A stretch of DNA of 64,000 bases from Sphingorhabdus sp. M41 (GTDB lineage Bacteria; Pseudomonadota; Alphaproteobacteria; Sphingomonadales; Sphingomonadaceae), in contig NZ_CP014545.1 in NCBI RefSeq assembly GCF_001586275.1, positions 62,001 through 126,000 of the forward strand, given 5' to 3'. The notes beneath the pieces are model-generated. The model had not been told where the DNA came from. It searched no databases and saw only the letters and a list, made by a program, of their open reading frames with translations. This document shows, piece after piece, positions 1 to 64,000 of this stretch. The position numbers and the translations under genes are program-made. The first letter of the stretch is position 1. Each line of letters begins with the position of its first letter.

Positions 1-2381
1 TTGGTGCCGACCCGCAATTTGGTGAAGTCTGCTTTGACCCCGAAGGCGATAATCCTGGCGATGGCTGTCAGGATCTGGCGACTGGTGATTTCTCTCCTCC
101 ATCGCGTCCAGCTCCAGCAGCAGCGCCTGTGGCAAGCGGAAATTTGACGTCCGCTATCGGAAACGTTGAAGTCAGCGCAACGTCGGAAATTGCTGCCGGC
201 GGCGAAGCGCGGGCGTCATCCGAAGTGGTCTCATCGGTTACGTCGGCATCTGCCTCTGGTGCGCGCGCAGTCATGATCACGGGATCCGAGTATCAGGCCC
301 ATGGTGCCAACAGTGTGAACATCGATGGCGCGGAAAATATAGCATTTCCCGAGGGGAATGCTGTCGAAGTCGCTGAAGCAGAAGCACAAGCTGACAATGG
401 CGCCGAACTTGCTCAGGAAGAATCCCAAGCTCCTGGCGATCCGCAACCAAATCCAACATTGGCGAACGGATTGCCGGGTGCGACGGACTTTGTTCCCGAC
501 AATATCGATCCGGTGATCAGTGCTGATCCGGCTGTCCAGGTAAACAGCCGCTATTTCGAAGTCACGCTGAACCAAGCTGGTAACACCACTTTGAGCAGCA
601 GCAGAACGATCGACCGTTTGAACGTTAGCGGGGCGGCAGGTTTGAGTATCGCTGCAGCTGGCGATTTGACGTCGCTAATTGATGTCAATCAGTCAGGGGG
701 ACGCGTTGCCGTTGATGGTAGCCTGACCAGTGCGGGAGACTATTCCCTGTTTGCCGGCCTGTTGTCAGGAAGCGGCACAGTAAAGGCACCTTTCGTCACC
801 AGCATAGCGGGCGGAATCGCGCCGGACACAATGGGAACGACTGGCACTCTGACCATTGACGGAAATCTGGTTCTGTCATCGGGAACCACTTTGTTCATCG
901 ATGTTGGCGCATCGAACAGTTCTGATCGCGTCTCCGTAACGGGCGAAGCCAATGTCGGGGGCAATGTGGCCATTGGCAGTATTGAACTCTTCCAGACAGT
1001 TACGCCAAGCATCTATCGTATCCTGACCGCTGACGGGGGTGTGACCGATCGGTTTGCCGGTGTTTCCAACCTGTCGGCGATCCTGATGTCACGACTGATT
1101 TATGGTGCCAACGCCGTAGATCTTGAGATTCGTGCGCAAAGTTACCAGAATGGGATCGACAGCAACAGTGCAGTACAGGTCAGCTATGCAGGTTTGCTGG
1201 ACCGCAATCGCGGAAATGCCACGGTCGGCGACCTGTTCTCTTTCTTGGACTTCGCGGATGCAGGTACAATCCAGTCTACATTTAACAGCTGGGCACCAAC
1301 GACGGAATCTACGGTGCAGGCAATGGGGCGCGGCTTTATCGGGAATGTCGCGAGTTTCTATCAGAACAGAAGCAGCGCGGCCGACCGTTCTTCAAACGGC
1401 GGCACGATTGCCGTAATCGGTCGTCCGATACAATTGGCAGTGTCATCTCTCGGCGGTTTTGCCATGAACGGTGCTAGTGTCCTGAGTGATGCGGCTGCAA
1501 ATAGCAGCGAGACAGAAGTGCGTTCCGGTGGTGTTAACGAAGACATGGCTGTCTATCTTTCCGGTGGTTTCGTCAATGGCGATGCCGGCTCGATGCCGCT
1601 TCGCAATCCTTCCGCAGGAGCCGATGGAGAGGATGAATTTGACGGGTTCTTCATTGCCGCAGGACTTGAATATTATTTCGACGAATCCTCATTTATCGGT
1701 GTCTCGGGATATTATTCGGATGTCGATGCCACGGTGGAATTGGGTAACACGGCGCAGTCAAAAGCGATCATGGGTTCGATTTACGGACGCAGCAAAACCT
1801 TTGCTGATCTGGTACTGGACGCCCGGGTGACATTGGGTACCTATAATGTTGAGACCTTGCGCAACGTGGCTCTTGGTGCCCAAGCGTTCAGCCTGACTAC
1901 CGATGATGACAGTCTGCTATTTGCGTCTGAGTTCGGATTGTCGAAAGAATTGAATCTTCTTGATGCAATCATCGCTCCCGGCGTCCGGGGCCGTGCAGCA
2001 AAGATTAATTTCAGCGATGTCAATGAACAGGGTGGTGGACCAGCCCTGACAATTGTTCGTCCGGACTATAACAGCATCCAGGGGCTGGCCGGTGTTGAAT
2101 TCAAGTCGAAGCCAGGCAAGAAATTGCAACTGCGCGCTTCGATGAACTATGTTCACGAATTTATGGATAACCCGAATAGTTTCGGCGCAAATTTTGTTGG
2201 AGGCAATGGGTTGGCTGCTCCATTTCAGGTAATAAACGCCGACAAGAACTGGGGAGAAGTCGGAGTGGGCTTGCGTTACAACGCCGGCAATATGTCATTC
2301 GACCTCTCCGCCGATTCGACGGTTGGCCGGTCGGATGTTTCCAGTCAGGTATATTCAGGTGCGGTTAGCTTCCGTTTCTAG
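1..2381 (+). CDS. Autotransporter-type outer membrane protein, 5' truncated by window edge
   Basis: The frame is open from base 3, so the GTG at 129 is not a real start and the gene begins outside the window. The visible N-terminal part is an Ala/Pro/Glu-rich linker. It is followed by a Ser/Thr/Gly-rich passenger of beta-helix character (about 540-1480), with repeated short strands around GTLTIDGNLVLSSGTTL. The last 280 residues or so (about 1530-2381) alternate polar and hydrophobic residues with many aromatics and end in SGAVSFRF. This is the pattern of an autotransporter beta-barrel with C-terminal Phe that inserts in the outer membrane. Family assignment is by overall architecture; passenger function is unknown. 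A Rho-independent terminator follows 20 bases after the stop. Confidence 0.8.
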   Translation, partial: GADPQFGEVCFDPEGDNPGDGCQDLATGDFSPPSRPAPAAAPVASGNLTSAIGNVEVSATSEIAAGGEARASSEVVSSVTSASASGARAVMITGSEYQAHGANSVNIDGAENIAFPEGNAVEVAEAEAQADNGAELAQEESQAPGDPQPNPTLANGLPGATDFVPDNIDPVISADPAVQVNSRYFEVTLNQAGNTTLSSSRTIDRLNVSGAAGLSIAAAGDLTSLIDVNQSGGRVAVDGSLTSAGDYSLFAGLLSGSGTVKAPFVTSIAGGIAPDTMGTTGTLTIDGNLVLSSGTTLFIDVGASNSSDRVSVTGEANVGGNVAIGSIELFQTVTPSIYRILTADGGVTDRFAGVSNLSAILMSRLIYGANAVDLEIRAQSYQNGIDSNSAVQVSYAGLLDRNRGNATVGDLFSFLDFADAGTIQSTFNSWAPTTESTVQAMGRGFIGNVASFYQNRSSAADRSSNGGTIAVIGRPIQLAVSSLGGFAMNGASVLSDAAANSSETEVRSGGVNEDMAVYLSGGFVNGDAGSMPLRNPSAGADGEDEFDGFFIAAGLEYYFDESSFIGVSGYYSDVDATVELGNTAQSKAIMGSIYGRSKTFADLVLDARVTLGTYNVETLRNVALGAQAFSLTTDDDSLLFASEFGLSKELNLLDAIIAPGVRGRAAKINFSDVNEQGGGPALTIVRPDYNSIQGLAGVEFKSKPGKKLQLRASMNYVHEFMDNPNSFGANFVGGNGLAAPFQVINADKNWGEVGVGLRYNAGNMSFDLSADSTVGRSDVSSQVYSGAVSFRF

Positions 2382-2400
2382 GAACCGACAAGCCTAGAGA

Positions 2401-2430
2401 GCCCGCCGGTTAACATCGGCGGGCTTTTTT
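2401..2430 (+). terminator. Rho-independent terminator of the autotransporter gene
   Basis: A perfect 7-bp GC stem (GCCCGCC / GGCGGGC) with a 10-base loop is followed directly by six T residues, 20 bases after the autotransporter stop codon. Confidence 0.9.
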
Positions 2431-2472
2431 ATGCCCCTGTGATTGGTTGGTCCCGCTTCGGGAATATAGGGC

Positions 2473-2499
2473 AAAAAAAAGGCGGGCCAAAGGCCCGCC
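2473..2499 (-). terminator. Rho-independent terminator of the cold shock gene
   Basis: Read on the minus strand, an 8-bp stem (GGCGGGCC / GGCCCGCC, 3-base loop) is followed by a run of eight T. It lies about 30 bases past the stop of the cold shock gene and faces the autotransporter terminator, so the two convergent genes are separately terminated. Confidence 0.9.
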
Positions 2500-2530
2500 A
2501 TTCTTGAGATATTTGATCTGGTCTAAAGCG

Positions 2531-3205
2531 TTATTTCGCCACCAAGTTCACCGCAGCGGTCTTGCCGCGTTGATCAACTTCCAGTTCAAACTCCAGCTTG
2601 TCGCCTTCTTCCAGTCCGCGCATACCAGCGCGCTCTACGGCTGAAATATGGACAAATGCATCGGGCTGGCCATCATCGCGTTGAATGAATCCAAAGCCTT
2701 TGCTGCCGTTGAAAAATTTCACGGTACCCGTGGCTTTTTCTCCGGTAAGTTCCCGGCGAGGAGCACCGCCACCACCGCGATCTTCGCGAGGAGCGGCTCC
2801 GCCAGCCGGAACTTCGATAAGATCGCCTTCGATTTGAATGTCCGAAGCGGAAACCTTCCCACCGCGGTCAACCAGCGAAAAGCGCAGAGTCTGGCCTTCG
2901 GCGAGACCTTTCAGGCCAGCGCGTTCCACCTGACTGATATGGACAAAAACATCTTCGCCGCCACCATCTTGCACGATGAAGCCAAAACCCTTTTGCGCAT
3001 TGAAAAATTTCACGGTCCCAGTGCTTTCGCCGACGACCTGATCCGGCATGCCGCCGCTCCGCCTGGCTCCGCCGGAATCACTCTCCGGCCGCGTGTATCT
3101 CTCTACAGGCGGACCGTTATCACCTTGATATCCATCGAAGTTTTCGTCACCGAAGCCGTCGCGCTTGTCCCGGCCTCTACCTCGCCGGTTTCTGTCAAAA
3201 CCCAT
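2531..3205 (-). CDS. Cold shock protein with two cold-shock domains
   Basis: The 224-residue protein carries two nucleic-acid-binding cold-shock domains. The first is at about residues 61-127 (GTVKFFNAQKGFGFI, DVFVHIS) and the second at about 158-222 (GTVKFFNGSKGFGFI, DAFVHIS). Both keep the RNP1 (KGFGFI) and RNP2 (VFVHI/AFVHI) aromatic motifs that stack on single-stranded nucleic acid. The first 60 residues are Arg/Gly/Asp-rich and probably disordered. Double-domain Csp proteins are typical of alphaproteobacteria and act as RNA chaperones. The 189-base gap upstream is long enough to hold a structured 5' leader, as in other csp mRNAs, though no leader structure was established here. Confidence 0.92.
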   Translation of the reverse strand: MGFDRNRRGRGRDKRDGFGDENFDGYQGDNGPPVERYTRPESDSGGARRSGGMPDQVVGESTGTVKFFNAQKGFGFIVQDGGGEDVFVHISQVERAGLKGLAEGQTLRFSLVDRGGKVSASDIQIEGDLIEVPAGGAAPREDRGGGGAPRRELTGEKATGTVKFFNGSKGFGFIQRDDGQPDAFVHISAVERAGMRGLEEGDKLEFELEVDQRGKTAAVNLVAK

Positions 3206-3394
3206 TCTTAAAACGTCACTTTCAATTCGCCCTACCTAAGTAATACCAATGTTACAGCGGACGACCTCCAGAACATTGTTTTGCGCGAATCCTATTACCG
3301 CACGGCTCCGTCATACAGAAAAATGAAGGAATAAGCGAATGAATTCGGTGTTTTGGTGACGGCCCGGCTGAAATAGATGTTCATACGTCCCTAT
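3206..3394 (-). promoter_or_regulatory. Probable promoter and 5' leader region of the cold shock gene
   Basis: This is a 189-base non-coding stretch between the DUF4870-like stop and the csp start on the same strand. It is AT-richer than its neighbours. csp mRNAs often have long temperature-responsive leaders, so this is the likely place for one. No promoter boxes could be assigned with certainty. Confidence 0.35.
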
Positions 3395-3757
3395 TCAGAA
3401 CAGCCAGGTTTTCGGATCAGCAATGGGCTCCTGTTTCTGTGCTTTGAGCAATGCGACCACCGATCGTACCAAAATCCAGACGGCGAGGGCCAGCAATATG
3501 GGTATGCCAATTAAAACAAATGAGAGAATTCCACCGATAGTTCCCACGATCAATCCGATCACGAATGTCATGACATGGAATTGCAGATGGCTTTCTTCCC
3601 AGCTTCCAGCGACCTCATCCTTCCAGACCAATGCGAGAATGAAACCCACCAAGCCGGTGACACCCACGAAAAATCCCGCGATATAGAGAAGTGCAACTAT
3701 GGTTGCCTTGTTGAGATCAAATCCGGGAGCAACCGGTTCGGGTATTTTCTCTGCCAT
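3395..3757 (-). CDS. DUF4870-like small membrane protein
   Basis: The 120-residue protein has three predicted transmembrane segments: about 18-44 (ATIVALLYIAGFFVGVTGLV), 63-80 (VMTFVIGLIVGTIGGILS) and 82-103 (VLIGIPILLALAVWILVRSV). A short charged stretch (WKDEVAGSWEESHLQFH) sits between the first and second. This matches the length and topology of DUF4870 (Tic20-like) inner-membrane proteins, whose function is not established. It is transcribed on its own in the direction of csp. Confidence 0.65.
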   Translation of the reverse strand: MAEKIPEPVAPGFDLNKATIVALLYIAGFFVGVTGLVGFILALVWKDEVAGSWEESHLQFHVMTFVIGLIVGTIGGILSFVLIGIPILLALAVWILVRSVVALLKAQKQEPIADPKTWLF

Positions 3758-3990
3758 ATTGCCAAATCCCTATTTTATTCCCGCATTTGCGATACGAAAT
3801 GAGGATCAAACTAAACTTGCTGTTTGAACCGGCCTGCGGCACATAGCATATTCAATGATGCGCTGCTGTCAATTTTCGCAGCCGGAGATCTGGCCAGGGT
3901 TCAAAACCCCGAGCCAAAACAGGTGTCTTGCCGATGCCACGGTTGAGAAAATGAAGTTGGCCCAGAGATTAAATAGACAGGCAAATATTA

Positions 3991-4608
3991 ATGGCAGTTT
4001 TTTTTCATGAAGAAGATATTCCCGCCGGCGTTCTAGCCGATGGCGCTGTTGCGGTGGATACCGAAACCATGGGGCTTCAAACCCACCGTGACCGACTGTG
4101 TCTGCTTCAGATATCAGACGGTCAGGGGGATGAACATCTCGTGCGCTTCGGTCCTGATAGTGACTATTCTGCGCCAAATCTCAGGGCGATCCTATCCGAC
4201 CAGAGCCGCCTGAAGCTCTACCATTTTGCCCGTTTCGATCTGGCGGCAATCGAACATTATCTTGAGGTGACGGCAGCTCCTGTCTTCTGCACTAAAATCG
4301 CTTCACGGCTGATCCGCACCTATACGGATCGTCACGGGCTAAAGGAAATTGTTCGCGAGCTTCTCGGTCAGGATATTTCCAAGCAGCAGCAATCTAGCGA
4401 CTGGGGCAATCCCGAACTGAGCGAGGCGCAGCGGGAATATGCAGCTTCGGACGTCCGCTTCTTGCACAGATTGAAGGAAGAGTTGGAAGTCCGACTCGAA
4501 CGCGAGGGCAGAACTGCCTTGGCCCAGGCCTGTTTCGATTTTCTGCCCGATCGTGCACGACTGGATCTGGCTGGTTGGGCGGAAACAGATATTTTTGCCC
4601 ATGCCTAA
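3991..4608 (+). CDS. Ribonuclease D-like 3'-5' exonuclease, short form
   Basis: The 205-residue protein consists of only the DEDDy exonuclease domain. Exo I is VDTETMGL near residue 23, Exo II is YHFARFDLAAI near residue 77, and Exo III is YAASDVRFL near residue 150. Together they supply the four acidic metal ligands and the Tyr. It lacks the HRDC domains of full-length E. coli RNase D (about 375 residues), which is usual for the short alphaproteobacterial forms. Expected role: 3' trimming of structured RNAs in the cytosol. It lies 57 bases upstream of lptC, the common order in Sphingomonadales. Confidence 0.88.
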   Translation: MAVFFHEEDIPAGVLADGAVAVDTETMGLQTHRDRLCLLQISDGQGDEHLVRFGPDSDYSAPNLRAILSDQSRLKLYHFARFDLAAIEHYLEVTAAPVFCTKIASRLIRTYTDRHGLKEIVRELLGQDISKQQQSSDWGNPELSEAQREYAASDVRFLHRLKEELEVRLEREGRTALAQACFDFLPDRARLDLAGWAETDIFAHA

Positions 4609-4665
4609 ACGGTTGGATGTCTTTTACAGTCGCCGTGACACTGATTTTGGGATTGTGGTTTAGCC

Positions 4666-5310
4666 ATGTCAAACGCCGCTACGCTTATCCGGACCAAGCG
4701 TCAGGAATTTGCCGCTCCGAATGGCAAGCACGATCGAAATGTACGCTGGCTTCGCTTCATACTGCCGGTCGGGGTGGGGCTATTGGGTTCTATGCTGGCA
4801 CTGGCACCATTCACCATGGGCGGCGAACTGAGTTTCGTCCTGGACAAGAATAGCGTCGATGTAGCCAAGGAACGCATGCGTGTGACCGAGGCACTCTATC
4901 GGGGGGAGGATAGCGAAGGCCGGCCCTTTTCTCTCAAAGCAGGATCTGCCGTGCAGAAAAGTTCGACCGAAGCGGTGGTTGAGCTGACCGATCTCTCCGC
5001 GCGGATATTGCTGAAGGATGGCCCGGCCCAGATTCGCGCAGGCGAAGGTCGCTACGACATGGACCTGGAAAATGTCCGGGTACCGGGCCCCGTGCAGGTG
5101 GAGGCCGCTAGCGGCTATCGGCTCTCTACGAGCAACGTGACCGTAGATCTCAGGCAGCGCACATTGCGAAGTGAAGGCGCTGTGGAAGGACGGACCAATA
5201 TCGGCACTTTCGGGGCGGACCGGCTGGAAGCGGATCTGGCGGAGCGCACCGTGAGCCTCAATGGCAATGCCCGTTTGCGGATCGAACAAAATGGATTAAG
5301 AAGACCTTAG
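4666..5310 (+). CDS. lptC: LPS export system periplasmic protein LptC
   Basis: The 214-residue protein has one N-terminal membrane anchor at about residues 26-45 (WLRFILPVGVGLLGSMLALA). A periplasmic beta-jellyroll of OstA/LptC type follows, with repeated strands through YDMDLENVRVPGPVQVEAASG. LptC links the inner-membrane LptBFG transporter to the LptA bridge and passes LPS along. The stop codon is immediately followed by the lptA start, so the two are translationally coupled. Confidence 0.9.
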   Translation: MSNAATLIRTKRQEFAAPNGKHDRNVRWLRFILPVGVGLLGSMLALAPFTMGGELSFVLDKNSVDVAKERMRVTEALYRGEDSEGRPFSLKAGSAVQKSSTEAVVELTDLSARILLKDGPAQIRAGEGRYDMDLENVRVPGPVQVEAASGYRLSTSNVTVDLRQRTLRSEGAVEGRTNIGTFGADRLEADLAERTVSLNGNARLRIEQNGLRRP

Positions 5311-5859
5311 ATGAAATTGAACTTTTTCTTTTCCCTTGCCACGGGCACAGTCGTCCTGACTTCCGCATTTTTATTGTTAGCAGGTCCTGCGCCGGCGCAA
5401 GTTTTCGGAGGCCACAATAGCAATGCACCGGTGAATTTCGACGCTGGACGGATTGAGGTGCAGGACCGAGCTGACCGCGTTGTTCTGTCTGGTGCGGTGC
5501 GCGTTGAGCAGGCTGGGCTGGTGCTCAATTCGGCGCGTATGACGGTGGCCTATCGGAGCACCGGGGGTATCGAGATTGACCGGATTGACGCTTCCGGCGG
5601 AGTTACCATTCGCAAGGCGGGTGACACTGCTTCGGGAGATGTTGCCATTTATGACCTCAATCGACGGTTAATCACCCTGATTGGGAATGTTAAGCTCACC
5701 CAGGGAACGAATCGTCTCTCTGGTGGTCGGGTCATAATCGATCTCGAATCGGGCAGATCCACAATCGATGGGCGCTCGTCCGGAGGTTCGTCAGTCGGAA
5801 CGCAGAACTCCAGCGGGCGTGTGTCTGGTACATTCACTGTGCCCCAGCGGAAAGATTGA
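5311..5859 (+). CDS. lptA: LPS transport periplasmic protein LptA
   Basis: The 182-residue protein has a clear signal peptide (hydrophobic core FFFSLATGTVVLTSAFLLL, probable cleavage after APAQ near residue 30). It is followed by an OstA-like repeat region typical of LptA: INFDAGRIEVQDRADRVVLSG-type strands, then GDVAIYDLNRRLITLIGNVK. LptA oligomers form the periplasmic bridge that carries LPS from LptC to LptD. The gene starts directly after the lptC stop. The C-terminal tail is Ser/Gly-rich and probably disordered. Confidence 0.92.
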   Translation: MKLNFFFSLATGTVVLTSAFLLLAGPAPAQVFGGHNSNAPVNFDAGRIEVQDRADRVVLSGAVRVEQAGLVLNSARMTVAYRSTGGIEIDRIDASGGVTIRKAGDTASGDVAIYDLNRRLITLIGNVKLTQGTNRLSGGRVIIDLESGRSTIDGRSSGGSSVGTQNSSGRVSGTFTVPQRKD

Positions 5860-6057
5860 AGTCGCAATTCGCGACAGCCACAGGCAGTTTTGTTGTGGCC
5901 TATGACAAACCAAGCTGTTTCCCTTTCTGGCGATGCTTGATTTACCGTGAGAACCATCCATTTTCGATCTACCATGCACAAAGCTTGCCAATTCGGATGA
6001 AGATGGGGCATGCTGGCGGCCGATGGACATGACAGCCCACGCAAATGAGGACGAACG

Positions 6058-6852
6058 ATGAACGATACAGCCGTGTCAGAAACGCCGATAATGGCTGATC
6101 CGGGTGCCGCCATGGCTAGCGATGCCATGGAACATGGCCTGGCAGTGGTTTCGATCGCCAAAAGTTACGACAAGCGCTCGGTTCTGTCCGATGTGTCGCT
6201 GTCGGTAGGGCGGGGCGAAGTCGTGGGGCTGCTGGGCCCCAATGGCGCGGGCAAAACGACTTGCTTTTATTCCGTCATGGGTCTGGTTCGACCGGATTCC
6301 GGACGAATCATGCTGGATGGTGAGGATATCACGTCGCTCCCCATGTATCGCCGGGCCATTCTCGGCATTGGTTATCTTCCTCAGGAAACGTCAATTTTTC
6401 GCGGAATGACCGTCGAACAGAATATCATGGCGGTTCTTGAAATGGTGGAGCCTGATACGCAGGTCAGGCACGAAACGCTCGATCGTTTGCTCGATGAATT
6501 CGGCTTGACCAAATTACGGAGTTCGCCGGCAATGGCGTTGTCCGGCGGCGAACGCCGGCGGTGCGAGATTGCCCGCGCGCTCGCGGCAAGCCCGTCGATC
6601 GTACTGCTGGATGAACCCTTTGCCGGCATCGATCCGCTGTCGATTGCGGATATTCGTGATCTGGTATGCCAGCTGCGCGAGCGCGGCATCGGCGTGTTGA
6701 TCACCGACCATAATGTACGCGAGACGCTTGATATCGTCGACCGCGCCTGCATCATCTATGACGGCCAGGTGTTATTCGCCGGCAGTCCGGAAGATCTGGT
6801 TGCCGACGCCAATGTTCGCCGGCTCTATCTGGGTGAAGGTTTCGCGCTCTAG
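6058..6852 (+). CDS. lptB: LPS export ABC transporter ATPase LptB
   Basis: This is a 264-residue ABC ATPase. The Walker A (GPNGAGKTT) is at residues 60-68, a Q-loop PQE at about 108, the LSGGE signature at 161, Walker B (IVLLDE) at 181-186 and the H-loop TDHN near 215. It has an N-terminal extension of about 25 residues relative to E. coli LptB. It powers LPS extraction from the inner membrane with LptF/LptG, which are not in this window. A 198-base gap separates it from lptA, so it may have its own promoter; rpoN follows after two bases. Confidence 0.95.
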   Translation: MNDTAVSETPIMADPGAAMASDAMEHGLAVVSIAKSYDKRSVLSDVSLSVGRGEVVGLLGPNGAGKTTCFYSVMGLVRPDSGRIMLDGEDITSLPMYRRAILGIGYLPQETSIFRGMTVEQNIMAVLEMVEPDTQVRHETLDRLLDEFGLTKLRSSPAMALSGGERRRCEIARALAASPSIVLLDEPFAGIDPLSIADIRDLVCQLRERGIGVLITDHNVRETLDIVDRACIIYDGQVLFAGSPEDLVADANVRRLYLGEGFAL

Positions 6853-6854
6853 CC

Positions 6855-8360
6855 ATGGCTCTCGCGCCTCGCCTCGATTTGCGGCAGAGCCAGTCGCTGG
6901 TGATGACGCCGCAATTGCAGCAGGCGATCAAGCTGCTGACCCTGTCCAATCTGGAGCTGGAAACCTACATTTCCGACGAGATCGAAAAAAACCCGCTTCT
7001 CGATACCGGAGAGATATCTACCGAGAGCGGCGATGCGGCTGACAGCGAGCTTCTGATAGAGCCCGGCGCGCAGGGGAGCGACGAGATATTGTCTTCGGGT
7101 CCGTCGGAATCCGAGTCTGCACTCGACATGCAAGGCGATACCGACAGCTTTTCCAACAATAGTCTTTCCGAAAGTGACGGTGCGCTCGACGGGCAAATGG
7201 GCTTGAACGGTGCGAGTTCCGGCTCTGCGGCGGGGGGTGAAGCGCCGGATTTCGAGAATATGCTGGTCGCTGAAATAACCCTTACCGACCATTTGATGGA
7301 CCAGGCAGGCGCGGTTCTTTCCGGTACTGACCTCTTCATTGCGCAGCATATCATCGACCAGACCGACGAGTGCGGCTATTTGCAGGCAGACCTGCTGGAA
7401 CTGGCTCAGCGCCTGAATGTCGCTCTGGTCGACATCGAGCGCATATTGGGCATCGTCCAGACACTGGATCCTGTCGGCGTCGGCGCACGGGATCTGGCTG
7501 AATGTCTTATGCTGCAGGCTAGGGATGCGGACCGCTATGATCCCGCCATGGCGCGGCTGATCGACAATCTGGACCTGCTGGCCAAAGGGGCCCTGCCGCA
7601 ACTCAAGCGAATATGCGGGGTCGACGATGAAGACCTGATGGATATGATCAGTGAATTGCGCAACTATGATCCAAAGCCGGGCTGCAAGATTGGCGGCGGT
7701 GCGGTGCAGGCGGTTGTGCCCGATGTCTTCATCGCGGAGCGTGCGAACCGCTGGATCATCGAAGTGAACAGCGCCACCTTGCCGAAGGTATTGGTCAATC
7801 GCAGCTATTATTCCGAACTGAAAGACGGCGCGCAGGACAAGCAGTCGAAGGAATGGCTGAACGAATGCCTCGCCGATGCCAACTGGCTGGTCAAGGCGCT
7901 GGATCAAAGACAGCGCACGATCGTCAAGGTGGCGACCGAAATCGTCAAGCAGCAGGAAGAATTTTTCCGCAAAGGGGTTGAGCATCTCCGGCCGTTGACG
8001 CTGAAGAATATCGCCGAGCAGATCGAGATGCACGAGTCGACGGTCAGCCGGGTGACGTCGAACAAATATCTCTCCTGTTCCCGCGGGACGTTCGAGCTCA
8101 AATATTTCTTCACCAGCGGCATCCAGTCTTCCACCGGTGGCGAGGCGGCGTCGGCGGAAGCGGTGAAAAGTCATATCAAGTCCCTGATCGATAATGAGGA
8201 CCCCAAGAAGATCCTGTCCGACGACAAGCTTGTCGCCCTGCTCAAGGACCGGGGCTTCGACATTGCCCGGCGCACAGTCGCCAAATATCGCGAAGCGCTT
8301 GGCCTGGGCAGTTCGGTCCAGCGCCGGCGCCAGAAAGCGCTGGAAGGCAAAGCCGCCTAG
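6855..8360 (+). CDS. rpoN: RNA polymerase sigma-54 factor
   Basis: The 501-residue protein shows all sigma-54 parts. Region I is the Gln/Leu-rich N-terminus (SQSLVMTPQLQQAIKLL), region II is an acidic stretch (about 55-135), then come the core-binding domain and the HTH. The C-terminal RpoN box ARRTVAKYRE (about 8263-8296) recognises the -24 element. It needs enhancer-binding ATPases for open complex formation; none is encoded in this window. The start is two bases after the lptB stop, the usual lptB-rpoN order in proteobacteria. The 3' end overlaps the convergent GNAT gene by four bases. Confidence 0.95.
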   Translation: MALAPRLDLRQSQSLVMTPQLQQAIKLLTLSNLELETYISDEIEKNPLLDTGEISTESGDAADSELLIEPGAQGSDEILSSGPSESESALDMQGDTDSFSNNSLSESDGALDGQMGLNGASSGSAAGGEAPDFENMLVAEITLTDHLMDQAGAVLSGTDLFIAQHIIDQTDECGYLQADLLELAQRLNVALVDIERILGIVQTLDPVGVGARDLAECLMLQARDADRYDPAMARLIDNLDLLAKGALPQLKRICGVDDEDLMDMISELRNYDPKPGCKIGGGAVQAVVPDVFIAERANRWIIEVNSATLPKVLVNRSYYSELKDGAQDKQSKEWLNECLADANWLVKALDQRQRTIVKVATEIVKQQEEFFRKGVEHLRPLTLKNIAEQIEMHESTVSRVTSNKYLSCSRGTFELKYFFTSGIQSSTGGEAASAEAVKSHIKSLIDNEDPKKILSDDKLVALLKDRGFDIARRTVAKYREALGLGSSVQRRRQKALEGKAA

Positions 8361-8875
8361 ACCGGCTTGCGCAGCACCGCGAATTCCAGCTCTGGCGTCT
8401 TTGGCAAACCAAAGCGCCGATCACCATGCGGAAACGGCCGGTGCTCGCCGGTCCGGGCATAGCCACGGCGTTCATAATAAGCGATCAGGTCATTGCGCTG
8501 GCGGATGACGGTCATTTCGATCGCTTTTGCTTGCCAGTGGTCCCGAACAAAACGCTCTGATTCTGCCAGCAATCGCTTGCCCAAGCCGCCGGCCTGCAGC
8601 GTTGGATCGACGGTGAGCAGGCCGAGATAGGCGAGCCCGTCTCCAACATGGGAGAGCTGGACGCATCCGGTGATGCGATTCCCGTCCTTCGCCAGCAGGA
8701 TGACCTGGTCGTTCGCCGCGATAATCTCGCGCAATGCCTTTGCATCGGTACGCTGTCCACCGAGCAAATCGGCCTCGTGGGTCCAGCCGCGCCGGGCGCT
8801 CTCTCCGCGATAGGCGCTTTCGACCAGCGCATGGAGCGCCGGGACATCGCCGTATTTTGCAGGTTCGAAATTCAT
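8357..8875 (-). CDS. GNAT-family N-acetyltransferase
   Basis: The 172-residue protein has a single GNAT fold. The acetyl-CoA pyrophosphate loop QAGGLGKRLL is near residue 95, beta-4 is YLGLLTVDP just before it, and a C-terminal AYYERRGYARTGE motif is typical of the family. The substrate is unknown. It is the last gene of a three-gene minus-strand operon and its ATG overlaps the upstream stop (ATGA). It ends four bases inside rpoN on the opposite strand. Confidence 0.85.
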   Translation of the reverse strand: MNFEPAKYGDVPALHALVESAYRGESARRGWTHEADLLGGQRTDAKALREIIAANDQVILLAKDGNRITGCVQLSHVGDGLAYLGLLTVDPTLQAGGLGKRLLAESERFVRDHWQAKAIEMTVIRQRNDLIAYYERRGYARTGEHRPFPHGDRRFGLPKTPELEFAVLRKPV

Positions 8876-9081
8876 GCCAGCCGGATCCCGTCCGCTTCCA
8901 GTATCGCGCTATCAATAATCCGCCCGATTATCACAACCCGCTTCTCGACCTCGTCGATCGGCGTGCGCAACAGTTCGAGCCGATAGCGGGTGCCATCGTC
9001 GCATTGCAAAAGGAAACCGCCTGCGTCGCGTTGCAGCAGCCCGGAAAATTCCCCGTCGTCTCGTTCTTCTGTCACCATCAT
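8872..9081 (-). CDS. Small DUF5818-like protein
   Basis: This 69-residue protein sits between the SDR and GNAT genes. The ATG at 9081 overlaps the SDR stop and its own stop overlaps the GNAT start, so a real translationally coupled gene is likely. A longer reading from 9156 would run deep into the SDR gene and is rejected. The sequence is a short beta-rich domain (GEFSGLLQRDAGGFLLQCDD, YRLELL, KRVVIIGRIIDSAIL) resembling the DUF5818 proteins common in Sphingomonadales. Function is unknown; the family call is from memory of its pattern. Confidence 0.6.
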   Translation of the reverse strand: MMVTEERDDGEFSGLLQRDAGGFLLQCDDGTRYRLELLRTPIDEVEKRVVIIGRIIDSAILEADGIRLA

Positions 9082-10049
9082 GCCGTGGCGAGCAAGGCCT
9101 CGCTGATCTCCCAGAGCCGCTCTGCATCTTCGTCTACGGTAATATGTGGTGCGCAATGCTCATAGGGCAGCGAATCCTCGCCCATCAGTTGGGCGACATC
9201 GCAATCTTCGCAATAGACGCCCGGCATGTCGTCGAGCAGCGGTGAAGTGGCGGCCCATAAGGTAGTGGTGCAGCCCTGTGTCGGTGTTTTGAAGATTTCG
9301 GCAACCGCCGCTGGCACGGTGCCGTCCTCGTTGAGCCAGCCGAGTGCGATCTGTTCTTCTTTGGGCAGATGGCGTTGCAGCGGGGTGAAAATCCCGCCCG
9401 GATGGACCGAAAAAGCACGGCCACCGAAGCCCTGTATCCGTCGGCTGAGCGCATTGGCGAACAGGGCGTTGGCGCTTTTTGCCTGAGCATAGGCGACCCA
9501 TTTGTCATAGTCGCTATTTTCAAACTGGATATCGTCCCACAATATGCCGTTGCGTTTGTGAGCGACGGACGACAGCGCGACGACGCGCGGGGAACTAGCT
9601 TTTTCCAGCAGCGGCAACAGCGCCTTGGTCAGCGCGAAATGGCCCATATGATTGATGCCGAACTGGCTTTCCCAGCCGGGTCCGACGCGGGCCAGCGGAC
9701 AGGCCATTGTTCCGGCATTGTTGATCAGCAGATCAAGCGCCTCGATGCTGTCATAGACCGAAGAAGCGAAGCCGCGGACCGAATCAAGATCTGCGAGATC
9801 CATTTTTGCCGACGAGATATCACCCTCGATGGTCGAGAGATTTTCCTCCGCCTTGGCCGGATCACGGACCGGTACGATCACCGTGGCACCAGCGCCCGCC
9901 AGCGCCCGGGTGGTTTCCAGACCGATCCCGGAATAGCCGCCGGTAACAATCGCGGTCTTGCCGGTCAGGTCGATGCCGGCGAGCATCTCGTGCGGTTCGC
10001 TTCTGGCGTGAAATCCCGATCCGAGCGGTTTCTGGTCTGCTGCTGCCAT
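9078..10049 (-). CDS. Short-chain dehydrogenase/reductase of retinol-dehydrogenase-like type
   Basis: This is a 323-residue classical SDR. It has TGGYSGIGLE (cofactor loop) near residue 36, NNAG near 107, a catalytic Ser in ALSSVAH and YAQAK as the YxxxK active site. The arrangement, including VHPGGIFTPLQRHL, is that of the retinol dehydrogenase/WWOX-like group, oxidising or reducing an alcohol or ketone with NAD(P). The substrate is unknown. It is the first gene of the SDR-DUF5818-GNAT operon. A dispersed palindromic repeat lies between its start and the ald stop. Confidence 0.88.
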   Translation of the reverse strand: MAAADQKPLGSGFHARSEPHEMLAGIDLTGKTAIVTGGYSGIGLETTRALAGAGATVIVPVRDPAKAEENLSTIEGDISSAKMDLADLDSVRGFASSVYDSIEALDLLINNAGTMACPLARVGPGWESQFGINHMGHFALTKALLPLLEKASSPRVVALSSVAHKRNGILWDDIQFENSDYDKWVAYAQAKSANALFANALSRRIQGFGGRAFSVHPGGIFTPLQRHLPKEEQIALGWLNEDGTVPAAVAEIFKTPTQGCTTTLWAATSPLLDDMPGVYCEDCDVAQLMGEDSLPYEHCAPHITVDEDAERLWEISEALLATA

Positions 10050-10072
10050 GTTGGTCTGTCCTTTCCACTAAT

Positions 10073-10143
10073 CCGTTCGTCCTTAGCCTGTCGAAGGACA
10101 ACTTTCGTCCGAGAGGCGTGGTTCGACAAGCTCACCACGTGCG
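10073..10143. repeat. Dispersed palindromic repeat (REP/MITE-like), copy 1
   Basis: Two imperfect inverted arms (AGCCTGTCGAAGGAC and GTGGTTCGACAAGCTCACCAC) form a long hairpin between the SDR start and the ald stop. The same core, TGAGCCTGTCGAAG, recurs at 13516-13586. This palindrome family is common between genes in sphingomonads. Confidence 0.75.
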
Positions 10144-10171
10144 GATCAAACAACCTGTTCTCCAATCAGAT

Positions 10172-11293
10172 CTAAGCCTTCAATCCCACAATCTCCGACA
10201 CCGGCATATAGTCATAGCCCAGATCCTCGGCGACTGCCTTGTAGGTCACATGACCATTCCAGACGTTCAGCCCTTCGGCGAGATGGTGATCCTCGCGCAG
10301 CGCTATTTCCCAGCCCTTGTTGGCGATGGCCAGAGTATGCGGCAGGGTCACATTGTTGAGCGCATAGGTCGATGTCCGCGATACTGCGCCCGGCATATTG
10401 GCGACGCAATAATGGACGATATCGTCGACCACATAGGTCGGATCTTCGTGGGTGGTCGGCTTCGAGGTTTCGAAACAGCCGCCCTGGTCGATCGCCACAT
10501 CGCATAGCACCGAACCGGGACGCATGGTCGACAGCATGTCGCGGGTCACCAGCTTGGGTGCTTCTGCACCGGGAATCAGCACGGCGCCGATCACCAGATC
10601 AGCCTCGGCCACACATTCGGCCAGATTGGCCTTGTTCGAGAAGCGCGTCTTGGCGCGCGATTCAAAATGGGTGCCAACCGATTCCAGCACGTCCGGATCG
10701 CGGTCGAGGATCGTTACATCCGCACCGAGACCGGCGGCCATTTGCGCAGCGTTGAAACCGACCACACCGCCGCCGATAATCGTGACCTTGCCGGGAGCCA
10801 CGCCGGGCACGCCGCCAAGCAAGATGCCGCGGCCGCCATGAGCTTTTTCCAGCGCGGTCGCGCCGGCCTGGATCGACATGCGTCCGGCGACCTGGCTCAT
10901 CGGCTTGAGCAAGGGCAGGCCACCAGTGCCGGTGACCGTTTCATAGGCAATGCAGATTGCTTTGGATTTCACCAGATCGGCGGTCTGTTCGGGATCGGGC
11001 GCAAGATGGAGATAGGTGAACAATATCTGGCCTTCACGCAGCATGGCGCGCTCGACCGGCTGCGGTTCCTTGACCTTGACCACCATTTCGCATTTTTCGA
11101 AGATTTCGGCCGCGGTCGAAGCGATTGTGGCGCCTGCATCGACATATTCGGAATCTTCCGCGCCGATACCCAGTCCGGCGCCGGTCTCGACCAGCACATC
11201 ATGGCCGTTGGCGGTCAGTTCGCGGACCGATTCGGGGGTCAGGCCGACCCGATATTCGTGATTCTTGATTTCTCTGGGGGTACCAACGCGCAT
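10172..11293 (-). CDS. ald: Alanine dehydrogenase
   Basis: The 373-residue protein has the full family length. The N-terminal pyruvate-binding part begins [20 protein letters not shown], with the catalytic Lys region (VKVKEPQ) near residue 74 and the catalytic His in YLHLAPD near 95. The Rossmann loop [20 protein letters not shown] is near 173. It interconverts L-alanine and pyruvate plus ammonium with NAD, in the cytosol. It stands alone between a dispersed repeat and the cyclophilin genes; no Lrp-type regulator is adjacent. Confidence 0.95.
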
Positions 11294-11379
11294 GGAGGAG
11301 CTCCTGTTCTGACGAGTCTAACGGACTATCATTACCAGCAAATGACGGAGGGCGCGAGACGCTTTGTAATATTATTACC

Positions 11380-12366
11380 CTATTTTGAAACTTTCCTAAT
11401 CGGCACCGGCACGGTGCAGATATTGCCATAGCCGCCATGGGCCCCGATATATTGCAGCAGCGCCGGACTATAGCTGGCGAGATATTCATAGGCGGGCTGT
11501 TCGGCGAGAGACAATTCGCTGGCCAGCCGGATCGAGACAATCTCGATAAATTCCGACTTGTCGGCGTAGAAGCCGCCCGGATCGGTGCCGAGCGGCAGAT
11601 TCTGCAAATGCTCCAGCCCGTCGATCACCCGTCCGACCATGCCGAAGGTCGTGTCGAGGCTGCGCGCCGCTTCGCCGGTGATCACCGACATTTCCGCGCC
11701 GCTTCCGGTGTCCGGTGGATCATAATGGGCAGGGGACAGCGCACCGCGACAGGTCAGCGGATAATATTTCGTCTCGCCGTCGACGGTCTTGCTGCCAATC
11801 GGCCAGCCGCCGCCGAAACCGACTTTCGCGCCATAGCTTTCATAGATGATCTTCATCAGCGATCGGATCGCAGTGCCCTGATACTCATTGCTATAATCGA
11901 CCGCTGCCTTCAGCGCCGCCATATCGGTGTCGCGTCTGGCACCCAGCGCGGCGTTATAATATTCGCTCTCCGGCACGGTCTCGAGCCCTTTGGGTGGTGC
12001 CTTGGCATCGGGATTGCCACCGAACTGGGTGACGAAATCCTTGGCGACGCGGTAGATTTTGGTGCCGTCCCACCAGCGGGTACGGGCAAGGGTGCGGACA
12101 TTGCGAACATGGCCGCCGGAAAGCTCGGGCGGGAGTAGCTGGATCACCGCCTGACGTTTGCTCCCGTCTGCCGTGTCGGGCAGGGTGAGGACCATCAGGT
12201 CGGTGAGCGGGATCGGAAGCCAATGGTCGGCTGGGGTGGAGGCGAGAATTTCTGCCGGCGTGGCTTGGGGCGTTTCTTCTTGTGCGAGCGCTGGAGACAC
12301 GAGCGAAAAACAGGCTGCCGCAAGCGACCAAAATGCGATGCGCGCTGATCGAAGATGCTTTTTCAT
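11380..12366 (-). CDS. Exported cyclophilin-type peptidyl-prolyl isomerase, copy A
   Basis: The 328-residue protein has a signal peptide (AFWSLAAACFSLVSPALAQ, cleavage about residue 29). The cyclophilin region carries the catalytic-Arg context WWDGTKIYRVAKDFVTQFGG (equivalent to FHRVIPGFMIQGG), PDTGSGAEMSVITG and the closing FGMVGRVIDGLEHL. A long insertion (about 150-210) separates the halves, and Cys residues in PLTCRG and GNICTVPVP could form a disulfide. It should act on Xaa-Pro bonds of periplasmic proteins. It is about 40% similar by eye to the neighbouring copy B, pointing to an old tandem duplication. Confidence 0.8.
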   Translation of the reverse strand: MKKHLRSARIAFWSLAAACFSLVSPALAQEETPQATPAEILASTPADHWLPIPLTDLMVLTLPDTADGSKRQAVIQLLPPELSGGHVRNVRTLARTRWWDGTKIYRVAKDFVTQFGGNPDAKAPPKGLETVPESEYYNAALGARRDTDMAALKAAVDYSNEYQGTAIRSLMKIIYESYGAKVGFGGGWPIGSKTVDGETKYYPLTCRGALSPAHYDPPDTGSGAEMSVITGEAARSLDTTFGMVGRVIDGLEHLQNLPLGTDPGGFYADKSEFIEIVSIRLASELSLAEQPAYEYLASYSPALLQYIGAHGGYGNICTVPVPIRKVSK

Positions 12367-12537
12367 GCTGCTCTTTCCGCGTCGAACTTTACAAACTTTA
12401 CAGTGTTAAAGAAAAGAAAGCCTTCTCTCCCCGCGGAGCCGTCAAAATGCTGAAAATCAGGGAATGAGAAGGATGCTGGCAGGTCTATTGTCATGGCGTT
12501 GGTTTACGCATTTCCGCTGGTGTAGGAAAGATGACTT

Positions 12538-13497
12538 TCACTCTCCGCTCACCCGGCGCACCGGCACGGGAATATTGCAGATATCCGCTCCACCTGCTGG
12601 CACAATGAAAAACGGATCAAGCCGATTGGCCCGCGCATCGGCATATTTCGCGAAGCTGCTGCTTTCGGTATCGAGATATTCGAAGGCGGGAGATGCGCCT
12701 TCGGCAAGCGCGTCACCCAGCCGGATGGATCTAATCGGCACGCGCTTGCTGGCATCCTCGTAGAAACCCAATTGTCCCTTGCCGCGCGGCAGGCTGGAGA
12801 GATGCTCAATCCCTTCGATCACCCGCCCGATCACGGCAATGTTGCGATCGAGATGTCGCGGCGCATGGCCGATCACGGTGTAAAGTTCGGCACCGCTGCC
12901 GGTGTCGGGGGAATAATTGCGGCCGACGCCGACCGCACCGTAGCAGTGGACGGGCCATTTTCCCTGACCGTAGGCAATCTGCCAGCCCCCTTCGAAGCTG
13001 GTGATAATACTGTAAGCATCTTTTTCGCTCGCCGCGCTATCTAAAACGACCGCTCTTTTGCCATTATCTTCAGCGACATAATCACTCTCCGGCACCGTCT
13101 CCAACCCCTCCGGCAAAGCCTTCTGCCCGGTCTCGCCCGATTCCGGATTATCGTAACCGGGATCGCCCCATTGCACGACATAATTGTCCTGCACCCGGTT
13201 GATGCTGGTGCCGTCCCACCAGTGCGCCGCGGCCAGCTTGCGGATATTGCGGATCCAGCCCTGCGAAAACGGTTCGGGCATCAGCTGGATGACCACGCGG
13301 CGGGCATTGCCCTCGGCATCGGCGGCGAGGTCCATGACCAGCAGGTCGCTCGGCGCGATCTTCACCCAGTCGCTGGTCGGGGCTGCATCGACGATGGCAT
13401 TGGGGCTGGGATATTCAGACGTCGCGGTTTCTTGTGCGGAAATGGATGTCGAGCTCAACAGAGCGAACAGTGAAACAACGGCGCTGATTTTTCTCAT
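12538..13497 (-). CDS. Exported cyclophilin-type peptidyl-prolyl isomerase, copy B
   Basis: The 319-residue protein starts at MRKISAVVSLFALLSSTSIS, a good signal peptide (cleavage near SAQ). A reading frame extending up to 13548 would add MAVLRQAHHERN, which is a translated dispersed repeat and is rejected. It has the same layout as copy A: WWDGTSINRVQDNYVVQWGD with the catalytic Arg, PDTGSGAELYTVIG, IAVIGRVIEGIEHL and a C-terminal DICNIPVPVRRVSG. Enzymatic activity is inferred, because the active-site loop has an N in place of the usual aromatic before Arg. It lies 171 bases upstream of copy A on the same strand. Confidence 0.8.
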   Translation of the reverse strand: MRKISAVVSLFALLSSTSISAQETATSEYPSPNAIVDAAPTSDWVKIAPSDLLVMDLAADAEGNARRVVIQLMPEPFSQGWIRNIRKLAAAHWWDGTSINRVQDNYVVQWGDPGYDNPESGETGQKALPEGLETVPESDYVAEDNGKRAVVLDSAASEKDAYSIITSFEGGWQIAYGQGKWPVHCYGAVGVGRNYSPDTGSGAELYTVIGHAPRHLDRNIAVIGRVIEGIEHLSSLPRGKGQLGFYEDASKRVPIRSIRLGDALAEGASPAFEYLDTESSSFAKYADARANRLDPFFIVPAGGADICNIPVPVRRVSGE

Positions 13498-13515
13498 AAA
13501 GACATCCCCATAATT

Positions 13516-13586
13516 CCGTTCGTGGTGAGCCTGTCGAAGCACAGCCATTGACGCACCCGGTCCTTCGACAGGCTCAGGAGGAACGG
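13516..13586. repeat. Dispersed palindromic repeat (REP/MITE-like), copy 2
   Basis: The left arm (CCGTTC, then TGAGCCTGTCGAAG) and the right arm (CTTCGACAGGCTCA, then GAACGG) form a near-perfect inverted repeat of about 24 bp per arm. It shares its core with the copy at 10073-10143. It lies just upstream of the copy B signal peptide and creates a misleading N-terminal extension if translated. Confidence 0.85.
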
Positions 13587-13716
13587 ATCATTTTTCCAAC
13601 ATTCTGTTCACTGCGCACCCTAACGCGACACAATCGCTTGCGAAAGCGCGAATCCGGCATTAGGGAAGCGGCGCTGTCTGACATTCGACCGGATTCACGG
13701 GTCAGATGGTATTTGC

Positions 13717-13804
13717 GGAGCCGTGGCAGAGTGGTCGATCGCGCACGCTTGGAAAGCGTGTATAGGGCAACCTATCGAGGGTTCGAATCCCTCCGGCTCC
13801 GCCA
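13717..13804 (+). tRNA. tRNA-Ser (anticodon GGA)
   Basis: The 7-bp acceptor stem GGAGCCG/CGGCTCC, D-arm, anticodon stem CACGC/GCGTG with loop TTGGAAA (GGA at 13751-13753), long variable arm (TATAGG-GCAA-CCTAT) and TTCGAAT T-loop are all present. The CCA end is encoded at 13802-13804. The class II variable arm and anticodon identify a serine tRNA reading UCC/UCU. Confidence 0.96.
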
Positions 13805-13972
13805 TTCATCCTGTTCGTTCCGATTCGTATCCATGCGGAGAGCGACGATCCATGTCCAAGCCGCTCCCTTTCGTCGCGTAACGCGCGGACTTCGTTCGAA
13901 AAGGGCTAAGGATCGGAAGGCTGCAGGATGAGGTCGTCAGCATTCGGCTGGCGAAAATCCGTCTGGTTGTTA

Positions 13973-14764
13973 TCAGGGCTGGCCAGGTTCCGGCGTGAAG
14001 CGGATGTTGCCTTTTGCCAGGCCGCGTTCGACGATTTCCAGACCGCCGGACTTGATCATCCATTCCAGCCGGTGATCCCGATATTCACGCTTGAACAGGC
14101 CCGCCTCTACTGCCCCCGCGACCTGTTCCATCCCGGCGAGGACCGCTTGTGCCGCCTCTTGCGCCGCAGCGACAGAGGCACGTTGGTTCGCCCGGACAAG
14201 CCAAGCGGCAAGCTTCGATCCAGCGGGCGGCGAATAGCCGAAGCCGCTCGCTCCGTTGAGGAAGGGCGCCGCGCATAGATCGCCCCAGCCGAACCGATCA
14301 CCCGCAAACCACTCGGCTTCGCCCAGCTTTTCTTCCAGCCAGCGATGATAGGCCGCGATCTGATCGGCCGCCGCGACTTCAATCCTCTCGGCGAGTTCAC
14401 CCGCGCCCCGCTTGAACCAGTGCAATTCTCCCAAACCCCAGACGATCGCCTCGAACTGGGTATCCAGCATATCCTCGATGGCGCGCTGCTTTGCCCGTTC
14501 GACGGGGCCTTCGGGAAGCAAGGCGGGTTCGGGCCACTTGTCCTCGATATATTCGAGAATGATGGTCGAATCGAAGAGACATGTATCGCCGTCTATCAGC
14601 GCCGGCACTTCCAGACGCGGGCTGGCATCGGCGAAGGCATCCGGCACCCCGCCCGCTCCGATGCCGTCGGGAATGCGCGTTTCATAGGCGATGCCCTTCT
14701 CGTCTAGGGCAATCTTGATTTTCTGCGCATAGGGCGAAAGCGGGTGGTCATAAAGCAATATCAT
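13973..14764 (-). CDS. Glutathione S-transferase family protein
   Basis: This is a 263-residue GST. The N-terminal thioredoxin-like domain begins MILLYDHPLSPYAQKIKIAL, with the Ser/Tyr region that activates glutathione and a cis-Pro loop LEVPALIDGD followed by FDSTIILEYIED. An all-helical C-terminal domain carries WFAGDRFGWGDLCAAPFL with the conserved N-capping Asp. It probably conjugates or reduces electrophilic substrates with glutathione. It lies next to the oxygenase/CoA regulon but no shared operator is seen upstream of it, so a link is only suggestive. Confidence 0.88.
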   Translation of the reverse strand: MILLYDHPLSPYAQKIKIALDEKGIAYETRIPDGIGAGGVPDAFADASPRLEVPALIDGDTCLFDSTIILEYIEDKWPEPALLPEGPVERAKQRAIEDMLDTQFEAIVWGLGELHWFKRGAGELAERIEVAAADQIAAYHRWLEEKLGEAEWFAGDRFGWGDLCAAPFLNGASGFGYSPPAGSKLAAWLVRANQRASVAAAQEAAQAVLAGMEQVAGAVEAGLFKREYRDHRLEWMIKSGGLEIVERGLAKGNIRFTPEPGQP

Positions 14765-14909
14765 GGGTGGTATTTCCTCTCAGCATGTTATTTTGGCCAG
14801 ACGCCTGGCGAGGCTCGCATCGGCTTTGTCGATGTTCGGACCGACCCCCATGAACGGCCTTTCCCGGCGCTCATGCAATACCGTTCGTTCCTTTCCGGAA
14901 GACGTCGAA

Positions 14910-15800
14910 TTACTGCCAGGCCGTGTTGCCCGGCAGGCCGAGCCTGAGAGCGGCCTGATAAGCTGGAGACTCGGTGTCGACTTTCTTGTCTGCCTGCCGT
15001 CCGATGAATTTCACCATCAGCCTCTCCGGTAGCGAGAGGTTCCATTCCGGACCGAGATCGAGCTTCTCGCGCACGATCGGCGGCAGGATGTCGACGGCGG
15101 CGCGGGCAAGCGCGCGGTGGATGAAGGCGGGAATCTGCGGGCGCGCCTTTCCGGAGGAAACGATCTCGAGGAAATCGCTGTTGATCTGATGCGGTTCGAA
15201 GCGCGGAACCAGACGCTCCATCATGACAAGGAAATCGGCTTCGGAATGGGGGATTTCGGTGACGCCGTAGAGTTTCGCGATTTCGTCGCCGCCGGTCCAG
15301 TAGTCAAGCTTCTCTTCCTCGCTCAGTTTGTGGACGAAGCGATCGTAGGCGGTAAGGAAGCCATATTGCGCGGTGGCCGAGACCCAGTCGAGCAATTCGG
15401 GATCTTGCGCGGTATATTTCTCCCCGTTCGGGGTTTCGCCGGCAACCTTTGCGTGCATCCGGTTGACTCCGCCGATCACCCGCTGCGCCATGCTTTTCGG
15501 GCCATATACACCCAGCATCGCCGCCATGCCGGTCCGTTGCGAGCGGCCGATAGGATCGACCGGATAGACCGAATGGTCCCACACGCCGGACCGGATGCGC
15601 GCGTCGGCAAATTCGAGCAGCACCGCAGCGACCCCGCCAATACCCATGGCAATGCTGTTCTTGAAGATGCGCCAGTGCATCGAACCGGGCGCGCAAATGG
15701 CTTCCTCGCCTTCCGGCCTGGTGAAGTCTATCTTTGTCGGAGTCGTGCTCTTCTGATAGGTTCTGGTTGCCGGTTTTGTGATCGACGCATGTTCGTTCAT
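14910..15800 (-). CDS. MpaB/DUF2236-type oxygenase-like protein
   Basis: The 296-residue protein matches the DUF2236 family, which includes the fungal oxygenase MpaB and the rubber oxygenase Lcp. The family stretch is seen as RMHAKVAGETPNGEKYTAQD, DPELLDWVSATAQ, AYDRFVHKLSEEEKLDYW and ALARAAVDILPPIVREKL. His116 in RMHAKV is retained. The usual WVHAT His, a presumed haem or metal ligand in many members, is Ser141 here (codon 15378-15380). No signal peptide is seen; a hydrophobic stretch is at residues 50-64. It is divergent from the acyl-CoA dehydrogenase at 15883, with a TetR-type operator in the gap. Function as an oxygenase is inference. Confidence 0.75.
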   Translation of the reverse strand: MNEHASITKPATRTYQKSTTPTKIDFTRPEGEEAICAPGSMHWRIFKNSIAMGIGGVAAVLLEFADARIRSGVWDHSVYPVDPIGRSQRTGMAAMLGVYGPKSMAQRVIGGVNRMHAKVAGETPNGEKYTAQDPELLDWVSATAQYGFLTAYDRFVHKLSEEEKLDYWTGGDEIAKLYGVTEIPHSEADFLVMMERLVPRFEPHQINSDFLEIVSSGKARPQIPAFIHRALARAAVDILPPIVREKLDLGPEWNLSLPERLMVKFIGRQADKKVDTESPAYQAALRLGLPGNTAWQ

Positions 15801-15845
15801 GATGCCTAGGCCCTTCGCGCGGAGTTGACGTTATGGCGAAAGATG

Positions 15846-15861
15846 TTATCAGAACTGATAA
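15846..15861. promoter_or_regulatory. Putative TetR operator O1
   Basis: TTATCAGAACTGATAA is a perfect 7-bp inverted repeat with a 2-base spacer. It lies between the divergent MpaB-like and acyl-CoA dehydrogenase genes. The same motif recurs at 18232 and 18941, around the TetR gene. Confidence 0.8.
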
Positions 15862-15882
15862 ATGATGGCAAACGGATATAGT

Positions 15883-17112
15883 ATGAACCTCGATTGGTCC
15901 CCCGAAGACAAGGCATTTGCAGCCGATCACGCAGCGCTGCTCGAACGCGAGCTAACAGAGGATATCCGGGATGCCGGGCGGCATGCGACTAGCGTCTATC
16001 CCGACCACGAAGCCTCGATGGCGTGGCAACTGAAACTCAATGCAGCCGGTCTTGCGGCACCGCACTGGCCGGTCGAGCATGGCGGCAAGGAATGGAGCGT
16101 TGCCCAGCATTATCTCTACGCCAACGAAAAGGCGAAAGCAGGCGCGCCTTCGCTTTCGCCGATGGGCATCCATATGGTCGCCCACGTTATCGCCGCCTTT
16201 GGCACGCCCGAACAGAAGGATTATTTCCTGCCGCGCATTCTCACCGGTGAGGTGTTCTTCTGCCAGGGCTATTCCGAACCCAATGCCGGCTCCGATCTCG
16301 CTGCACTGCAAATGAGCGCCATTTCCGATGGCGAGGATTTTATACTCAATGGCTCGAAAATCTGGACCACGCATGCGCAGGAGGCGAACTGGATCTTCTG
16401 CCTCGTGCGCACCAGCAGCGAGGGCAGGAAACAGCAGGGTATCACGTTCATTCTGGTGCCGATGGACCGGGATGGCATAACCGTACGCCCCCTGACCATG
16501 CTGTCGGGCGAAACGGTGCAGAACCAGGTCTTCTTCGACGATGCCCGCGTGGCCAAGGCCAATGTCATTGGCGAAGTCGACGAGGGCTGGCGGGTGGCGA
16601 AATATTTGCTCGAGTTCGAGCGTGGCGGCTCGGCTTATTCGGCGGGCCTCAGGATTCGCGCGCAGGCAATTGAAAAACATGCGCTTGCACAGATGCGGGG
16701 AGACCGGCCGTATCACGAGCATGGCGACTTCGCCCAGCGGCTGGCGCGGGCCATGATCCGGATCGATGTCCTCGAAGTGCTGGAGCTGAAGCTGCTGTCA
16801 TCGGCTGGCCGGGGCCAGAGCGTGGGCGCCATGTCCTCCCTGATGAAGATCATGGGCACCGAACTGGCACAACATCTGACCGAACTCGCGCTCGAGATTG
16901 CCGGTCCGAGCGGAAGCGTGTTCCAGCCGCATCCGACTCGGCCAGGGGCAGACATTCCCGACTATCAAGCCCCCGAGGACGGATATGTCTCGGGCGAAAC
17001 CTGGCAGGCCATTGCGCCACTGCAATATCTCAACGAGCGAGCGGGTTCTATCTATGCGGGTTCAAACGAGGTGCAGCGCAATATCCTCGCCAAGGCCGTA
17101 CTCGGCCTCTAG
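15883..17112 (+). CDS. Acyl-CoA dehydrogenase, FadE26-like (flavin-bearing) subunit
   Basis: The 409-residue form starts at MNLDWSPEDKAFAADH. An upstream ATG at 15862 abuts the operator and lacks a ribosome site, so 15883 is preferred. The FAD/substrate signatures are CQGYSEPNAGSDLA (about residue 125), GSKIWTTHAQEA, the LLEFERGG motif that carries the likely catalytic Glu in this subfamily, and IYAGSNEVQRNILAKAVLGL at the C-terminus. The MCAD-type YEGT Glu is replaced by Ala. This resembles the catalytic subunit of heteromeric dehydrogenases that act on bulky acyl-CoAs. Its likely partner is the tail-to-tail gene at 17109, sharing the CTAG of both stop codons. Confidence 0.9.
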   Translation: MNLDWSPEDKAFAADHAALLERELTEDIRDAGRHATSVYPDHEASMAWQLKLNAAGLAAPHWPVEHGGKEWSVAQHYLYANEKAKAGAPSLSPMGIHMVAHVIAAFGTPEQKDYFLPRILTGEVFFCQGYSEPNAGSDLAALQMSAISDGEDFILNGSKIWTTHAQEANWIFCLVRTSSEGRKQQGITFILVPMDRDGITVRPLTMLSGETVQNQVFFDDARVAKANVIGEVDEGWRVAKYLLEFERGGSAYSAGLRIRAQAIEKHALAQMRGDRPYHEHGDFAQRLARAMIRIDVLEVLELKLLSSAGRGQSVGAMSSLMKIMGTELAQHLTELALEIAGPSGSVFQPHPTRPGADIPDYQAPEDGYVSGETWQAIAPLQYLNERAGSIYAGSNEVQRNILAKAVLGL

Positions 17113-18203
17113 GCGGCCTGCCGCGTCTTGCGATACCGCTCGACATGGTCGGCTGCACTGCCAAGCTTATATTCGAGCACCGTTGCGCGCTTGAAATAAT
17201 GGCCGACGCGTAGTTCTTCGGTCAGGCCCATCGCGCCGTGCAGCTGCACCGCTTCCTGACCGATCCGGCGCAGGCCATCGGAGGCAGTCGCCTTGGCTGC
17301 CGAAACTGCGCAGGGCTGATCGACCTTGAGCGCGGCCAGTAACGAGGCTGCCTCGATCTCCTGTGCTTTCGCCCACATGTCGACCATCCGATGCTGCAAC
17401 GCCTGGAAGGATGAAATCGGCACGCCGAATTGCTCACGCTCCTTGCTGTAGGCCACGGTGTCCTCAACCATGACCGAAGCAATCCCAGCACTTTCCGCGC
17501 ATAGCGCCGAAAGCGCGCGATCAACGGCCGCTTCAAGGGCTGGCAGGACCGAGTCCCCGCGCGCGATCAGGGCGTCGGCCGGGACATTGAAGCCGTCGAG
17601 CAGGATGTCCGCCGAAGGTGTATCGTCAATCAGGGCATATGGCTTGAGCGACGAACCGAGCGCGGCCGGTTCGACCGCGAAGAGGCCCAATTCGCCGTCT
17701 TCCAGCCGGGCCGGTATCAGGACAAGACTGGCATGGCTGGCGAAATCGACGACGAGTTTCGTGCCCGACAGGATCCAACCTTTCTCTGTCTCGCTTGCGC
17801 GGGTCTCGACCAGAGAGACATCACCCCGTGTCTGTGGCTCCTCGATAGCCGTAGTGACCAGCAGGCCTTCCCCTGCAATCGCCTTCGCAATATTGGTGGC
17901 ACCGACGCTGCCAAGCAGCGTGGCCGAAAGGACGTTGCAGGCAATATAGGGCGTGACGGCCAGCGCGCGTCCCTGGGCAGCAGCGATAGTCATCTCGCTT
18001 TGACTACCGCCGCCAAAGCCGCCCAGTTCCTCGGGCAGTCCCGCAGAAGCAACACCAAGCTCCGCATCCAACGCGCGCCAGAAAGCTAGAAATTCACCGC
18101 CGCCTTTCTGGCTGCGGCGGGTGTCAAACGGCAGACGCTTCTCGAGATATCGATCAAGCGATTGCTGGAGCAGTTGCTGGTCTTCGTCAAATTGTAGATT
18201 CAT
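17109..18203 (-). CDS. Acyl-CoA dehydrogenase, smaller FadE27-like subunit
   Basis: This 364-residue protein is a divergent member of the acyl-CoA dehydrogenase family. The N-terminal helical part is MNLQFDEDQQLLQQSLDRYL, the mid region lacks the canonical flavin-loop signature, and the C-terminal part is FGVPISSFQALQHRMVDMWA then QEAVQLHGAMGLTEELRVGH. This pattern fits the partner subunit of alpha2beta2 dehydrogenases such as mycobacterial ChsE4-ChsE5, which act on steroid side chains. Operator O2 lies 29 bases upstream of its start, so it is probably transcribed from its own TetR-controlled promoter. Its stop overlaps that of the facing subunit gene. Confidence 0.85.
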   Translation of the reverse strand: MNLQFDEDQQLLQQSLDRYLEKRLPFDTRRSQKGGGEFLAFWRALDAELGVASAGLPEELGGFGGGSQSEMTIAAAQGRALAVTPYIACNVLSATLLGSVGATNIAKAIAGEGLLVTTAIEEPQTRGDVSLVETRASETEKGWILSGTKLVVDFASHASLVLIPARLEDGELGLFAVEPAALGSSLKPYALIDDTPSADILLDGFNVPADALIARGDSVLPALEAAVDRALSALCAESAGIASVMVEDTVAYSKEREQFGVPISSFQALQHRMVDMWAKAQEIEAASLLAALKVDQPCAVSAAKATASDGLRRIGQEAVQLHGAMGLTEELRVGHYFKRATVLEYKLGSAADHVERYRKTRQAA

Positions 18204-18231
18204 GCCCGCGCTTATGACATGGCGAAGAAAA

Positions 18232-18247
18232 TTATCAAGTCTGATAA
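18232..18247. promoter_or_regulatory. Putative TetR operator O2
   Basis: TTATCAAGTCTGATAA sits in the 44-base gap between the acyl-CoA dehydrogenase start (18203, minus) and the TetR stop (18248). The 8-bp arms AATTATCA/TGATAATT are perfect; the central pair differs from O1 and O3. Confidence 0.75.
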
Positions 18248-18907
18248 TTAAACGAGCAGGCCCGCCATCAGCGTTTCAACCGTCTGCTTCTTGTAACGCT
18301 CGTGCAGCGCATCATCCGCCTCGGCAATTCCGCCAAATACGGCTGACAGTGTGAACCGGTTGGCATAGAGGCCATCGGCCGATCCGATCGTGTTGAAGTA
18401 GAACAGCTTGGGATCAACTTTGCGAAACTCGCCCGCCGCTATACCATCCTGAATGATCCGGTGCTGCGCGCTGGCAATCGGCTTGAGCAGTTCTTCCGCG
18501 ATATGATGAACGCGCTCGGGCGTGGCGTCGCGGACCATCAGCTGGATCAGGCGGTTGAGATAGGGAATCTGGTAATAGGTATCGAGTATGCCTTCGAGGT
18601 GAATGCGCATCCGTTCGGTTGGGCTGACATCGAGCCGGAACAGCGCTCCCAACTGCCTGATCCGGACACCGACGTCACGGTCCAGCAAGGCAAGCAACAT
18701 GCCTTCCTTGCTGCCGAAATAATAGCGGATCATGCCGTGATTGACCTCGGCGCGCGCGGCAATGTCGAGGATTCCGATCTCAACCGTGTCCAGTTCGCGC
18801 ATCAGCGCACTGGCCGCATCGAGCAGCGTTTCGCGGATCGCCCCCTTAGCCGATTGGCGGGTCGCAGTGGCGGACTGGGATCGTGTCATCCTTCTATCCA
18901 TGCGCAT
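18248..18907 (-). CDS. TetR/AcrR-family transcriptional regulator
   Basis: The protein is about 219 residues. The N-terminal HTH is ILDIAARAEVNHGMIRYYFG with the recognition helix ending in the typical YYFGSKEGML, followed by an all-helical ligand-binding domain. Possible starts are at 18907 (MRMDRR), 18901 and 18889 (MTRSQS); the choice is uncertain. It is divergent from the TonB receptor and upstream of a dehydrogenase on its own strand. Matching inverted repeats occur in the gaps on both sides of it and again at 15846, so it most likely represses the whole local set and itself until an acyl-CoA or related ligand binds. Confidence 0.9.
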   Translation of the reverse strand: MRMDRRMTRSQSATATRQSAKGAIRETLLDAASALMRELDTVEIGILDIAARAEVNHGMIRYYFGSKEGMLLALLDRDVGVRIRQLGALFRLDVSPTERMRIHLEGILDTYYQIPYLNRLIQLMVRDATPERVHHIAEELLKPIASAQHRIIQDGIAAGEFRKVDPKLFYFNTIGSADGLYANRFTLSAVFGGIAEADDALHERYKKQTVETLMAGLLV

Positions 18908-18940
18908 TTTGCCACTCGATAGCAATCGCTCTTGCTAAAA

Positions 18941-18973
18941 TTATCAGAGCTGATAATCTATCAAGCCTGATAA
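18941..18973. promoter_or_regulatory. Putative TetR operators O3 and O4 (tandem)
   Basis: TTATCAGAGCTGATAA at 18941-18956 is a perfect match to the O1 pattern. After one base there is a degenerate second copy, CTATCAAGCCTGATAA, at 18958-18973. The pair lies between the tetR start and the TonB receptor start at 19001, so it can control both. Confidence 0.8.
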
Positions 18974-19000
18974 CGTTTCGCAAAGATAACGGGGAGAGGA

Positions 19001-21499
19001 TTGATGAAGAGGATCACAAGGGACTTTTTCGCTTGTGGTGTGGCCGGAATTGCGCTGGGCCTGCCTTCTATGGGCCATGCGCAATCGGCCAGCGATGATG
19101 AAGTGGCGGCCGAACAGGGCGTAGATCGCAACGCCATCATTGTTACGGCCAACCGGCGCGAGGAAGCGATCACCGATGTCGGCGTCGCCATCCAGGCATT
19201 TTCGGGAGAGCAGCTCGACAAATTGCAGGTCAATTCGACCGAAGATCTTCAGGCCGTGGTTCCCAGCCTCAATGTGTCGAGAGGCTATCAGGGCATCCCG
19301 ATTTACACGCTGCGCGGAATCGGTTTCAACACCATCAACCTTTCGGCGACCTCGACGGTCGGCACCTATCAGGACGAAGTTGCACTCGCCTATCCGTTCA
19401 TGAACAGTGGCCCGGTGTTTGATCTTGAACGCGTCGAGGTTCTCAAGGGGCCGCAAGGCACGCTTTATGGACGCAATACGACCGGCGGCCTTGTCAACTT
19501 CATATCTGCCAAACCAGAATTCGGCGACTTCAACGGCAGCATCGCGGTTGATCTCGGGTCCGAGGAGACGCTCAACACCAAGGGACATCTCAATATCCCG
19601 ATCGGCGAGTCGGTTGCCCTGCGCGCAGCTTGGCGAACCGAACGCAGCTGGGAAGGCTGGCAGAAAAGTATCTCGCGCGACGAGAAACAGGGCCAAGTTG
19701 AACGCTACGGCGGTCGTTTGACGATCGCTGCCGACCCGATCCCCGATATGCATATCGAACTGGCAGCTAATTTCTGGGTCAACAAATCGGATACGCTGGC
19801 GGCACAGGCCGTAGGCTTCACGCCGAACACCGATCCGGCCAACGGCACGCTGTTCAGCCTTTTCAACGCTGCCGGGCTTCCCGCCTACGTGGCAGCCAAT
19901 GGCAATAACTGGAGCAGCGACACGGCCGACTGGCAACCGCTTGACCAGCGTGCACAGAATATCGGTCGCGGCACAGGGATCGACCGCCCTAATGCCGAAG
20001 ACAGCAATTTCTATGGTCTGCGCGCCATGTTGCAGTTCGACTTCACGCCCGATGTCAGCTTCATTTCGTTGACTGGCTTCAACCATGTGAAGCGCGATGC
20101 AAGCTATGACTGGAGCGGCGCGCCATATGAAATTCTCAGCCAGCATGCCGAAGGCGAAATCGACTCGCTTTCGCAGGAAATTCGTTTCCAGGGGACCACC
20201 GGCCCTGCCGAATGGGTCGTTGGCGGATATTATGCGAATGACAAGGTGGTCGATACCAACCAGACGTTGCTGGGCGAAAATGCGAATGTGGGCGCAATCC
20301 GCGCGCTGATCCTCGCTCCGCAGGCGGCGCTGGGTGGTGCGAGCATTTTCGATGCATTCAACACCTTCGGCTACACACCCGCCGACGTCCTGACATCCTT
20401 TCGTACCTATCGCGACGAGGCTGAATTCGACGTCGAAACCTTCAGTGCCTTCGCGAGTGCGGACTGGGAGCTTTCACCCTCGCTGACGCTGACCACCGGA
20501 ATCCGATACACTCAGGATACCCAGGATTACGAAGGCTGCTCGCGCGATTTGAACGGATCGATGCTGCCCAATGTGAACCTGTTCAACCGCTTTTTCTTCT
20601 TTACCAGTTATGGTGCGATCACCGCTCCGATATCGGAAAACCAGTGCAACACCTTCGACGTCGACACGCTGACCTTCGGACCCGTTACTTCAAGACTGAA
20701 GGAAGACAATGTCGCCTGGCGCGGGGCGCTGACCTGGCAGCCGAATGACGATACGCTGCTCTACGCCTCGGTATCGCGCGGATACAAAGCCGGCTCGACC
20801 CCGGTCAATGCTGCCAATATTGCCACGCAGAACCGCCCGGCACGGCAGGAGCAACTGACCGCCTACGAAGTCGGAACCAAGCTCGCTCTTGCCAATCTGT
20901 CGTTCAACCTCAACCTTGCCGGCTTCTATTATGACTATTCCGACAAGCAACTGGCGGTCTATTTCGCTGACCCGATCTACACGACTTTGCTGCGGCTCGA
21001 TAACATCCCTGAATCGCGGGCCTATGGCATCGACGGAGATTTCACCTGGTTTGCCACCGACGAGCTGACGCTATCGGTAGCGGCCACCTGGCTGCAAACG
21101 GAGATCATCGGTTACCAGGGCATCAATGCCGCTGGCCAGCCTCTGGATTATGACGGCTTTGCATTTCCCTACAGCCCCGAATTCTCGGGTGCCGCAACAA
21201 TCACTTATGATACGCCGATCACCTCTGACCTCGGTCTGCGTGCCATGGTAAATGGCCGCTACCAGTCATCCACTTCGAGTACGATTGAGGACTTCGATCC
21301 GCTGGCGATTGATAGCTACGGCATTCTCAACACCAGCCTTGCGCTCTACGATCTGGATGGTGTTTGGGAAGCCTCCATCTGGGGCCGCAACGTAACCGAC
21401 ACCTATTATTGGTCATCGGCCGCGACCAACGCGAATAGCGCGGTTCGCTTTCCCGGTCGTTCTGCCAGCTACGGTGCCACCGTCCGCATGCGCTTTTAA
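19001..21499 (+). CDS. TonB-dependent outer membrane receptor (TetR regulon)
   Basis: This is an 832-residue receptor with a signal peptide (ending SMGHAQ near residue 28) and a TonB box-like IIVTANRREEAI. The plug domain includes VEVLKGPQGTLYGRNTTGG (about 145-165). The beta-barrel includes the DNVAWRGALTWQPNDDTLLY and YKAGSTPVNAAN type strands and ends ASYGATVRMRF with C-terminal Phe. It should import a substrate too large for porins using the proton-motive force. Tandem operators sit just upstream. A strong hairpin separates it from the CoA ligase gene 53 bases downstream. Confidence 0.93.
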   Translation: MMKRITRDFFACGVAGIALGLPSMGHAQSASDDEVAAEQGVDRNAIIVTANRREEAITDVGVAIQAFSGEQLDKLQVNSTEDLQAVVPSLNVSRGYQGIPIYTLRGIGFNTINLSATSTVGTYQDEVALAYPFMNSGPVFDLERVEVLKGPQGTLYGRNTTGGLVNFISAKPEFGDFNGSIAVDLGSEETLNTKGHLNIPIGESVALRAAWRTERSWEGWQKSISRDEKQGQVERYGGRLTIAADPIPDMHIELAANFWVNKSDTLAAQAVGFTPNTDPANGTLFSLFNAAGLPAYVAANGNNWSSDTADWQPLDQRAQNIGRGTGIDRPNAEDSNFYGLRAMLQFDFTPDVSFISLTGFNHVKRDASYDWSGAPYEILSQHAEGEIDSLSQEIRFQGTTGPAEWVVGGYYANDKVVDTNQTLLGENANVGAIRALILAPQAALGGASIFDAFNTFGYTPADVLTSFRTYRDEAEFDVETFSAFASADWELSPSLTLTTGIRYTQDTQDYEGCSRDLNGSMLPNVNLFNRFFFFTSYGAITAPISENQCNTFDVDTLTFGPVTSRLKEDNVAWRGALTWQPNDDTLLYASVSRGYKAGSTPVNAANIATQNRPARQEQLTAYEVGTKLALANLSFNLNLAGFYYDYSDKQLAVYFADPIYTTLLRLDNIPESRAYGIDGDFTWFATDELTLSVAATWLQTEIIGYQGINAAGQPLDYDGFAFPYSPEFSGAATITYDTPITSDLGLRAMVNGRYQSSTSSTIEDFDPLAIDSYGILNTSLALYDLDGVWEASIWGRNVTDTYYWSSAATNANSAVRFPGRSASYGATVRMRF

Positions 21500-21510
21500 G
21501 AAAGGATAAT

Positions 21511-21544
21511 CCCGGTACCGTCTGTCTTCGGACAGGGTGCCGGG
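21511..21544 (+). terminator. Strong intercistronic hairpin with UUCG loop
   Basis: CCCGGTACC and GGGTGCCGGG pair around a second stem CTGTC-TTCG-GACAG, giving about 14 bp closed by a UUCG tetraloop. It lies between the receptor stop and the CoA ligase start (21553). No T-run follows, so it may stabilise or attenuate the message rather than terminate it, and it covers the region where a ribosome site is expected. Confidence 0.6.
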
Positions 21545-21552
21545 GCCAATTC

Positions 21553-23391
21553 ATGACTGATACTGCTCCCCCGTTCCGCCCGCTTTCCCAGAAACCCGCC
21601 GCCGTGAATGTCGAGCGGCGCGACGATGGGACAATCCTTGTCTGGTCAAAGCATGAGCCGTTCGCCGTCCCGGCCAATCTCGCCACCATTTTCCGCGACC
21701 GCAGCGAGGCGCATCCCGATCATGCTCTTCTGTTTGAACGCAAGCCCGGTCATGGCGAGTGGGCAGGAGTCACCTGGGGCGAGGCACGGGCCGCGGCGGA
21801 TTCCATTGCGCAGTGGCTGATCGACCGCGGCTTTGGTCAGGACGACCCCGTCATGGTCATTTCCGGCAACTCGCTGGAACATGGCCTGCTGATGCTTGGC
21901 TGCTATACCGCAGGGGTACCGATCGCGCCGGTCAGTGCAGCCTATTCACTGATGTCGCAGGACCACGAGAAGCTGCTGCACTGTTTTCGCAAGATCGGCG
22001 CGAAGGTGGTCTTCGCCAAGGAAGGCAGCCTGCATGCGAAGGCGCTTGCACGACTGTTGGCGGAAGATCCCGAATTGACAATCGTCACCTGTGACGGCGT
22101 GCCGGAACAGGCTCTGGACTTCTCGCAGATATGCGCCGTGGAACCGGGCGCAGCGGTGGACGACCGCGTCGCCTCGATCGGCGCGGATACGGTGGGGAAA
22201 TATCTATTCACATCCGGTTCTACCGGAATGCCGAAATGTGTCCCGCAGACACATGGCATGATGACGACGCTGATCGCCGGACAGGAAGGACTGTCGAGCG
22301 AGGCACGCGAAGATCGCGAACCACCGGTGACACTTGAATGGATGCCATGGAGCCACATCAGTGGCGGCAATGTGTTTTTCAACGGCCACATCTGGTCGGG
22401 CGGCACAATGTATCTTGATGCCGGCAAGCCGCTCCCGGGCATGTTCGAAACCACGATCAGGAATCTCTACGAGATTTCCCCCACCGGCTTCGGTTCTGCG
22501 CCCGTCGCCTTCGCCATGCTGGCCGACGCTATGGAGAGTGACAGGAAGCTGCGCGCATCCTTTTTCAGCAAGGTGCAGTCTCTCGGCTATGGCGGAGCAA
22601 CTCTGTCAGACGATCTCTACGATCGCCTGCAAGCGCTGGCCATTGCCGAGACCGGGAAACGCATCCCGATTACCACCATGTACGGCGCAACCGAAACGCA
22701 GGGTATCACCATGGTCCACTGGGAGGTCGACCGCGTCGGCCTCATCGGTCTTCCGATGCCCGGCACCACATTGAAGCTGGTCCCCAACGGCCCCAAGATG
22801 GAGGTGCGCGTAAAAGGCCCGTCCGTCACCAAAGGCTATAAGGACGACCCGGAAAAAAATGCCGAGGCGTTCGACGAAGAAGGTTTCTATAAACTTGGCG
22901 ATGCGGCGCGGTTCCTTGATGATGATCATCCCGAAAAAGGCCTCGAGTTCGACGGCCGTGTGACCGAGGATTTCAAGCTCTCTACCGGTACGTGGGTGTC
23001 GGTCGGCACGCTTCGTCCGGAGATCGTCAGCGCGTGCAGCCCGCTGATCCATGACTGCGTAATCGCCGGTCAGGACAGGGATTTCGTTAGTATTCTGGCC
23101 TGGCCCAGCCCGACAGCGGCGCAAACCTATGCCGGAGAGAAGGGCCCGCAGGGGCTGACCGACCTGCTCGGTGACATCGCCGCGAAGCTGGCCGCATTCA
23201 ACAGAGCGGCCGGGGGAAGCTCTCGCAGGATCGGCAAGGTGATGCTGCTTACCGATCCGCCGTCGCTCGACGCCGGGGAAATTACCGACAAGGGATATAT
23301 CAACCAGGCAGCGGTTCTGTCGCTGCGCGCCAATGCCATCAAAGTGCTATATTCCAAAAAAAGTGCACCATTTGTCATGGAGATCGTCTGA
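21553..23391 (+). CDS. Feruloyl-CoA synthase-like acyl/aryl-CoA ligase
   Basis: This is a 612-residue ANL-superfamily ligase. The AMP-binding motif YLFTSGSTGMPKCVPQTHGM is near residue 216, the acid loop MYGATETQG near 376, and FYKLGDAARFLDDDHPEKGL then GRVTEDFKLSTGTWVSVG near 448-485 is characteristic of the feruloyl-CoA synthetase branch. The C-terminal EITDKGYINQAAVLSLRANA also matches. It should activate a carboxylic acid to its CoA thioester with ATP; the natural acid need not be ferulate. No hydratase/lyase or vanillin dehydrogenase typical of a ferulate pathway is adjacent. It belongs with the TetR regulon by position. Confidence 0.85.
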   Translation: MTDTAPPFRPLSQKPAAVNVERRDDGTILVWSKHEPFAVPANLATIFRDRSEAHPDHALLFERKPGHGEWAGVTWGEARAAADSIAQWLIDRGFGQDDPVMVISGNSLEHGLLMLGCYTAGVPIAPVSAAYSLMSQDHEKLLHCFRKIGAKVVFAKEGSLHAKALARLLAEDPELTIVTCDGVPEQALDFSQICAVEPGAAVDDRVASIGADTVGKYLFTSGSTGMPKCVPQTHGMMTTLIAGQEGLSSEAREDREPPVTLEWMPWSHISGGNVFFNGHIWSGGTMYLDAGKPLPGMFETTIRNLYEISPTGFGSAPVAFAMLADAMESDRKLRASFFSKVQSLGYGGATLSDDLYDRLQALAIAETGKRIPITTMYGATETQGITMVHWEVDRVGLIGLPMPGTTLKLVPNGPKMEVRVKGPSVTKGYKDDPEKNAEAFDEEGFYKLGDAARFLDDDHPEKGLEFDGRVTEDFKLSTGTWVSVGTLRPEIVSACSPLIHDCVIAGQDRDFVSILAWPSPTAAQTYAGEKGPQGLTDLLGDIAAKLAAFNRAAGGSSRRIGKVMLLTDPPSLDAGEITDKGYINQAAVLSLRANAIKVLYSKKSAPFVMEIV

Positions 23392-23750
23392 GGTCGGAAA
23401 CAGTTTCGCACGATGTTTCAAGCGCAGGGAATTGCGGCGCGGGAAGCACCCCGGTGCGAAGCTTTTCACGTCAACACAAGATGAACCCTGACGGATTGCT
23501 CTCTGCCATTCGCAGGACCTTAGTTTTCCTCCGGGAACAACCGAACCGGCCTGTTGGCCAGCAAGCGCAACATCTGCAATTTCTCTGGCTCCTCGTTTCG
23601 TCGGGGCGATATCAGCCCGCCAGTCAGCCCATGATGTAGTTGGTTGTTCGCGAGCACCGGTGCTTATGTTAATTCTCCAGATCTGAAGCCGCCACCCGTG
23701 AACGGGATAGCTGTTTCTATTTTGTCCGTGCAAACGATCTGTGAGGCATT
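23392..23750. other. Intergenic region without a supported gene
   Basis: This 359-base stretch lies between the CoA ligase and the lipoprotein gene. Short open frames exist on both strands but have no family-like sequence and no ribosome sites. A small palindrome GAAACAGTTTC lies near 23400. The promoter of the lipoprotein gene is presumably here; no boxes could be assigned. Confidence 0.4.
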
Positions 23751-25916
23751 ATGATATTCCAGCAGCTGAAAAATATCCGCTCAATCGCATTACCGGCACT
23801 TGCAGCAGCGGCATGCGCGTTATCTGGATGCCAGACCGCGTCCAATCTAGCACCAGCGCCGTCAAATGATGTGCAGGCTGACATGCGGATGATCGATGCC
23901 GGTGCGTATCCGGCTACGGACGAACTTTTTGCCAAACCTTATATTGATGCCCAGGAATGGCGGGATGATCCTGTTCGGCATTTCTATGTCCATGGTGGAT
24001 TTGAAGGGACGGACACGCGCTTTTCCTATTATTTTCCGCCCGCCGGCCAATATGAGGGTCGTTTTTTCCAGCATGTCACGCCCGTGCCGGACAGCGAGAC
24101 GCTGGCTCAGAGGCTGCCGGCCGGAAAATTCAACAAGATCGGCTTCTCGGCAGCCAGCGGCGCTTATTTTATCGAAACCAATGGTGGCGGTACCATCGAT
24201 CTGACCGAAGGTTCCGAGGCGCTGGCGGACCCGACGATTACGGCTTACCGCGCAAATGCAGCCGCCGCGGCTTTTTCGCGCCATGTCGCGCAGCAATTCT
24301 ATGATCGCGAGGACCGGCCTTATGGCTATATTTACGGTGGTTCAGGCGGCGCTTTCCGCACGATAGGCGGTTTGGAAAGCACCAAGGGTGTCTGGGACGG
24401 CGGCGTGCCCTATGTCAACGGCTCGACAATGGCGATCCCGAACATGTTTACCGTGCGCATGCAGGCGCTGAGAGTATTGCGGGACAAGTTTCCGCAAATT
24501 GTCGATGCGCTCGAGCCGGGCGGCAGCGGCGATCCCTATGCCGGACTAACGGCCTATGAAGCCTCGGTATTGCGCGAAGCCGACAAGATGGGCTTTCCGA
24601 TGCCGAGCTGGTTTGGTTATCGCACCATGGGATTGCACGGCTTTGCCGCGCTCTATGGCGGTGTATCGATGGCGGATCCGAGCTATTTTACCGATTTCTG
24701 GACCAAGCCCGGCTATCTGGGCCACGATCACCCAGACCTGTTTGACGACGACCGGATGCAGCATGAAAGCCAGATCGTTGACCTGATAACAGCGGCAGAG
24801 GCAGCCCGGCTTGGCCTTGATGCCAATCCTTTCAGCGAAGCCAATCGGGGCGGCGTCGACACCGCGTTCATCCTTCCGCCTGGCGAAGATGGTTCGCGTA
24901 TCGTCGGCCTGCGACTTGCCAAGGCACCACCGGGAAAATATTTTCTTGGCGGCGAGCTTGTCCCGGAGAGCGGCAACAGCAAAGGTCAGCGGCTGTTTTT
25001 GAGCCGCATCATTGGTGATGTGGTCATGTTCGGCGTGGTGAACCCGGAGCAGGTCGCGCAATTGCAGGTTGGCGATGCAGTGAAAGTCGACAATTCAAAT
25101 TTTCTCGCGATGGAAAGCTACCACCGCCATCAGGTGCCGGGGCCGGATTTTCCGGTGTGGGACCATTATCGCGATGCGAAAGGCGAACCGCTTTACCCGC
25201 AGCGGCCGTTTCTGGTCGGTCCGCTTTTTGTTCAGTCCACTGCCGGCAGCCAGCTGACCGGAGAATATGACGGCAAGGCGATTCTCGTCGCCTCGCTCTG
25301 GGATCGTGAGGCGATGCCGTGGCAGGCCGACTGGTATCGTAAACGGGCCGAGGCGGCGGGAAGGGATATCCGCCTCTATTATACCGAGCACGCAACGCAT
25401 GGCGACGAGCCGCCAAGCGGCGACCAGAACCGCCTCGTTTCCTATCAGGGCGAGTTGCAGCAAGCCTTGCGTGTTCTGGCCGCCTGGGCCGAGGATGGAA
25501 CAGCGCCGCCAGAGAGCACGAGTTACCGTATCGAGGATGGGCAAGTCATCGTCCCCGATGTTGCTGACAGGCGTCTCGGTCTCCAGCCGGTTGTTGCGTT
25601 GACCGTCAATGGCGGGGAGCGCGCTGATGTCAGGGTAGGCGAACGCGTTCGTCTTGAAGGCCGAATCGCGGCACCGGCAGGTGGCGGGACGATCATGTCG
25701 GCCGGCTGGGATTTTCAGGGCAATGGCAACTATGTTCCGGTGGACCCGCTTATCACCGGAAAGACGCATGCATCGGTTTCGATCACCCATATGTTTGACC
25801 AGCCCGGCACATATTTCGTCGGTCTGCAGGGAATGTCACAGCCGGACGAGGCGCAGGGCAGCCCCTATGCCGAGCTGACCAATCTCGACCGGGTCCGGGT
25901 GGTGGTCAGCGAATAG
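23751..25916 (+). CDS. Lipoprotein with alpha/beta-hydrolase-like core and C-terminal PKD-like domain
   Basis: The 721-residue protein has a lipoprotein signal: hydrophobic ALPALAAAACA, then lipobox LSGC with Cys27. The body has a GGSGG nucleophile-elbow-like motif (YIYGGSGGAFRT, Ser198), acidic Asp/Glu-rich segments and a late YYTEHATHGDEPPSG with a candidate catalytic His. This layout recalls esterases of the tannase/feruloyl esterase kind. The last 100 residues or so (AGWDFQGNGNYVPVD, ITHMFDQPGTYFVGLQ) look like a PKD beta-sandwich. It is probably anchored in the outer membrane or periplasm and hydrolyses an ester before uptake. The enzyme class is inference; it could be a non-enzymatic binding lipoprotein. 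Confidence 0.6.
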   Translation: MIFQQLKNIRSIALPALAAAACALSGCQTASNLAPAPSNDVQADMRMIDAGAYPATDELFAKPYIDAQEWRDDPVRHFYVHGGFEGTDTRFSYYFPPAGQYEGRFFQHVTPVPDSETLAQRLPAGKFNKIGFSAASGAYFIETNGGGTIDLTEGSEALADPTITAYRANAAAAAFSRHVAQQFYDREDRPYGYIYGGSGGAFRTIGGLESTKGVWDGGVPYVNGSTMAIPNMFTVRMQALRVLRDKFPQIVDALEPGGSGDPYAGLTAYEASVLREADKMGFPMPSWFGYRTMGLHGFAALYGGVSMADPSYFTDFWTKPGYLGHDHPDLFDDDRMQHESQIVDLITAAEAARLGLDANPFSEANRGGVDTAFILPPGEDGSRIVGLRLAKAPPGKYFLGGELVPESGNSKGQRLFLSRIIGDVVMFGVVNPEQVAQLQVGDAVKVDNSNFLAMESYHRHQVPGPDFPVWDHYRDAKGEPLYPQRPFLVGPLFVQSTAGSQLTGEYDGKAILVASLWDREAMPWQADWYRKRAEAAGRDIRLYYTEHATHGDEPPSGDQNRLVSYQGELQQALRVLAAWAEDGTAPPESTSYRIEDGQVIVPDVADRRLGLQPVVALTVNGGERADVRVGERVRLEGRIAAPAGGGTIMSAGWDFQGNGNYVPVDPLITGKTHASVSITHMFDQPGTYFVGLQGMSQPDEAQGSPYAELTNLDRVRVVVSE

Positions 25917-26083
25917 GCTTCATCTAGATGTGATAGGAGCAGGATATGCCTCGGTACTAGACATGCCTGTTCGGTGGCATGGGATAGCGCCATCATATTC
26001 CCTGACAATTTAGCAGTCTTTGCGCTTGATGACCGATACATCGCGGAACGTCGCTGGCTATCAGCGTTGCCTAGCTGGATATT

Positions 26084-27358
26084 CTAGCGCTTGCCTTCAA
26101 TCCGGACATGAAGCTCTTCCAGCCCGCGGATGATGAAGCTGGGTTCATAAGTCAGCTTCCGGTTGTCCGGTTGACCATGTATCGCTTCATCAAGAGTAAT
26201 GGACGAGGTTTCCCGGAGCAGGGTGCCGAGCAGGAATTTCACTTCAGCTCGGGCAAGAGCTGCGCCGATGCAAGTATGGCGACCCCGGCCAAAGGAAACA
26301 TGCTGGTTGCCCTTCTTGCGGTCCAGACGAAACTCTGCCGGCTGTTCCCATTTGGCCGGATCGCGATTGGCCGCCGCCAGCGTGATGACCATCGGCTTCC
26401 CGGCAGGAATAATCATATTGCCCACCTTCACATCGTCCAGCGCCAGACGGAACGTAGCCTTGGTCGACCCCTCCAGCCGCAACATTTCCTCGATAAACGG
26501 CACCAGGTCCGAAGGATTGTCGCGCAAATGATCCTGCATGTCGGGATTTTCCGCCAGATAGCGGACCGAATTTGCAACCAGCTTTGCGCTGGTATCCTGA
26601 CCTGCCGCAAACAGGAACATCGAGGCTTTGACGACTTCGAGAATATCGGGTGTCGTTCCGTCGGGAAAGCTGGCGTGGGCGAGCTCGCTCATCACATCGC
26701 CCATGTCCTGCGCCTTGCGTTCGGTAATATAGCGCATGAAAAAGCCGCCGAGATAGATAAGCGTCGCATCGGCCGAACGTTCGTCATTTTCGGTCATGTT
26801 CCCGGCAGGGGGACCCTTGTCGATGACTTCGCGAAATTTTTCGCGATCATCCGCCGGAACGCCGAGCAGATCGGCGATGACCAGAGTGACATAAGGTGCC
26901 GCAATGGCTTTCACCATCTCGGCCTTGCCCTCGCTCACCGCTTCGGCGACCATTTGCTCGGCAAGCCGGGCCATATATTCTTCATTCGACTTGATGCGTG
27001 TCGGGGTGAACAAGCGGCTGAGCAGCGAACGGACATTGCTATGTTCCTGCCCATCATAGTTGACGAGCAGATCAAACATCGGATGCTGTTTACGAAACTC
27101 GGCGAGTTCGGTGCGAACGTCGGCACCATCCTGACCAAATTTGGGAATATCCTTGGCGCCGAATACCGCAATGCCCGAGGAAAGATGCTCGCTGTCGAGC
27201 AGGGTCTGAACAACTGTATCAAATCCGGTGATAAAATAGATGTCGCGCTCCTCATCATGGAAGACGCCATCTTCGGAACGGATTGCTTCAAAATAGGGAT
27301 AGGGATCGCGCAGAATATCGAAATCTGCAAAATAGTCGCGCTTTGTCAGGTCGGTCAT
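26084..27358 (-). CDS. Cytochrome P450
   Basis: This is a 424-residue soluble bacterial P450. The I-helix oxygen-activation motif is AGQDTSAKLV (about residue 258), the K-helix ExxR is EEMLRLEG (about 291), and the haem-binding loop FGRGRHTCIGAALARAEVKF carries the Cys ligand (about 352-370). The class is similar to CYP101/CYP199-type enzymes that need a ferredoxin and reductase; neither is encoded in this window. It should hydroxylate or demethylate a hydrophobic substrate. It stands alone on the minus strand, divergent from the lipoyl-protein gene. Confidence 0.95.
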   Translation of the reverse strand: MTDLTKRDYFADFDILRDPYPYFEAIRSEDGVFHDEERDIYFITGFDTVVQTLLDSEHLSSGIAVFGAKDIPKFGQDGADVRTELAEFRKQHPMFDLLVNYDGQEHSNVRSLLSRLFTPTRIKSNEEYMARLAEQMVAEAVSEGKAEMVKAIAAPYVTLVIADLLGVPADDREKFREVIDKGPPAGNMTENDERSADATLIYLGGFFMRYITERKAQDMGDVMSELAHASFPDGTTPDILEVVKASMFLFAAGQDTSAKLVANSVRYLAENPDMQDHLRDNPSDLVPFIEEMLRLEGSTKATFRLALDDVKVGNMIIPAGKPMVITLAAANRDPAKWEQPAEFRLDRKKGNQHVSFGRGRHTCIGAALARAEVKFLLGTLLRETSSITLDEAIHGQPDNRKLTYEPSFIIRGLEELHVRIEGKR

Positions 27359-27678
27359 AATACTATCCTGTCTAGTTCCGCATAAGCCGAGCCTAGGCTG
27401 ATGCTAGAGAGGAAGAAAGATGTCGCCAGGTCTGACGGTGAATGCATCGCCACGGCGTTCTATTATCCGGTCCGGACAGGACAGGCTGGCCTCAACAGGT
27501 CAAATCTATTTGTATCTAACCATGTTTTCGGACTGGCATGAAGGTCTAAGGACAAGGAAAAGCCCTTCTGCCGCCTATCGCAGCGACGATAGATTTCCGA
27601 CAATATCGATAATGCTTTGCTCTCATCTCCAGCTTGGATAGGCAAAGCAAAGTTATCGCATTCTATAAGGATTGAGCC
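27359..27678. other. Divergent intergenic region between the P450 and lipoyl-protein genes
   Basis: This 320-base stretch has no supported gene. It contains a 10-bp palindrome AGCCTAGGCT at 27390-27399 near the P450 start. The lipoyl gene has a ribosome site (AAGGATTGAG) at its right edge. Promoters for both genes must lie here but were not resolved. Confidence 0.4.
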
Positions 27679-27909
27679 ATGGCGACCGAAATTTTGCTTC
27701 CGAAACTTGGATTTTCGATGACCGAGGGTCAGGTGGCTGAGTGGCTGATAGCTGATGGCGGGGAAGTGAAGGAAGGCGATTTGCTGTTTCTTCTGGAAGC
27801 GGACAAGTCGACCAATGAAGTAGACGCCCCGGCTTCCGGCACGCTCAAGATCGTCGCACCGGTCGGGGAAACCATCCAGGTCGGTGATGTAATCGGCTAT
27901 ATTGAGTAA
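27679..27909 (+). CDS. Free-standing lipoyl (or biotinyl) carrier domain protein
   Basis: The 76-residue protein is exactly one biotin/lipoyl-attachment domain. It begins MATEILLPKLGFSMTEGQVA, carries the modification hairpin LEADKSTNEVDAPASG with Lys43 at the apex and ends VGDVIGYIE. The EADKS context matches the lipoyl domains of 2-oxoacid dehydrogenase E2 proteins rather than the MKM of biotin carriers. No E1, E2 core, E3 or carboxylase is encoded in the window, so its catalytic partner is unknown. Six bases separate it from the Gfo/Idh/MocA gene, suggesting co-translation. Confidence 0.85.
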   Translation: MATEILLPKLGFSMTEGQVAEWLIADGGEVKEGDLLFLLEADKSTNEVDAPASGTLKIVAPVGETIQVGDVIGYIE

Positions 27910-27915
27910 CCGCTT

Positions 27916-29025
27916 GTGACTCTCCGGGTAGGCATCGTTTCGGCGGCTTGGGGCGCATTTGCGCATCTGCCGGCATGGCGGGCAATCGAGGGCGTCGAGG
28001 TTACCGCGATCTGTACCTCGCGCGAGGAGACGGCACGAGCCGCCGCCGCACGCCATGACATCAAACGGCCTTTCTGGGATGCGCTGGCCATGTGCCGCGA
28101 TCCCGATATCGATATCGTCGATCTGGGCACGCGCCCGGCGATTCGTCTGCCGATGGTGATCGAGGCCCTGCGGCACGGCAAGCATATCTACAACAGTTGC
28201 CCGCACGCGCCGGACTGGGCAGGCGCCAAGGCGATTAACGCCGCCTGGGACGGCAGCGCCAGTCACACCGCTGTCGATGCGTTTTCACGTTATCTGCCCG
28301 CCCATCGCAAGATGAAAGCAATGATCGACGAGGGATTCCTCGGGCGGATGCTGGGCGGAAGTTGCCACTTCAACATGTCGCTGTTCAACCGTCCGGACAA
28401 GAATTTCCCTTATAACTGGTTCGCCGAGGAAGGTTCGGGGGTCTCCAGCCTGCGCAATTTCGGCAGCCATTTGCTTTATGTGCTGTGCGAATTCCTTGGT
28501 CCGGTGAAGGAACTGGTGGCTGACGATCAATTGATGTTGCCCGAATGGGAATTTGCCGACGGCGATCGCATGCGGGCCTATAATAATGATTTCGCTAACC
28601 TGATCGTGCGGTTTGCCTCGGGCGTCACACTGTCGTTTCAGACGAGCTGGAACATGCCCGCGCAGGAAGGCTGGACCATCGACCTGTTCGGCACGGACGG
28701 CCGGCTGCGCGCTCGTGCGCCGAGCTTTCCCACCCTGGCGGATTGTAAGCTTTACGCGGGCGCTGCGGAGAGCCGCGATGCTGCAGGGCTGGAACCGGTG
28801 GCTCTGGATTTCACTGCGGATTCGAGAATTGCGATCGAACCGGTCAGCAATCCGGCTCCTGCTTTTCCCATGGCGCTCACCATGCAATCGCTAGTCGACA
28901 CAATCAGGGGACGCGGCCCTGCGCGGCCCGATTTCGCGCTGGCGCTCGAAGTGGAGCGGGTGCTCGAAGCCGCTCGCCTGTCGAGTGCCGAACGGCGCTG
29001 GGTAGAGGTTGCAAGCGTCGTCTAG
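27916..29025 (+). CDS. Gfo/Idh/MocA-family oxidoreductase
   Basis: The 369-residue protein begins at a GTG (27916) six bases after the lipoyl gene. The N-terminal Rossmann fold is LRVGIVSAAWGAFAHLPAWR, with a degenerate cofactor loop in place of the usual GxGxxG. The family helix is seen as IEALRHGKHIYNSCPHAPDW, where the usual EKP is replaced by NSC. The C-terminal alpha/beta domain begins near residue 125. It probably oxidises or reduces a sugar-like or cyclic alcohol with NAD(P). The altered EKP motif, whose Lys is normally catalytic, makes the reaction uncertain. Confidence 0.8.
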   Translation: MTLRVGIVSAAWGAFAHLPAWRAIEGVEVTAICTSREETARAAAARHDIKRPFWDALAMCRDPDIDIVDLGTRPAIRLPMVIEALRHGKHIYNSCPHAPDWAGAKAINAAWDGSASHTAVDAFSRYLPAHRKMKAMIDEGFLGRMLGGSCHFNMSLFNRPDKNFPYNWFAEEGSGVSSLRNFGSHLLYVLCEFLGPVKELVADDQLMLPEWEFADGDRMRAYNNDFANLIVRFASGVTLSFQTSWNMPAQEGWTIDLFGTDGRLRARAPSFPTLADCKLYAGAAESRDAAGLEPVALDFTADSRIAIEPVSNPAPAFPMALTMQSLVDTIRGRGPARPDFALALEVERVLEAARLSSAERRWVEVASVV

Positions 29026-29036
29026 CTGCTATTCGG

Positions 29037-30290
29037 TCACGCTGGCTGGAGTTCGGATTCCTCAAGCGTATCGGGGTAACGGCCCAGCGACAGGAACATC
29101 ACGCTGGAGATTGCGAACATCGGGATAATCGCCCACAGGATCGCATCATAATTGCCGAATATTTCATAGAGCGTATTGGCGATGAATGGCGCAATGCCCG
29201 ATGTGAAACCGAACATTCCCCCCAGCAATCCGAACAGGGCTGCGAAATGACGCGGCGAGAAATGGCGCGTGGTGAGATAGGCGCAGGCATCATATTCCGC
29301 CCCGGCGGTCAGGCCGAGCATCAGGCAGGCAATGGATGCAGCCAGCGTCGACTGATCGGTCGCCAAGAAAATCATCGCGGCAGAAAGCGCACCGACGGCA
29401 CATCCCATGGCGACGAAGCGCCCGTCAATCCGGTCGAGCAACAAGCCGCCAACGATGCGGCCAATGATCGTGCCGATTCCGATCAGGCCGGCTACCTCTG
29501 CTGCAGCGATCAGGGTGAAACCTTCCTCCATCAGCACCGGTACAGCGTTGATCCCGAGACCCGTCGCGCCGAGTGAATAGATTACGCCGCCAATGGCCAG
29601 CCGGATGAATTTGGGAGACAGCAGTTCTTTTGTCATTGCTTCGGGTCGAACTTTTGCCAGTTTCTGGTCAGCCGGCCGTTCGGGCGGCTTGTCCTTTGCA
29701 AAGAGGAAAACAACCAGCGGAAAAACGACGATGAAAGAAACGCCGCCCATGCCGATATAGGCACCGCGCCAGCCATAAGCCTCAATCAGTGTAGCGCCGA
29801 GATAGGGCACGACTGCCGAAGCGATGCCGGTTCCCGACAGGGTGACTGCCAGCGCCAGCCCACGGTTCTTCTCAAACCGCTGGGCGACCGCTGCCGTCCA
29901 TACGCTGGGGTAAATGCAGATCAGCGCCACTGCCAGCAGCGCATATAGCGCCAGCCAGGAAACAAGACTTGGTCCGGCGGTTGAAATCAGGGCGAGAGCG
30001 GCGCCGTAAAACGGGACGCCGATCAGCGCGACCTTGCGCGGTCCGAAATGGTCGACGGCCCTTCCGCCGAAGACCGCCAGCAGCAGGGCAACGACCGAGG
30101 TGACCAGTGGCCCGGCGGAAATCTCCGCGCGGGACCAGCCAAATTCCTGCTCCAGCGGTTCGATCATCACCCCCAGAGCATAAGCATGCACGGCCACCAG
30201 CGTCATGCCCATCACTGCGGGCGGCAGATTGCCTCCATAGCGACGCCATTCCTGCGGATCGAATATCTGCTTTTTGCCGTCGCTACTCAT
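29037..30290 (-). CDS. MFS transporter, monocarboxylate/OFA-like, copy 1
   Basis: This is a 417-residue carrier with twelve predicted membrane helices in two halves separated by a charged loop (KDKPPERPADQKLAKVRPEA). Motif A-like residues appear after helix 2 (FGGRAVDHFGPRKVALIG). The overall style (ISAGPLVTSVVALLLA, LTAGAEYDACAYLTTRHF) is shared with the MFS genes at 30982 and 48467, so the three are paralogs of the OFA/MCT type that move organic anions. It ends 12 bases from the convergent Gfo/Idh/MocA gene. Confidence 0.88.
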   Translation of the reverse strand: MSSDGKKQIFDPQEWRRYGGNLPPAVMGMTLVAVHAYALGVMIEPLEQEFGWSRAEISAGPLVTSVVALLLAVFGGRAVDHFGPRKVALIGVPFYGAALALISTAGPSLVSWLALYALLAVALICIYPSVWTAAVAQRFEKNRGLALAVTLSGTGIASAVVPYLGATLIEAYGWRGAYIGMGGVSFIVVFPLVVFLFAKDKPPERPADQKLAKVRPEAMTKELLSPKFIRLAIGGVIYSLGATGLGINAVPVLMEEGFTLIAAAEVAGLIGIGTIIGRIVGGLLLDRIDGRFVAMGCAVGALSAAMIFLATDQSTLAASIACLMLGLTAGAEYDACAYLTTRHFSPRHFAALFGLLGGMFGFTSGIAPFIANTLYEIFGNYDAILWAIIPMFAISSVMFLSLGRYPDTLEESELQPA

Positions 30291-30482
30291 TGCCCATATT
30301 CTCCCAGTCGTCGCATGAATTTTTCCAGACCAATATCCTGCGATACATCATTTGGAAGCAAAGGAATCGTCAGGCCGCTTTATCCGCCCCGGCGATACTC
30401 GGAAATAGGCCAATAAATGCGCCGGGAAGCCCTTGATCGATTGTGGTTCGTTTGAAGATGCTTCTCTCCCACCCGGAATAAT

Positions 30483-30875
30483 TCAACCGCCGGCGGTCTC
30501 GTCCAGCTCCGCGAAAGCTTCCTTCATTGCCGCCTTGGCAACATTGGAGGCCGGAAGTCCGCAATAGGGAACGGCCGTATACAGGATTTCCTCGATCTCC
30601 TCTTTGGTGAGCCCGTTCGCCAATCCCATTTTGGTGTGATATTTGATTTCCTCGGTCTGCCTAAGTGCAATCAGCATTCCCAGAACGGCAGCGCTGCGAA
30701 TTTTGCGCTGCAACCCGTCGCGCGACCATATCGTTCCAAAGGCAAAGTCGATCGCCCATTTCGCTTGCTCCACGCCGAAATCGTCGGTTTCCAGATGTTG
30801 CCTGGCGCCGGCTGCGGCAGCCTCTCCGTAGATTTCTTCGAAAATCTGCAAGCCTGTTTCGCGTTGTTTATTCAT
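30483..30875 (-). CDS. Carboxymuconolactone decarboxylase (PcaC/AhpD-like) family protein
   Basis: The 130-residue all-helical protein has the CMD family pattern: KIRSAAVLGMLIALRQTEEIKYHTKM and GLTKEEIEEILYTAVPYCGLPAS. The helix around EIKYHTKMGLANG holds the conserved His. It lacks the AhpD CxxC, having only a single Cys in PYCGLP, so it is closer to PcaC-type decarboxylases or isomerases than to a peroxidase. It lies between two MFS genes and probably acts on a catabolic lactone or keto acid. It reads in the same direction as the MFS genes. Confidence 0.82.
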   Translation of the reverse strand: MNKQRETGLQIFEEIYGEAAAAGARQHLETDDFGVEQAKWAIDFAFGTIWSRDGLQRKIRSAAVLGMLIALRQTEEIKYHTKMGLANGLTKEEIEEILYTAVPYCGLPASNVAKAAMKEAFAELDETAGG

Positions 30876-30981
30876 AACCGGTCCTCTGTGTGATTTTTGA
30901 ACATATTGTCGCGTCGGTCATTTCGGTCGCCTGAAAAAAATCCGTGCAGCAAGCAGCAATAGCGGTGGCTCTCCGGGTCAT

Positions 30982-32250
30982 TCACTCGGTCCGCATCGCG
31001 GGTTCTTCAAACACCGGATATTTCCCGAGACTGAAGACTAGCATGGCACTAACGAGGGACAATATTATCCCGCCTATGAGGAAAGGCCCGTAGCCGTCGG
31101 TTTTGTCGAAGGCCAGTCCTGCCAGAATCGGTCCCAGTCCCGCCGCCAATGCAATGAGGCTCGACATGAAACCGAAAATGGCACCATAATTTCTCATGCC
31201 CGCATAGCGTGCCGTCAGATATCCGCAGAGCTGCAATTTGGTGCCTGCTGCATAGCCGTTGATCATAACCGCAACGATGATCAGCTCGGTCGCCCGCACT
31301 GGTTCCATCAGTAATGGATAGGCGATGGCGGTCGATGCGAGGGTCAGTCCCCCGACCCAGCGGACATGGAAACGGTCGATCAATATCCCGGTTACAAGCT
31401 TGCCAATAATCCCGGCAATGCCGGCGAGGCTGGCCAGCCAGGCGGCGTTGGTGCGCGAGATTCCGGTGCCGATAATGATCGGTACCTGATGGACCGTGAT
31501 GCCAATGGTGATGGTAAGGGTCAGAAGCGTTGCCAGTGCTACCCGCCATAGTGACGGGTCCCGCCAGGCCTGACTGATCGTCAGGCCGGGGAGTTCCGGC
31601 GCTGCTGACAGTTCGACATTGGCCGCGATTGCCGCTTTGCGTCGACCGTCATGGGCATCGTACAGAAACAGGATAGTGAGAATCAGGGCAAAGCCTCCCC
31701 AGCCCAGTCCCAACCAGATATAGGCCCCGCGCCACCCGAATCCGTCGATCAGAAAGTTGGTCAGCGGGGCGACAATCGCCGACGCCAGGGCAGAACCGGC
31801 CAGGGTCATGCCCAGGGCGAGTCCCCTGTTGGCCTTGAACACGCTGGCAACCGCGGTCGTCCAGGTAGTGGCATGGACGGTCATCGACGCGAGGCCAAAA
31901 AGAAACCAGAGCCCCAGCCACTGGAAGGAAGCCCCGGTCATTGTGGCGAATGCGGCGATGGAAAGCGATGTGGCGGACAGGCCGATGATGGCAAGTTTTC
32001 TGGATCCGTAGCGATCAATCAAGACACCGAAGAACGGCGACAGAAGCAGGGAAATTGCCGCCCCGATTGCCGACCCGGACGACAGCAAAGTCCGGCTCCA
32101 GCCAAACTCGTCCTGCAACGGCCCCATGAACAGGCCGGTGGCCGGGCTCATGAAGGATTGAAAGGAAAAACCTATCGCGGCGGCAAGGACCAGGGTCCAA
32201 TATTGTCTCCATTCACTCCTGCTGGACTCAGCCGCTGCGGGACTATTCAT
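30982..32250 (-). CDS. MFS transporter, monocarboxylate/OFA-like, copy 2
   Basis: The 422-residue, twelve-helix carrier has motif A-like FFGVLIDRYGSRKLAIIG after helix 2 and a mid-protein hydrophilic loop (DAHDGRRKAAIAANVELSAA). It resembles the copies at 29037 and 48467 in SPATGLFMGPLQDEFGWSRT and the late KLQLCGYLTARYAGM segment. Its start overlaps the stop of the SDR upstream by eight bases, so the two are co-transcribed. It probably exchanges a pathway acid across the inner membrane. Confidence 0.88.
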   Translation of the reverse strand: MNSPAAAESSRSEWRQYWTLVLAAAIGFSFQSFMSPATGLFMGPLQDEFGWSRTLLSSGSAIGAAISLLLSPFFGVLIDRYGSRKLAIIGLSATSLSIAAFATMTGASFQWLGLWFLFGLASMTVHATTWTTAVASVFKANRGLALGMTLAGSALASAIVAPLTNFLIDGFGWRGAYIWLGLGWGGFALILTILFLYDAHDGRRKAAIAANVELSAAPELPGLTISQAWRDPSLWRVALATLLTLTITIGITVHQVPIIIGTGISRTNAAWLASLAGIAGIIGKLVTGILIDRFHVRWVGGLTLASTAIAYPLLMEPVRATELIIVAVMINGYAAGTKLQLCGYLTARYAGMRNYGAIFGFMSSLIALAAGLGPILAGLAFDKTDGYGPFLIGGIILSLVSAMLVFSLGKYPVFEEPAMRTE

Positions 32251-33100
32251 TGATGGAATCGATCACGTCCTGGGTGATGCCGGGCTTGCCGGGGTCACCA
32301 GCAAGAAACTCTTCGTGCTTCTTTTTGATGAAGGCATCCGGATCTTTCGCTGCTTCTTCCAGCGTTGCCCACAGTTCATCATGGGTCGGAATGACAACCT
32401 TGCCCTGTTCCATGGCATCGGAAAGGATGGTGGCTGTCTCTTGCTGTGTTTTCACGAAGAGATGGCTGCCCGGTGCCCGCATCACATAGTCGTCGGAAAA
32501 ATGCTTCATGCCCTGAGTCGAGCTGGTCATGACGGGTCCGGGGCACAGGCAACTGACCTTGATTCCGAACTGCATGAGATAGAGCGCAAGATTCTCCGAC
32601 ATGGAAAGCACAGCGGCTTTCGATGCCGCATAATGCACCCGGCTTGCGGCGAACGGATAGAGGCCGGCGAAGCTTGCCGTATTGACGATATGGCCAGCGC
32701 CGCGCTCGATCATGCGCGGAACGATGATGTTGTTCGCACGGACCATGCCGAACAGGTTGACGTCGAACATCTGTTGCCAGGCGGACAGCGGAATGTCTTC
32801 CGGATTGCCACCGGATAAAATTCCGGCATTGTTCATGTGGATGTCCAGCGGGCCAAGCGCGCTTTCCGCCGCATCAATTGTCGCAAGAACCGAACCCTCA
32901 TCAAGGACGTCGCAGTGCAAGGCGACAGTCTCTGTACCCATGGAGCGTAAGATTGCGGCGGTCTCTTCTGCCGCGTCTTTTCCAATGTCGGCAACGGCAA
33001 CGCGCGCGCCGCGCCTGGCCCATTCCTGTGCAATCCGCCGTCCGATATTCTGACCCGCTCCGATGATGAGAGCATTCTTCCCCTGAAATGTCTGGCTCAC
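32243..33100 (-). CDS. Short-chain dehydrogenase/reductase
   Basis: A GTG at 33100 (peptide VSQTFQGKNALI) is preferred over the ATG at 33226 because a purine-rich ribosome site (GGAAGGGGA) precedes it and the upstream peptide is unlike SDRs. The 285-residue protein has GAGQNIGRRIA (cofactor loop, near residue 13), NNAG, NTASFAG and YAASK (active Tyr/Lys). The C-terminal tail is longer than usual and charged (DAFIKKKHEEFLAGDPG). It is coupled to the MFS gene downstream. The substrate is unknown. Confidence 0.88.
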   Translation of the reverse strand: MSQTFQGKNALIIGAGQNIGRRIAQEWARRGARVAVADIGKDAAEETAAILRSMGTETVALHCDVLDEGSVLATIDAAESALGPLDIHMNNAGILSGGNPEDIPLSAWQQMFDVNLFGMVRANNIIVPRMIERGAGHIVNTASFAGLYPFAASRVHYAASKAAVLSMSENLALYLMQFGIKVSCLCPGPVMTSSTQGMKHFSDDYVMRAPGSHLFVKTQQETATILSDAMEQGKVVIPTHDELWATLEEAAKDPDAFIKKKHEEFLAGDPGKPGITQDVIDSINE

Positions 33101-33540
33101 CGTCCGTCCCCTTCCCAATCCCTTATAATGCCGCGTATCAGTAGGTGTGATCATGCAGCAGAGCAACCGGTGGCGCTGTGCAGATTCCTGCGCAAACCAG
33201 GGAAACAGCAAACCTGATCGGTGCATTGTAAATCCCTGAAACAGCGCAATTCAGCGGAAAACCGGTCCAGATCAATAGTACGGAAATCCCGGTTGCCGAG
33301 GTCCCCAAGCTCGCATCACCCACGCGATATGTGGAACCCCTTCGGTGCTGGTAATTGATCCCGCAGTTTCTTTCTCACATAGAACGCTCTCAATTCTAGG
33401 TCGTACATTTTTCGGTTGCGGAAGGCTGCAAAGGTCGAAACGCCAAATGACCAAAGAACAATAATGGGTTCAAGATACCAAAGTGAATCTGGCCAGCGCT
33501 GTTTCAGGGAATGGCGTAAAAATGAAGAGGGAGGATTAAA
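33101..33540. other. Divergent promoter region between the SDR and the second TonB receptor
   Basis: This 440-base stretch has no supported gene. It holds a perfect 15-bp inverted repeat with arms 248 bases apart (33233-33247 and 33496-33510), described separately. A strong ribosome site (GGGAGGATT) lies directly before the receptor ATG. Confidence 0.5.
33233..33510. repeat. Perfect 15-bp inverted repeat flanking 248 bases
   Basis: TCCCTGAAACAGCGC at 33233-33247 is exactly reverse-complemented by GCGCTGTTTCAGGGA at 33496-33510. Each arm contains CTGAAACAG, itself a short dyad, and a partial relative GGGAAACAGC lies near 33200. The arms could be two operator sites or the ends of a small mobile remnant; the sequence between them has no gene. 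Confidence 0.8.
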
Positions 33541-36201
33541 ATGAAATTCAAATCGAAAAAAACTGCTCTGTGTCTGGCGTCCGCAGTAACAGCGCTCGTC
33601 GCTTGTCCGGGAGTTGCCTATGCTCAGGATCAGGATGACGCTGCAACGGTTGATCACAAAACCATCGTAGTCACCGGCTCGCTCATCCGCGGCGTGGAAG
33701 CTACGGGTTCGCAATCAATCGCTCTGGACGAAGACGCGATCATCGAGAGTGGCGCTTCGACGACCAATGAATTGCTCGGCGAAATTCCTCAGATAGCCAC
33801 TTTCAACAACCGGTTTGATAATGATCCGCGGGCCGCAGACAGGTCTGAAATTTCCCGTCCCAATCTTCGCAATTTGCCGGGGGTTGATGCTGCTACCGGC
33901 GCGACAACGCTCATTCTGGTTGACGGTCACCGCATGACGCCAATGGGGGTCAGTCAGGCATCCTTCGATCCCGATTTCATCCCGCCCGGCGCAATCCAGC
34001 GCCTTGAAGTCATCACCGATGGCGGATCCTCTCTTTACGGTGCCGACGCGGTTGGCGGCGTGATCAACTTTATCACGAGAAAGAGTTTCGACGGCATTCA
34101 GGTCGATGGCGGCTACGACTTTGGCGATAATTACAGCGCCTGGAACGCCGGGATCACGGCGGGAATCAACTGGGATCGCGGAGGTGCATTTTTCACCTAT
34201 TCGACTTACCAGCGCGACGAAATCTCGAACAAAGACAGAAGCTATGGCGCGCGCGGCAACTGGAATGCCGACGGTACCGTGCTGACCCCTTCAGGCACCG
34301 AATGTCTGGTGCCGGTTGGCGAGATTGTAACCTGGGCCAATTTTGGTGCGGGTTGGACGAGCAACCCGGCGGCAGCGGCTCTGGGCGTGAAGCGCACACC
34401 CGTGGGTTCACCCTGTGACATTGATGGAGAAAGTGCATTATTGCCCAAACTCTCCCGTCACAGCGCCCTGTTTGGCCTGACCCAGGAATTGTCGGATAAT
34501 CTGACATTTGAAGTGAAAGCCAATTACGGTGAATCTTCGGTTCGTTTTTCCAAATATCCGCTGGGCGATACGATCTCCGGGGCAAGCCCGAATACCCTGA
34601 TGATTCCCGGGGCCTTTGGCGATACATATGATGTGGCCTCGGTCGGTTTTTCCTACGGCGCGAATGCCGCCTATGTTGATCGCCAGCAGACACAGGATTT
34701 GCAGGTCTACGGCATTACACCTGAATTTACCTTCGATGCCGGCGGCGGATGGCAGATAAAAACCACTGCCTATTTCGGAGAATCGCAATCAAGCAGAGTG
34801 CTGCCTGGTTCTGATCGGGCCAAGCTGACCAACTATGTAAATACCGGTGCGCTCGATCCCGGAAATGTTGCTGCTGCCAGCGCTGCTGTGATCACGGACA
34901 TACTCAATTTTGAAACCGCCGGTGAATCTGTGCAGGACCTGTTCCTGGTCCGAACGATTGTCGACGGGGGATTGTTCGAACTGCCGGGTGGAACAGTAAA
35001 AGCCGCTGTCGGTGTTGAATATAACCGTGATCGGGCAAAATTGCGGGAAGGCGATGTCACTATCGGCGGAATCGCGAACCAGCCGTTCCGGCAAGCATCG
35101 CGCAATGTCAAATCGGTGTTTGGTGAACTCTCCATACCGGTATTCTCCATGCTGGATCTGTCACTGTCCGGTCGATATGATGACTACAGCGATTTTGGCG
35201 ACACGTTCAATCCGAATATCGGGTTCAATTTCACACCCGTCGACAGGCTGAGAATCTTTGGCCATTGGGGCGAATCGTTCAATGCGCCAACCGCGCTGGA
35301 CAGTGTCCGGACGGCCAATGCGAGATTCATTGCCGGTGCCGTACTAGGGGTGCCGGATCCTAACGGCGAGATCACCAGCGCTCCCGGCGTTCTCATCGAT
35401 CCTACACGGGATGACGTCTTGCTCGTTGAAGGTTCGGGCGGAGCCTTGAAGCCTCAGACCGCCGAAACATGGTCCGTTGGTTTTGATTTTGAACCGGTCG
35501 ATAATCTGAAATTTGGTGCGAATTATTACGACATTGATTTCACCAACATTTTGGGCGCGGTTAACCCTCAGTTGGCGTCGGTCGTTCTGTTGAACCCGGA
35601 AAAGTTCATCTTCAACCCGACTCAGGCTGACCTTGATGCATTTCTTGCGGCGTCTGAAAATGGTACGCAATTTGCCGGGATTAATGTCGCAGATTTGGCT
35701 CTCATCATTGACCGGCGTGTTGCAAATATCTCCAAGGCACGTCTGAAGGGTCTGGATTTCTCGGCCAGTTATTTGGTCGAGACAGGCTTCGGTGATGTCA
35801 GCTTTGGGGTGGCCGGAAACAAACTGTTCACCTTCGATATCACGGACTCCGGCACCACGGTCGATCAACTTGAATTCGACGAACCCGATTTTAATATCGC
35901 GGGTAATATCGGTTTGAGGGCTGGTGGTTTTACCGGCAGGGTTACCGTGAAACACACCGGTGGATTCGATACCAACACCGCTGTGAACCAGACAAAAGTC
36001 AGCAGCTTCACCGTTGCCGACCTATATCTCGGTTATGAATTCCCGGAAGGTTCGGGCATTGCCGACGGTCTGGCGCTGCGGGTGAACGTGGACAATATAT
36101 TCGACACCGATCCGCCAGTCTTCCGTCAGCAGCGGAACCTCAACTATAGCGGCTTCACGCTGGGACGCATTTTCAAGCTGAGCTTGTCCAAGAAATTCTG
36201 A
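33541..36201 (+). CDS. TonB-dependent outer membrane receptor, second
   Basis: This is an 886-residue receptor with a signal peptide (ASAVTALVACPGVAYAQ) and TonB box TIVVTGSLIRG. The plug contains LILVDGHRM and IERLEV-like IQRLEVITDGGSSLYGADAV (about 155-175). The barrel ends SGFTLGRIFKLSLSKKF with terminal Phe. The GSxIRG plus LLxxIPQ style is that of the large sphingomonad/Caulobacter receptor group for oligosaccharides and hydrophobic compounds. The sequence is clearly different from the 19001 receptor. It is divergent from the SDR-MFS operon and followed by a terminator. Confidence 0.92.
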   Translation: MKFKSKKTALCLASAVTALVACPGVAYAQDQDDAATVDHKTIVVTGSLIRGVEATGSQSIALDEDAIIESGASTTNELLGEIPQIATFNNRFDNDPRAADRSEISRPNLRNLPGVDAATGATTLILVDGHRMTPMGVSQASFDPDFIPPGAIQRLEVITDGGSSLYGADAVGGVINFITRKSFDGIQVDGGYDFGDNYSAWNAGITAGINWDRGGAFFTYSTYQRDEISNKDRSYGARGNWNADGTVLTPSGTECLVPVGEIVTWANFGAGWTSNPAAAALGVKRTPVGSPCDIDGESALLPKLSRHSALFGLTQELSDNLTFEVKANYGESSVRFSKYPLGDTISGASPNTLMIPGAFGDTYDVASVGFSYGANAAYVDRQQTQDLQVYGITPEFTFDAGGGWQIKTTAYFGESQSSRVLPGSDRAKLTNYVNTGALDPGNVAAASAAVITDILNFETAGESVQDLFLVRTIVDGGLFELPGGTVKAAVGVEYNRDRAKLREGDVTIGGIANQPFRQASRNVKSVFGELSIPVFSMLDLSLSGRYDDYSDFGDTFNPNIGFNFTPVDRLRIFGHWGESFNAPTALDSVRTANARFIAGAVLGVPDPNGEITSAPGVLIDPTRDDVLLVEGSGGALKPQTAETWSVGFDFEPVDNLKFGANYYDIDFTNILGAVNPQLASVVLLNPEKFIFNPTQADLDAFLAASENGTQFAGINVADLALIIDRRVANISKARLKGLDFSASYLVETGFGDVSFGVAGNKLFTFDITDSGTTVDQLEFDEPDFNIAGNIGLRAGGFTGRVTVKHTGGFDTNTAVNQTKVSSFTVADLYLGYEFPEGSGIADGLALRVNVDNIFDTDPPVFRQQRNLNYSGFTLGRIFKLSLSKKF

Positions 36202-36230
36202 GTTCGGAATTTTAATCGATAAGCCGAAAA

Positions 36231-36272
36231 GCCCGGCCAGAGTCCTCTCACTCTGGCCGGGCTTTGTTTTTT
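36231..36272 (+). terminator. Terminator after the second TonB receptor
   Basis: A perfect 12-bp stem GCCCGGCCAGAG/CTCTGGCCGGGC with an 8-base loop is followed by TTTGTTTTTT. The T-run ends only 14 bases before the next start codon (36286). Confidence 0.92.
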
Positions 36273-36285
36273 GCAGGAATTGAAA

Positions 36286-37140
36286 ATGACCAAGAAAATC
36301 GCTCTGGTAACCGGAGCAAGCAAGGGGCTGGGGCGCGGAATCGCCCGGGCGCTGGGGTCAAAAGGGATGACTGTCTATCTCTCCGGCCGCGACGAGGCCG
36401 CTCTGGAAGCGGCCGTAGAAGAAGTAACGTCTGCGGGCGGGCAGGGTGTCGTTGCCCGTTGCGATCATAGTGACGATCAGCAGGTGAAGGCAATGTTCGA
36501 TCGCATAGCGAACGAACAGGGCCGGCTCGATCTTCTGGTCAACAACGCCGCTGCCGTGCACGCACAGGAACTGGCGGCACCGGGCCCGTTCTGGGAAAAG
36601 GACCTGAAGCTGGTCGACATGATCGATGTCGGCCTACGCTCCAATTATGTCGCCAGTTTTTATGCCGCTCCGTTGATGATCAAGAGCGGCGCATCGCTGA
36701 TCGTCAATATTTCCTTCTATGGCGCTGCAAGCTATTTCCATGGCCCGGCTTATGGGGCTGCCAAGGCAGGCACCGACAAGATGGTGCACGATATGGCGAT
36801 CGATTTTGCCGACACCGATGTCAGCGTGGTTTCGCTGTGGCCCGGCTTCATCCTGTCGGACATGATCAAGGCGCTGCCGGAAGAGCATAAAAGCCCGGCG
36901 TTGAAAGCGATGCTGCCGAAATTTGAAACACCCGAATTTTCGGGTCTGGTCATTGCTGCGCTGCTCGAAGATCAGGACCGCAAAAGCCATTCCGGCAAGG
37001 CGCTGATCGGAGCGCGCCTCGGCAAAAAATATGGCATCGCCGATCTCGACGGCAAGCAGCCGCGGGACTGGTCGGAATTACATGGTGAACCGCTTGCGTT
37101 TTTCACCGCACCCGCAAAACCCGAGGAGCAGAAATCATGA
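36286..37140 (+). CDS. Short-chain dehydrogenase, DHRS1-like
   Basis: The ATG at 36286 follows AGGAA by six bases; an upstream TTG frame overlaps the terminator and is rejected. The 284-residue SDR has VTGASKGLGRGIA (cofactor loop), NNAA, Ser in VNISFYG and YGAAK (active site). It ends in a longer tail about 40 residues past the core. The order of motifs (FWEKDLKLVDMIDVGLRSNY) matches human DHRS1-like SDRs and the paralog at 56652. The stop overlaps the next start (ATGA), so the two genes are coupled. Confidence 0.88.
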   Translation: MTKKIALVTGASKGLGRGIARALGSKGMTVYLSGRDEAALEAAVEEVTSAGGQGVVARCDHSDDQQVKAMFDRIANEQGRLDLLVNNAAAVHAQELAAPGPFWEKDLKLVDMIDVGLRSNYVASFYAAPLMIKSGASLIVNISFYGAASYFHGPAYGAAKAGTDKMVHDMAIDFADTDVSVVSLWPGFILSDMIKALPEEHKSPALKAMLPKFETPEFSGLVIAALLEDQDRKSHSGKALIGARLGKKYGIADLDGKQPRDWSELHGEPLAFFTAPAKPEEQKS

Positions 37141-37919
37141 TTGAAGCGATGCTGGTCGTCCTGACCAACGCTGTCGAAGGGCGGGATGCCGATTTCAATG
37201 ACTGGTACAGCAATATCCATGCGCGCGACACGATGCGGATGCGCGGCGCTCTGGCCCAGCAACGCTTTCGCTTTGCCGAGGAACAGGTGCAGGATTTTGC
37301 CGACCCCTTTCCGGCTCAATATCTGGCACTCTACGATGTCTATGATGCTGTCTGGCTCACCCAGGAACATATCGACCGGGCGCGCACGCCCTATATGATT
37401 GTCGAGGATTCACTCGATATGTCGCGGCTGGACGATTTCTTCTATTTCCCGCTGCACTTCCGCGACAAGAAACCGCGCACATTTTCCAATTGCGGTGTGG
37501 TGCTCGAGCAGATGCAGACAAAACCTGGCCAGGAAGCGGCGTTTCGAGAATGGTATGGAGACGTCTATATGGCGGACAGATTCCGGCAAGACGGTATTGT
37601 CTCCAGCGCATTTTTGGGTTTCGAAGATTACGGACAGATGATGCCGTTCCCGCCCGGCCATGATCATGTCGCTATCTGGCGGCTGGAAGATGAAAACGCG
37701 CGGGACGCCTGGCGGGGAAGCAGCCCGTTGGCGGACTGTCCGTTCATCGAGACGGACAAGACCGCAATCAGTTGCTGGGATGTGGCCTCGAAACGGATCA
37801 TCAAGGACGATGTCACTTATCCGGATTCGGCCTCTCTGGCGAAGGAAGAGGCGGCGCGTGCACGGATCAAGGCGCAGAATTCGGTGCTGGTCAGTGCCAA
37901 ACAGCGGATCAAGGATTGA
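37137..37919 (+). CDS. EthD-like dimeric alpha/beta-barrel protein, two repeats
   Basis: The 260-residue protein has no clear enzyme motif. It reads as two ferredoxin-like halves. The first (about 3-112) has AMLVVLTNAVEGRDADFNDW and LALYDVYD; the second (about 120-225) has GVVLEQMQTKPGQEAAFREW and HVAIWRLEDE. The repeated 'hydrophobic strand ... FxxWY' pattern is typical of EthD/DABB proteins that bind or isomerise aromatic or polyketide-like ligands. The C-terminal 35 residues are charged and helical. It is coupled to the DHRS1-like SDR and probably works in the same pathway. Confidence 0.6.
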   Translation: MIEAMLVVLTNAVEGRDADFNDWYSNIHARDTMRMRGALAQQRFRFAEEQVQDFADPFPAQYLALYDVYDAVWLTQEHIDRARTPYMIVEDSLDMSRLDDFFYFPLHFRDKKPRTFSNCGVVLEQMQTKPGQEAAFREWYGDVYMADRFRQDGIVSSAFLGFEDYGQMMPFPPGHDHVAIWRLEDENARDAWRGSSPLADCPFIETDKTAISCWDVASKRIIKDDVTYPDSASLAKEEAARARIKAQNSVLVSAKQRIKD

Positions 37920-37932
37920 ACGCGATCTCCGT

Positions 37933-38316
37933 TCAGGCTTGAGCGATCAGGGGAACAAGCTTCTCGATCACAACCAGAGGGTTGAAATGTTCGGCAACCG
38001 ACCGGATGCGTCCGTCACTGATGCGGAACACAAAGACATAGGTGTTTTCATAGTCTGACCCGTCGACCAGCCTGGCAGTCGCTCGTGCTTCGGCCACGGC
38101 ACGATTGTCTTCTGCCGTTATCGAATCGATCGTGAACCGGATCGATCCGCCGGTCAATTTTGCCAGTAGCGGGATCGCGCCCTGATATTGCTCTTTCGCC
38201 AGCGAGCCCTGCGTGGTCGTCCAGGCGGTAAAATCATCAGCCAGCAGGTCATCGGGCAGCGCTCCTGCCTCTATCGCCGCGAAATAGGCGCGGACTATGC
38301 GATGGCTTTCTTTCAT
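37933..38316 (-). CDS. SnoaL/NTF2-like protein, copy 1
   Basis: The 127-residue protein starts at MKESHRIVRAYFAAIEAGAL; an open frame reaching to 38547 is part of the upstream flavoprotein gene in another frame. The NTF2-like cone fold is suggested by the N-terminal helices (YFAAIEAG), LLADDFTAWT, the strands GGSIRFTIDSITAEDNRAVAEA and IRSVAEHFNPLVV. SnoaL-like proteins bind small hydrophobic ligands and may be isomerases or cyclases. It is the last gene of a four-gene operon with the Rieske oxygenase. Confidence 0.78.
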   Translation of the reverse strand: MKESHRIVRAYFAAIEAGALPDDLLADDFTAWTTTQGSLAKEQYQGAIPLLAKLTGGSIRFTIDSITAEDNRAVAEARATARLVDGSDYENTYVFVFRISDGRIRSVAEHFNPLVVIEKLVPLIAQA

Positions 38317-38335
38317 GATCTTCCCGTCCGGTTCC

Positions 38336-40051
38336 CTAGCTGTTGACGAGCGCCGATGTCCCGCTGTTGTCCCGGATCGTCTCGGCTGCCCGCAGGCCGG
38401 AAAAGACACAGTCGCCCAATGACAATCCGCTGACATAATAATGGGAACAGACACCGACAGCCGTTCGCCCGGCCGCATAAAGACCGGGGACAATGCCGCC
38501 TTCGTTGGAGAGCACCTGACCGGTCTCCTCGTCAACCAGCAGCCCACCCATGGTCAGCGCCGGAATGGGGGAGACTTTCAGCGAATCGCCAATGTCGGTC
38601 GCAAAATAGGGTCCCGTGTCGATAGTACGGCGATATTTTTCGGACTTGCCGAGCGGATCGGGTTCGCCCTTTGCGATATGGTCATTATAGCTGTGGATCG
38701 TCTCCGCCATCACGTCGGCGGGAACACCGATCTTGGCTGCCAGTTCCTCGAGCGTTGGGGCGCTGACCGTATAATCCTTCTGTGTCGCGCGGAACTGGAT
38801 CTTCTGGAACAGCATCTTGTCCATGCCATCGATTTCTTCCTGGACCATCTGTTGCAGGGGCTGATCCATGATCATCCAGCCCTTCCCGCCTGCCTTGGAA
38901 AACACGGCTTCGCCGGTTCTTGCGCCATAATATTCCTCGCCGACAAGCCGCTTGCCATCCGGACCGACGGTACAGCTTTTCACCCAATTCTCGGGTTGAT
39001 AGAGGAATTTCCAGGCCGAGATCCTGTCGAGCGAACCGGTCTGGCCACCGACCGACATGCCGAGCTTGATGCCTGATCCGTCGTCGGCGATGGTTCCGAG
39101 CGGATGGGATTTCAGATAGTCCGGCGCGGTTTTCGCCATCATGGCGCGATTGTAGGTAAAACCGCCCGCAGAAAGCACCACAGCCTTCCGCACGCGGATG
39201 CGAAGCGTCCGGGTCTTTTCCGCTTCGAGCTTCATGATCGTGCCCTGCAACTTGCTGGTCAGACCCAGGACCGAGGCAACGATATTGTTCACCAGCGCCA
39301 TCGCCTTGCTGTGGCGCCAGGCGGCGAAGCCGGACGGCATGCGCTGGACTTCAATCCCGATCACCGCGCCCTCGCCGTCAACGATCAGCCGGGTCGCGCG
39401 TGTCTGGCGAAAGAAACGGACATTGGGTTTTTCTTCCATCGACCGGAGGAGCGGCGGCAGCAGATACTGGCCGGACAATTTGGTCGGTTCGCCGCCACCT
39501 TCCGGCTTGGCCCGGTGGCCGCGCGGAGCCGGCGTCGCGCGCTCGCGTCCCGGAACCGTCAGCTCGTTGCCGGAATAATAGAGCGAGGCATCGTTGGGGT
39601 AGGAGGTTTTCTGTTCGGTGGCCGGTCCGCCGAACCGCGCGCCATAGGTTTCCAGCCAGTCCTGAAAGGAGGCGCTGGCTTCGGAGAAACGGCGTACCGT
39701 TTCGGGGCGCACGATGTCGCCGGTTTCAAAGCTCAGGTAATTGGCCATATTTTCCGGGTCATCAGTGATCCCGGCTTCTTTTTGTGCTTTCGTGCCCCCG
39801 CCCATATAGATGACGCCGCCGGACAGCTTGCTGGCGCCGCCGCCTTCTCCGCGGTCAATGGTGATTATGTCGAGCGCGGAATCTTCAGAGGCGCGCAAGG
39901 CAGCGCAAACTCCTGCCAGACCAACGCCGACCACCAGCATATCGCAACTCTCGTCCCAGGACAGGGCATCGGGATCGGCAACCACTTCTGCCGGTTCGAC
40001 CCGGTTGGAGGTCGGGGTCAGGTCGTCGAGAAATTGATGGTCGGGCTTCAC
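38336..40051 (-). CDS. FAD-dependent dehydrogenase of the KstD/fumarate reductase flavoprotein family
   Basis: The 571-residue protein has the FAD-binding loop DMLVVGVGLAGVCAALRASE near residue 36 and IDRGEGGGASKLSGGVIYMGGG near 65. A late LYAAGRTAVGVCSHYYVSGL closes the FAD site and contains the Tyr-rich active-site region seen in 3-ketosteroid delta1-dehydrogenases. It probably introduces a double bond next to a ketone or carboxyl, with the electron acceptor unknown. It sits between the CoA ligase and the SnoaL gene on one strand with gaps of 18-19 bases. The steroid-type substrate is inference. Confidence 0.8.
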   Translation of the reverse strand: MKPDHQFLDDLTPTSNRVEPAEVVADPDALSWDESCDMLVVGVGLAGVCAALRASEDSALDIITIDRGEGGGASKLSGGVIYMGGGTKAQKEAGITDDPENMANYLSFETGDIVRPETVRRFSEASASFQDWLETYGARFGGPATEQKTSYPNDASLYYSGNELTVPGRERATPAPRGHRAKPEGGGEPTKLSGQYLLPPLLRSMEEKPNVRFFRQTRATRLIVDGEGAVIGIEVQRMPSGFAAWRHSKAMALVNNIVASVLGLTSKLQGTIMKLEAEKTRTLRIRVRKAVVLSAGGFTYNRAMMAKTAPDYLKSHPLGTIADDGSGIKLGMSVGGQTGSLDRISAWKFLYQPENWVKSCTVGPDGKRLVGEEYYGARTGEAVFSKAGGKGWMIMDQPLQQMVQEEIDGMDKMLFQKIQFRATQKDYTVSAPTLEELAAKIGVPADVMAETIHSYNDHIAKGEPDPLGKSEKYRRTIDTGPYFATDIGDSLKVSPIPALTMGGLLVDEETGQVLSNEGGIVPGLYAAGRTAVGVCSHYYVSGLSLGDCVFSGLRAAETIRDNSGTSALVNS

Positions 40052-40069
40052 GCAAAATACTCCTGTGGA

Positions 40070-41560
40070 TCAGTCGGCTGCGACATCGGCAAATAATTCG
40101 CAAAGCGCGGGCCGATGCACCTTGAACGACAGCGTCTTGGGCAATTCGTCGACGAAGCGCCAATGCACCGGAATATGCGTTGCCATCACATGTTCCCGCA
40201 AATGGGTTTCGATCGCGTCCGGGCCAGGGGCGTCATGTCCCGGCTTGATCTGGATCGCAGCGCCCGGAACTTCGCCCAGCCGACGGTCCTTAACGCCGAC
40301 CACGCCGGCGGCGGAAATGTCGGGATGCAGCAACAGCGCCCGTTCGATGGCTTCGGGCAATATCTTGAACCCGCCGCGGATGATCGCGCCGTCGGCCCGG
40401 CCGCGCAGATAGAGGAAACCGTCTTCGTCAATCATGGCAAGATCCGAAGTGCGGATCCAGTCCGGACCGATACGCGGGGAAATGACTTCCAATATCCCTT
40501 CGCTGGCCAGGGGCAGTTCTTCTCCGCTCTCCGCGTCGGTCACGCGCAATTGCGCGCCACCGATCGGGCGGCCGACGCTGCCGATCTTGGTGTTTCCGAA
40601 CTCCTCGATATCCTTGAGGCTGGTGGACGTTACCGGTCCGCCAAATTCGGTTGCGCCATAGGAGATCAGGATCGGGATGCCATAATGATCCTCGAACGCG
40701 CGCTGGACCGACGGGTCGAGCGGAGCAGCGCCGGTGCCGATGGCCATCAGGCCGGCGAGTTCCTCTTTCGGAACATCCGCATCAAGCACCATCTGCACGC
40801 CGGCCGGCGGAAGACCGGAAATTTTCGGCTGATAAGTCGCGATGAATTCGCGCCATTTGGCAAGGCTGAAACGATCGTGCAGCACCGCCCGATGTCCGCG
40901 CAGGAAAGTTGGGATGGTCGAATAGATGCCCGAAATATTGCCGATCGGCATGTACAGCAACATGGGCGGCTGGCTCGCCGCGTCACTCGCCTGCTGGTTG
41001 CCGGTCGTGCCGCCTGCCAGCAATTTTTCGATCATAGCATATTCGACGGGGAATTGTTTGGGCGGGCCGGTGGTACCGCTGGTCAGAATTTCAACGCGCG
41101 GTTCGCCGGCCGGGTTGATATTTGCTTTTTCATTGACGGTTTCCAGTCCCGGAACAGCGTCCGCTGCAAGCTCGTCGAGCGCGATACCGGCATAACCAAA
41201 GCCCTGCATCGCTTCCACGACTTCAGGCTCGAATTCCTGCGCTGCGGCGACCACTATCGGCGATGCAAGGCGCTCAATGTCTCTGATGATCCCGGCAGGC
41301 GACTGGAAGGCATAAACCATCCGGATCGTGCGACCCTGCGACAGCAGGGTGAAAAGCGCGGCAATCGCCCATGGACGGTTGCGCGGGATGAAGGTGACCG
41401 GCGCATCGGCCGCCACGCCGCTGGCGTCGAGCAGATCGGTCAGCCTGTCTCCAAGCTGGCACAGATCGTCCCAGCCGTACCATTTCCCCTCGAACTCCAC
41501 GACCTCGGTCCCGCCGGGACGGGCCAGAAGTTCGGAACATAGTCTGGGAAGTTCACTCAT
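40070..41560 (-). CDS. AMP-dependent acyl-CoA ligase, short form
   Basis: This is a 496-residue ANL ligase. VEILTSGTTGPPKQFPVEYA is the phosphate loop (near residue 158), ISYGATEFGG the acid loop (near 300), and RTSDLAMIDEDGFLYLRGRADGAI the hinge (near 375). A late LPKTLSFKVHRPAL carries the candidate catalytic Lys. It activates a carboxylic acid to a CoA ester. Its ATG overlaps the stop of the Rieske gene, so the ligase is translationally coupled to the oxygenase, suggesting that the two act on the same compound. Confidence 0.85.
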   Translation of the reverse strand: MSELPRLCSELLARPGGTEVVEFEGKWYGWDDLCQLGDRLTDLLDASGVAADAPVTFIPRNRPWAIAALFTLLSQGRTIRMVYAFQSPAGIIRDIERLASPIVVAAAQEFEPEVVEAMQGFGYAGIALDELAADAVPGLETVNEKANINPAGEPRVEILTSGTTGPPKQFPVEYAMIEKLLAGGTTGNQQASDAASQPPMLLYMPIGNISGIYSTIPTFLRGHRAVLHDRFSLAKWREFIATYQPKISGLPPAGVQMVLDADVPKEELAGLMAIGTGAAPLDPSVQRAFEDHYGIPILISYGATEFGGPVTSTSLKDIEEFGNTKIGSVGRPIGGAQLRVTDAESGEELPLASEGILEVISPRIGPDWIRTSDLAMIDEDGFLYLRGRADGAIIRGGFKILPEAIERALLLHPDISAAGVVGVKDRRLGEVPGAAIQIKPGHDAPGPDAIETHLREHVMATHIPVHWRFVDELPKTLSFKVHRPALCELFADVAAD

Positions 41561-43257
41561 TCGCCTTCTTTCAGGCCAAGCCGCTGCTCATAACGGTCAT
41601 GGAAGGCGCGGATGATCGATTCCTGATAGGCGCCGTATATGACATGGGGCGGATTTTTGGTCTTGAGCCCCTTGTGGACCTCGGTGATATTGGCCGTATC
41701 CTGATCGAAAATCCGCGCGAGCGTGCCCAGATCCTCGCATGATACCCAGGGCTCATCCGGATCAATCATCTGCAGTTTTGCGGCAGGCGGCTTGGGCTTG
41801 TCCTTCGGCCACGGAGCGAGCAGCATCGTGTCCAATATGCATTCATCCGGATTGTCGCCATGGGGACGGAATCGATAGACGATCCGGGCCCAGCCACCCC
41901 ACGGACTGAAATTGGGGAACAGATTGTTGAACGTCTGTTCGATCAGCTCGATATCGGAATATTCTTCTACCTCGTCGCCGATCAGGCTGCGCAGATATTC
42001 GGCGTTATAGTCAGCCATCATGCGGAATATGTCGAGCGTGCGTTCCTTGGGCAGGATCATGCCGCGCTGCGGGCTCGATCCACTTGCATTGATATGGCCC
42101 AACCGCCCCCAGTTGCCGAACACATCATAGCGTGTCTCGGCCAGATCCCCGCCCTGCAGCAGCAATTGCGGGTGAGTGGCGATCGAGTGATAGGCTTCGA
42201 GGAATGCCTCCTGCATCAGTTTCCAGTTGGCCTTGATCACCTTGCCGACGTGCAGCATCTTGTAGCGGTTTTCGAGCTTGTTCTTCTTGTAATGCTCAAG
42301 CATCTCCGGCCCGGCATAATCCTCGAATGATTCGCCATCAGGATCGGGATTGATGAAAATGAAGCCGGCCCAATGCGCTACTCTGGCTTCGGTCAGATCG
42401 CCATCGGTTTCCCGAATGTCCGGGAAATCCCATTCGCAGGTCAATTCCTTCATCTTGCCGTCGATGCCCCAGCTCCAGCCATGGAAGGGGCAGCGGAACA
42501 TTGCCGCTTTCTTCCCGTCCCGCTCGCAGATTCGGCGGCCACGGTGGGGACAGGCATTGGCATAGGCCTTGAATTCATTTTCGCCGGTACGCGTCACGAT
42601 ATATTCGAGATCGGCAATCTTGTAGAGAATATGGTCGCCAACCTCTGGAATGTCATCGGCGCGGCAGGCCATCTGCCAGCATTTCTTCCAGATATGCTCG
42701 ACCTCGAGATCATGAAAGCGTTGTTCATGGAAACGGCCGACCGGGACCTTCTTCGGGCCGCCGGGATAGGGGGCGGATTTCTTGTACACTTCGGGAACAA
42801 GATCGAGCTTGCGGTCATTCTCGACAAAATATTCCTGCGGCACATAAGCAGCGGAGCGTTTCCCCTCCTCCGTATCCTGACCCGGGTCCGGTACGTAGGG
42901 CGCAATGATCTTCGGCCTTTGCTGCGACTGGCCTTTGTCCTCATCGCTGGACACATTTTGAGCATCGCGTCCGGAGCCGGTTTTGAATTTCGCCGAAATC
43001 TGCTCGGCATGTTCAGGAGTCGGAGGCATTACCGACCAGAAAATGTCCTTCTCCGCCCGCATCGTCGGGCCGCCGATGTAGCGCAGGAAATGAATGTCCG
43101 CCTGGGTCAGGTCGCCTTCAATCCAGGTTCCGTCCCATTCGAACAGACCGGACTTGTTGCGCTGTTTGTCTTCGACACGGACCTTGCCGCCTTCGACCTC
43201 CTGATAGACGGCTCCGCTTATCGGGTGTGGTTCGCAACGCATTGGCTCATCCTCCAT
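41557..43257 (-). CDS. Rieske ring-hydroxylating oxygenase alpha subunit with long N-terminal extension
   Basis: The 566-residue protein has the Rieske motif at Cys236/His238 (ACPHRGRR) and Cys256/His259 (RCPFHGW). The mononuclear iron region is EAFLEAYHSIATHPQ, with the two His about 100 residues later. Ordinary alpha subunits are about 430-460 residues and put the first Cys near 85, as in the gene at 57704, so residues 1 to about 165 are an extra segment. Residues 1-90 look folded (GTWIEGDLTQADIHFLRYIG); residues 95-135 are polar and linker-like. No partner reductase or ferredoxin is adjacent. It is first in the operon with the ligase, flavoprotein and SnoaL genes. Confidence 0.88.
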   Translation of the reverse strand: MEDEPMRCEPHPISGAVYQEVEGGKVRVEDKQRNKSGLFEWDGTWIEGDLTQADIHFLRYIGGPTMRAEKDIFWSVMPPTPEHAEQISAKFKTGSGRDAQNVSSDEDKGQSQQRPKIIAPYVPDPGQDTEEGKRSAAYVPQEYFVENDRKLDLVPEVYKKSAPYPGGPKKVPVGRFHEQRFHDLEVEHIWKKCWQMACRADDIPEVGDHILYKIADLEYIVTRTGENEFKAYANACPHRGRRICERDGKKAAMFRCPFHGWSWGIDGKMKELTCEWDFPDIRETDGDLTEARVAHWAGFIFINPDPDGESFEDYAGPEMLEHYKKNKLENRYKMLHVGKVIKANWKLMQEAFLEAYHSIATHPQLLLQGGDLAETRYDVFGNWGRLGHINASGSSPQRGMILPKERTLDIFRMMADYNAEYLRSLIGDEVEEYSDIELIEQTFNNLFPNFSPWGGWARIVYRFRPHGDNPDECILDTMLLAPWPKDKPKPPAAKLQMIDPDEPWVSCEDLGTLARIFDQDTANITEVHKGLKTKNPPHVIYGAYQESIIRAFHDRYEQRLGLKEGE

Positions 43258-43521
43258 TCATTCCATCGGGGTGCACAGAAATACGACTATCCGGTGCCCA
43301 CCGTATATTGGTGGCAATCTGAGCGTTCATAGCGACACTGCGCAACCCATTTTATGGCTTGTCGACCGATAGAACGCGACGGCGATGGAATGACGGCTGT
43401 TGATACAGGGCTTGCTTGCCACTTGAACGCGCTGGATCGCCGCCGCGATAGACCATGACCTGGTCTGTTCCCCATGGCCTTGCGGCGCTATCACAGGCAA
43501 AGATTAACGCAGGAAAATAAG

Positions 43522-44859
43522 ATGTTGCCGAGCAGGAGGTCATGGGCAAGGCTTGCTGTCTTTCTGGCAGTGGCAAATCTGTCCTGGTCTGCGTCCGGGG
43601 CAGGAATGCTGGCGGTCAGCAACGACGATGGGGATAAGGGAATTAGCGAAATGACGGCACAGGATCCGGAAGCAGAAACCAATATTCCGCCAGTCGCAGG
43701 CTGGGATGAACTCGTCGATGGGTTAAGGGATTTGCCCGGTAAAATGCTGGCAAAACTGCCCGAGAACCAGCGCAATGACCCGCAGATCAGACAGGAAGTC
43801 GCGCGTCTGGCTCTCTCGGCTCTCGGCTCGGTCACGATCGACAGTCTTGGCGGTGACCCCAACTTCCCGGCCTTCCTCCCCACAATCGGGCAGGTGCTCG
43901 GCGTCGGGCAACCGAATGCCGATACCATTTATCGCGCCGCGCGCATTTCGGCAGACGGGGTGTACCGGCTCAGCGGCACCCGGGGTTCGCTCAACCAAGC
44001 GGTGATCGGTCAGGTCGTGCCCCGCAACGCGGAAACCGGCAGCGGCCGTGCCCATCTCGATATCAATGCCCTGAAGGTAGACGATGATGACAGTTTCGAG
44101 GTTGTTATTAGTGCCGAACGACCGAAAGGCTATGACGGCGAATGGTGGGAACTCCGTCCTGCCGCCAATCGCCTGATGGTCCGCCTAGTCAGCTATGACT
44201 GGGCCAATGAGGTATCGCCAAAACTGGCACTCGAACGAATGGACCGGCCCATGCGCAAGCCGCGCCCCGCCGCCCAGGCCCTTGAGCAAAATCTGCGAAC
44301 GATGCCCCAGGCGATTGGATTTTTGGGACCGATGTTTGTCGATCATGTCGAGCAGTTGCGCGAAGAGGGCTTTGTCCATCGTTTCAAGGAATTTGATGTC
44401 TCCGCGATCGGTGGGCTGGCCGGGCAATTCTATTATGAAACCGCCTATGAGCTCGAAGACAGCGAAGCGCTGATCATCGAGACCGCAGTGCCCGAGACCT
44501 GCCCCTATCGTTCGATGATATTGACCAACTATATTTACGAGACGACGGACTGGTATAATAATCACTCCAGCCTGAACGGCCATCAGTCTCCGCTGGATAA
44601 GGACGGAAAATGGCGGGTTGTGATCAGCGCCCGTGATCCCGGCGTGAGAAACTGGCTCGACACGGCGGATTATCCCGTCGGCGCGATTCAGGGCCGCTGG
44701 ACAAATTGCAGCGACCATCCGATCCCGACCATCACAAAGGTCGCGTTTGATGATCTGGCGCAACATCTGCCTGCCGATGTCGAGAGGGTGTCGCCCGAAG
44801 AACGGGAAGAAATATTGCGGGCGCGCAGGCAGGCCATGATGAAACGCCCGCACTGGTAA
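43522..44859 (+). CDS. Exported DUF1214-like protein
   Basis: The 445-residue form starts at MLPSRRSWARLAVFLAVANL, eight bases after AGGAA; an upstream ATG at 43474 lacks a ribosome site. A signal peptide is likely (WARLAVFLAVANLSWSASG). The C-terminal third shows the DUF1214 pattern: SMILTNYIYETTDWYNNHSS, SPLDKDGKWRVVISARDPGV and NWLDTADYPVGAIQGRW. The family has no established activity but is common in terpenoid and steroid catabolic loci. It is divergent from the Rieske operon and is followed by a small SnoaL gene. Confidence 0.68.
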   Translation: MLPSRRSWARLAVFLAVANLSWSASGAGMLAVSNDDGDKGISEMTAQDPEAETNIPPVAGWDELVDGLRDLPGKMLAKLPENQRNDPQIRQEVARLALSALGSVTIDSLGGDPNFPAFLPTIGQVLGVGQPNADTIYRAARISADGVYRLSGTRGSLNQAVIGQVVPRNAETGSGRAHLDINALKVDDDDSFEVVISAERPKGYDGEWWELRPAANRLMVRLVSYDWANEVSPKLALERMDRPMRKPRPAAQALEQNLRTMPQAIGFLGPMFVDHVEQLREEGFVHRFKEFDVSAIGGLAGQFYYETAYELEDSEALIIETAVPETCPYRSMILTNYIYETTDWYNNHSSLNGHQSPLDKDGKWRVVISARDPGVRNWLDTADYPVGAIQGRWTNCSDHPIPTITKVAFDDLAQHLPADVERVSPEEREEILRARRQAMMKRPHW

Positions 44860-44908
44860 TGGCATCACGCATAATGACGAAGTTCAAACAATACAGGTAG
44901 CAAAACCC

Positions 44909-45247
44909 ATGAACACAGAAAATCTCGCCCGCAGCTATTACCGCCGGGTCAATGCCAAGGATATCGAAGGTTTGCTCGCGCTATTTGCTGACGATGCCAG
45001 CTTCGCCTTGCCCGACGGCCGCATTGTGGCGGGCATGGATGCGATCCGCACCATGTATGAAGGCGTATTCGCGCACGGCGGTCCGCAGCCGCAGCCGGTG
45101 GCGTTCGTCCCCGGCGAAAATGCTGTCGCCGCCGAGATCGAGGTCCATCTCGCCGACGGGACCGTCCGGCAAATGGCCAGTTTCTTCCAGGTCGACAGCC
45201 AGGGCAAATTTACCAGCGTCGGCGTCTACCAGCGTACCGGCGGATAA
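44909..45247 (+). CDS. SnoaL/NTF2-like protein, copy 2
   Basis: The 112-residue protein has one NTF2 fold: LARSYYRRVNAKDIEGLLAL, FADDASFALPDGRIVAGMDA, IRTMYEGVFAHGG and strands NAVAAEIEVHLADGTVRQMASFF. The pattern fits SnoaL-like isomerase/cyclase proteins. It lies 49 bases after the DUF1214-like gene and probably shares its transcript. Function in the pathway is unknown. Confidence 0.82.
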   Translation: MNTENLARSYYRRVNAKDIEGLLALFADDASFALPDGRIVAGMDAIRTMYEGVFAHGGPQPQPVAFVPGENAVAAEIEVHLADGTVRQMASFFQVDSQGKFTSVGVYQRTGG

Positions 45248-45284
45248 GGCTTGGAAGTACGGTAGTGGCGGAATTTAATCCGCT

Positions 45285-46136
45285 CTACTTTGCTTTCAAC
45301 TCGCTTGCGGCGCGATCCATTCGGGCCATCAAAACCGCGCAGGCATCCTGCAAGGCGGTCATCGCGACATTGTCGGCCGGAGCCAGCTTGGCCGAGAGTT
45401 TGACGTCTTTTTCGAGCAGGTTGCGAAGGTCGAGAACGCCTTCCGCGGTCGAATTTTCGCGCACCCCCATCATCCCCGGCACCACCTGCAGGGCAAAGCT
45501 CTGGGCCGATCCGCGCTGCAGCGCCTCGCGCAATTGCTCGCGATCAAAGTCCAGTTCAACCCCGAGGTCCAGGATCGAGGCGGCGAGGCCATAATTGGCG
45601 ATACAGGCCAGATTATTGAGCAATTTTCCGACCAGCCCCCGACCGACCGGGCCGAGATGGGATACAGTGCCTATGGCTTCGAGCCAGGGTGTTGCACGGG
45701 CGATGGTTGCTTCATCTCCCCCGACAAACAGCGAGAGCCTGCCTTCGAGCGCATAGTGGCTGCCACCCGAAACGCCGACATCAATCACGCTCACGCCATA
45801 TTCGCCGGCTTCTCGCTGCAGATCCTGAGCCAGTTCCGGGGAGACAGTGGAGGTGATGATGAAAATGCCGCCTTCGCCCTGCGCCTTGAAGATTTCGCCA
45901 TCGGCAGTCAGATCGCGCAATTGCTCGTCGGTACGAACGCAGATGCCGACAATATCCTTGCCGCGCGCTGCCTCGATCGGATCGAGCGTGCGCTGCGTGT
46001 CCGGCTCGTCAAAGGCTTCCAGCGTGGCCGGGAAAATATCGCATCCGGTAACCGCGAAGCCTTCGCGCGCGAGCCGTCTGGCGATCGGCGCGCCCATCAA
46101 TCCCAGTCCGATAAAACCCACGCTCGCCTTGCTCAT
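45285..46136 (-). CDS. 3-Hydroxyisobutyrate dehydrogenase-family NAD(P) oxidoreductase
   Basis: The ATG at 46136 begins MSKASVGFIGLGLMGAPIAR; the open frame to 46235 adds an unrelated peptide. The 283-residue enzyme has the GLGLMG Rossmann loop, DVGVSGGSHYALEGRLSLFV (the substrate-binding SGG) and GLVGKLLNNL with the catalytic Lys. This beta-hydroxyacid dehydrogenase fold oxidises a 3-hydroxyacid or reduces a semialdehyde. It faces the SnoaL gene (37-base gap) and is divergent from an acyl-CoA dehydrogenase pair. Confidence 0.88.
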   Translation of the reverse strand: MSKASVGFIGLGLMGAPIARRLAREGFAVTGCDIFPATLEAFDEPDTQRTLDPIEAARGKDIVGICVRTDEQLRDLTADGEIFKAQGEGGIFIITSTVSPELAQDLQREAGEYGVSVIDVGVSGGSHYALEGRLSLFVGGDEATIARATPWLEAIGTVSHLGPVGRGLVGKLLNNLACIANYGLAASILDLGVELDFDREQLREALQRGSAQSFALQVVPGMMGVRENSTAEGVLDLRNLLEKDVKLSAKLAPADNVAMTALQDACAVLMARMDRAASELKAK

Positions 46137-46356
46137 TTTTCTCTCCACTGGTTCCGGTCGCCATCCCACGCATGGAAGGCGCAATTTTCGCAACAGTAGC
46201 GAAACCGATGTCCGCTTCAACGCTATTTGCTGCAAAGCCGCCGGCGTCCCGCGATATATCGGTGTGGCGGTAGTTTTCCATAGCTCGCTGATAATGCCGC
46301 CAGCATCACTCCGGCGTTGTCTGACCCATCTCTCTTTATCTCCCCGCCGTTGCGCT

Positions 46357-46382
46357 TATGGTCGTGCGATCATTCGACCATA
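46357..46382. promoter_or_regulatory. Inverted repeat before the second acyl-CoA dehydrogenase pair
   Basis: TATGGTCG at 46357-46364 and CGACCATA at 46375-46382 form a perfect 8-bp inverted repeat with a 10-base spacer, 14 bases before the ATG at 46397. It could be a regulator site or a leader hairpin. Confidence 0.5.
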
Positions 46383-46396
46383 GCGACGGGGATTTC

Positions 46397-47542
46397 ATGG
46401 ACTTTACATGGACTGAACAGGAACAGGCATTCCGCAAGCGGCTACAGGAATTTCTGGCTGCGACTTTGCCCGACGACTGGGAGCGCTTTTCGCAACATGG
46501 TCCGGCATCTCCAGACCTGACCAAATATGCCGAAGGCTTCTGCGGCAAGCTTGCCGATGAAAATCTGCTAACGCCGCATTGGGCCAAGGAAATTGGCGGC
46601 GAGGGTCTGGATCCATGGCATCAGTCGATCCTCGCCGAGGAAATGTGGATCGCCGGTGAGCCACGCGGCGGCCAATATATGAATGTCAACTGGATCGGCC
46701 CCACGCTGATCAAATATGGCTCGCAGGTGCAGCAGGAACAATATCTGCCCGCGATCACCGAGGGCTATGCGCTCTGGTGCCAGGGCTTTTCCGAACCGGG
46801 GTCGGGTTCCGATCTGGCCTCGCTCCGCACGAAGGCAGAGCTCGACGGCGACGAATATGTCGTCAACGGCCAGAAAATCTGGACCAGCTATGCGGGGCTG
46901 GCACAAAATTGCTTCCTGCTTTGCCGGACCAGCGATGACCGCAAGCGCGGCATCACGATCTTGCTTATTCCAATGGATACGGACGGGATTACGGTACGAC
47001 AAATCCCGTCGCTCATTGGCGAAGGCGACATTCACGAAGTATTTTTCGACAATGTTCGCGTTCCGACCAGCGCACGTCTGGGCGAGGAAGGGCAGGCCTG
47101 GGAAATCATCGGCTTTTCCCTGACCAACGAACGGTTGGGCATTCCGCGTTATAGTCTGGCACGATCGGCGCTCGACCGGGCTGTGTCGATATTGAAAGAA
47201 CGCGGAGATTTCGACAGCGAGGCAGTCAGGATCGAAGCGGCCCATGCCGCGGCGCTTTGTGAAGCCTCGCGCATGGCGAGCTATGCGATTGTCAGCCGCC
47301 GGGCCAAGGGCGAGAAGATCGGGGCGGAAGCATCCTCTGCCCGTTTCGCCACGATCATGGCCGAGCGCCGGGTTGCCGAATTTGTCGTCGAATATCTGCC
47401 CGAGGCCCTCGCCGATGCTCATCCCTATCTGAAGATGCACCACCAGCGCGCCATTGTTGCCGGCATTGCTGCGGGTGCCGCCGAAATCCAGCTCAACATC
47501 ATCGCCTCGGATGTTCTGGGCCTGCCAAGGGAGCCACGCTGA
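46397..47542 (+). CDS. Acyl-CoA dehydrogenase, larger subunit of a second heteromeric pair
   Basis: The 381-residue protein starts at MDFTWTEQEQAFRKRLQEF; a longer frame from 46358 spans the inverted repeat. Signatures are CQGFSEPGSGSDLASLRTKA (about 122), NGQKIWTSYAGLAQN, the mid FSLTNERLGI and C-terminal AAGAAEIQLNIIASDVLGL. The usual IYxGTxEIQRN is altered. The stop overlaps the next start (ATGATGG), so a stoichiometric partner is likely. The combination resembles the two-subunit FadE enzymes of steroid side-chain or ring degradation. Confidence 0.9.
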   Translation: MDFTWTEQEQAFRKRLQEFLAATLPDDWERFSQHGPASPDLTKYAEGFCGKLADENLLTPHWAKEIGGEGLDPWHQSILAEEMWIAGEPRGGQYMNVNWIGPTLIKYGSQVQQEQYLPAITEGYALWCQGFSEPGSGSDLASLRTKAELDGDEYVVNGQKIWTSYAGLAQNCFLLCRTSDDRKRGITILLIPMDTDGITVRQIPSLIGEGDIHEVFFDNVRVPTSARLGEEGQAWEIIGFSLTNERLGIPRYSLARSALDRAVSILKERGDFDSEAVRIEAAHAAALCEASRMASYAIVSRRAKGEKIGAEASSARFATIMAERRVAEFVVEYLPEALADAHPYLKMHHQRAIVAGIAAGAAEIQLNIIASDVLGLPREPR

Positions 47543-48453
47543 TGGATTTGGACCTAACCGACGACCAGCGCGCGATACTGGATGCGCTCGACTCGCTCTG
47601 CAAGCCTTTCGAGAATGCACCGATTCATGATGCGCCGCTTGCTGCGACCAGCGAAGAGCTGGACCGGGCAGTGGTTGAGGGCGGGTTTCTCGATGTCGCT
47701 TTTGATCCCGATCTGGGAACCGTGACAGCCGCCATAGTGGTCGAACGGCTTTCGAGACTGCCTTTCGCGGTCGAATCCGCTGCCAGCGCGCTTGTTCGCC
47801 CGCTGCTCGGAGAAAAAATCCGCTATCCGCTGTGCCTTGTGGAAGACGCGCGCTCGACCCGTCCGGTGCGATTCCTGCGAGAAGGCGCGACCGTGGCACA
47901 GGTCGGTGATGGCGTTTCGCTGTTTACCGCCCGAGCAGATCAACTGCGGCCGGAACCCGAGGCGCTATTTGCCTATCCCGTGGCGACGCTACTCAGTCGC
48001 CCGGCTGAAGTCCGGTCAATAGATGTGTCGCCGGCTGAATTTCTGGCTCGCTGGCGGGTTGGGCTGGCTGCGGAAACGGCAGGGCTTTTATCCGCGGCAC
48101 TGGATGCAACCTGTGCCTATCTGACCGAACGCCAGCAATTCGGCCGTCCGCTGGCAACGTTCCAGGCGCTGCGGCACCGTCTGTCCGAAGCGCAGGTTCG
48201 CACCAATGGTGTTTATTGGCTGGCGATGAAGGCGGCCGCGAGTCTGGACCCGGCCGATGCTGCCCTGGCGGCGCTGCACGCTCAGGAATCCGCGCGTCAT
48301 TGCGTTTATGATTTTCACCAGTTTCTGGGCGCAATGGGTATGACGCTGGAACATCCCCTGCATCTGTGGACCTACCGGCTCAAGCTGTTGATCGGCGATC
48401 TGGGTGGCCGTGGCGCACAGGCGCTTGCCGCCGCCGATGCGAGCTGGGGCTAA
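47542..48453 (+). CDS. Acyl-CoA dehydrogenase, small partner subunit
   Basis: This 303-residue protein is about 80 residues shorter than ordinary acyl-CoA dehydrogenases and lacks the flavin-loop signature in its middle. The C-terminal helical domain is clear: AYLTERQQFGRPLATFQALR, then FHQFLGAMGMTLEHPLHLWT. Such shortened subunits pair with a full-length FadE to form an alpha2beta2 enzyme. It overlaps the upstream subunit gene by one base, indicating tight co-translation. Confidence 0.86.
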   Translation: MDLDLTDDQRAILDALDSLCKPFENAPIHDAPLAATSEELDRAVVEGGFLDVAFDPDLGTVTAAIVVERLSRLPFAVESAASALVRPLLGEKIRYPLCLVEDARSTRPVRFLREGATVAQVGDGVSLFTARADQLRPEPEALFAYPVATLLSRPAEVRSIDVSPAEFLARWRVGLAAETAGLLSAALDATCAYLTERQQFGRPLATFQALRHRLSEAQVRTNGVYWLAMKAAASLDPADAALAALHAQESARHCVYDFHQFLGAMGMTLEHPLHLWTYRLKLLIGDLGGRGAQALAAADASWG

Positions 48454-48466
48454 GCGCCGTAACTGC

Positions 48467-49699
48467 CTATTTCGCGCCGAATGCAGGTTTTGGCAGGCTG
48501 AGCAATGCGAGGCTGCTTGCCACCATGAAGCCGACGGTCAGCCACAGAAAATTGTCATAGCTGCCAAATTCGTCGAAAACATGCGCGGCGCCGAGCGGAC
48601 CGGTCGCAGTACCGATCGAAAGAGACGCGAGCAGGCCGCCATATAGGGCGCCAAAACTCTTCAGTCCGAAATGTTTGGTGGTGAGATAGACGATCACGTC
48701 AATTTCCGCGCCCAATGTCAGGCCAATGAGCGAGGCGGCAAGCATCGCCGCCATTGTGCTGGATCCGAAAGAGACGAGCAGCATGCAGCCGGCAACCGGC
48801 AGCAGGAAGACGGCCGCGCCGACCAAGGACGCCCGGAACCGGTCAAGCAGAAGTCCGGTACCGAGCCGGCCGGCGATAGAGAATAGCCCGATCAGGGCCG
48901 CGATCTCGGACGCCCGGATCGCGTCGATGCCGCCGGCCTGCAGAATCGGCAGGAAATGGACCACGAGAGCAATGATCGTGAAGGTGAAAAGCAGGCTGGC
49001 GATCAGGAGGCGAAGATAGACGGTAGAACGCAATCCTTCCATAAAACCTGTGCCCTCGAGCGCTTTCTCGACGGGGACGGGCGCGTCTTCGGGATGTTTG
49101 ATGTCACGCGAATGGCGGAAAAACAGCAGAATGACCGGAAATGCGACAGCGCCCCAGATCAGGGCCTGAATAGCGAAAGCATTTTGCCACCCGTAAGCGG
49201 CGATCAGGCGCGTGCCCAGATAGGGGAATAGCGCAGCAGCGACCGATGCGCCGCAAAGCGTGAGCGCCAGCGCGAGTCCTCGCGATGCTTCGAAGCGGGA
49301 GGCCACGGCACTGGTCCATATGGTCGCCTGGACCGGCAAGGTGGCACAGGCCATGACGATCCACAGCAGATACCAATTGGCCTGACTGCCTGTGGCTGTG
49401 CCCAGCAGAGCGAAAGCCGCCACAGTCAGCAAAACCCCGATGACACCCAGCAGGCGCGGGCCGACACGATCCACCAGAAATCCGATCGGTATGCTCAATA
49501 CGGCCTGGATCAGGGTCGCGATCGTCAGTCCGGAAGTTGTCTGGGTAACCGACCAGCCGAACGTGTCGCTGATCGGTTTGATATAGGCGCCCAGGCCATA
49601 GATATGAATGACGCTGGTGGCATATCCCAGAGCCGCTGCCAGCGGCACGGTATATCCGGCGCGCCATTCCTGCCGGGCGGAAATATTATGGTCCTGCAT
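48467..49699 (-). CDS. MFS transporter, monocarboxylate/OFA-like, copy 3
   Basis: The 410-residue, twelve-helix carrier has motif A-like GFLVDRVGPRLLGVIG after helix 2 and a central loop HSRDIKHPEDAPVPVEKALE. It is clearly related to the genes at 29037 and 30982 (GLTLGAEIDVIVYLTTKHFG in the second half). Its stop is 13 bases from that of the acyl-CoA dehydrogenase small subunit, so it is convergent with that pair. Probably it imports or exports an organic acid of the pathway. Confidence 0.88.
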   Translation of the reverse strand: MQDHNISARQEWRAGYTVPLAAALGYATSVIHIYGLGAYIKPISDTFGWSVTQTTSGLTIATLIQAVLSIPIGFLVDRVGPRLLGVIGVLLTVAAFALLGTATGSQANWYLLWIVMACATLPVQATIWTSAVASRFEASRGLALALTLCGASVAAALFPYLGTRLIAAYGWQNAFAIQALIWGAVAFPVILLFFRHSRDIKHPEDAPVPVEKALEGTGFMEGLRSTVYLRLLIASLLFTFTIIALVVHFLPILQAGGIDAIRASEIAALIGLFSIAGRLGTGLLLDRFRASLVGAAVFLLPVAGCMLLVSFGSSTMAAMLAASLIGLTLGAEIDVIVYLTTKHFGLKSFGALYGGLLASLSIGTATGPLGAAHVFDEFGSYDNFLWLTVGFMVASSLALLSLPKPAFGAK

Positions 49700-49732
49700 G
49701 ATGATTTCCTCTTCGCGCCAGTTTATATTATC

Positions 49733-50905
49733 CTAGTTCCGGCTGGTGCCGGTCAGACCGATTTCGTTCAATATTTCATCACCATGCTCGTCGAGCGACG
49801 GGGTTGGCCCTGCAACTTTGCCCGGTGTCTTGGAAAACCACGTTGGGACTCCCGGATAGCGAATGTCTCCGTAGTCGCTGGGTACGGTTTCAAAAAAGCC
49901 GGTCGCGTTCAGATGGGGATTGTCGAACAGTTCATCGGTGGTGCGCAATGGGGCAGCAGGAATATTGAGTTCGCGGAGCAGGTCCAGCCATTCTTGCGTG
50001 GTGCGTGTGGCAAATGTCTCGCCGAGCAAGCCGTAGATCCGGTCAATCTGCTTGGCGCGCAATTCCAGCGTCGCATATTCGGGCTTGTTCCATTCCGGTT
50101 TGACAGCGTTGATGAAGGCGTTCCAGTGCCGGTCATTATATACCAGCGCGGCGATATGGCCGTCCTTGGTCTTGTAGGGTTTGCGGTTGGGAGAGACCAC
50201 CCGGTGATAATGGGCCGGCCCCAGTTCCGGGTTGAACAATTTTCCGCTGGCATGTTCGACCAGCATGAAGCTGGCCATGGTTTCGAACATCGCGATTTCA
50301 ACTTCCTGTCCTTCGCCGGTGCGTTGACGGTGGAACAGGGCCATCATCGTCGCATAAAGCGCGGTCAGTCCCGCCACCTTGTCCGCCATGATCGTCGCGA
50401 CAAAATCGGGGTCGCCGGTCATCAGTCCCTGAACATGGGTGAGACCGCATTCGGCCTGGATCGTGTCGTCATAGGCGGGCAGGTCTGCATCCGGTCCGCG
50501 CCGGCCATAGCCATAGCAATTGCTGTAGATGATATCCGGCTTGATCGCGCTGACCGCGGCATAGTCGAAGCCGATCCGGGCGATCGCCTTGCCGCGCATC
50601 GAGTGGATGAAGACATCCGCGCCTTCGATCAGCTTGCGCAAGGCTGCCTTGTCCTTCTCGTCGTGCAAGTCGAGCATGATGCTCCGCTTGCCGCGATTAA
50701 CGTTGACGAACACCCCGCCAAGTCCCGGTGCCGGGCCAGCATTGATGTAGCGGGTCTGGTCGCCTCCCGGCGGTTCGATCTTGATGACATCGGCGCCCAT
50801 ATCGGCCATGATCTGCGTGCAATAGGGGCCGAAGACCATGCTTGTAAGGTCGACAACGCGAATTCCCGTCAACGGTCCGCCATGGTCTTTTTTGCTCGTC
50901 ATCAT
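49733..50905 (-). CDS. CaiB/BaiF family (class III) CoA-transferase
   Basis: The 390-residue protein shows family III markers: GIRVVDLTSMVFGPYCTQIM, ADMGADVIKIEPPGGDQTRY near residue 35-55, and VATIMADKVAGLTALYATMM, whose Asp is in the position of the catalytic residue that forms the acyl-enzyme anhydride. It transfers CoA between acids or racemises acyl-CoAs. It is divergent from the ACAD-lyase-CoA-transferase-crotonase operon at 51061 and may activate the substrate for it. Confidence 0.9.
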   Translation of the reverse strand: MMTSKKDHGGPLTGIRVVDLTSMVFGPYCTQIMADMGADVIKIEPPGGDQTRYINAGPAPGLGGVFVNVNRGKRSIMLDLHDEKDKAALRKLIEGADVFIHSMRGKAIARIGFDYAAVSAIKPDIIYSNCYGYGRRGPDADLPAYDDTIQAECGLTHVQGLMTGDPDFVATIMADKVAGLTALYATMMALFHRQRTGEGQEVEIAMFETMASFMLVEHASGKLFNPELGPAHYHRVVSPNRKPYKTKDGHIAALVYNDRHWNAFINAVKPEWNKPEYATLELRAKQIDRIYGLLGETFATRTTQEWLDLLRELNIPAAPLRTTDELFDNPHLNATGFFETVPSDYGDIRYPGVPTWFSKTPGKVAGPTPSLDEHGDEILNEIGLTGTSRN

Positions 50906-51060
50906 CTCTCTCTTTTCACCAAGGGGCTAGATGATCGAGGGCGCAATTCCAATGCTGCACTACTTCGCCGGGCCGATATCGGGACAACAGCTGATTGTGG
51001 CTGGCCGGACCGGCTGCTAACCATCGTGACGAAATTACTCTCAGAAAAGGTCACCCTGCC

Positions 51061-52227
51061 GTGGATTTTGACTTGAACGATTCGCAGACGGAAATTCGTG
51101 ATTCAGTATTGAAACATTGTTCGCAATTTCCCGACGATTATTGGCTTGAACATGATGAAAGCGGCGAGTTTCCGTTCGAGTTTCACAAATCAATGGCCGA
51201 TGCCGGCTGGTTTGGTATTGCCATGCCCGAATCCGTTGGCGGGGCAGGGCTGGGCATAACCGAGGCGGCGGTCATGATGCAGGCGGTATCGGAATCCGGC
51301 GGCGGGATGTCGGCGGCGTCAAGCATTCACGGTCCCGTGTTCAGTCTGGAACCGATCGCGCGCTTCGGCACCGAAGAGCAGCAGCAGCGGATGATCCCGC
51401 CGGTGCTCAACGGCGAGCAGAAGATGTGCTTTGGTGTCACCGAACCCAATGTCGGTCTCGACACGACGAAGCTCAAGACCCGTGCTGTCCGCGAAGCGGG
51501 CGGCTATCGCGTCAATGGCGAGAAAATCTGGATCACCAATGCGCATGTCGCGGACAAGATCATGCTGCTTGCCCGCACGACCCCGATTGAGGAGGTCGAA
51601 CGCAAAACCCAGGGGCTATCGCTATTCTATACCGATCTCGACAAGGCAAAGATCGAAACCCGGCTGATCCCGAAGATGGGCCGTCATGCCGTGGGCTCGA
51701 ACATGCTGTTCATCAACGACCTGTTCATTCCCGAAGAGGACCGGATTGGCGGCGAAGGCGACGGGTTCAAGATCATCCTGCATGGCCTCAATCCGGAACG
51801 GATATTGCTGGGGGCAGAGGCGGTCGGACTCGGCAGGGTCGCGATCCAGAGAGCCGCCAAATATGCGCGGGAACGCATTGTGTTCGACCGGCCGATCGGC
51901 ATGAACCAGGGCATCCAGCACCCACTGGCAAAATGCTGGGCCCAGGTCGAGGCGGCCAATCTGATGGTGATGCAGGGCGCGGCCAAATATGATGCGGGCC
52001 TGGAATGCGGCGTGGAAGCCAATGCCGGCAAATATCTTGCCGCCGAAGCCGGGTTTGAAGCATGTCATACCGCTATGTTGACGCTCGGCGGTATGGGCTA
52101 TGCCAAGGAATATCATCTCGAACGCTATTTGCGCGAAGTGCTGATCCCGCGTACCGCACCGATCAGCCCGCACATGATCCTGAACTATATCGCCGAGCGG
52201 GTTCTCGAACTGCCAAAATCCTACTGA
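51061..52227 (+). CDS. Acyl-CoA dehydrogenase (single-gene type)
   Basis: A GTG at 51061 (VDFDLNDSQTEIRDSVLKHC) has a ribosome site (AAAAGG) before it; an upstream ATG at 50995 adds an unlike leader. The 388-residue protein has FGVTEPNVGLDTTKLKTRAV, NGEKIWITNAHVADKI, and a C-terminal MLTLGGMGYAKEYHLERYL then SPHMILNYIAERVLELP. The lack of EIQRN at the end sets it in a subgroup often found with CoA-transferases. It begins a four-gene operon with the CitE-like lyase, CoA-transferase and crotonase. Confidence 0.9.
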   Translation: MDFDLNDSQTEIRDSVLKHCSQFPDDYWLEHDESGEFPFEFHKSMADAGWFGIAMPESVGGAGLGITEAAVMMQAVSESGGGMSAASSIHGPVFSLEPIARFGTEEQQQRMIPPVLNGEQKMCFGVTEPNVGLDTTKLKTRAVREAGGYRVNGEKIWITNAHVADKIMLLARTTPIEEVERKTQGLSLFYTDLDKAKIETRLIPKMGRHAVGSNMLFINDLFIPEEDRIGGEGDGFKIILHGLNPERILLGAEAVGLGRVAIQRAAKYARERIVFDRPIGMNQGIQHPLAKCWAQVEAANLMVMQGAAKYDAGLECGVEANAGKYLAAEAGFEACHTAMLTLGGMGYAKEYHLERYLREVLIPRTAPISPHMILNYIAERVLELPKSY

Positions 52228-52247
52228 CCCGAACGAAAGCAAAGATA

Positions 52248-53135
52248 ATGTCCAACGATATTCCGATGAAAATGCGTTCATGGCTATTTGCGCCGGGTGA
52301 CAGCGAAAAGAAAATGGCCAAGGCAACGCATTGCCCCGCCGATATCGTCATATTCGATCTGGAAGACGCGGTGGTGAATGAAAACAAGCCGATGGCGCGG
52401 CAAATGGTGCGGGATTTTCTCCTCGCAAACCCGGACAACCGAAATCGCATATTCGTGCGCGTCAATCCGCTGGACGGGCCATATACGCTGGCTGATCTGG
52501 CTGCGGTGATGCCAGGTCGTCCCGGCGGCATCATGCTACCCAAAGTCTACGGTCGGCAGGATGTCGAGGCGCTCGACAAATATCTCGAGGCGCTTGAAGT
52601 CGCCAATGACATCGAGCGGGGCACGACCCCGGTGATCATCCTGGTGACTGAGACCGCCGAAAGCATGTTCCATTGCGGCGATTTCAAGGGGGCGCCGCGA
52701 GTCATCGCGATGACCTGGGGGGCGGAGGATCTGGCCGATTCGATCGGCGCCAGCTCCAACACCAATGCCGACGGCAGTTACAGCTTCACCTACGAACTGG
52801 CGCGCAGCATGTGCCTGCTCGGCGCGTCCAAGGCCGGGGTAACCCCGATCGAGACCATTCAGGGCGACTTCCGTGACCTCGACAAGCTGCGCCTCCGGGC
52901 CGAAGGCGTCCGGCGCGACGGTTATCGCGGCATGCTGGCGATCCATCCCGCTCAGGTCGATGTCATCAATGATGCGTTCACGCCAAGCGAGGAAGAAATA
53001 TCCGAGGCCCGCGAAATCGTCGCGCTCTTTGCCGCAAACCCGGGTGTCGGCACCATCGGCTACAAGGGCGGGATGCTGGACCGGCCCTATCTGTCCCGGG
53101 CGCAGCAATTGCTGGCACAGGTCGAGGGCGAATGA
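52248..53135 (+). CDS. CitE-like HpcH/HpaI-family acyl-CoA lyase
   Basis: The ATG at 52248 (MSNDIPMKMRSWLFAPGDSE) is the real start; the frame to 52062 runs inside the dehydrogenase gene. The 295-residue TIM-barrel enzyme has MRSWLFAPGDSEKKM, IVIFDLEDAV (acidic metal-site region), RIFVRVNPLDGP with the carboxylate-binding Arg, and IAMTWGAEDLADSIGA. The family cleaves or condenses malyl-, citramalyl- or beta-hydroxyacyl-CoA. Its stop overlaps the start of the CoA-transferase gene (ATGA). Confidence 0.9.
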   Translation: MSNDIPMKMRSWLFAPGDSEKKMAKATHCPADIVIFDLEDAVVNENKPMARQMVRDFLLANPDNRNRIFVRVNPLDGPYTLADLAAVMPGRPGGIMLPKVYGRQDVEALDKYLEALEVANDIERGTTPVIILVTETAESMFHCGDFKGAPRVIAMTWGAEDLADSIGASSNTNADGSYSFTYELARSMCLLGASKAGVTPIETIQGDFRDLDKLRLRAEGVRRDGYRGMLAIHPAQVDVINDAFTPSEEEISEAREIVALFAANPGVGTIGYKGGMLDRPYLSRAQQLLAQVEGE

Positions 53136-54403
53136 GCCGGAATATCACACCAGAGCAGCTCGACCTGACGGCCCTGTTAAAGCCCGGCGATGCCATCGTC
53201 ATGGGGCAGGCTTGCGGTGAACCAACTACGTTGCTGGAGGCGCTGATCAAGCAGGGCCGCCATGTTGACGGGCTCAAACTGTTCATCGCGACCAGTTTTT
53301 CAGGCCTTTTCAACGCCGATACTGTCGACAGTTTCGCGCTTTCCAGCATGGGCGCGATCGGCGCGCTCCGATCCATGACCAAAATCGGCAAGCTGCAGGT
53401 CATTCCCGTTCACGTCAGTCAGGTCGCGCCGCTGATTGCCGCCGGAATCATCCCCTGCGACGTCGCCATGGTCCAGCTGAGTCCGGCCGATGAAAAGGGC
53501 GATCACAGTTGCGGCCTCATCAGCGACTATGTCGGTGCCGCAGTGGACAAGGCGCGTCTGGTGATCGCCGAGATCAATCAGCAGGTGCCGTTCACGCCCG
53601 GCGAAACGGTGGCTGGATCGGACATTGATGTCGCCGTCCCGGTGGACCGCTGCCCGGTCGAAGTACGACCAGCGACAATCAGCGAACTGGACGAGAAAAT
53701 TGCCCGCCATTGCGCCGAATATATCGGTGACGGTTCGGTCATCCAGACCGGCGTCGGCGCGGTGCCGGATGCCATTTTGCGGCTCCTGCACGACCGCAGG
53801 GATCTCGGCGTACATTCCGGAATGCTCGGCGACGGCCTGGTCGATCTTGCTGAAGCGGGGGTGTTGACCAACGCGCGCAAGGAAATTGATCAGGGCATCT
53901 CGATCAACGGCGCGCTGATCGGCACCAGGCGCCTCTATGACTGGGCGGACAGAAACCCCGCGATCCGCATGTGTGCCACCAGCTACACCCACGATGCCGC
54001 CGTTCTGGCGCAGCTTTCGCGGCTGGTGACAATCAATTCGGCGATCGAGGTCGATCTGACCGGGCAGGTCAATGCCGAGCAGAGCGGCGCGGCCTATCTT
54101 GGCGGCACCGGCGGACAGGTCGATTTTGTCCGCGCCGGCGCCCGCTCGCCGGGCGGAGCGGCCATCACCGCGCTTTCGGCAACCGCCAAGGGCGGCACGC
54201 TCAGCAAGATCGTGAGCAAGCTCTCGGGCCCGGTGACCACGGCGCGGACTGAGGTCGACGTGATCGTGACCGAATATGGGTCGGCCGAACTGAAAGGACA
54301 GCCTCTTGCAGAACGCGCCCGGCGGCTGGTCGCCATTGCGCATCCCGATTTCCGCGAGGAACTGGATCGCGAGGCGCACATCATAAGCGCAAGGGGATAT
54401 TGA
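53132..54403 (+). CDS. Acetyl-CoA hydrolase/transferase (4-hydroxybutyrate CoA-transferase-like)
   Basis: The 423-residue class I CoA-transferase has two domains. The N-terminal half includes IVMGQACGEPTTLLEALIKQ. The C-terminal half has IQTGVGAVPDAILRLL, LGVHSGMLGDGLVDL, AEQSGAAYLGGTGGQVDFVR and IVTEYGSAELKGQPLAER, all family hallmarks. The catalytic Glu is expected in this C-terminal half and could not be pinned. Family members include itaconate, succinate and 4-hydroxybutyrate CoA-transferases, so a dicarboxylate or hydroxyacid acceptor is plausible. It is coupled to the lyase upstream and one base from the crotonase. Confidence 0.88.
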   Translation: MSRNITPEQLDLTALLKPGDAIVMGQACGEPTTLLEALIKQGRHVDGLKLFIATSFSGLFNADTVDSFALSSMGAIGALRSMTKIGKLQVIPVHVSQVAPLIAAGIIPCDVAMVQLSPADEKGDHSCGLISDYVGAAVDKARLVIAEINQQVPFTPGETVAGSDIDVAVPVDRCPVEVRPATISELDEKIARHCAEYIGDGSVIQTGVGAVPDAILRLLHDRRDLGVHSGMLGDGLVDLAEAGVLTNARKEIDQGISINGALIGTRRLYDWADRNPAIRMCATSYTHDAAVLAQLSRLVTINSAIEVDLTGQVNAEQSGAAYLGGTGGQVDFVRAGARSPGGAAITALSATAKGGTLSKIVSKLSGPVTTARTEVDVIVTEYGSAELKGQPLAERARRLVAIAHPDFREELDREAHIISARGY

Positions 54404-54404
54404 A

Positions 54405-55172
54405 ATGAACGATGCAGTCCTGTTTGATGCACGAGAAGACGGCATTGCCATCATTACGATCAACCGGCCCGACCAGCGCAACTGTCTCAGCCGCGAAGTC
54501 CGGGAAGGTCTCTTTGCCGCCTGGGAACGGTTCGAAAATGATGATGCAATGCGCATTGCCATATTGACCGGTAGCGGAGAAAAAGCCTTTTGCGCCGGCG
54601 GCGATCTGAAGGAGATGGTCGACAAGGGGCTGCAGATCCCGCCGCGCGACATGTTTCCCGTCCCCTATGACAATATTGAACTGTCGAAGCCGACCATTGC
54701 TGCGGTCAACGGCGTTGCCTTTGCCGGCGGCTGGATGATTGCCCAGGCCTGCGACCTTTGTGTCGCCAGCAGTTCTGCCAGATTTGCGATCACCGAAGTG
54801 AAGGTCGGACGCGGATCTCCTTGGGCGGCACCGCTGATCAGCATGATCCCGCAGCGGATCATGATGGAGATCATCCTGACCGGAAAACCGGTCACAGCGC
54901 AGCGCGCCTATGAAATCGGGCTGATCAACCGCATTGCCGAACCGGATGCGTTGATGGCAACGGCGCTGGAACTGGCGAAAGAGGTTCTCGAAGGCGCACC
55001 GCTCTCGGTAAAGGCCGGGCGCGAAACGGTGATGCTGGCGACTGAAATGGGCCGCAGCGCGGCGCTCCAGGCGGCGCGGGCGGCGCATGAACTGACCTAT
55101 ACCAGCCATGATGCGCAGGAAGGCCCGCGCGCTTTCTCGGAAAAACGCAAGCCCGAGTGGAAAGGCGAATAA
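54405..55172 (+). CDS. Enoyl-CoA hydratase/isomerase-family protein (crotonase)
   Basis: The 255-residue crotonase has the oxyanion-hole motif KAFCAGGDLKEM (about 65) and GVAFAGGWMIAQACDLCVAS. The Glu expected in this second stretch (Glu144 of rat hydratase) is Met here, while the second catalytic position (ITEVKVG, Glu) is kept. This points to a hydrolase, isomerase or carnitinyl-CoA-dehydratase-like reaction rather than a standard hydration. It is the last gene of the 51061-55172 operon. Confidence 0.9.
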   Translation: MNDAVLFDAREDGIAIITINRPDQRNCLSREVREGLFAAWERFENDDAMRIAILTGSGEKAFCAGGDLKEMVDKGLQIPPRDMFPVPYDNIELSKPTIAAVNGVAFAGGWMIAQACDLCVASSSARFAITEVKVGRGSPWAAPLISMIPQRIMMEIILTGKPVTAQRAYEIGLINRIAEPDALMATALELAKEVLEGAPLSVKAGRETVMLATEMGRSAALQAARAAHELTYTSHDAQEGPRAFSEKRKPEWKGE

Positions 55173-55178
55173 GCGCTT

Positions 55179-55721
55179 TTATCCGCCGGGAATGCTCGGC
55201 TCGCGCTTGTTGGTCAGCGGACGGATATAGGAAATGTCCGCCCTCGATCGTTCGCTTTTCCCGTTGAGATCGATCCCCGGCAGATCGCCAAAGGGAACGG
55301 GCATGGCGTCGGGCGCGACCGACCATTCAATGGCGTTGGAGCGCAGTGCGATTTTCCACGCGTTATCGCGGCGCTCCAGCCGGTCAACATAGCGCCCTCC
55401 GGCAAGCCAGACCGTCTCGTCCTTGTTGCGCGCAACGAACATATAATAGGTTTCGCTATGCGCCGTATCGCCGTCTATTTCGCATGTGTGATTGAGCAGA
55501 TTATGCTGGGTGAGGATCTGCATCTCTTCATGCATGGCGAAGGACCAGTCGCAAAGCGCCGACGGAGCGCCGACAAAGGGGCCGGCTGCGATGGTGGCGT
55601 CCTCGTGGAAGGCGGACAGGAAGATCTCCCGATCCAGTCGATCGATGCCGCGGCTGAAACGGGTCAGGCAATCCAATATATCCTGCCGGTCGATCAGGGT
55701 CTGGAGACGTTTTTCGTCCAT
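55179..55721 (-). CDS. SnoaL_4-type NTF2-like protein, copy 3
   Basis: The ATG at 55721 (MDEKRLQTLIDRQDILDCLT) is favoured because the GGGAGG ribosome site is at proper spacing; an ATG at 55727 overlaps the upstream stop. The 180-residue protein has RQDILDCLTRFSRGIDRLDR, LSAFHEDATIAAGPFVGAPS, HNLLNHTCEIDGDTAHSETY and a late VDRLERRDNAWKIALRSNAI. This SnoaL_4 group binds hydrophobic ligands and includes dehydratase-like proteins. It overlaps or abuts the SDR gene upstream. Confidence 0.85.
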   Translation of the reverse strand: MDEKRLQTLIDRQDILDCLTRFSRGIDRLDREIFLSAFHEDATIAAGPFVGAPSALCDWSFAMHEEMQILTQHNLLNHTCEIDGDTAHSETYYMFVARNKDETVWLAGGRYVDRLERRDNAWKIALRSNAIEWSVAPDAMPVPFGDLPGIDLNGKSERSRADISYIRPLTNKREPSIPGG

Positions 55722-55723
55722 TC

Positions 55724-56641
55724 TCATTCCTCCCCCTTGAAGGCCCATTCAAAGCTCTTGCCGAGATGGTCAGCCATGCCGCTGGGGTAGGGCGGGAAGG
55801 TCCACTGTTCGGACGGGTCGCGGATCGCGTCAATTTCTTCGGCCACCTGTTCGATCGACCAGCTGGAATGGAACACACCCTTGCTTTCGGTGGTAAAGGC
55901 GCGGGCCATCCGGCCGGCGGCGGCAACAAGATGCTCGCCGGACAGCGTGCAGCTTTCATGGCATAGCCATGCGACCATCGGCGCCACCAGTTCCGGCTCC
56001 ATCGGCGGATAGGCACTGGTATCGAGACCATCGGCCATGCGGGTGACCGCAGCAGGAACAATCGTGTTCGACCGGATGCCATGTTCGCCGCCTTCCAGCG
56101 CGATAACATTGTTGAGCCCCATCAGCCCGGCCTTGGACATGCCGTAATTGACCGTGGTCTGGCTGCCGTAAAGGCCGCTGCACGATGTGGTCAGCACCAC
56201 CCGGCCATATTGGCCTTCGATCATGTGCGGCATTGCCGCCTTCGCGAGATAGAAGCCGCCCTTGAAATGCACGTCGGTGACGGCATTGAAATCGTCGATG
56301 CTCAATTCGGCAATGGTCCCATAACGGACATTGCCGGCATTGTGGATCAGGATATCGATACGGCCCCAGTTGTCGATCGCGCACTGGATGATTGCCTGTG
56401 CGCCTTCGGGTGTCGCGACGCTTTCGGTGCAGGCTATGGCTTCACCGCCCGCAGCCACAATCTCATCCACGACATCCTGTGCCGGATTGGCGACGATTTC
56501 ATCGCCCCGTGCGGCGCTGCCATTGTCATTGACCACCACTTTTGCTCCGCGCGAAGCGAGCAGGAGGGCATAGGACCGGCCCAGTCCCCGGCCGGCTCCG
56601 GTTATCACAGCTACCCTGTCATCATAACGCAATTCATTCAT
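55724..56641 (-). CDS. SDR, (3R)-hydroxyacyl-CoA dehydrogenase type (17beta-HSD4-like)
   Basis: The ATG at 56641 (MNELRYDDRVAVITGAGRGL) is 10 bases after the next SDR's stop; a frame to 56731 has no ribosome site. The 305-residue protein has ITGAGRGLGRSYALLLASRG, an insertion VNDNGSAARGDEIVANPAQD typical of the multifunctional-enzyme-2 branch, HNAGNVRYG, and YGMSK as the active Tyr/Lys. It probably oxidises a 3-hydroxyacyl-CoA. It is followed closely by the SnoaL gene. Confidence 0.88.
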   Translation of the reverse strand: MNELRYDDRVAVITGAGRGLGRSYALLLASRGAKVVVNDNGSAARGDEIVANPAQDVVDEIVAAGGEAIACTESVATPEGAQAIIQCAIDNWGRIDILIHNAGNVRYGTIAELSIDDFNAVTDVHFKGGFYLAKAAMPHMIEGQYGRVVLTTSCSGLYGSQTTVNYGMSKAGLMGLNNVIALEGGEHGIRSNTIVPAAVTRMADGLDTSAYPPMEPELVAPMVAWLCHESCTLSGEHLVAAAGRMARAFTTESKGVFHSSWSIEQVAEEIDAIRDPSEQWTFPPYPSGMADHLGKSFEWAFKGEE

Positions 56642-56651
56642 GTCTCTCTCC

Positions 56652-57512
56652 TTAAACCGGTTCCCAGATCGGTGATCCGCGCGTGGCGCGCAGGCTGGGG
56701 ATAGTCCGGCCATCGATGTCGGTGATGCCATATTCCTGTGCCAGTTCGGCCGTGATAAATGTGCCGCCGCTCCGTTTCACGATCTCCGGGTCGCTCGCCA
56801 TCGCCGCAATCACTCTGCCGGGAAATTCAGGGGTGCAGGCATCTTCCGGACGGGTTGCGGCGCGTCCTTCGAGACCCGGAATATTGGCCAGATTGCGGAT
56901 CGCGCGCTCGGTCAGGGTCAGCCCCTGCCAGATCGACAGGGACGAGACTCCATGGGGTTTCAGTTCCACCGCCATATCGCGCGCCATTCGGTCGACAGCC
57001 GATTTGCAGGTGCCGAAAATCGTACCGTAGGTATAGGAGACACCGACATAGCCGGAAATCGCCACGATCAGACCCGAACCCTGTGGCACCATGATCTTGG
57101 CGGCATGCCATGCTGCGACAAAATTGGACCGGACACCGACGTCGACCATTTGCCAGTTCGACAGCGGTTTTTCCCAGAACCCACCGGGATCGGTCAGGTC
57201 ATCGGGCAGGGCGAAGGCATTGTTGACGAGGATGTCGAGCCGTCCGTGATCTGCGCTCACCCGGTCAAACAGGGCCGCCACCTGCTCGTCGTCGCTATGA
57301 TCGACCGCAACGGCAACCCCTTTGCCGCCGCGCGCGGTGCATTCCGCTGCGGTCTGGCCAACCGTGCCGGGCAAGTCATGATCGCCATCATTGACGGTCC
57401 GGCCGGTAACATAGACAGTCGCCCCTTCAGCGGCGAGCGCGATGGCAATCCCTTTGCCAATGCCACGGCTTGCACCGGTCACGATTGCGACCTTGCCTTC
57501 CAGAACGCCCAT
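56652..57512 (-). CDS. DHRS1-like SDR with catalytic Tyr replaced by Phe
   Basis: The 286-residue SDR has VTGASRGIGKGIAIALAAEG (cofactor loop), NNAFALPDDLTDPGGFWEKP and VAISGYVGV (Ser153). The active-site Tyr position is Phe166 (TIFGTCKSAV, Lys170 kept), with the Phe codon at 57015-57017. The paralog at 36286 keeps YGAAK. Loss of this Tyr normally cripples hydride transfer, so the protein may bind substrate or NAD(P) without ordinary dehydrogenase activity, or use another residue. It lies upstream of the 17beta-HSD4-like SDR on the same strand. Confidence 0.85.
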   Translation of the reverse strand: MGVLEGKVAIVTGASRGIGKGIAIALAAEGATVYVTGRTVNDGDHDLPGTVGQTAAECTARGGKGVAVAVDHSDDEQVAALFDRVSADHGRLDILVNNAFALPDDLTDPGGFWEKPLSNWQMVDVGVRSNFVAAWHAAKIMVPQGSGLIVAISGYVGVSYTYGTIFGTCKSAVDRMARDMAVELKPHGVSSLSIWQGLTLTERAIRNLANIPGLEGRAATRPEDACTPEFPGRVIAAMASDPEIVKRSGGTFITAELAQEYGITDIDGRTIPSLRATRGSPIWEPV

Positions 57513-57577
57513 CTCGATCCCTCCGCATTTTCCGCAATCAGGCTAGGCCCTGCATCCCGAAGATTGCAAGGTTGCAT

Positions 57578-57591
57578 TCGCTGATCAGCGA
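57578..57591. promoter_or_regulatory. 14-bp perfect palindrome in a divergent promoter
   Basis: TCGCTGATCAGCGA is a perfect dyad with no spacer, between the SDR start (57512) and the Rieske start (57704). Such palindromes often bind dimeric regulators. Confidence 0.5.
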
Positions 57592-57649
57592 TACTTTCGC
57601 CGGGGCGATTATCTTGTGTCTGCTGCTTGTGAAGCAAAGGCCTTTGCCG

Positions 57650-57690
57650 CACATTGCCGTCGAAGGAAGGGAGCTTCCTGCAGCAATGTG
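57650..57690. repeat. Nested inverted repeat upstream of the second Rieske gene
   Basis: The outer arms CACATTGC (57650-57657) and GCAATGTG (57683-57690) are perfect. An inner stem GGAAG/CTTCC (57665-57669, 57674-57678) sits inside. It ends 13 bases before the start at 57704, so it could form a leader hairpin or an operator. Confidence 0.5.
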
Positions 57691-57703
57691 ACATAGGTAT
57701 TTG

Positions 57704-59068
57704 ATGATGGACCAAACGAGCAAAAAAATTGACAATGCCGACCAGCTGGAAAAACCGGTCGTCATTCCGGTCGAGGCCTATATTTCACCCGAATATGCTG
57801 CCGCCGAACAGGACCGTCTGTTCCGGAAAACCTGGTTGCAGGCAGGGCGGATGGAAGATCTGCACGAGGTCGGCGACTTCATCACCTATGAAATCGGACC
57901 GGATTCGGTAATCATCGTCAAGTCGGGAGAGAGTGAGCTCTCTGCCTATCATAATGTCTGCCCCCATCGCGGCCGGCGGCTTGTCGATACCCCGCCGGGC
58001 AAGCGCAATGCCCGCGGCACGCGCAAGAATTTCATCTGCGGCTATCACGGCTGGACCTTCGGGCTGGACGGAGAGAATAGCTATATCGAGCATGAGGACG
58101 ACTGGCAGGGATCACTATGCGAGGGCCGCGCCGATCTCGGCAAGGTCAGCGTCGGCACATGGGGCGGCTGGATCTGGATCAATCTCGATCCGGAATGTAG
58201 CTCCCTGGCGGACTATCTCGGCGTGGTGCCTGAAATGCTCGATCCTTATGGGTTGCAAAACATGCGTCCCCGCTGGCGCAAATGGGTCGTCTTCGACTGC
58301 AACTGGAAGGTTGCGATGGAGGCCTTTGCCGAAACCTATCATGTTTCGACCACCCATCCGGAGTTCAATGCCTTTGGCCAGTTTCGCGGCTGGGCGCGCA
58401 ATCATGGTCTCCATACCAATATCGGCTATGAAGCACCCAAGGGCCTTGAGGAGGATTCTGGAAAATTGCGCCTCGGCACGGGTGAAGATCCGCGTATCTC
58501 GACCGCCGAGATGCAGAATTTCACCTGGGAAAACGCCAATACCAACACCACCGAGACGCTGGTCGGAGTGGCCAACCGGCTGAAAGATGAAGTGCCCGAG
58601 GGTACACCCGCCGCAGAGGTTTCGGCCTACTGGATCAGAACGGCTCGCGAGGAAGATGCAGCCCGCGGCGTTGCCTGGGCGAATGTTACCCCCGAACATA
58701 CGGCAAAGGCCGGCACCGCCTGGCAGATATTTCCGAGTTTCCAGATCGGCCACGCGGTCAACAACATGCTTTGCTATAATGCGCGTCCCTATCAGGGCGA
58801 TCCGGACAAATGCTATTTCGAGGCCGCGGTATATGAATTATACCCCGAGGGCGAAGCGCCTGAAACCGAATGGGAATATACCAAGCCGGACGACTGGCCT
58901 CCTGTTCTGCAGCAGGATTTCAACAATATGGCCGCAGTGCAGCAAGGCATGAAAAATGTCGGCTTCCGGGGTGCGCAGCCCAATCCCTATATGGAGCGCT
59001 CCATTGCCAGCCTGCATTTCAATCTGTCACGCTACATGGGCATGGGCGCGCCGCGCTCACGCAAGTAA
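57704..59068 (+). CDS. Rieske ring-hydroxylating oxygenase alpha subunit, second
   Basis: The 454-residue form starts at MMDQTSKKIDNAD; an in-frame TTG at 57701 is the only alternative upstream. The Rieske motif is CPHRGRRLVDTPPG (first Cys near residue 87) and ICGYHGWTFG. The non-haem iron part is MEAFAETYHVSTTHPEFNAF with the two His and upstream Glu. This is the full usual length for an alpha subunit. It should hydroxylate an aromatic, carboxylate or O-/N-alkyl substrate given electrons from a missing ferredoxin/reductase. It faces the TauD gene at 59100. Confidence 0.92.
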   Translation: MMDQTSKKIDNADQLEKPVVIPVEAYISPEYAAAEQDRLFRKTWLQAGRMEDLHEVGDFITYEIGPDSVIIVKSGESELSAYHNVCPHRGRRLVDTPPGKRNARGTRKNFICGYHGWTFGLDGENSYIEHEDDWQGSLCEGRADLGKVSVGTWGGWIWINLDPECSSLADYLGVVPEMLDPYGLQNMRPRWRKWVVFDCNWKVAMEAFAETYHVSTTHPEFNAFGQFRGWARNHGLHTNIGYEAPKGLEEDSGKLRLGTGEDPRISTAEMQNFTWENANTNTTETLVGVANRLKDEVPEGTPAAEVSAYWIRTAREEDAARGVAWANVTPEHTAKAGTAWQIFPSFQIGHAVNNMLCYNARPYQGDPDKCYFEAAVYELYPEGEAPETEWEYTKPDDWPPVLQQDFNNMAAVQQGMKNVGFRGAQPNPYMERSIASLHFNLSRYMGMGAPRSRK

Positions 59069-59099
59069 TGCAACCACGGATGCGTGATTGGCCCTTGGC

Positions 59100-59942
59100 C
59101 TAGCTGGCCCAGGGCTCTTCGCCTTCCAGCTTGGTGCGCAACATCATCCGCCCGCATTCGGGATCATAGGCTTCGGCCCGGTGCATGGTCCCGGTATTGT
59201 CCCAGATCACCAGATCGCCGACTTCCCATTCGTGGCTGTAGGTAAATTCGGGACCGGTTGCCCATTCGCGCAGTCCATGAATGATCTCGGCACTCTTCTG
59301 GTGATCGACGCCGATGACATGATGGCTTGTGCAGCCGAGCACCAGGGATTTGCGACCCGACGCATGTTCCCAGACCAGCGGCAATTCCTTTTCGCCAATC
59401 GACTGCATGCCTTTCAGCATCGCCAGCGCTGGCTCCGGACTATAATAGAATAGGGAGGCCCAGGGTGCGTGCAGAACGTGCAGATCGTCTATCTCTGCCT
59501 TCGTCTCGTCCGGAAGCGCATCATAGGCGCTATAAGTATTGGAAAAGCCGGTATTTCCGGTGCCCTTCGGTGACGGAACCTTGCAGCTCAGAAGCGAGGC
59601 AAGGATCGGAACTTCGTTGCGGGTGCCGTCAATATGCCAATAGAGCGAGCCCTTCAGATATTCGGCCGATTGCGGGTTTTCCTTCACATCCAGGGTGATT
59701 TTGGTCACTCCCTCGTCATCGCCTTCGGGCGCGAAAGTGCCCAGCGTCTTGGTGAAAGCGACCTGCTCTTCGGGGGTGAAATTGATCTGCGGAAACACCA
59801 GCACGCCGCGCGCTTCAAGCAGGTCGCGGATTTCACCGGCAATGTCACCGGAAAGCAATTCCTCCTTCGTGTTGAGAATGCGGCTGCCGATTGCGGGCTT
59901 GATTTCTTCCTGGTTCAGTTGGGTCTGCGTTGTAGTGGTCAT
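59100..59942 (-). CDS. TauD/TfdA-family 2-oxoglutarate-dependent dioxygenase, copy A
   Basis: The ATG at 59942 lies two bases after the stop of copy B. The 280-residue enzyme has the iron facial triad HxD in LYWHIDGTRNEV, the distal His in TGTMHRAEAYD and the 2-oxoglutarate-binding Arg in RMMLRTKL. It shares an N-terminal block (EEIKPAIGSRILNTKEELLS) with copy B, so the two are tandem paralogs. It hydroxylates a C-H bond next to O, N or S, often releasing a group, with 2-oxoglutarate and Fe(II). The substrate is unknown. Confidence 0.9.
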   Translation of the reverse strand: MTTTTQTQLNQEEIKPAIGSRILNTKEELLSGDIAGEIRDLLEARGVLVFPQINFTPEEQVAFTKTLGTFAPEGDDEGVTKITLDVKENPQSAEYLKGSLYWHIDGTRNEVPILASLLSCKVPSPKGTGNTGFSNTYSAYDALPDETKAEIDDLHVLHAPWASLFYYSPEPALAMLKGMQSIGEKELPLVWEHASGRKSLVLGCTSHHVIGVDHQKSAEIIHGLREWATGPEFTYSHEWEVGDLVIWDNTGTMHRAEAYDPECGRMMLRTKLEGEEPWAS

Positions 59943-59944
59943 TG

Positions 59945-60784
59945 TCAATTCTCCCATGCTTCTACGCCCGGCAATATCGTGCGATGCATCATCCGTCCGG
60001 AAGCCGGATCATAAGGGGTCGCACGGTGCAGGGACGTTCGGTTATTCCAGATGACGGTATCGCCTACCGTCCACTTATGCGTGTAATTATAGGGCTCGCG
60101 CGTCGAAAATTCGCGGAGTCCGTGAAGAATGCGATAGCTTTCCTTGGGGTCCACATCTTTCACATAATGCGCGGTATTGCCGAGCACTATGGACTTGCGG
60201 CCGGATTTGCTGGTGCAGACCAGGGGTAATTCGGCTTCGCCCTTGGACTGCCAGTCTTCCAGCTGTTCCATGGTCGGTTCCGGCGTATGGTATAGCTGCG
60301 AGCGCCACAGCGAATGGACCACGCGCAGGTCGGCAATTTTTGCCTTTGTTGCCTCATCCAGATCTTCATATGATGTCGCGGTATTGGCGAAATCGGTATC
60401 TCCGCCCTCGGGCGACAGCACCTTGGCGGTCAGCATGGAGGCGCGAATCGGAATTTCATTCATGGTCCCGTCGATATGCCAGTAGAGGGAGCCTTTAAGA
60501 TATTCGGCCACCCTGTCATTGACCTTCTCGTCGAGCGAGACCTTGAACACCTGTTCGCCGCGGATTTCCTTTGCCACGCCGCCGAGCAGGCCGGTGAACT
60601 GCAGCTGCTCCTCATCCGTGAAATTGATTTCCGGGAAAATCAGCACGCCGCGATGTTCGAGCAGGGCATTGATTTCATCAGACAGTTCGCCGGACAGCAA
60701 TTCTTCCTTGGAATTGACAATGCGGCTGCCGATTTTCGGCTTGATTTCCTCGCTTCTGAGCCGGCTTTTTTCTACCACTGACAT
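59945..60784 (-). CDS. TauD/TfdA-family 2-oxoglutarate-dependent dioxygenase, copy B
   Basis: The ATG at 60784 (MSVVEKSRLRSEEIKPKIGS) is preferred over a frame to 60823. The 279-residue enzyme has HxD in LYWHIDGTMNEI, the distal His in RTSLHRATPYD and Arg in RMMHRTIL. It differs from copy A in the substrate-side segments (VVHSLWRSQLYHTPEPTME versus VLHAPWASLFYYSPEPALA), so specificity may differ. The two genes are three bases apart and probably co-translated. Both follow the SDR at 60826 on the same strand. Confidence 0.9.
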   Translation of the reverse strand: MSVVEKSRLRSEEIKPKIGSRIVNSKEELLSGELSDEINALLEHRGVLIFPEINFTDEEQLQFTGLLGGVAKEIRGEQVFKVSLDEKVNDRVAEYLKGSLYWHIDGTMNEIPIRASMLTAKVLSPEGGDTDFANTATSYEDLDEATKAKIADLRVVHSLWRSQLYHTPEPTMEQLEDWQSKGEAELPLVCTSKSGRKSIVLGNTAHYVKDVDPKESYRILHGLREFSTREPYNYTHKWTVGDTVIWNNRTSLHRATPYDPASGRMMHRTILPGVEAWEN

Positions 60785-60825
60785 ATTTGGTCCAATCCTG
60801 TTGAAACAAAAATCTGATCGCAAGT

Positions 60826-61572
60826 TCAGGCAGAGCCCATATAGCGTCCGCCATTCACACTGATTGTCTGGCCGGTGACATAGCCCGCATCATCCGACGC
60901 CAGATAGGCACAGGCCGCTGCCATTTCCTGTCCGGTACCGGGCCGTTTCATCGGCAGGGTCTGCGAATAGGCTTCGACATCGACCGGTGAGGCTCGCAAC
61001 ATTGGCGTGTCGATGAACCCCGGCGGCACCATGTTGAAGGTCACGCCGCTCGCGGCAAATTCCAGGGCAAGCGCCTTGGTCATGCCGAGCAGACCGCCCT
61101 TGGATGAAACATAATGGCCTTGAGCGAAAGAGCCCGATTGAGTCGAGGATGAGGTGATATTTATCACTCGTCCCCAGCCGGCTTCCAGCATTTCCGGCAG
61201 CACTTCGCGGGTGCAGAGATGCGGGCCTTTCAGGTTGATACGAATGACCCGGTCCCACAGTTCCTCGTCGATATCGAGATAGGGGGTGAACGGCGCAATC
61301 CCGGCATTATTCACCAATATGCTGATGGGGCCAAATGCCGCCCTGGTTTTGTCGGCCGCTGCCTTGATCTCCGCTTCCACCGAACAATCAGCCGTGACCG
61401 CCAGCGCCTTGCCGCCAGCATCGGTAATCAGTTTGACGGTTTCCTCAGCGGCATCGCCATTCAAATCCCACACGCCAACCGCAGCGCCTTCCTTGGCGAA
61501 TCGCTCCGCAATGGCGCGACCGATGCCCGATCCTGCGCCAGTGACGACCGCTGTTTTTCCGCTGAGTGGCAT
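60826..61572 (-). CDS. Short-chain dehydrogenase/reductase (FabG-like)
   Basis: The ATG at 61572 (MPLSGKTAVVTGAGSGIGRA) is the start; a frame to 61731 is non-SDR sequence. The 248-residue protein has the TGxxxGIG loop, NNAG, ITSSSTQSG with Ser, YVSSK active site and a C-terminal GYVTGQTISVNGGRYMGS typical of FabG-like SDRs. It oxidises or reduces a 3-hydroxy/keto-acyl or alcohol substrate. It is the first gene of a minus-strand set with the two TauD dioxygenases and is divergent from the CoA ligase. Confidence 0.9.
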   Translation of the reverse strand: MPLSGKTAVVTGAGSGIGRAIAERFAKEGAAVGVWDLNGDAAEETVKLITDAGGKALAVTADCSVEAEIKAAADKTRAAFGPISILVNNAGIAPFTPYLDIDEELWDRVIRINLKGPHLCTREVLPEMLEAGWGRVINITSSSTQSGSFAQGHYVSSKGGLLGMTKALALEFAASGVTFNMVPPGFIDTPMLRASPVDVEAYSQTLPMKRPGTGQEMAAACAYLASDDAGYVTGQTISVNGGRYMGSA

Positions 61573-61770
61573 GACGTGAATTCCTTCTGTGCAATTTCCT
61601 GTCCGGTCGATAGCCGTTTTCCGGACATTTTCATGGCCTAATCCCGACATCCCGGCGGGTCCAGTCCAAGGCACGGCCTCGGTCATGCTATCGCTCGGGC
61701 GATTGTCGATCGCCGGGTAGTTCCATTGCATCAGAATAGGCTATCAGGCACCCAAGGGAGAAGTGAAAAG

Positions 61771-63369
61771 GTGACGATTGTAAAGAGACGCCAGGCCGGC
61801 CGCTGGTCCATCCGTTCGGACGAGGATTTGACGCAGAAAGCCTATCGCGACGGCCTGTGGGTCAAGACCACGCTTGCCGATTCCCTTGCGAGCGCCGCCA
61901 GCGAGACGCCGGACCGGGTTCTGCTGGTCGACGGCGATATGTCCCTGACGGCTTCGCAGCTTCTGGCCAGAGCCCGGTTGCTGGCCGCAGCGATGCAGAG
62001 CCGGATGCCCCAGGGCAGCGTGATATCGTTCATGCTCCCCAACTGGCACGAGGCGGCAGTCATCTATCATGCCGCAACCATGGCGGGCATGGTCGCCAAT
62101 CCGGTCCTGCCATCGCTACGCGATCATGACCTCCGCTTCATTCTGGCCGACGCAGACACGCGGATGATTTTCATCCCGGATCAATTCCGCGGCTATGGAT
62201 ATGCCGATATGTTGCGCCGTGTCCTCCCGGACATGGAGGCGCCTCCCGAGGCCGTGCTTGTCCGCGGAGAAGCCGGCGACCTGACCAGCTTCAACAATCT
62301 GCTCGAAGAAAATGGCACGCTGCTATTGCCGGATATCTCGCCTGACGACGTACGGATGCTGATGTATACATCCGGCACCACGGGACGCCCCAAGGGTGTT
62401 CTCCACACCCACAACAGCCTGCACGCGCTGCTGATGCAGATCGGCGAGCACTGGCTGGTCGAGCCGGGCGACTCCTTTCTGGTCCCGTCACCGATAAGCC
62501 ATATTGGCGGCTCCATTTACGCGTTCGAGGCACCGCTGCTGCTTGGATCGCGGGCAGTGCTGATGGACAAATGGGACGCGAGCGCGGCAGTGCCGATCAT
62601 GCTGGCGGAGCGGATCAGCCATATGGCCGGTGCCACGCCCTTTCTCCAGCAACTGCTGGATGCAGCGCGCGCCGCCGAGACCCGGTTGCCCGATCTCAAG
62701 GTCTTCATCTGTGGCGGCGCATCGGTCCCGCCGTCGCTGATCATCGAAGCCTGCAATCATTTCGAAAAAGCCCGGGTTTCGCGAGTCTATGGTTCGACCG
62801 AAGTGCCGGTGACAACCGTCGGTTCGCTGACCGAACGCGGCATGGCCGAAGCGGCCGATACCGACGGCAGGCCGGGCATAGCGCAGGTCATTCTGGGTGA
62901 AGCCAATGAAATTCGCGCTTATGGTCCCCAGATGCTGGCCGGATATCTGCACGTTGAGGATGAGGCAGCGGCCTTCGACGAACAGGGCTTTTACCGGACC
63001 GGCGATCAGGGCGAATTTACCGCAACCGGCCATCTGGTGGTGACCGGCCGGATCAAGGATCTGATCATCCGCAATGGCGAGAATATTGCGCCGAAGGAGA
63101 TCGAGGATCTGCTGGTCAATCACCCGGATATTGCCGAAATTGCCATTGTCGGCATAGCCGATCCGCGGACCGGCGAGAAAGCCTGCGCGGTCATCGTGCC
63201 GTGCGAGGGCAAGGAGCCGACGGTGTCGGATCTGGCCAAATTTCTATCCGGCTTTGGCGTGGCAAAATTCAAATATCCCGAACGGGTGGAATTGCGCGAG
63301 GCCTTGCCAAAGAATGAAGCAGGCAAAGTGCTCAAACATCAGTTGCGCGATGAACTGTCATCCGCCTGA
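61771..63369 (+). CDS. AMP-dependent acyl-CoA ligase (cyclohexanecarboxylate/long-chain-like)
   Basis: A GTG at 61771 (VTIVKRRQAGRWSIRSDED) follows GGGAG; an ATG at 61726 lacks a ribosome site. The 532-residue ligase has MLMYTSGTTGRPKGVLHTHN (near 213), VYGSTEVPVT, FYRTGDQGEFTATGHLVVTG, GRIKDLIIRNGENIAPKEIE and the late catalytic Lys in AGKVLKHQLR. The style recalls cyclohexanecarboxylate- and medium-chain-CoA ligases. It is divergent from the SDR-TauD set and is followed 101 bases later by a third Rieske gene. Confidence 0.9.
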   Translation: MTIVKRRQAGRWSIRSDEDLTQKAYRDGLWVKTTLADSLASAASETPDRVLLVDGDMSLTASQLLARARLLAAAMQSRMPQGSVISFMLPNWHEAAVIYHAATMAGMVANPVLPSLRDHDLRFILADADTRMIFIPDQFRGYGYADMLRRVLPDMEAPPEAVLVRGEAGDLTSFNNLLEENGTLLLPDISPDDVRMLMYTSGTTGRPKGVLHTHNSLHALLMQIGEHWLVEPGDSFLVPSPISHIGGSIYAFEAPLLLGSRAVLMDKWDASAAVPIMLAERISHMAGATPFLQQLLDAARAAETRLPDLKVFICGGASVPPSLIIEACNHFEKARVSRVYGSTEVPVTTVGSLTERGMAEAADTDGRPGIAQVILGEANEIRAYGPQMLAGYLHVEDEAAAFDEQGFYRTGDQGEFTATGHLVVTGRIKDLIIRNGENIAPKEIEDLLVNHPDIAEIAIVGIADPRTGEKACAVIVPCEGKEPTVSDLAKFLSGFGVAKFKYPERVELREALPKNEAGKVLKHQLRDELSSA

Positions 63370-63470
63370 ATTCAGCATCGCCAGCGCGCTTTTCTTCCTA
63401 AGGGCTTTTTGATCGAGCCAGATAAGTTTAGCGCTAACCAAAGCAATTCAAGTCTCGAGAGGTTGTACCA

Positions 63471-64000
63471 ATGGCAGATGCAGATCCAGCAAGCTTGCAC
63501 CAGATTCCCTTCGCAGTGACCGATCCGGAACGGATTCCGTCGAAACGCTATTATGACGAGGATTTCTACAAGCTCGAGAACGAGAAGCTCTGGCCGCATG
63601 TCTGGCAGATGGCGGCCCGGCTCGAGCAGCTCGAAAATGTCGGCGATTGGGTCGAATATTCGAATCTCGGCAAGTCGGTCATCGTGGTGCGGGCGAAGGA
63701 GGGCATCAAGGCCTTTCACAACGCCTGTCGCCACCGCGGTGTTCCGGTTGCCGCGCCGGGCGGAGCGGGCAATTGCAAATCGGCCGGTTTCATCTGCCCC
63801 TTCCACGGCTGGCGCTGGAATCTCGAGGGGGAAAACACCTTCGTCTACGGCAAGCATTTCTTCAGCGAGGAACAGCTGGAGCAAGGCGATCTGGCGCTGC
63901 GCGGCTGCCGCGTGGAAACCGCGATCGGCTGCGCCTTCATCAATTTTGATGACGATGCGCCATCGCTGCGCGACAGCATCGGTCCGATGCTCGAGAAACT
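63471..64000 (+). CDS. Rieske ring-hydroxylating oxygenase alpha subunit, third, 3' truncated by window edge
   Basis: The open frame runs from ATG 63471 (MADADPASLHQIPFAVTDPE) to the end of the window. The visible 176 residues contain the full Rieske site: CRHRGVPVAAPGGAGNCKSA and FICPFHGWRWNLEG, with first Cys near residue 87 and CPFH near 111. The spacing between the Cys-His pairs is slightly longer than in the other two (a Gly/Ala-rich insert). The catalytic iron domain lies beyond the window. It reads in the direction of the ligase at 61771 and may share its operon. Confidence 0.9.
   Translation, partial: MADADPASLHQIPFAVTDPERIPSKRYYDEDFYKLENEKLWPHVWQMAARLEQLENVGDWVEYSNLGKSVIVVRAKEGIKAFHNACRHRGVPVAAPGGAGNCKSAGFICPFHGWRWNLEGENTFVYGKHFFSEEQLEQGDLALRGCRVETAIGCAFINFDDDAPSLRDSIGPMLEK

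Follow-up and report, generated by a model that had tools for sequence, protein, structure and literature searches.

A TetR-family regulator gene and putative operator dyads shared with neighbouring uptake and degradation genes in Sphingorhabdus sp. M41

The window analysed here, a stretch of 64,000 nucleotides of Sphingorhabdus sp. M41, carries a TetR-family gene flanked by genes for an MpaB-type oxygenase, a two-subunit acyl-CoA dehydrogenase (ACAD), a TonB-dependent receptor and a CoA ligase. Similar inverted repeats lie in the gaps between them. Does this regulator control its neighbours through these dyads, and which genes would belong to its regulon? The features concerned are listed in Table 1.

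Table 1. Genes, putative operators and promoter-like boxes of the cluster (window coordinates unless marked as genome)
Feature	Position	Strand	Remarks
Glutathione S-transferase (GST)-like gene	13973..14764	-	downstream of MpaB, same strand
MpaB/Lcp-type oxygenase (PF09995)	14910..15800	-	predicted target
Predicted large-ACAD promoter	15825..15852	+	TTGACG (15825-15830), 16-nt spacer, TATCAG (15847-15852), TGT before it
Predicted MpaB promoter	15843..15871	-	TTGCCA, 17-nt spacer, TAACAT
O1 (TTATCA-N4-TGATAA)	15846..15861	.	putative operator, gap of divergent MpaB and large-ACAD genes
ACAD large (PimC-like) subunit	15883..17112	+	predicted target
ACAD small (PimD-like) subunit	17109..18203	-	predicted target
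O2	18232..18247	.	putative operator, 44-bp gap from tetR stop codon to small-ACAD start
TetR-family regulator (TetR_N + TetR_C_9)	18248..18889	-	putative regulator (ORF, Pfam, relatives)
Predicted TonB-receptor -35-like box	18932..18937	+	TTGCTA; -10 not clearly placed
O3	18941..18956	.	putative operator, divergent tetR/TonB gap, tetR-proximal of the pair
O4	18958..18973	.	putative tandem second operator, 17 bp from O3, closer to the TonB receptor gene
TonB-dependent receptor	19004..21499	+	predicted target; ORF listed from TTG 19001, ATG at 19004
Acyl-CoA synthetase (PRK12582 subfamily), CoA ligase	21553..23391	+	no operator of its own
Other copy with at most 1 mismatch	genome 1898371		within the end portion of a coding frame adjoining an infB-like gene
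Other copy with at most 1 mismatch	genome 2426142		in the interval separating a feoB-like frame from the next large one

A scan of the window with TTATCAGNNCTGATAA recovered O1 and O3, originally described as perfect repeats, with no mismatch. O2, noted as a variant with perfect outer arms, has one mismatch to this sequence and is a perfect copy of TTATCA-N4-TGATAA; O4 has two. No further copy had been noticed in the window and none matches this sequence there at up to two mismatches, the only additional matches at up to three (at 514 and 13970) having three each. The resulting six matches compare with 1.14 expected from 100 shuffles (maximum 4). A looser sequence, TTATCARNNYTGATAA, adds one match with two mismatches at the end of the window (63937-63952). 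All four dyads are intergenic and spread over three gaps around tetR, O2 abutting the tetR stop codon. For O1 this presumes that translation of the large ACAD begins at ATG 15883, a start conserved in 9/9 aligned loci, and not at 15862, where the ORF caller's frame begins.

The comparison of intergenic regions in relatives covered the window itself and 21 named sphingomonad loci that carry a TetR relative, with dyads counted at up to two mismatches. Dyads were found in the tetR/small-ACAD gap of 19/19 loci (18 of them perfect), in the large-ACAD/MpaB gap of 18/18 and upstream of tetR in 19/22, against at most 0.03 expected when each gap was shuffled 100 times; since the loci are related, as are the genomes surveyed below, neither these counts nor the Fisher P given there reflect independent events. 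Loci L017-L023 were not pooled with L046-L066, since the same species seems to recur among several of them. The remainder of the gaps diverges in aligned subsets of 9, 14 and 10 sequences. Across the loci the consensus consists of conserved arms, TTATCA and TGATAA, around a variable N4 centre, part of the arm invariance arising by construction since the sites behind the column counts were chosen by their likeness to the motif. The motif as first proposed, TTATCAG-N2-CTGATAA, was therefore right in its outer arms and over-specified at the inner G and C, which vary among loci. O4 had been called degenerate. At least one dyad is present in 17/17 tetR-TonB gaps, and in 12 of these 17 a second follows 16 or 17 bp from the first. 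We regard O4 as a conserved, putative second operator. The cluster itself has a patchy distribution across sphingomonads, occurring in Erythrobacteraceae, Novosphingobium, Sphingopyxis and others.

Genome-wide, the dyad is highly restricted. In the 3.34-Mb genome all three perfect copies fall in the cluster, and so do four of the six copies with at most one mismatch. Judged by these two classes of site, the predicted regulon is confined to the cluster. The two outside copies (Table 1; the infB-like and feoB-like names are our reading of the translations) were rejected as members, the first because it sits within a coding frame and the second because three genomes of the same genus that lack a close TetR relative share its 16-mer. 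A reversed control pattern gave one match at up to one mismatch and, at up to two, 17 against 26 for the true motif, so that looser genome matches are mostly background.

Presence of the dyad also follows presence of this TetR. Among 397 family genomes, a perfect dyad occurs in seven of the eight with a TetR at least 60% identical and in six of the 389 others (Fisher P 4.6e-11, the genomes being related). Those six hold eight perfect copies, and around the six copies fetched none of the ten window proteins lies within 1.5 kb. In one genome (G111), whose tetR lies about 2.4 Mb distant on that contig, the MpaB/large-ACAD gap bears dyads with one and two mismatches. Conversely, a perfect dyad accompanies a 65% identical tetR amid otherwise different neighbours in L063 and in G148 (L023/L115; the species is probably the same). 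As a control on MpaB, a dyad was found in the ACAD gap at 7 of 29 MpaB loci and at none of the other 22, a contrast that loses force since the adjacent large-ACAD gene is missing from those 22 as well.

The regulator itself belongs to the TetR family by its domains. Its start, ATG 18889, was inferred from where relatives align, the ORF being listed from 18925. The helix-turn-helix domain PF00440 scores 33.0 bits (cut-off 24) and the C-terminal ligand/dimer domain PF14514 scores 126 bits (cut-off 25.3), while the NCBIfam equivalogs RutR (44.6 of 368 bits), FadR (39.2 of 200) and BetI (32.7 of 201.3) stay below their curated cut-offs. The closest solved relative by sequence is the TetR-family protein of PDB 2qtq / 2rha (E 3.7e-44 over residues 20-214), presumably from Novosphingobium aromaticivorans; we suspect that it sits with the ~40% paralogues, which lack the dyad. 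At dyad-bearing loci the TetR recognition helix reads VNHxMIRY(Y/F)F. Paralogue loci, with N(S/A)ALVKYYF, lack the dyad in 22/22 cases, and palindromes with arms of at least 7 upstream of these paralogues were found in 4/22 loci, none of them shared. Two relatives of the TetR have no dyad. L022 encodes a 61% TetR relative with helix VNHAMVKYHF and has no dyad, nor has the MpaB gene of the same genome (G099); L065 encodes a 50% relative whose helix, VNHAMIRYFF, is identical to that of dyad-bearing Novosphingobium loci, yet no dyad is present. In G078 (L018), with the CoA ligase directly beside tetR, there is no dyad upstream of tetR.

Promoter-like boxes stand at a constant offset from the dyads at three of five promoters. 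TTGC occurs 10 nt before the operator at MpaB in 14/18 loci, TTGAC 21 nt before it at the large ACAD in 13/18 (with TG directly before the operator in 15/18) and TTGC at offset 9 at the TonB receptor in 13/17, whereas 500 base-order shuffles gave maxima of 4, 2 and 2. In the window, the large-ACAD -10-like box falls within O1, which also spans most of the MpaB promoter spacer and half of its -10-like box; O3 starts 9 nt downstream of the initial base of the predicted TonB-receptor -35 box. The commonest offset of a -35-like box reached only 5/19 for the small ACAD, and no conserved -35 box was found for tetR (commonest offset 2/17). A consensus promoter scan of 15700-19100 returned 3 hits, against 1.2 in shuffles.

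Taken together, our results suggest that the four dyads are very probably binding sites of the neighbouring TetR. Since promoter-like boxes place operators at the predicted promoters of MpaB, the large ACAD and the TonB receptor, a local repressor is the most likely reading, and we consider it highly likely that the TetR represses the cluster through O1-O4. A TetR dimer would occupy each TTATCA-N4-TGATAA dyad. O1 spans two predicted promoters that overlap and face opposite ways, O2 lies immediately before the small ACAD, and O3 and O4 form a tandem pair that starts directly after the TonB -35-like box. A repressor bound at these sites would block access of RNA polymerase. The inducer would be a pathway intermediate, at a guess most plausibly a CoA thioester from the CoA ligase or ACAD steps, and release of the repressor would jointly turn on uptake (the TonB receptor and, through read-through, the CoA ligase), the MpaB-type oxygenase and the two-subunit ACAD.

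The sign of control cannot be read off sequence, and AtrA is a TetR-family activator (PMC3511530). An activator or dual regulator acting at the same operators is nevertheless very improbable here, because the predicted -10 boxes at the MpaB and large-ACAD promoters overlap O1, which favours polymerase exclusion. A different DNA-binding protein might recognise the dyads; TTATCAATATTGATTA, the 16-mer near the feoB-like gene, is also found in three same-genus genomes that lack a close TetR relative, which suggests that dyads of this sort may have another role, and the matching helix at the dyad-less L065 points the same way. Perfect copies, however, track this TetR across the 397 genomes, remain next to tetR at a locus with different neighbours (L063) and are absent from paralogues with a different recognition helix, and we consider another protein very unlikely. 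Inverted repeats can also form hairpins, as terminators do, but a terminator scan gave none at the dyads and terminators were rejected as an explanation. The same dyad stands upstream of divergent starts, at far more loci than the shuffles produce, and chance or structural elements are disfavoured to the point of being hardly credible.

With a local repressor as the preferred reading, the predicted targets can be graded. Control of MpaB, both ACAD subunits and the TonB receptor, as originally proposed, is supported by conservation, genome specificity, TetR co-occurrence and the separated arrangement in G111. Autoregulation is the least certain part of the regulon: a dyad lies upstream of tetR in 17/17 loci with an orthologous TonB gene adjacent, but in only 2/5 without that neighbour, the search for -35 boxes gave none conserved at tetR, and G078 together with the loci lacking both argues against a universal autoregulation. 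The CoA ligase had been named with a perhaps. Neither in the window nor in 6/6 relatives with the ligase beside the receptor does it have an operator, and in G078 the ligase adjoins tetR with no dyad, which argues against direct control; read-through, probably from the TonB receptor gene, would be its sole means of control. Read-through may likewise bring the GST gene behind MpaB into the regulon, at a distance of 148 nt here, 31 nt in three relatives and 1130 nt in one.

Comparable switches are described in other bacteria, among them the Rv3574-type mycobacterial repressor, which we take to be KstR. That repressor of a lipid-degradation regulon is also TetR-type and controls degradation genes, its regulon being large by the title of the paper whereas one cluster is involved here (PMC1995591). 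Closer is EdcR of Caenibius tardaugens, a repressor of TetR type that governs estrogen degradation by the edc cluster, likewise a sphingomonad catabolic cluster with acyl-CoA dehydrogenase and TonB receptor genes; a palindromic operator is proposed there over the -10 boxes of several promoters (PMC8700777). We counted this precedent for the local repressor reading. The operator proposed for EdcR is TnnCnnTACnAnTnGTAnnGnnA, against TTATCA-N4-TGATAA here, what we take to be its effector domain is PF16859, against PF14514, and the substrate is estrogen (PMC8700777). Compared by description, the two differ in operator and effector-domain family, and our TetR does not qualify as an EdcR orthologue. 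In C. tardaugens, the bsd I bile-salt cluster with the TetR EGO55_16300 also has a two-subunit acyl-CoA dehydrogenase, a CoA ligase and a monooxygenase, and the neighbouring EGO55_16295 is placed among transporter-related genes (PMC12882949). The palindromes suggested there, ATAGGGCCATTG and GCATGCGGGATGC, are unlike TTATCA-N4-TGATAA, and its amidohydrolase, MaoC and hydrolase genes contrast with MpaB and GST here, the clusters being likened by description only (PMC12882949). Among the matches listed in a literature search with the motif letters, all were unrelated by title; among those listed for the cluster terms, no title or abstract start described this regulon, which does not prove it unpublished.

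The arrangement is an ordinary, well-supported kind of bacterial gene switch, in which one TetR most likely turns a small number of genes for uptake and degradation on and off together. More tentatively, and with the odds against it, the regulon might mark an undescribed CoA-dependent sphingomonad degradation pathway, in which the TonB receptor would import a hydrophobic substrate such as an isoprenoid or a steroid-like acid, the ACAD and the MpaB/Lcp oxygenase would attack its chain, the TetR would sense a pathway acyl-CoA, and two dimers, bound to tandem operators spaced by 16-17 bp, would control a pair of opposing promoters from a single gap. An uncharacterised uptake-and-degradation cluster thereby gains a defined regulator, a putative operator and a list of predicted targets, and the operator would allow a reporter screen for the inducer, which may in turn point to the substrate of the MpaB/ACAD pathway.

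The original prediction was that inverted repeats around one TetR gene, read as TTATCAG-N2-CTGATAA plus a degenerate copy, define a TetR regulon. The repeats are present and, as refined here, comprise four predicted operators, O1 to O4. A scan of the whole genome (one contig, 3,339,521 bases) places all three perfect copies of TTATCARNNYTGATAA inside the cluster, together with four of the six copies with at most one mismatch. At up to two mismatches there were 26 places versus 17 for a reversed control pattern, so the looser matches are mostly background. Within the window, TTATCAGNNCTGATAA at up to three mismatches gave six matches versus 1.14 expected, and the two outside O1–O4 each carry three mismatches. 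A separate site, TTATCAATATTGATTA, lies at genome position 2426142 (locus L006) near a feoB-like gene; since the identical 16-mer also occurs in G203, G243 and G153, genomes without a close relative of the TetR, it is possibly the site of another regulator.

Genes of the cluster and predicted operators (window positions)
Feature	Position	Strand	Sequence	Remark
GST-like gene	13973-14764	-		
MpaB/Lcp-type oxygenase	14910-15800	-		
O1	15846-15861		TTATCAGAACTGATAA	window sequence
Large acyl-CoA dehydrogenase	start 15883	+		start set by comparison with relatives
Small acyl-CoA dehydrogenase	17109-18203	-		
O2	18232-18247		TTATCAAGTCTGATAA	window sequence
TetR	18248-18889	-		
O3	18941-18956		TTATCAGAGCTGATAA	window sequence
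O4	18958-18973		CTATCAAGCCTGATAA	window sequence
TonB receptor	19004-21499	+		
Acyl-CoA synthetase (CoA ligase)	21553-23391	+		

When intergenic regions were compared in relatives, dyads recurred in the same gaps. The counts cover the window and 21 loci with a TetR relative (50–89% identity) from one non-exhaustive, seed-based scan of genome contigs, at up to two mismatches. A dyad was found in all 19 gaps that separate tetR from the small acyl-CoA dehydrogenase (ACAD) gene (18 perfect), in all 18 between the large ACAD and MpaB genes (11 perfect, 18 with at most one mismatch) and upstream of tetR in 19 of 22 (6 perfect, 16 with at most one mismatch), against a chance level of 0.01–0.03 loci (100 dinucleotide shuffles for each gap). 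The regulon interpretation is upheld, with refinements, as a prediction. The three loci with no dyad upstream of tetR at this threshold (L049, L054 and L065) have no orthologous TonB receptor gene adjoining tetR; L048 and L063 carry the dyad though they also lack one, and in L063 the left-hand neighbour of tetR resembles another TonB receptor gene.

Two successive dyads are present in 12 of 17 tetR/TonB gaps (114 bp in the window), spaced by 17 bp in five, the window among them, and by 16 bp in seven; the remaining five have one dyad at the threshold used. Because of this recurrence, O4, originally called degenerate, is better described as a conserved second predicted operator. The arms are nearly invariant among the sites found, partly by construction, as sites were selected by similarity to the motif; position 16 is the exception (of 31 sites upstream of tetR, 17 have A and 14 have G). 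Comparison of the sites leaves TTATCA as the predicted half-site and retains the arms of the original motif, but not its inner G/C, which is dispensable: the central four bases differ between gaps and between loci, with G at position 7 kept in 18 of 19 tetR/small-ACAD sites.

Alignment of gap subsets (9, 14 and 10 sequences) revealed short conserved boxes outside the dyads. TTGC precedes the operator by 10 nt on the MpaB side in 14 of 18 loci (maximum of 4 in 500 base-order shuffles) and by 9 nt on the TonB side in 13 of 17 (maximum 2 in 500); on the large-ACAD side, TTGAC lies 21 nt before it in 13 of 18 (maximum 2 in 500) and TG directly before it in 15 of 18. Four Novosphingobium loci (L053, L055, L058 and L066) lack the TTGC or TTGAC box at these offsets on all three sides, and L050 also lacks it on the large-ACAD side. 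The small-ACAD and tetR promoters were not placed, because their commonest box offsets were common to only 5 of 19 and 2 of 17 loci. In the window, the large-ACAD −10-like box falls within O1, which also spans most of the MpaB spacer together with half of the MpaB −10-like box; O3 starts right behind the TonB −35-like box, the TonB −10 being without clear placement. A generic promoter scan of 15700–19100 gave three matches versus 1.2 by chance, one of them the predicted MpaB promoter. The same four Novosphingobium loci have a further gene family between the large ACAD and MpaB genes, whose L058 member is TetR-like, with families resembling ligases and monooxygenases close by (functions read from L058 translations). 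A one-mismatch dyad, TTGTCAACGCTGATAA, at the far ends of two of them (L058:16193-16208 and L066:16153-16168) and in G340 is a possible further target.

Across the family, the perfect dyad occurs in 13 of 397 genomes: 7 of the 8 in which a TetR reaches at least 60% identity across most of its length (G000, G323, G078, G264, G111, G340, G099 and G148) versus 6 of 389 others (Fisher P=4.6 × 10−11, the genomes being related). G101, with a match of only 96 residues (69%), was placed among the 389. In six TetR-bearing genomes, 15 of 15 perfect dyads adjoin tetR, ACAD or MpaB genes. Of the six perfect-dyad genomes among the 389, four (G023, G068, G157 and G202) carry a 36–40% paralogue, and none of ten window proteins was found within 1.5 kb of the six sites fetched from the eight perfect ones in those six genomes. 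In G111 the MpaB and large ACAD genes (∼0.76 Mb) lie ∼2.4 Mb from tetR (∼3.17 Mb) along one contig, or ∼0.9 Mb in the opposite direction should the contig be circular, and the MpaB/ACAD gap keeps dyads with one and two mismatches despite the distant tetR. All 22 paralogue loci (L024–L045, 40–49% identical) lack a dyad at up to two mismatches within ∼1.5 kb on either side, and their recognition helix reads N(S/A)ALVKYYF versus VNHxMIRY(Y/F)F in dyad-bearing loci. Counting against the link between TetR and dyad, none was found in L022 (TetR 61%) or in L065 (50%), although the helix of the latter is identical to that of dyad-bearing loci.

Nine genomes from the same genus and one from elsewhere in the family, all without a close TetR relative, contain no perfect dyad. 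The distribution of the cluster is patchy, and it may be an acquisition: none of the nine sampled same-genus genomes (G089, G153, G203, G243, G278, G309, G355, G375 and G394) has a close TetR relative (best 36–38%) or, at E 1e-60, the MpaB gene. A tRNA-Ser(GGA) gene at 13717–13804, just before the GST end of the cluster, could mark a possible insertion site. Altererythrobacter xiamenensis has two cluster copies (L047 and L064), each with dyads, and G323 likewise has two. The TonB receptor of L052 (5386–7883) and the CoA ligase of L050 (3571–5365) align in pieces, which suggests frameshifts or assembly errors.

The CoA ligase, tentatively included in the original regulon, lacks its own dyad both in the window and in six relatives, and in G078 (L018) it directly adjoins tetR with no operator between, which counts against direct control of the ligase. 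It follows the TonB receptor gene by 53 nt in the window and is probably transcribed by read-through from it. The GST gene may be co-transcribed with MpaB, which it follows at a distance of 148 nt in the window, 31 nt in each of three relatives and 1130 nt in another. A 721-residue protein (23751–25916), encoded between the CoA ligase gene and a P450 gene, matches nothing in Pfam or NCBIfam at E 0.001. Further along (28000–63400) lies another large catabolic region, without a dyad at up to one mismatch, with MFS transporters, another TonB receptor, SDRs, a flavoprotein, two Rieske oxygenases, ACADs, TauD-type dioxygenases, AMP ligases, an HpcH-type aldolase and a CoA-transferase.

The simplest account would be that the TetR acts as a local repressor until a ligand from the pathway releases it; we infer repression, dimer binding and the ligand from the TetR family and the operator position. 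The nearest described case found, by mode of action, is EdcR of C. tardaugens, a repressor of the TetR type with a proposed palindrome lying over −10 boxes; in the available portion of that report, the palindrome differs from the window dyad and the effector domain apparently differs too (PMC8700777). The bsd I bile-salt cluster of C. tardaugens has a similar gene set, including a TetR, but other palindromes are suggested in the part available (PMC12882949), and the corresponding portion of a DAP-seq announcement for N. aromaticivorans gives 44 regulators by locus tag (PMC12352068). The best models for the large and small ACADs, PimC (299.5 bits, cut-off 623.85) and PimD (210.7 bits, cut-off 652.7), score so far under their cut-offs that the names give no substrate. 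As a sequence-based prediction of a familiar kind the regulon is solid; what makes it interesting is the unassigned MpaB/ACAD pathway it would delimit.
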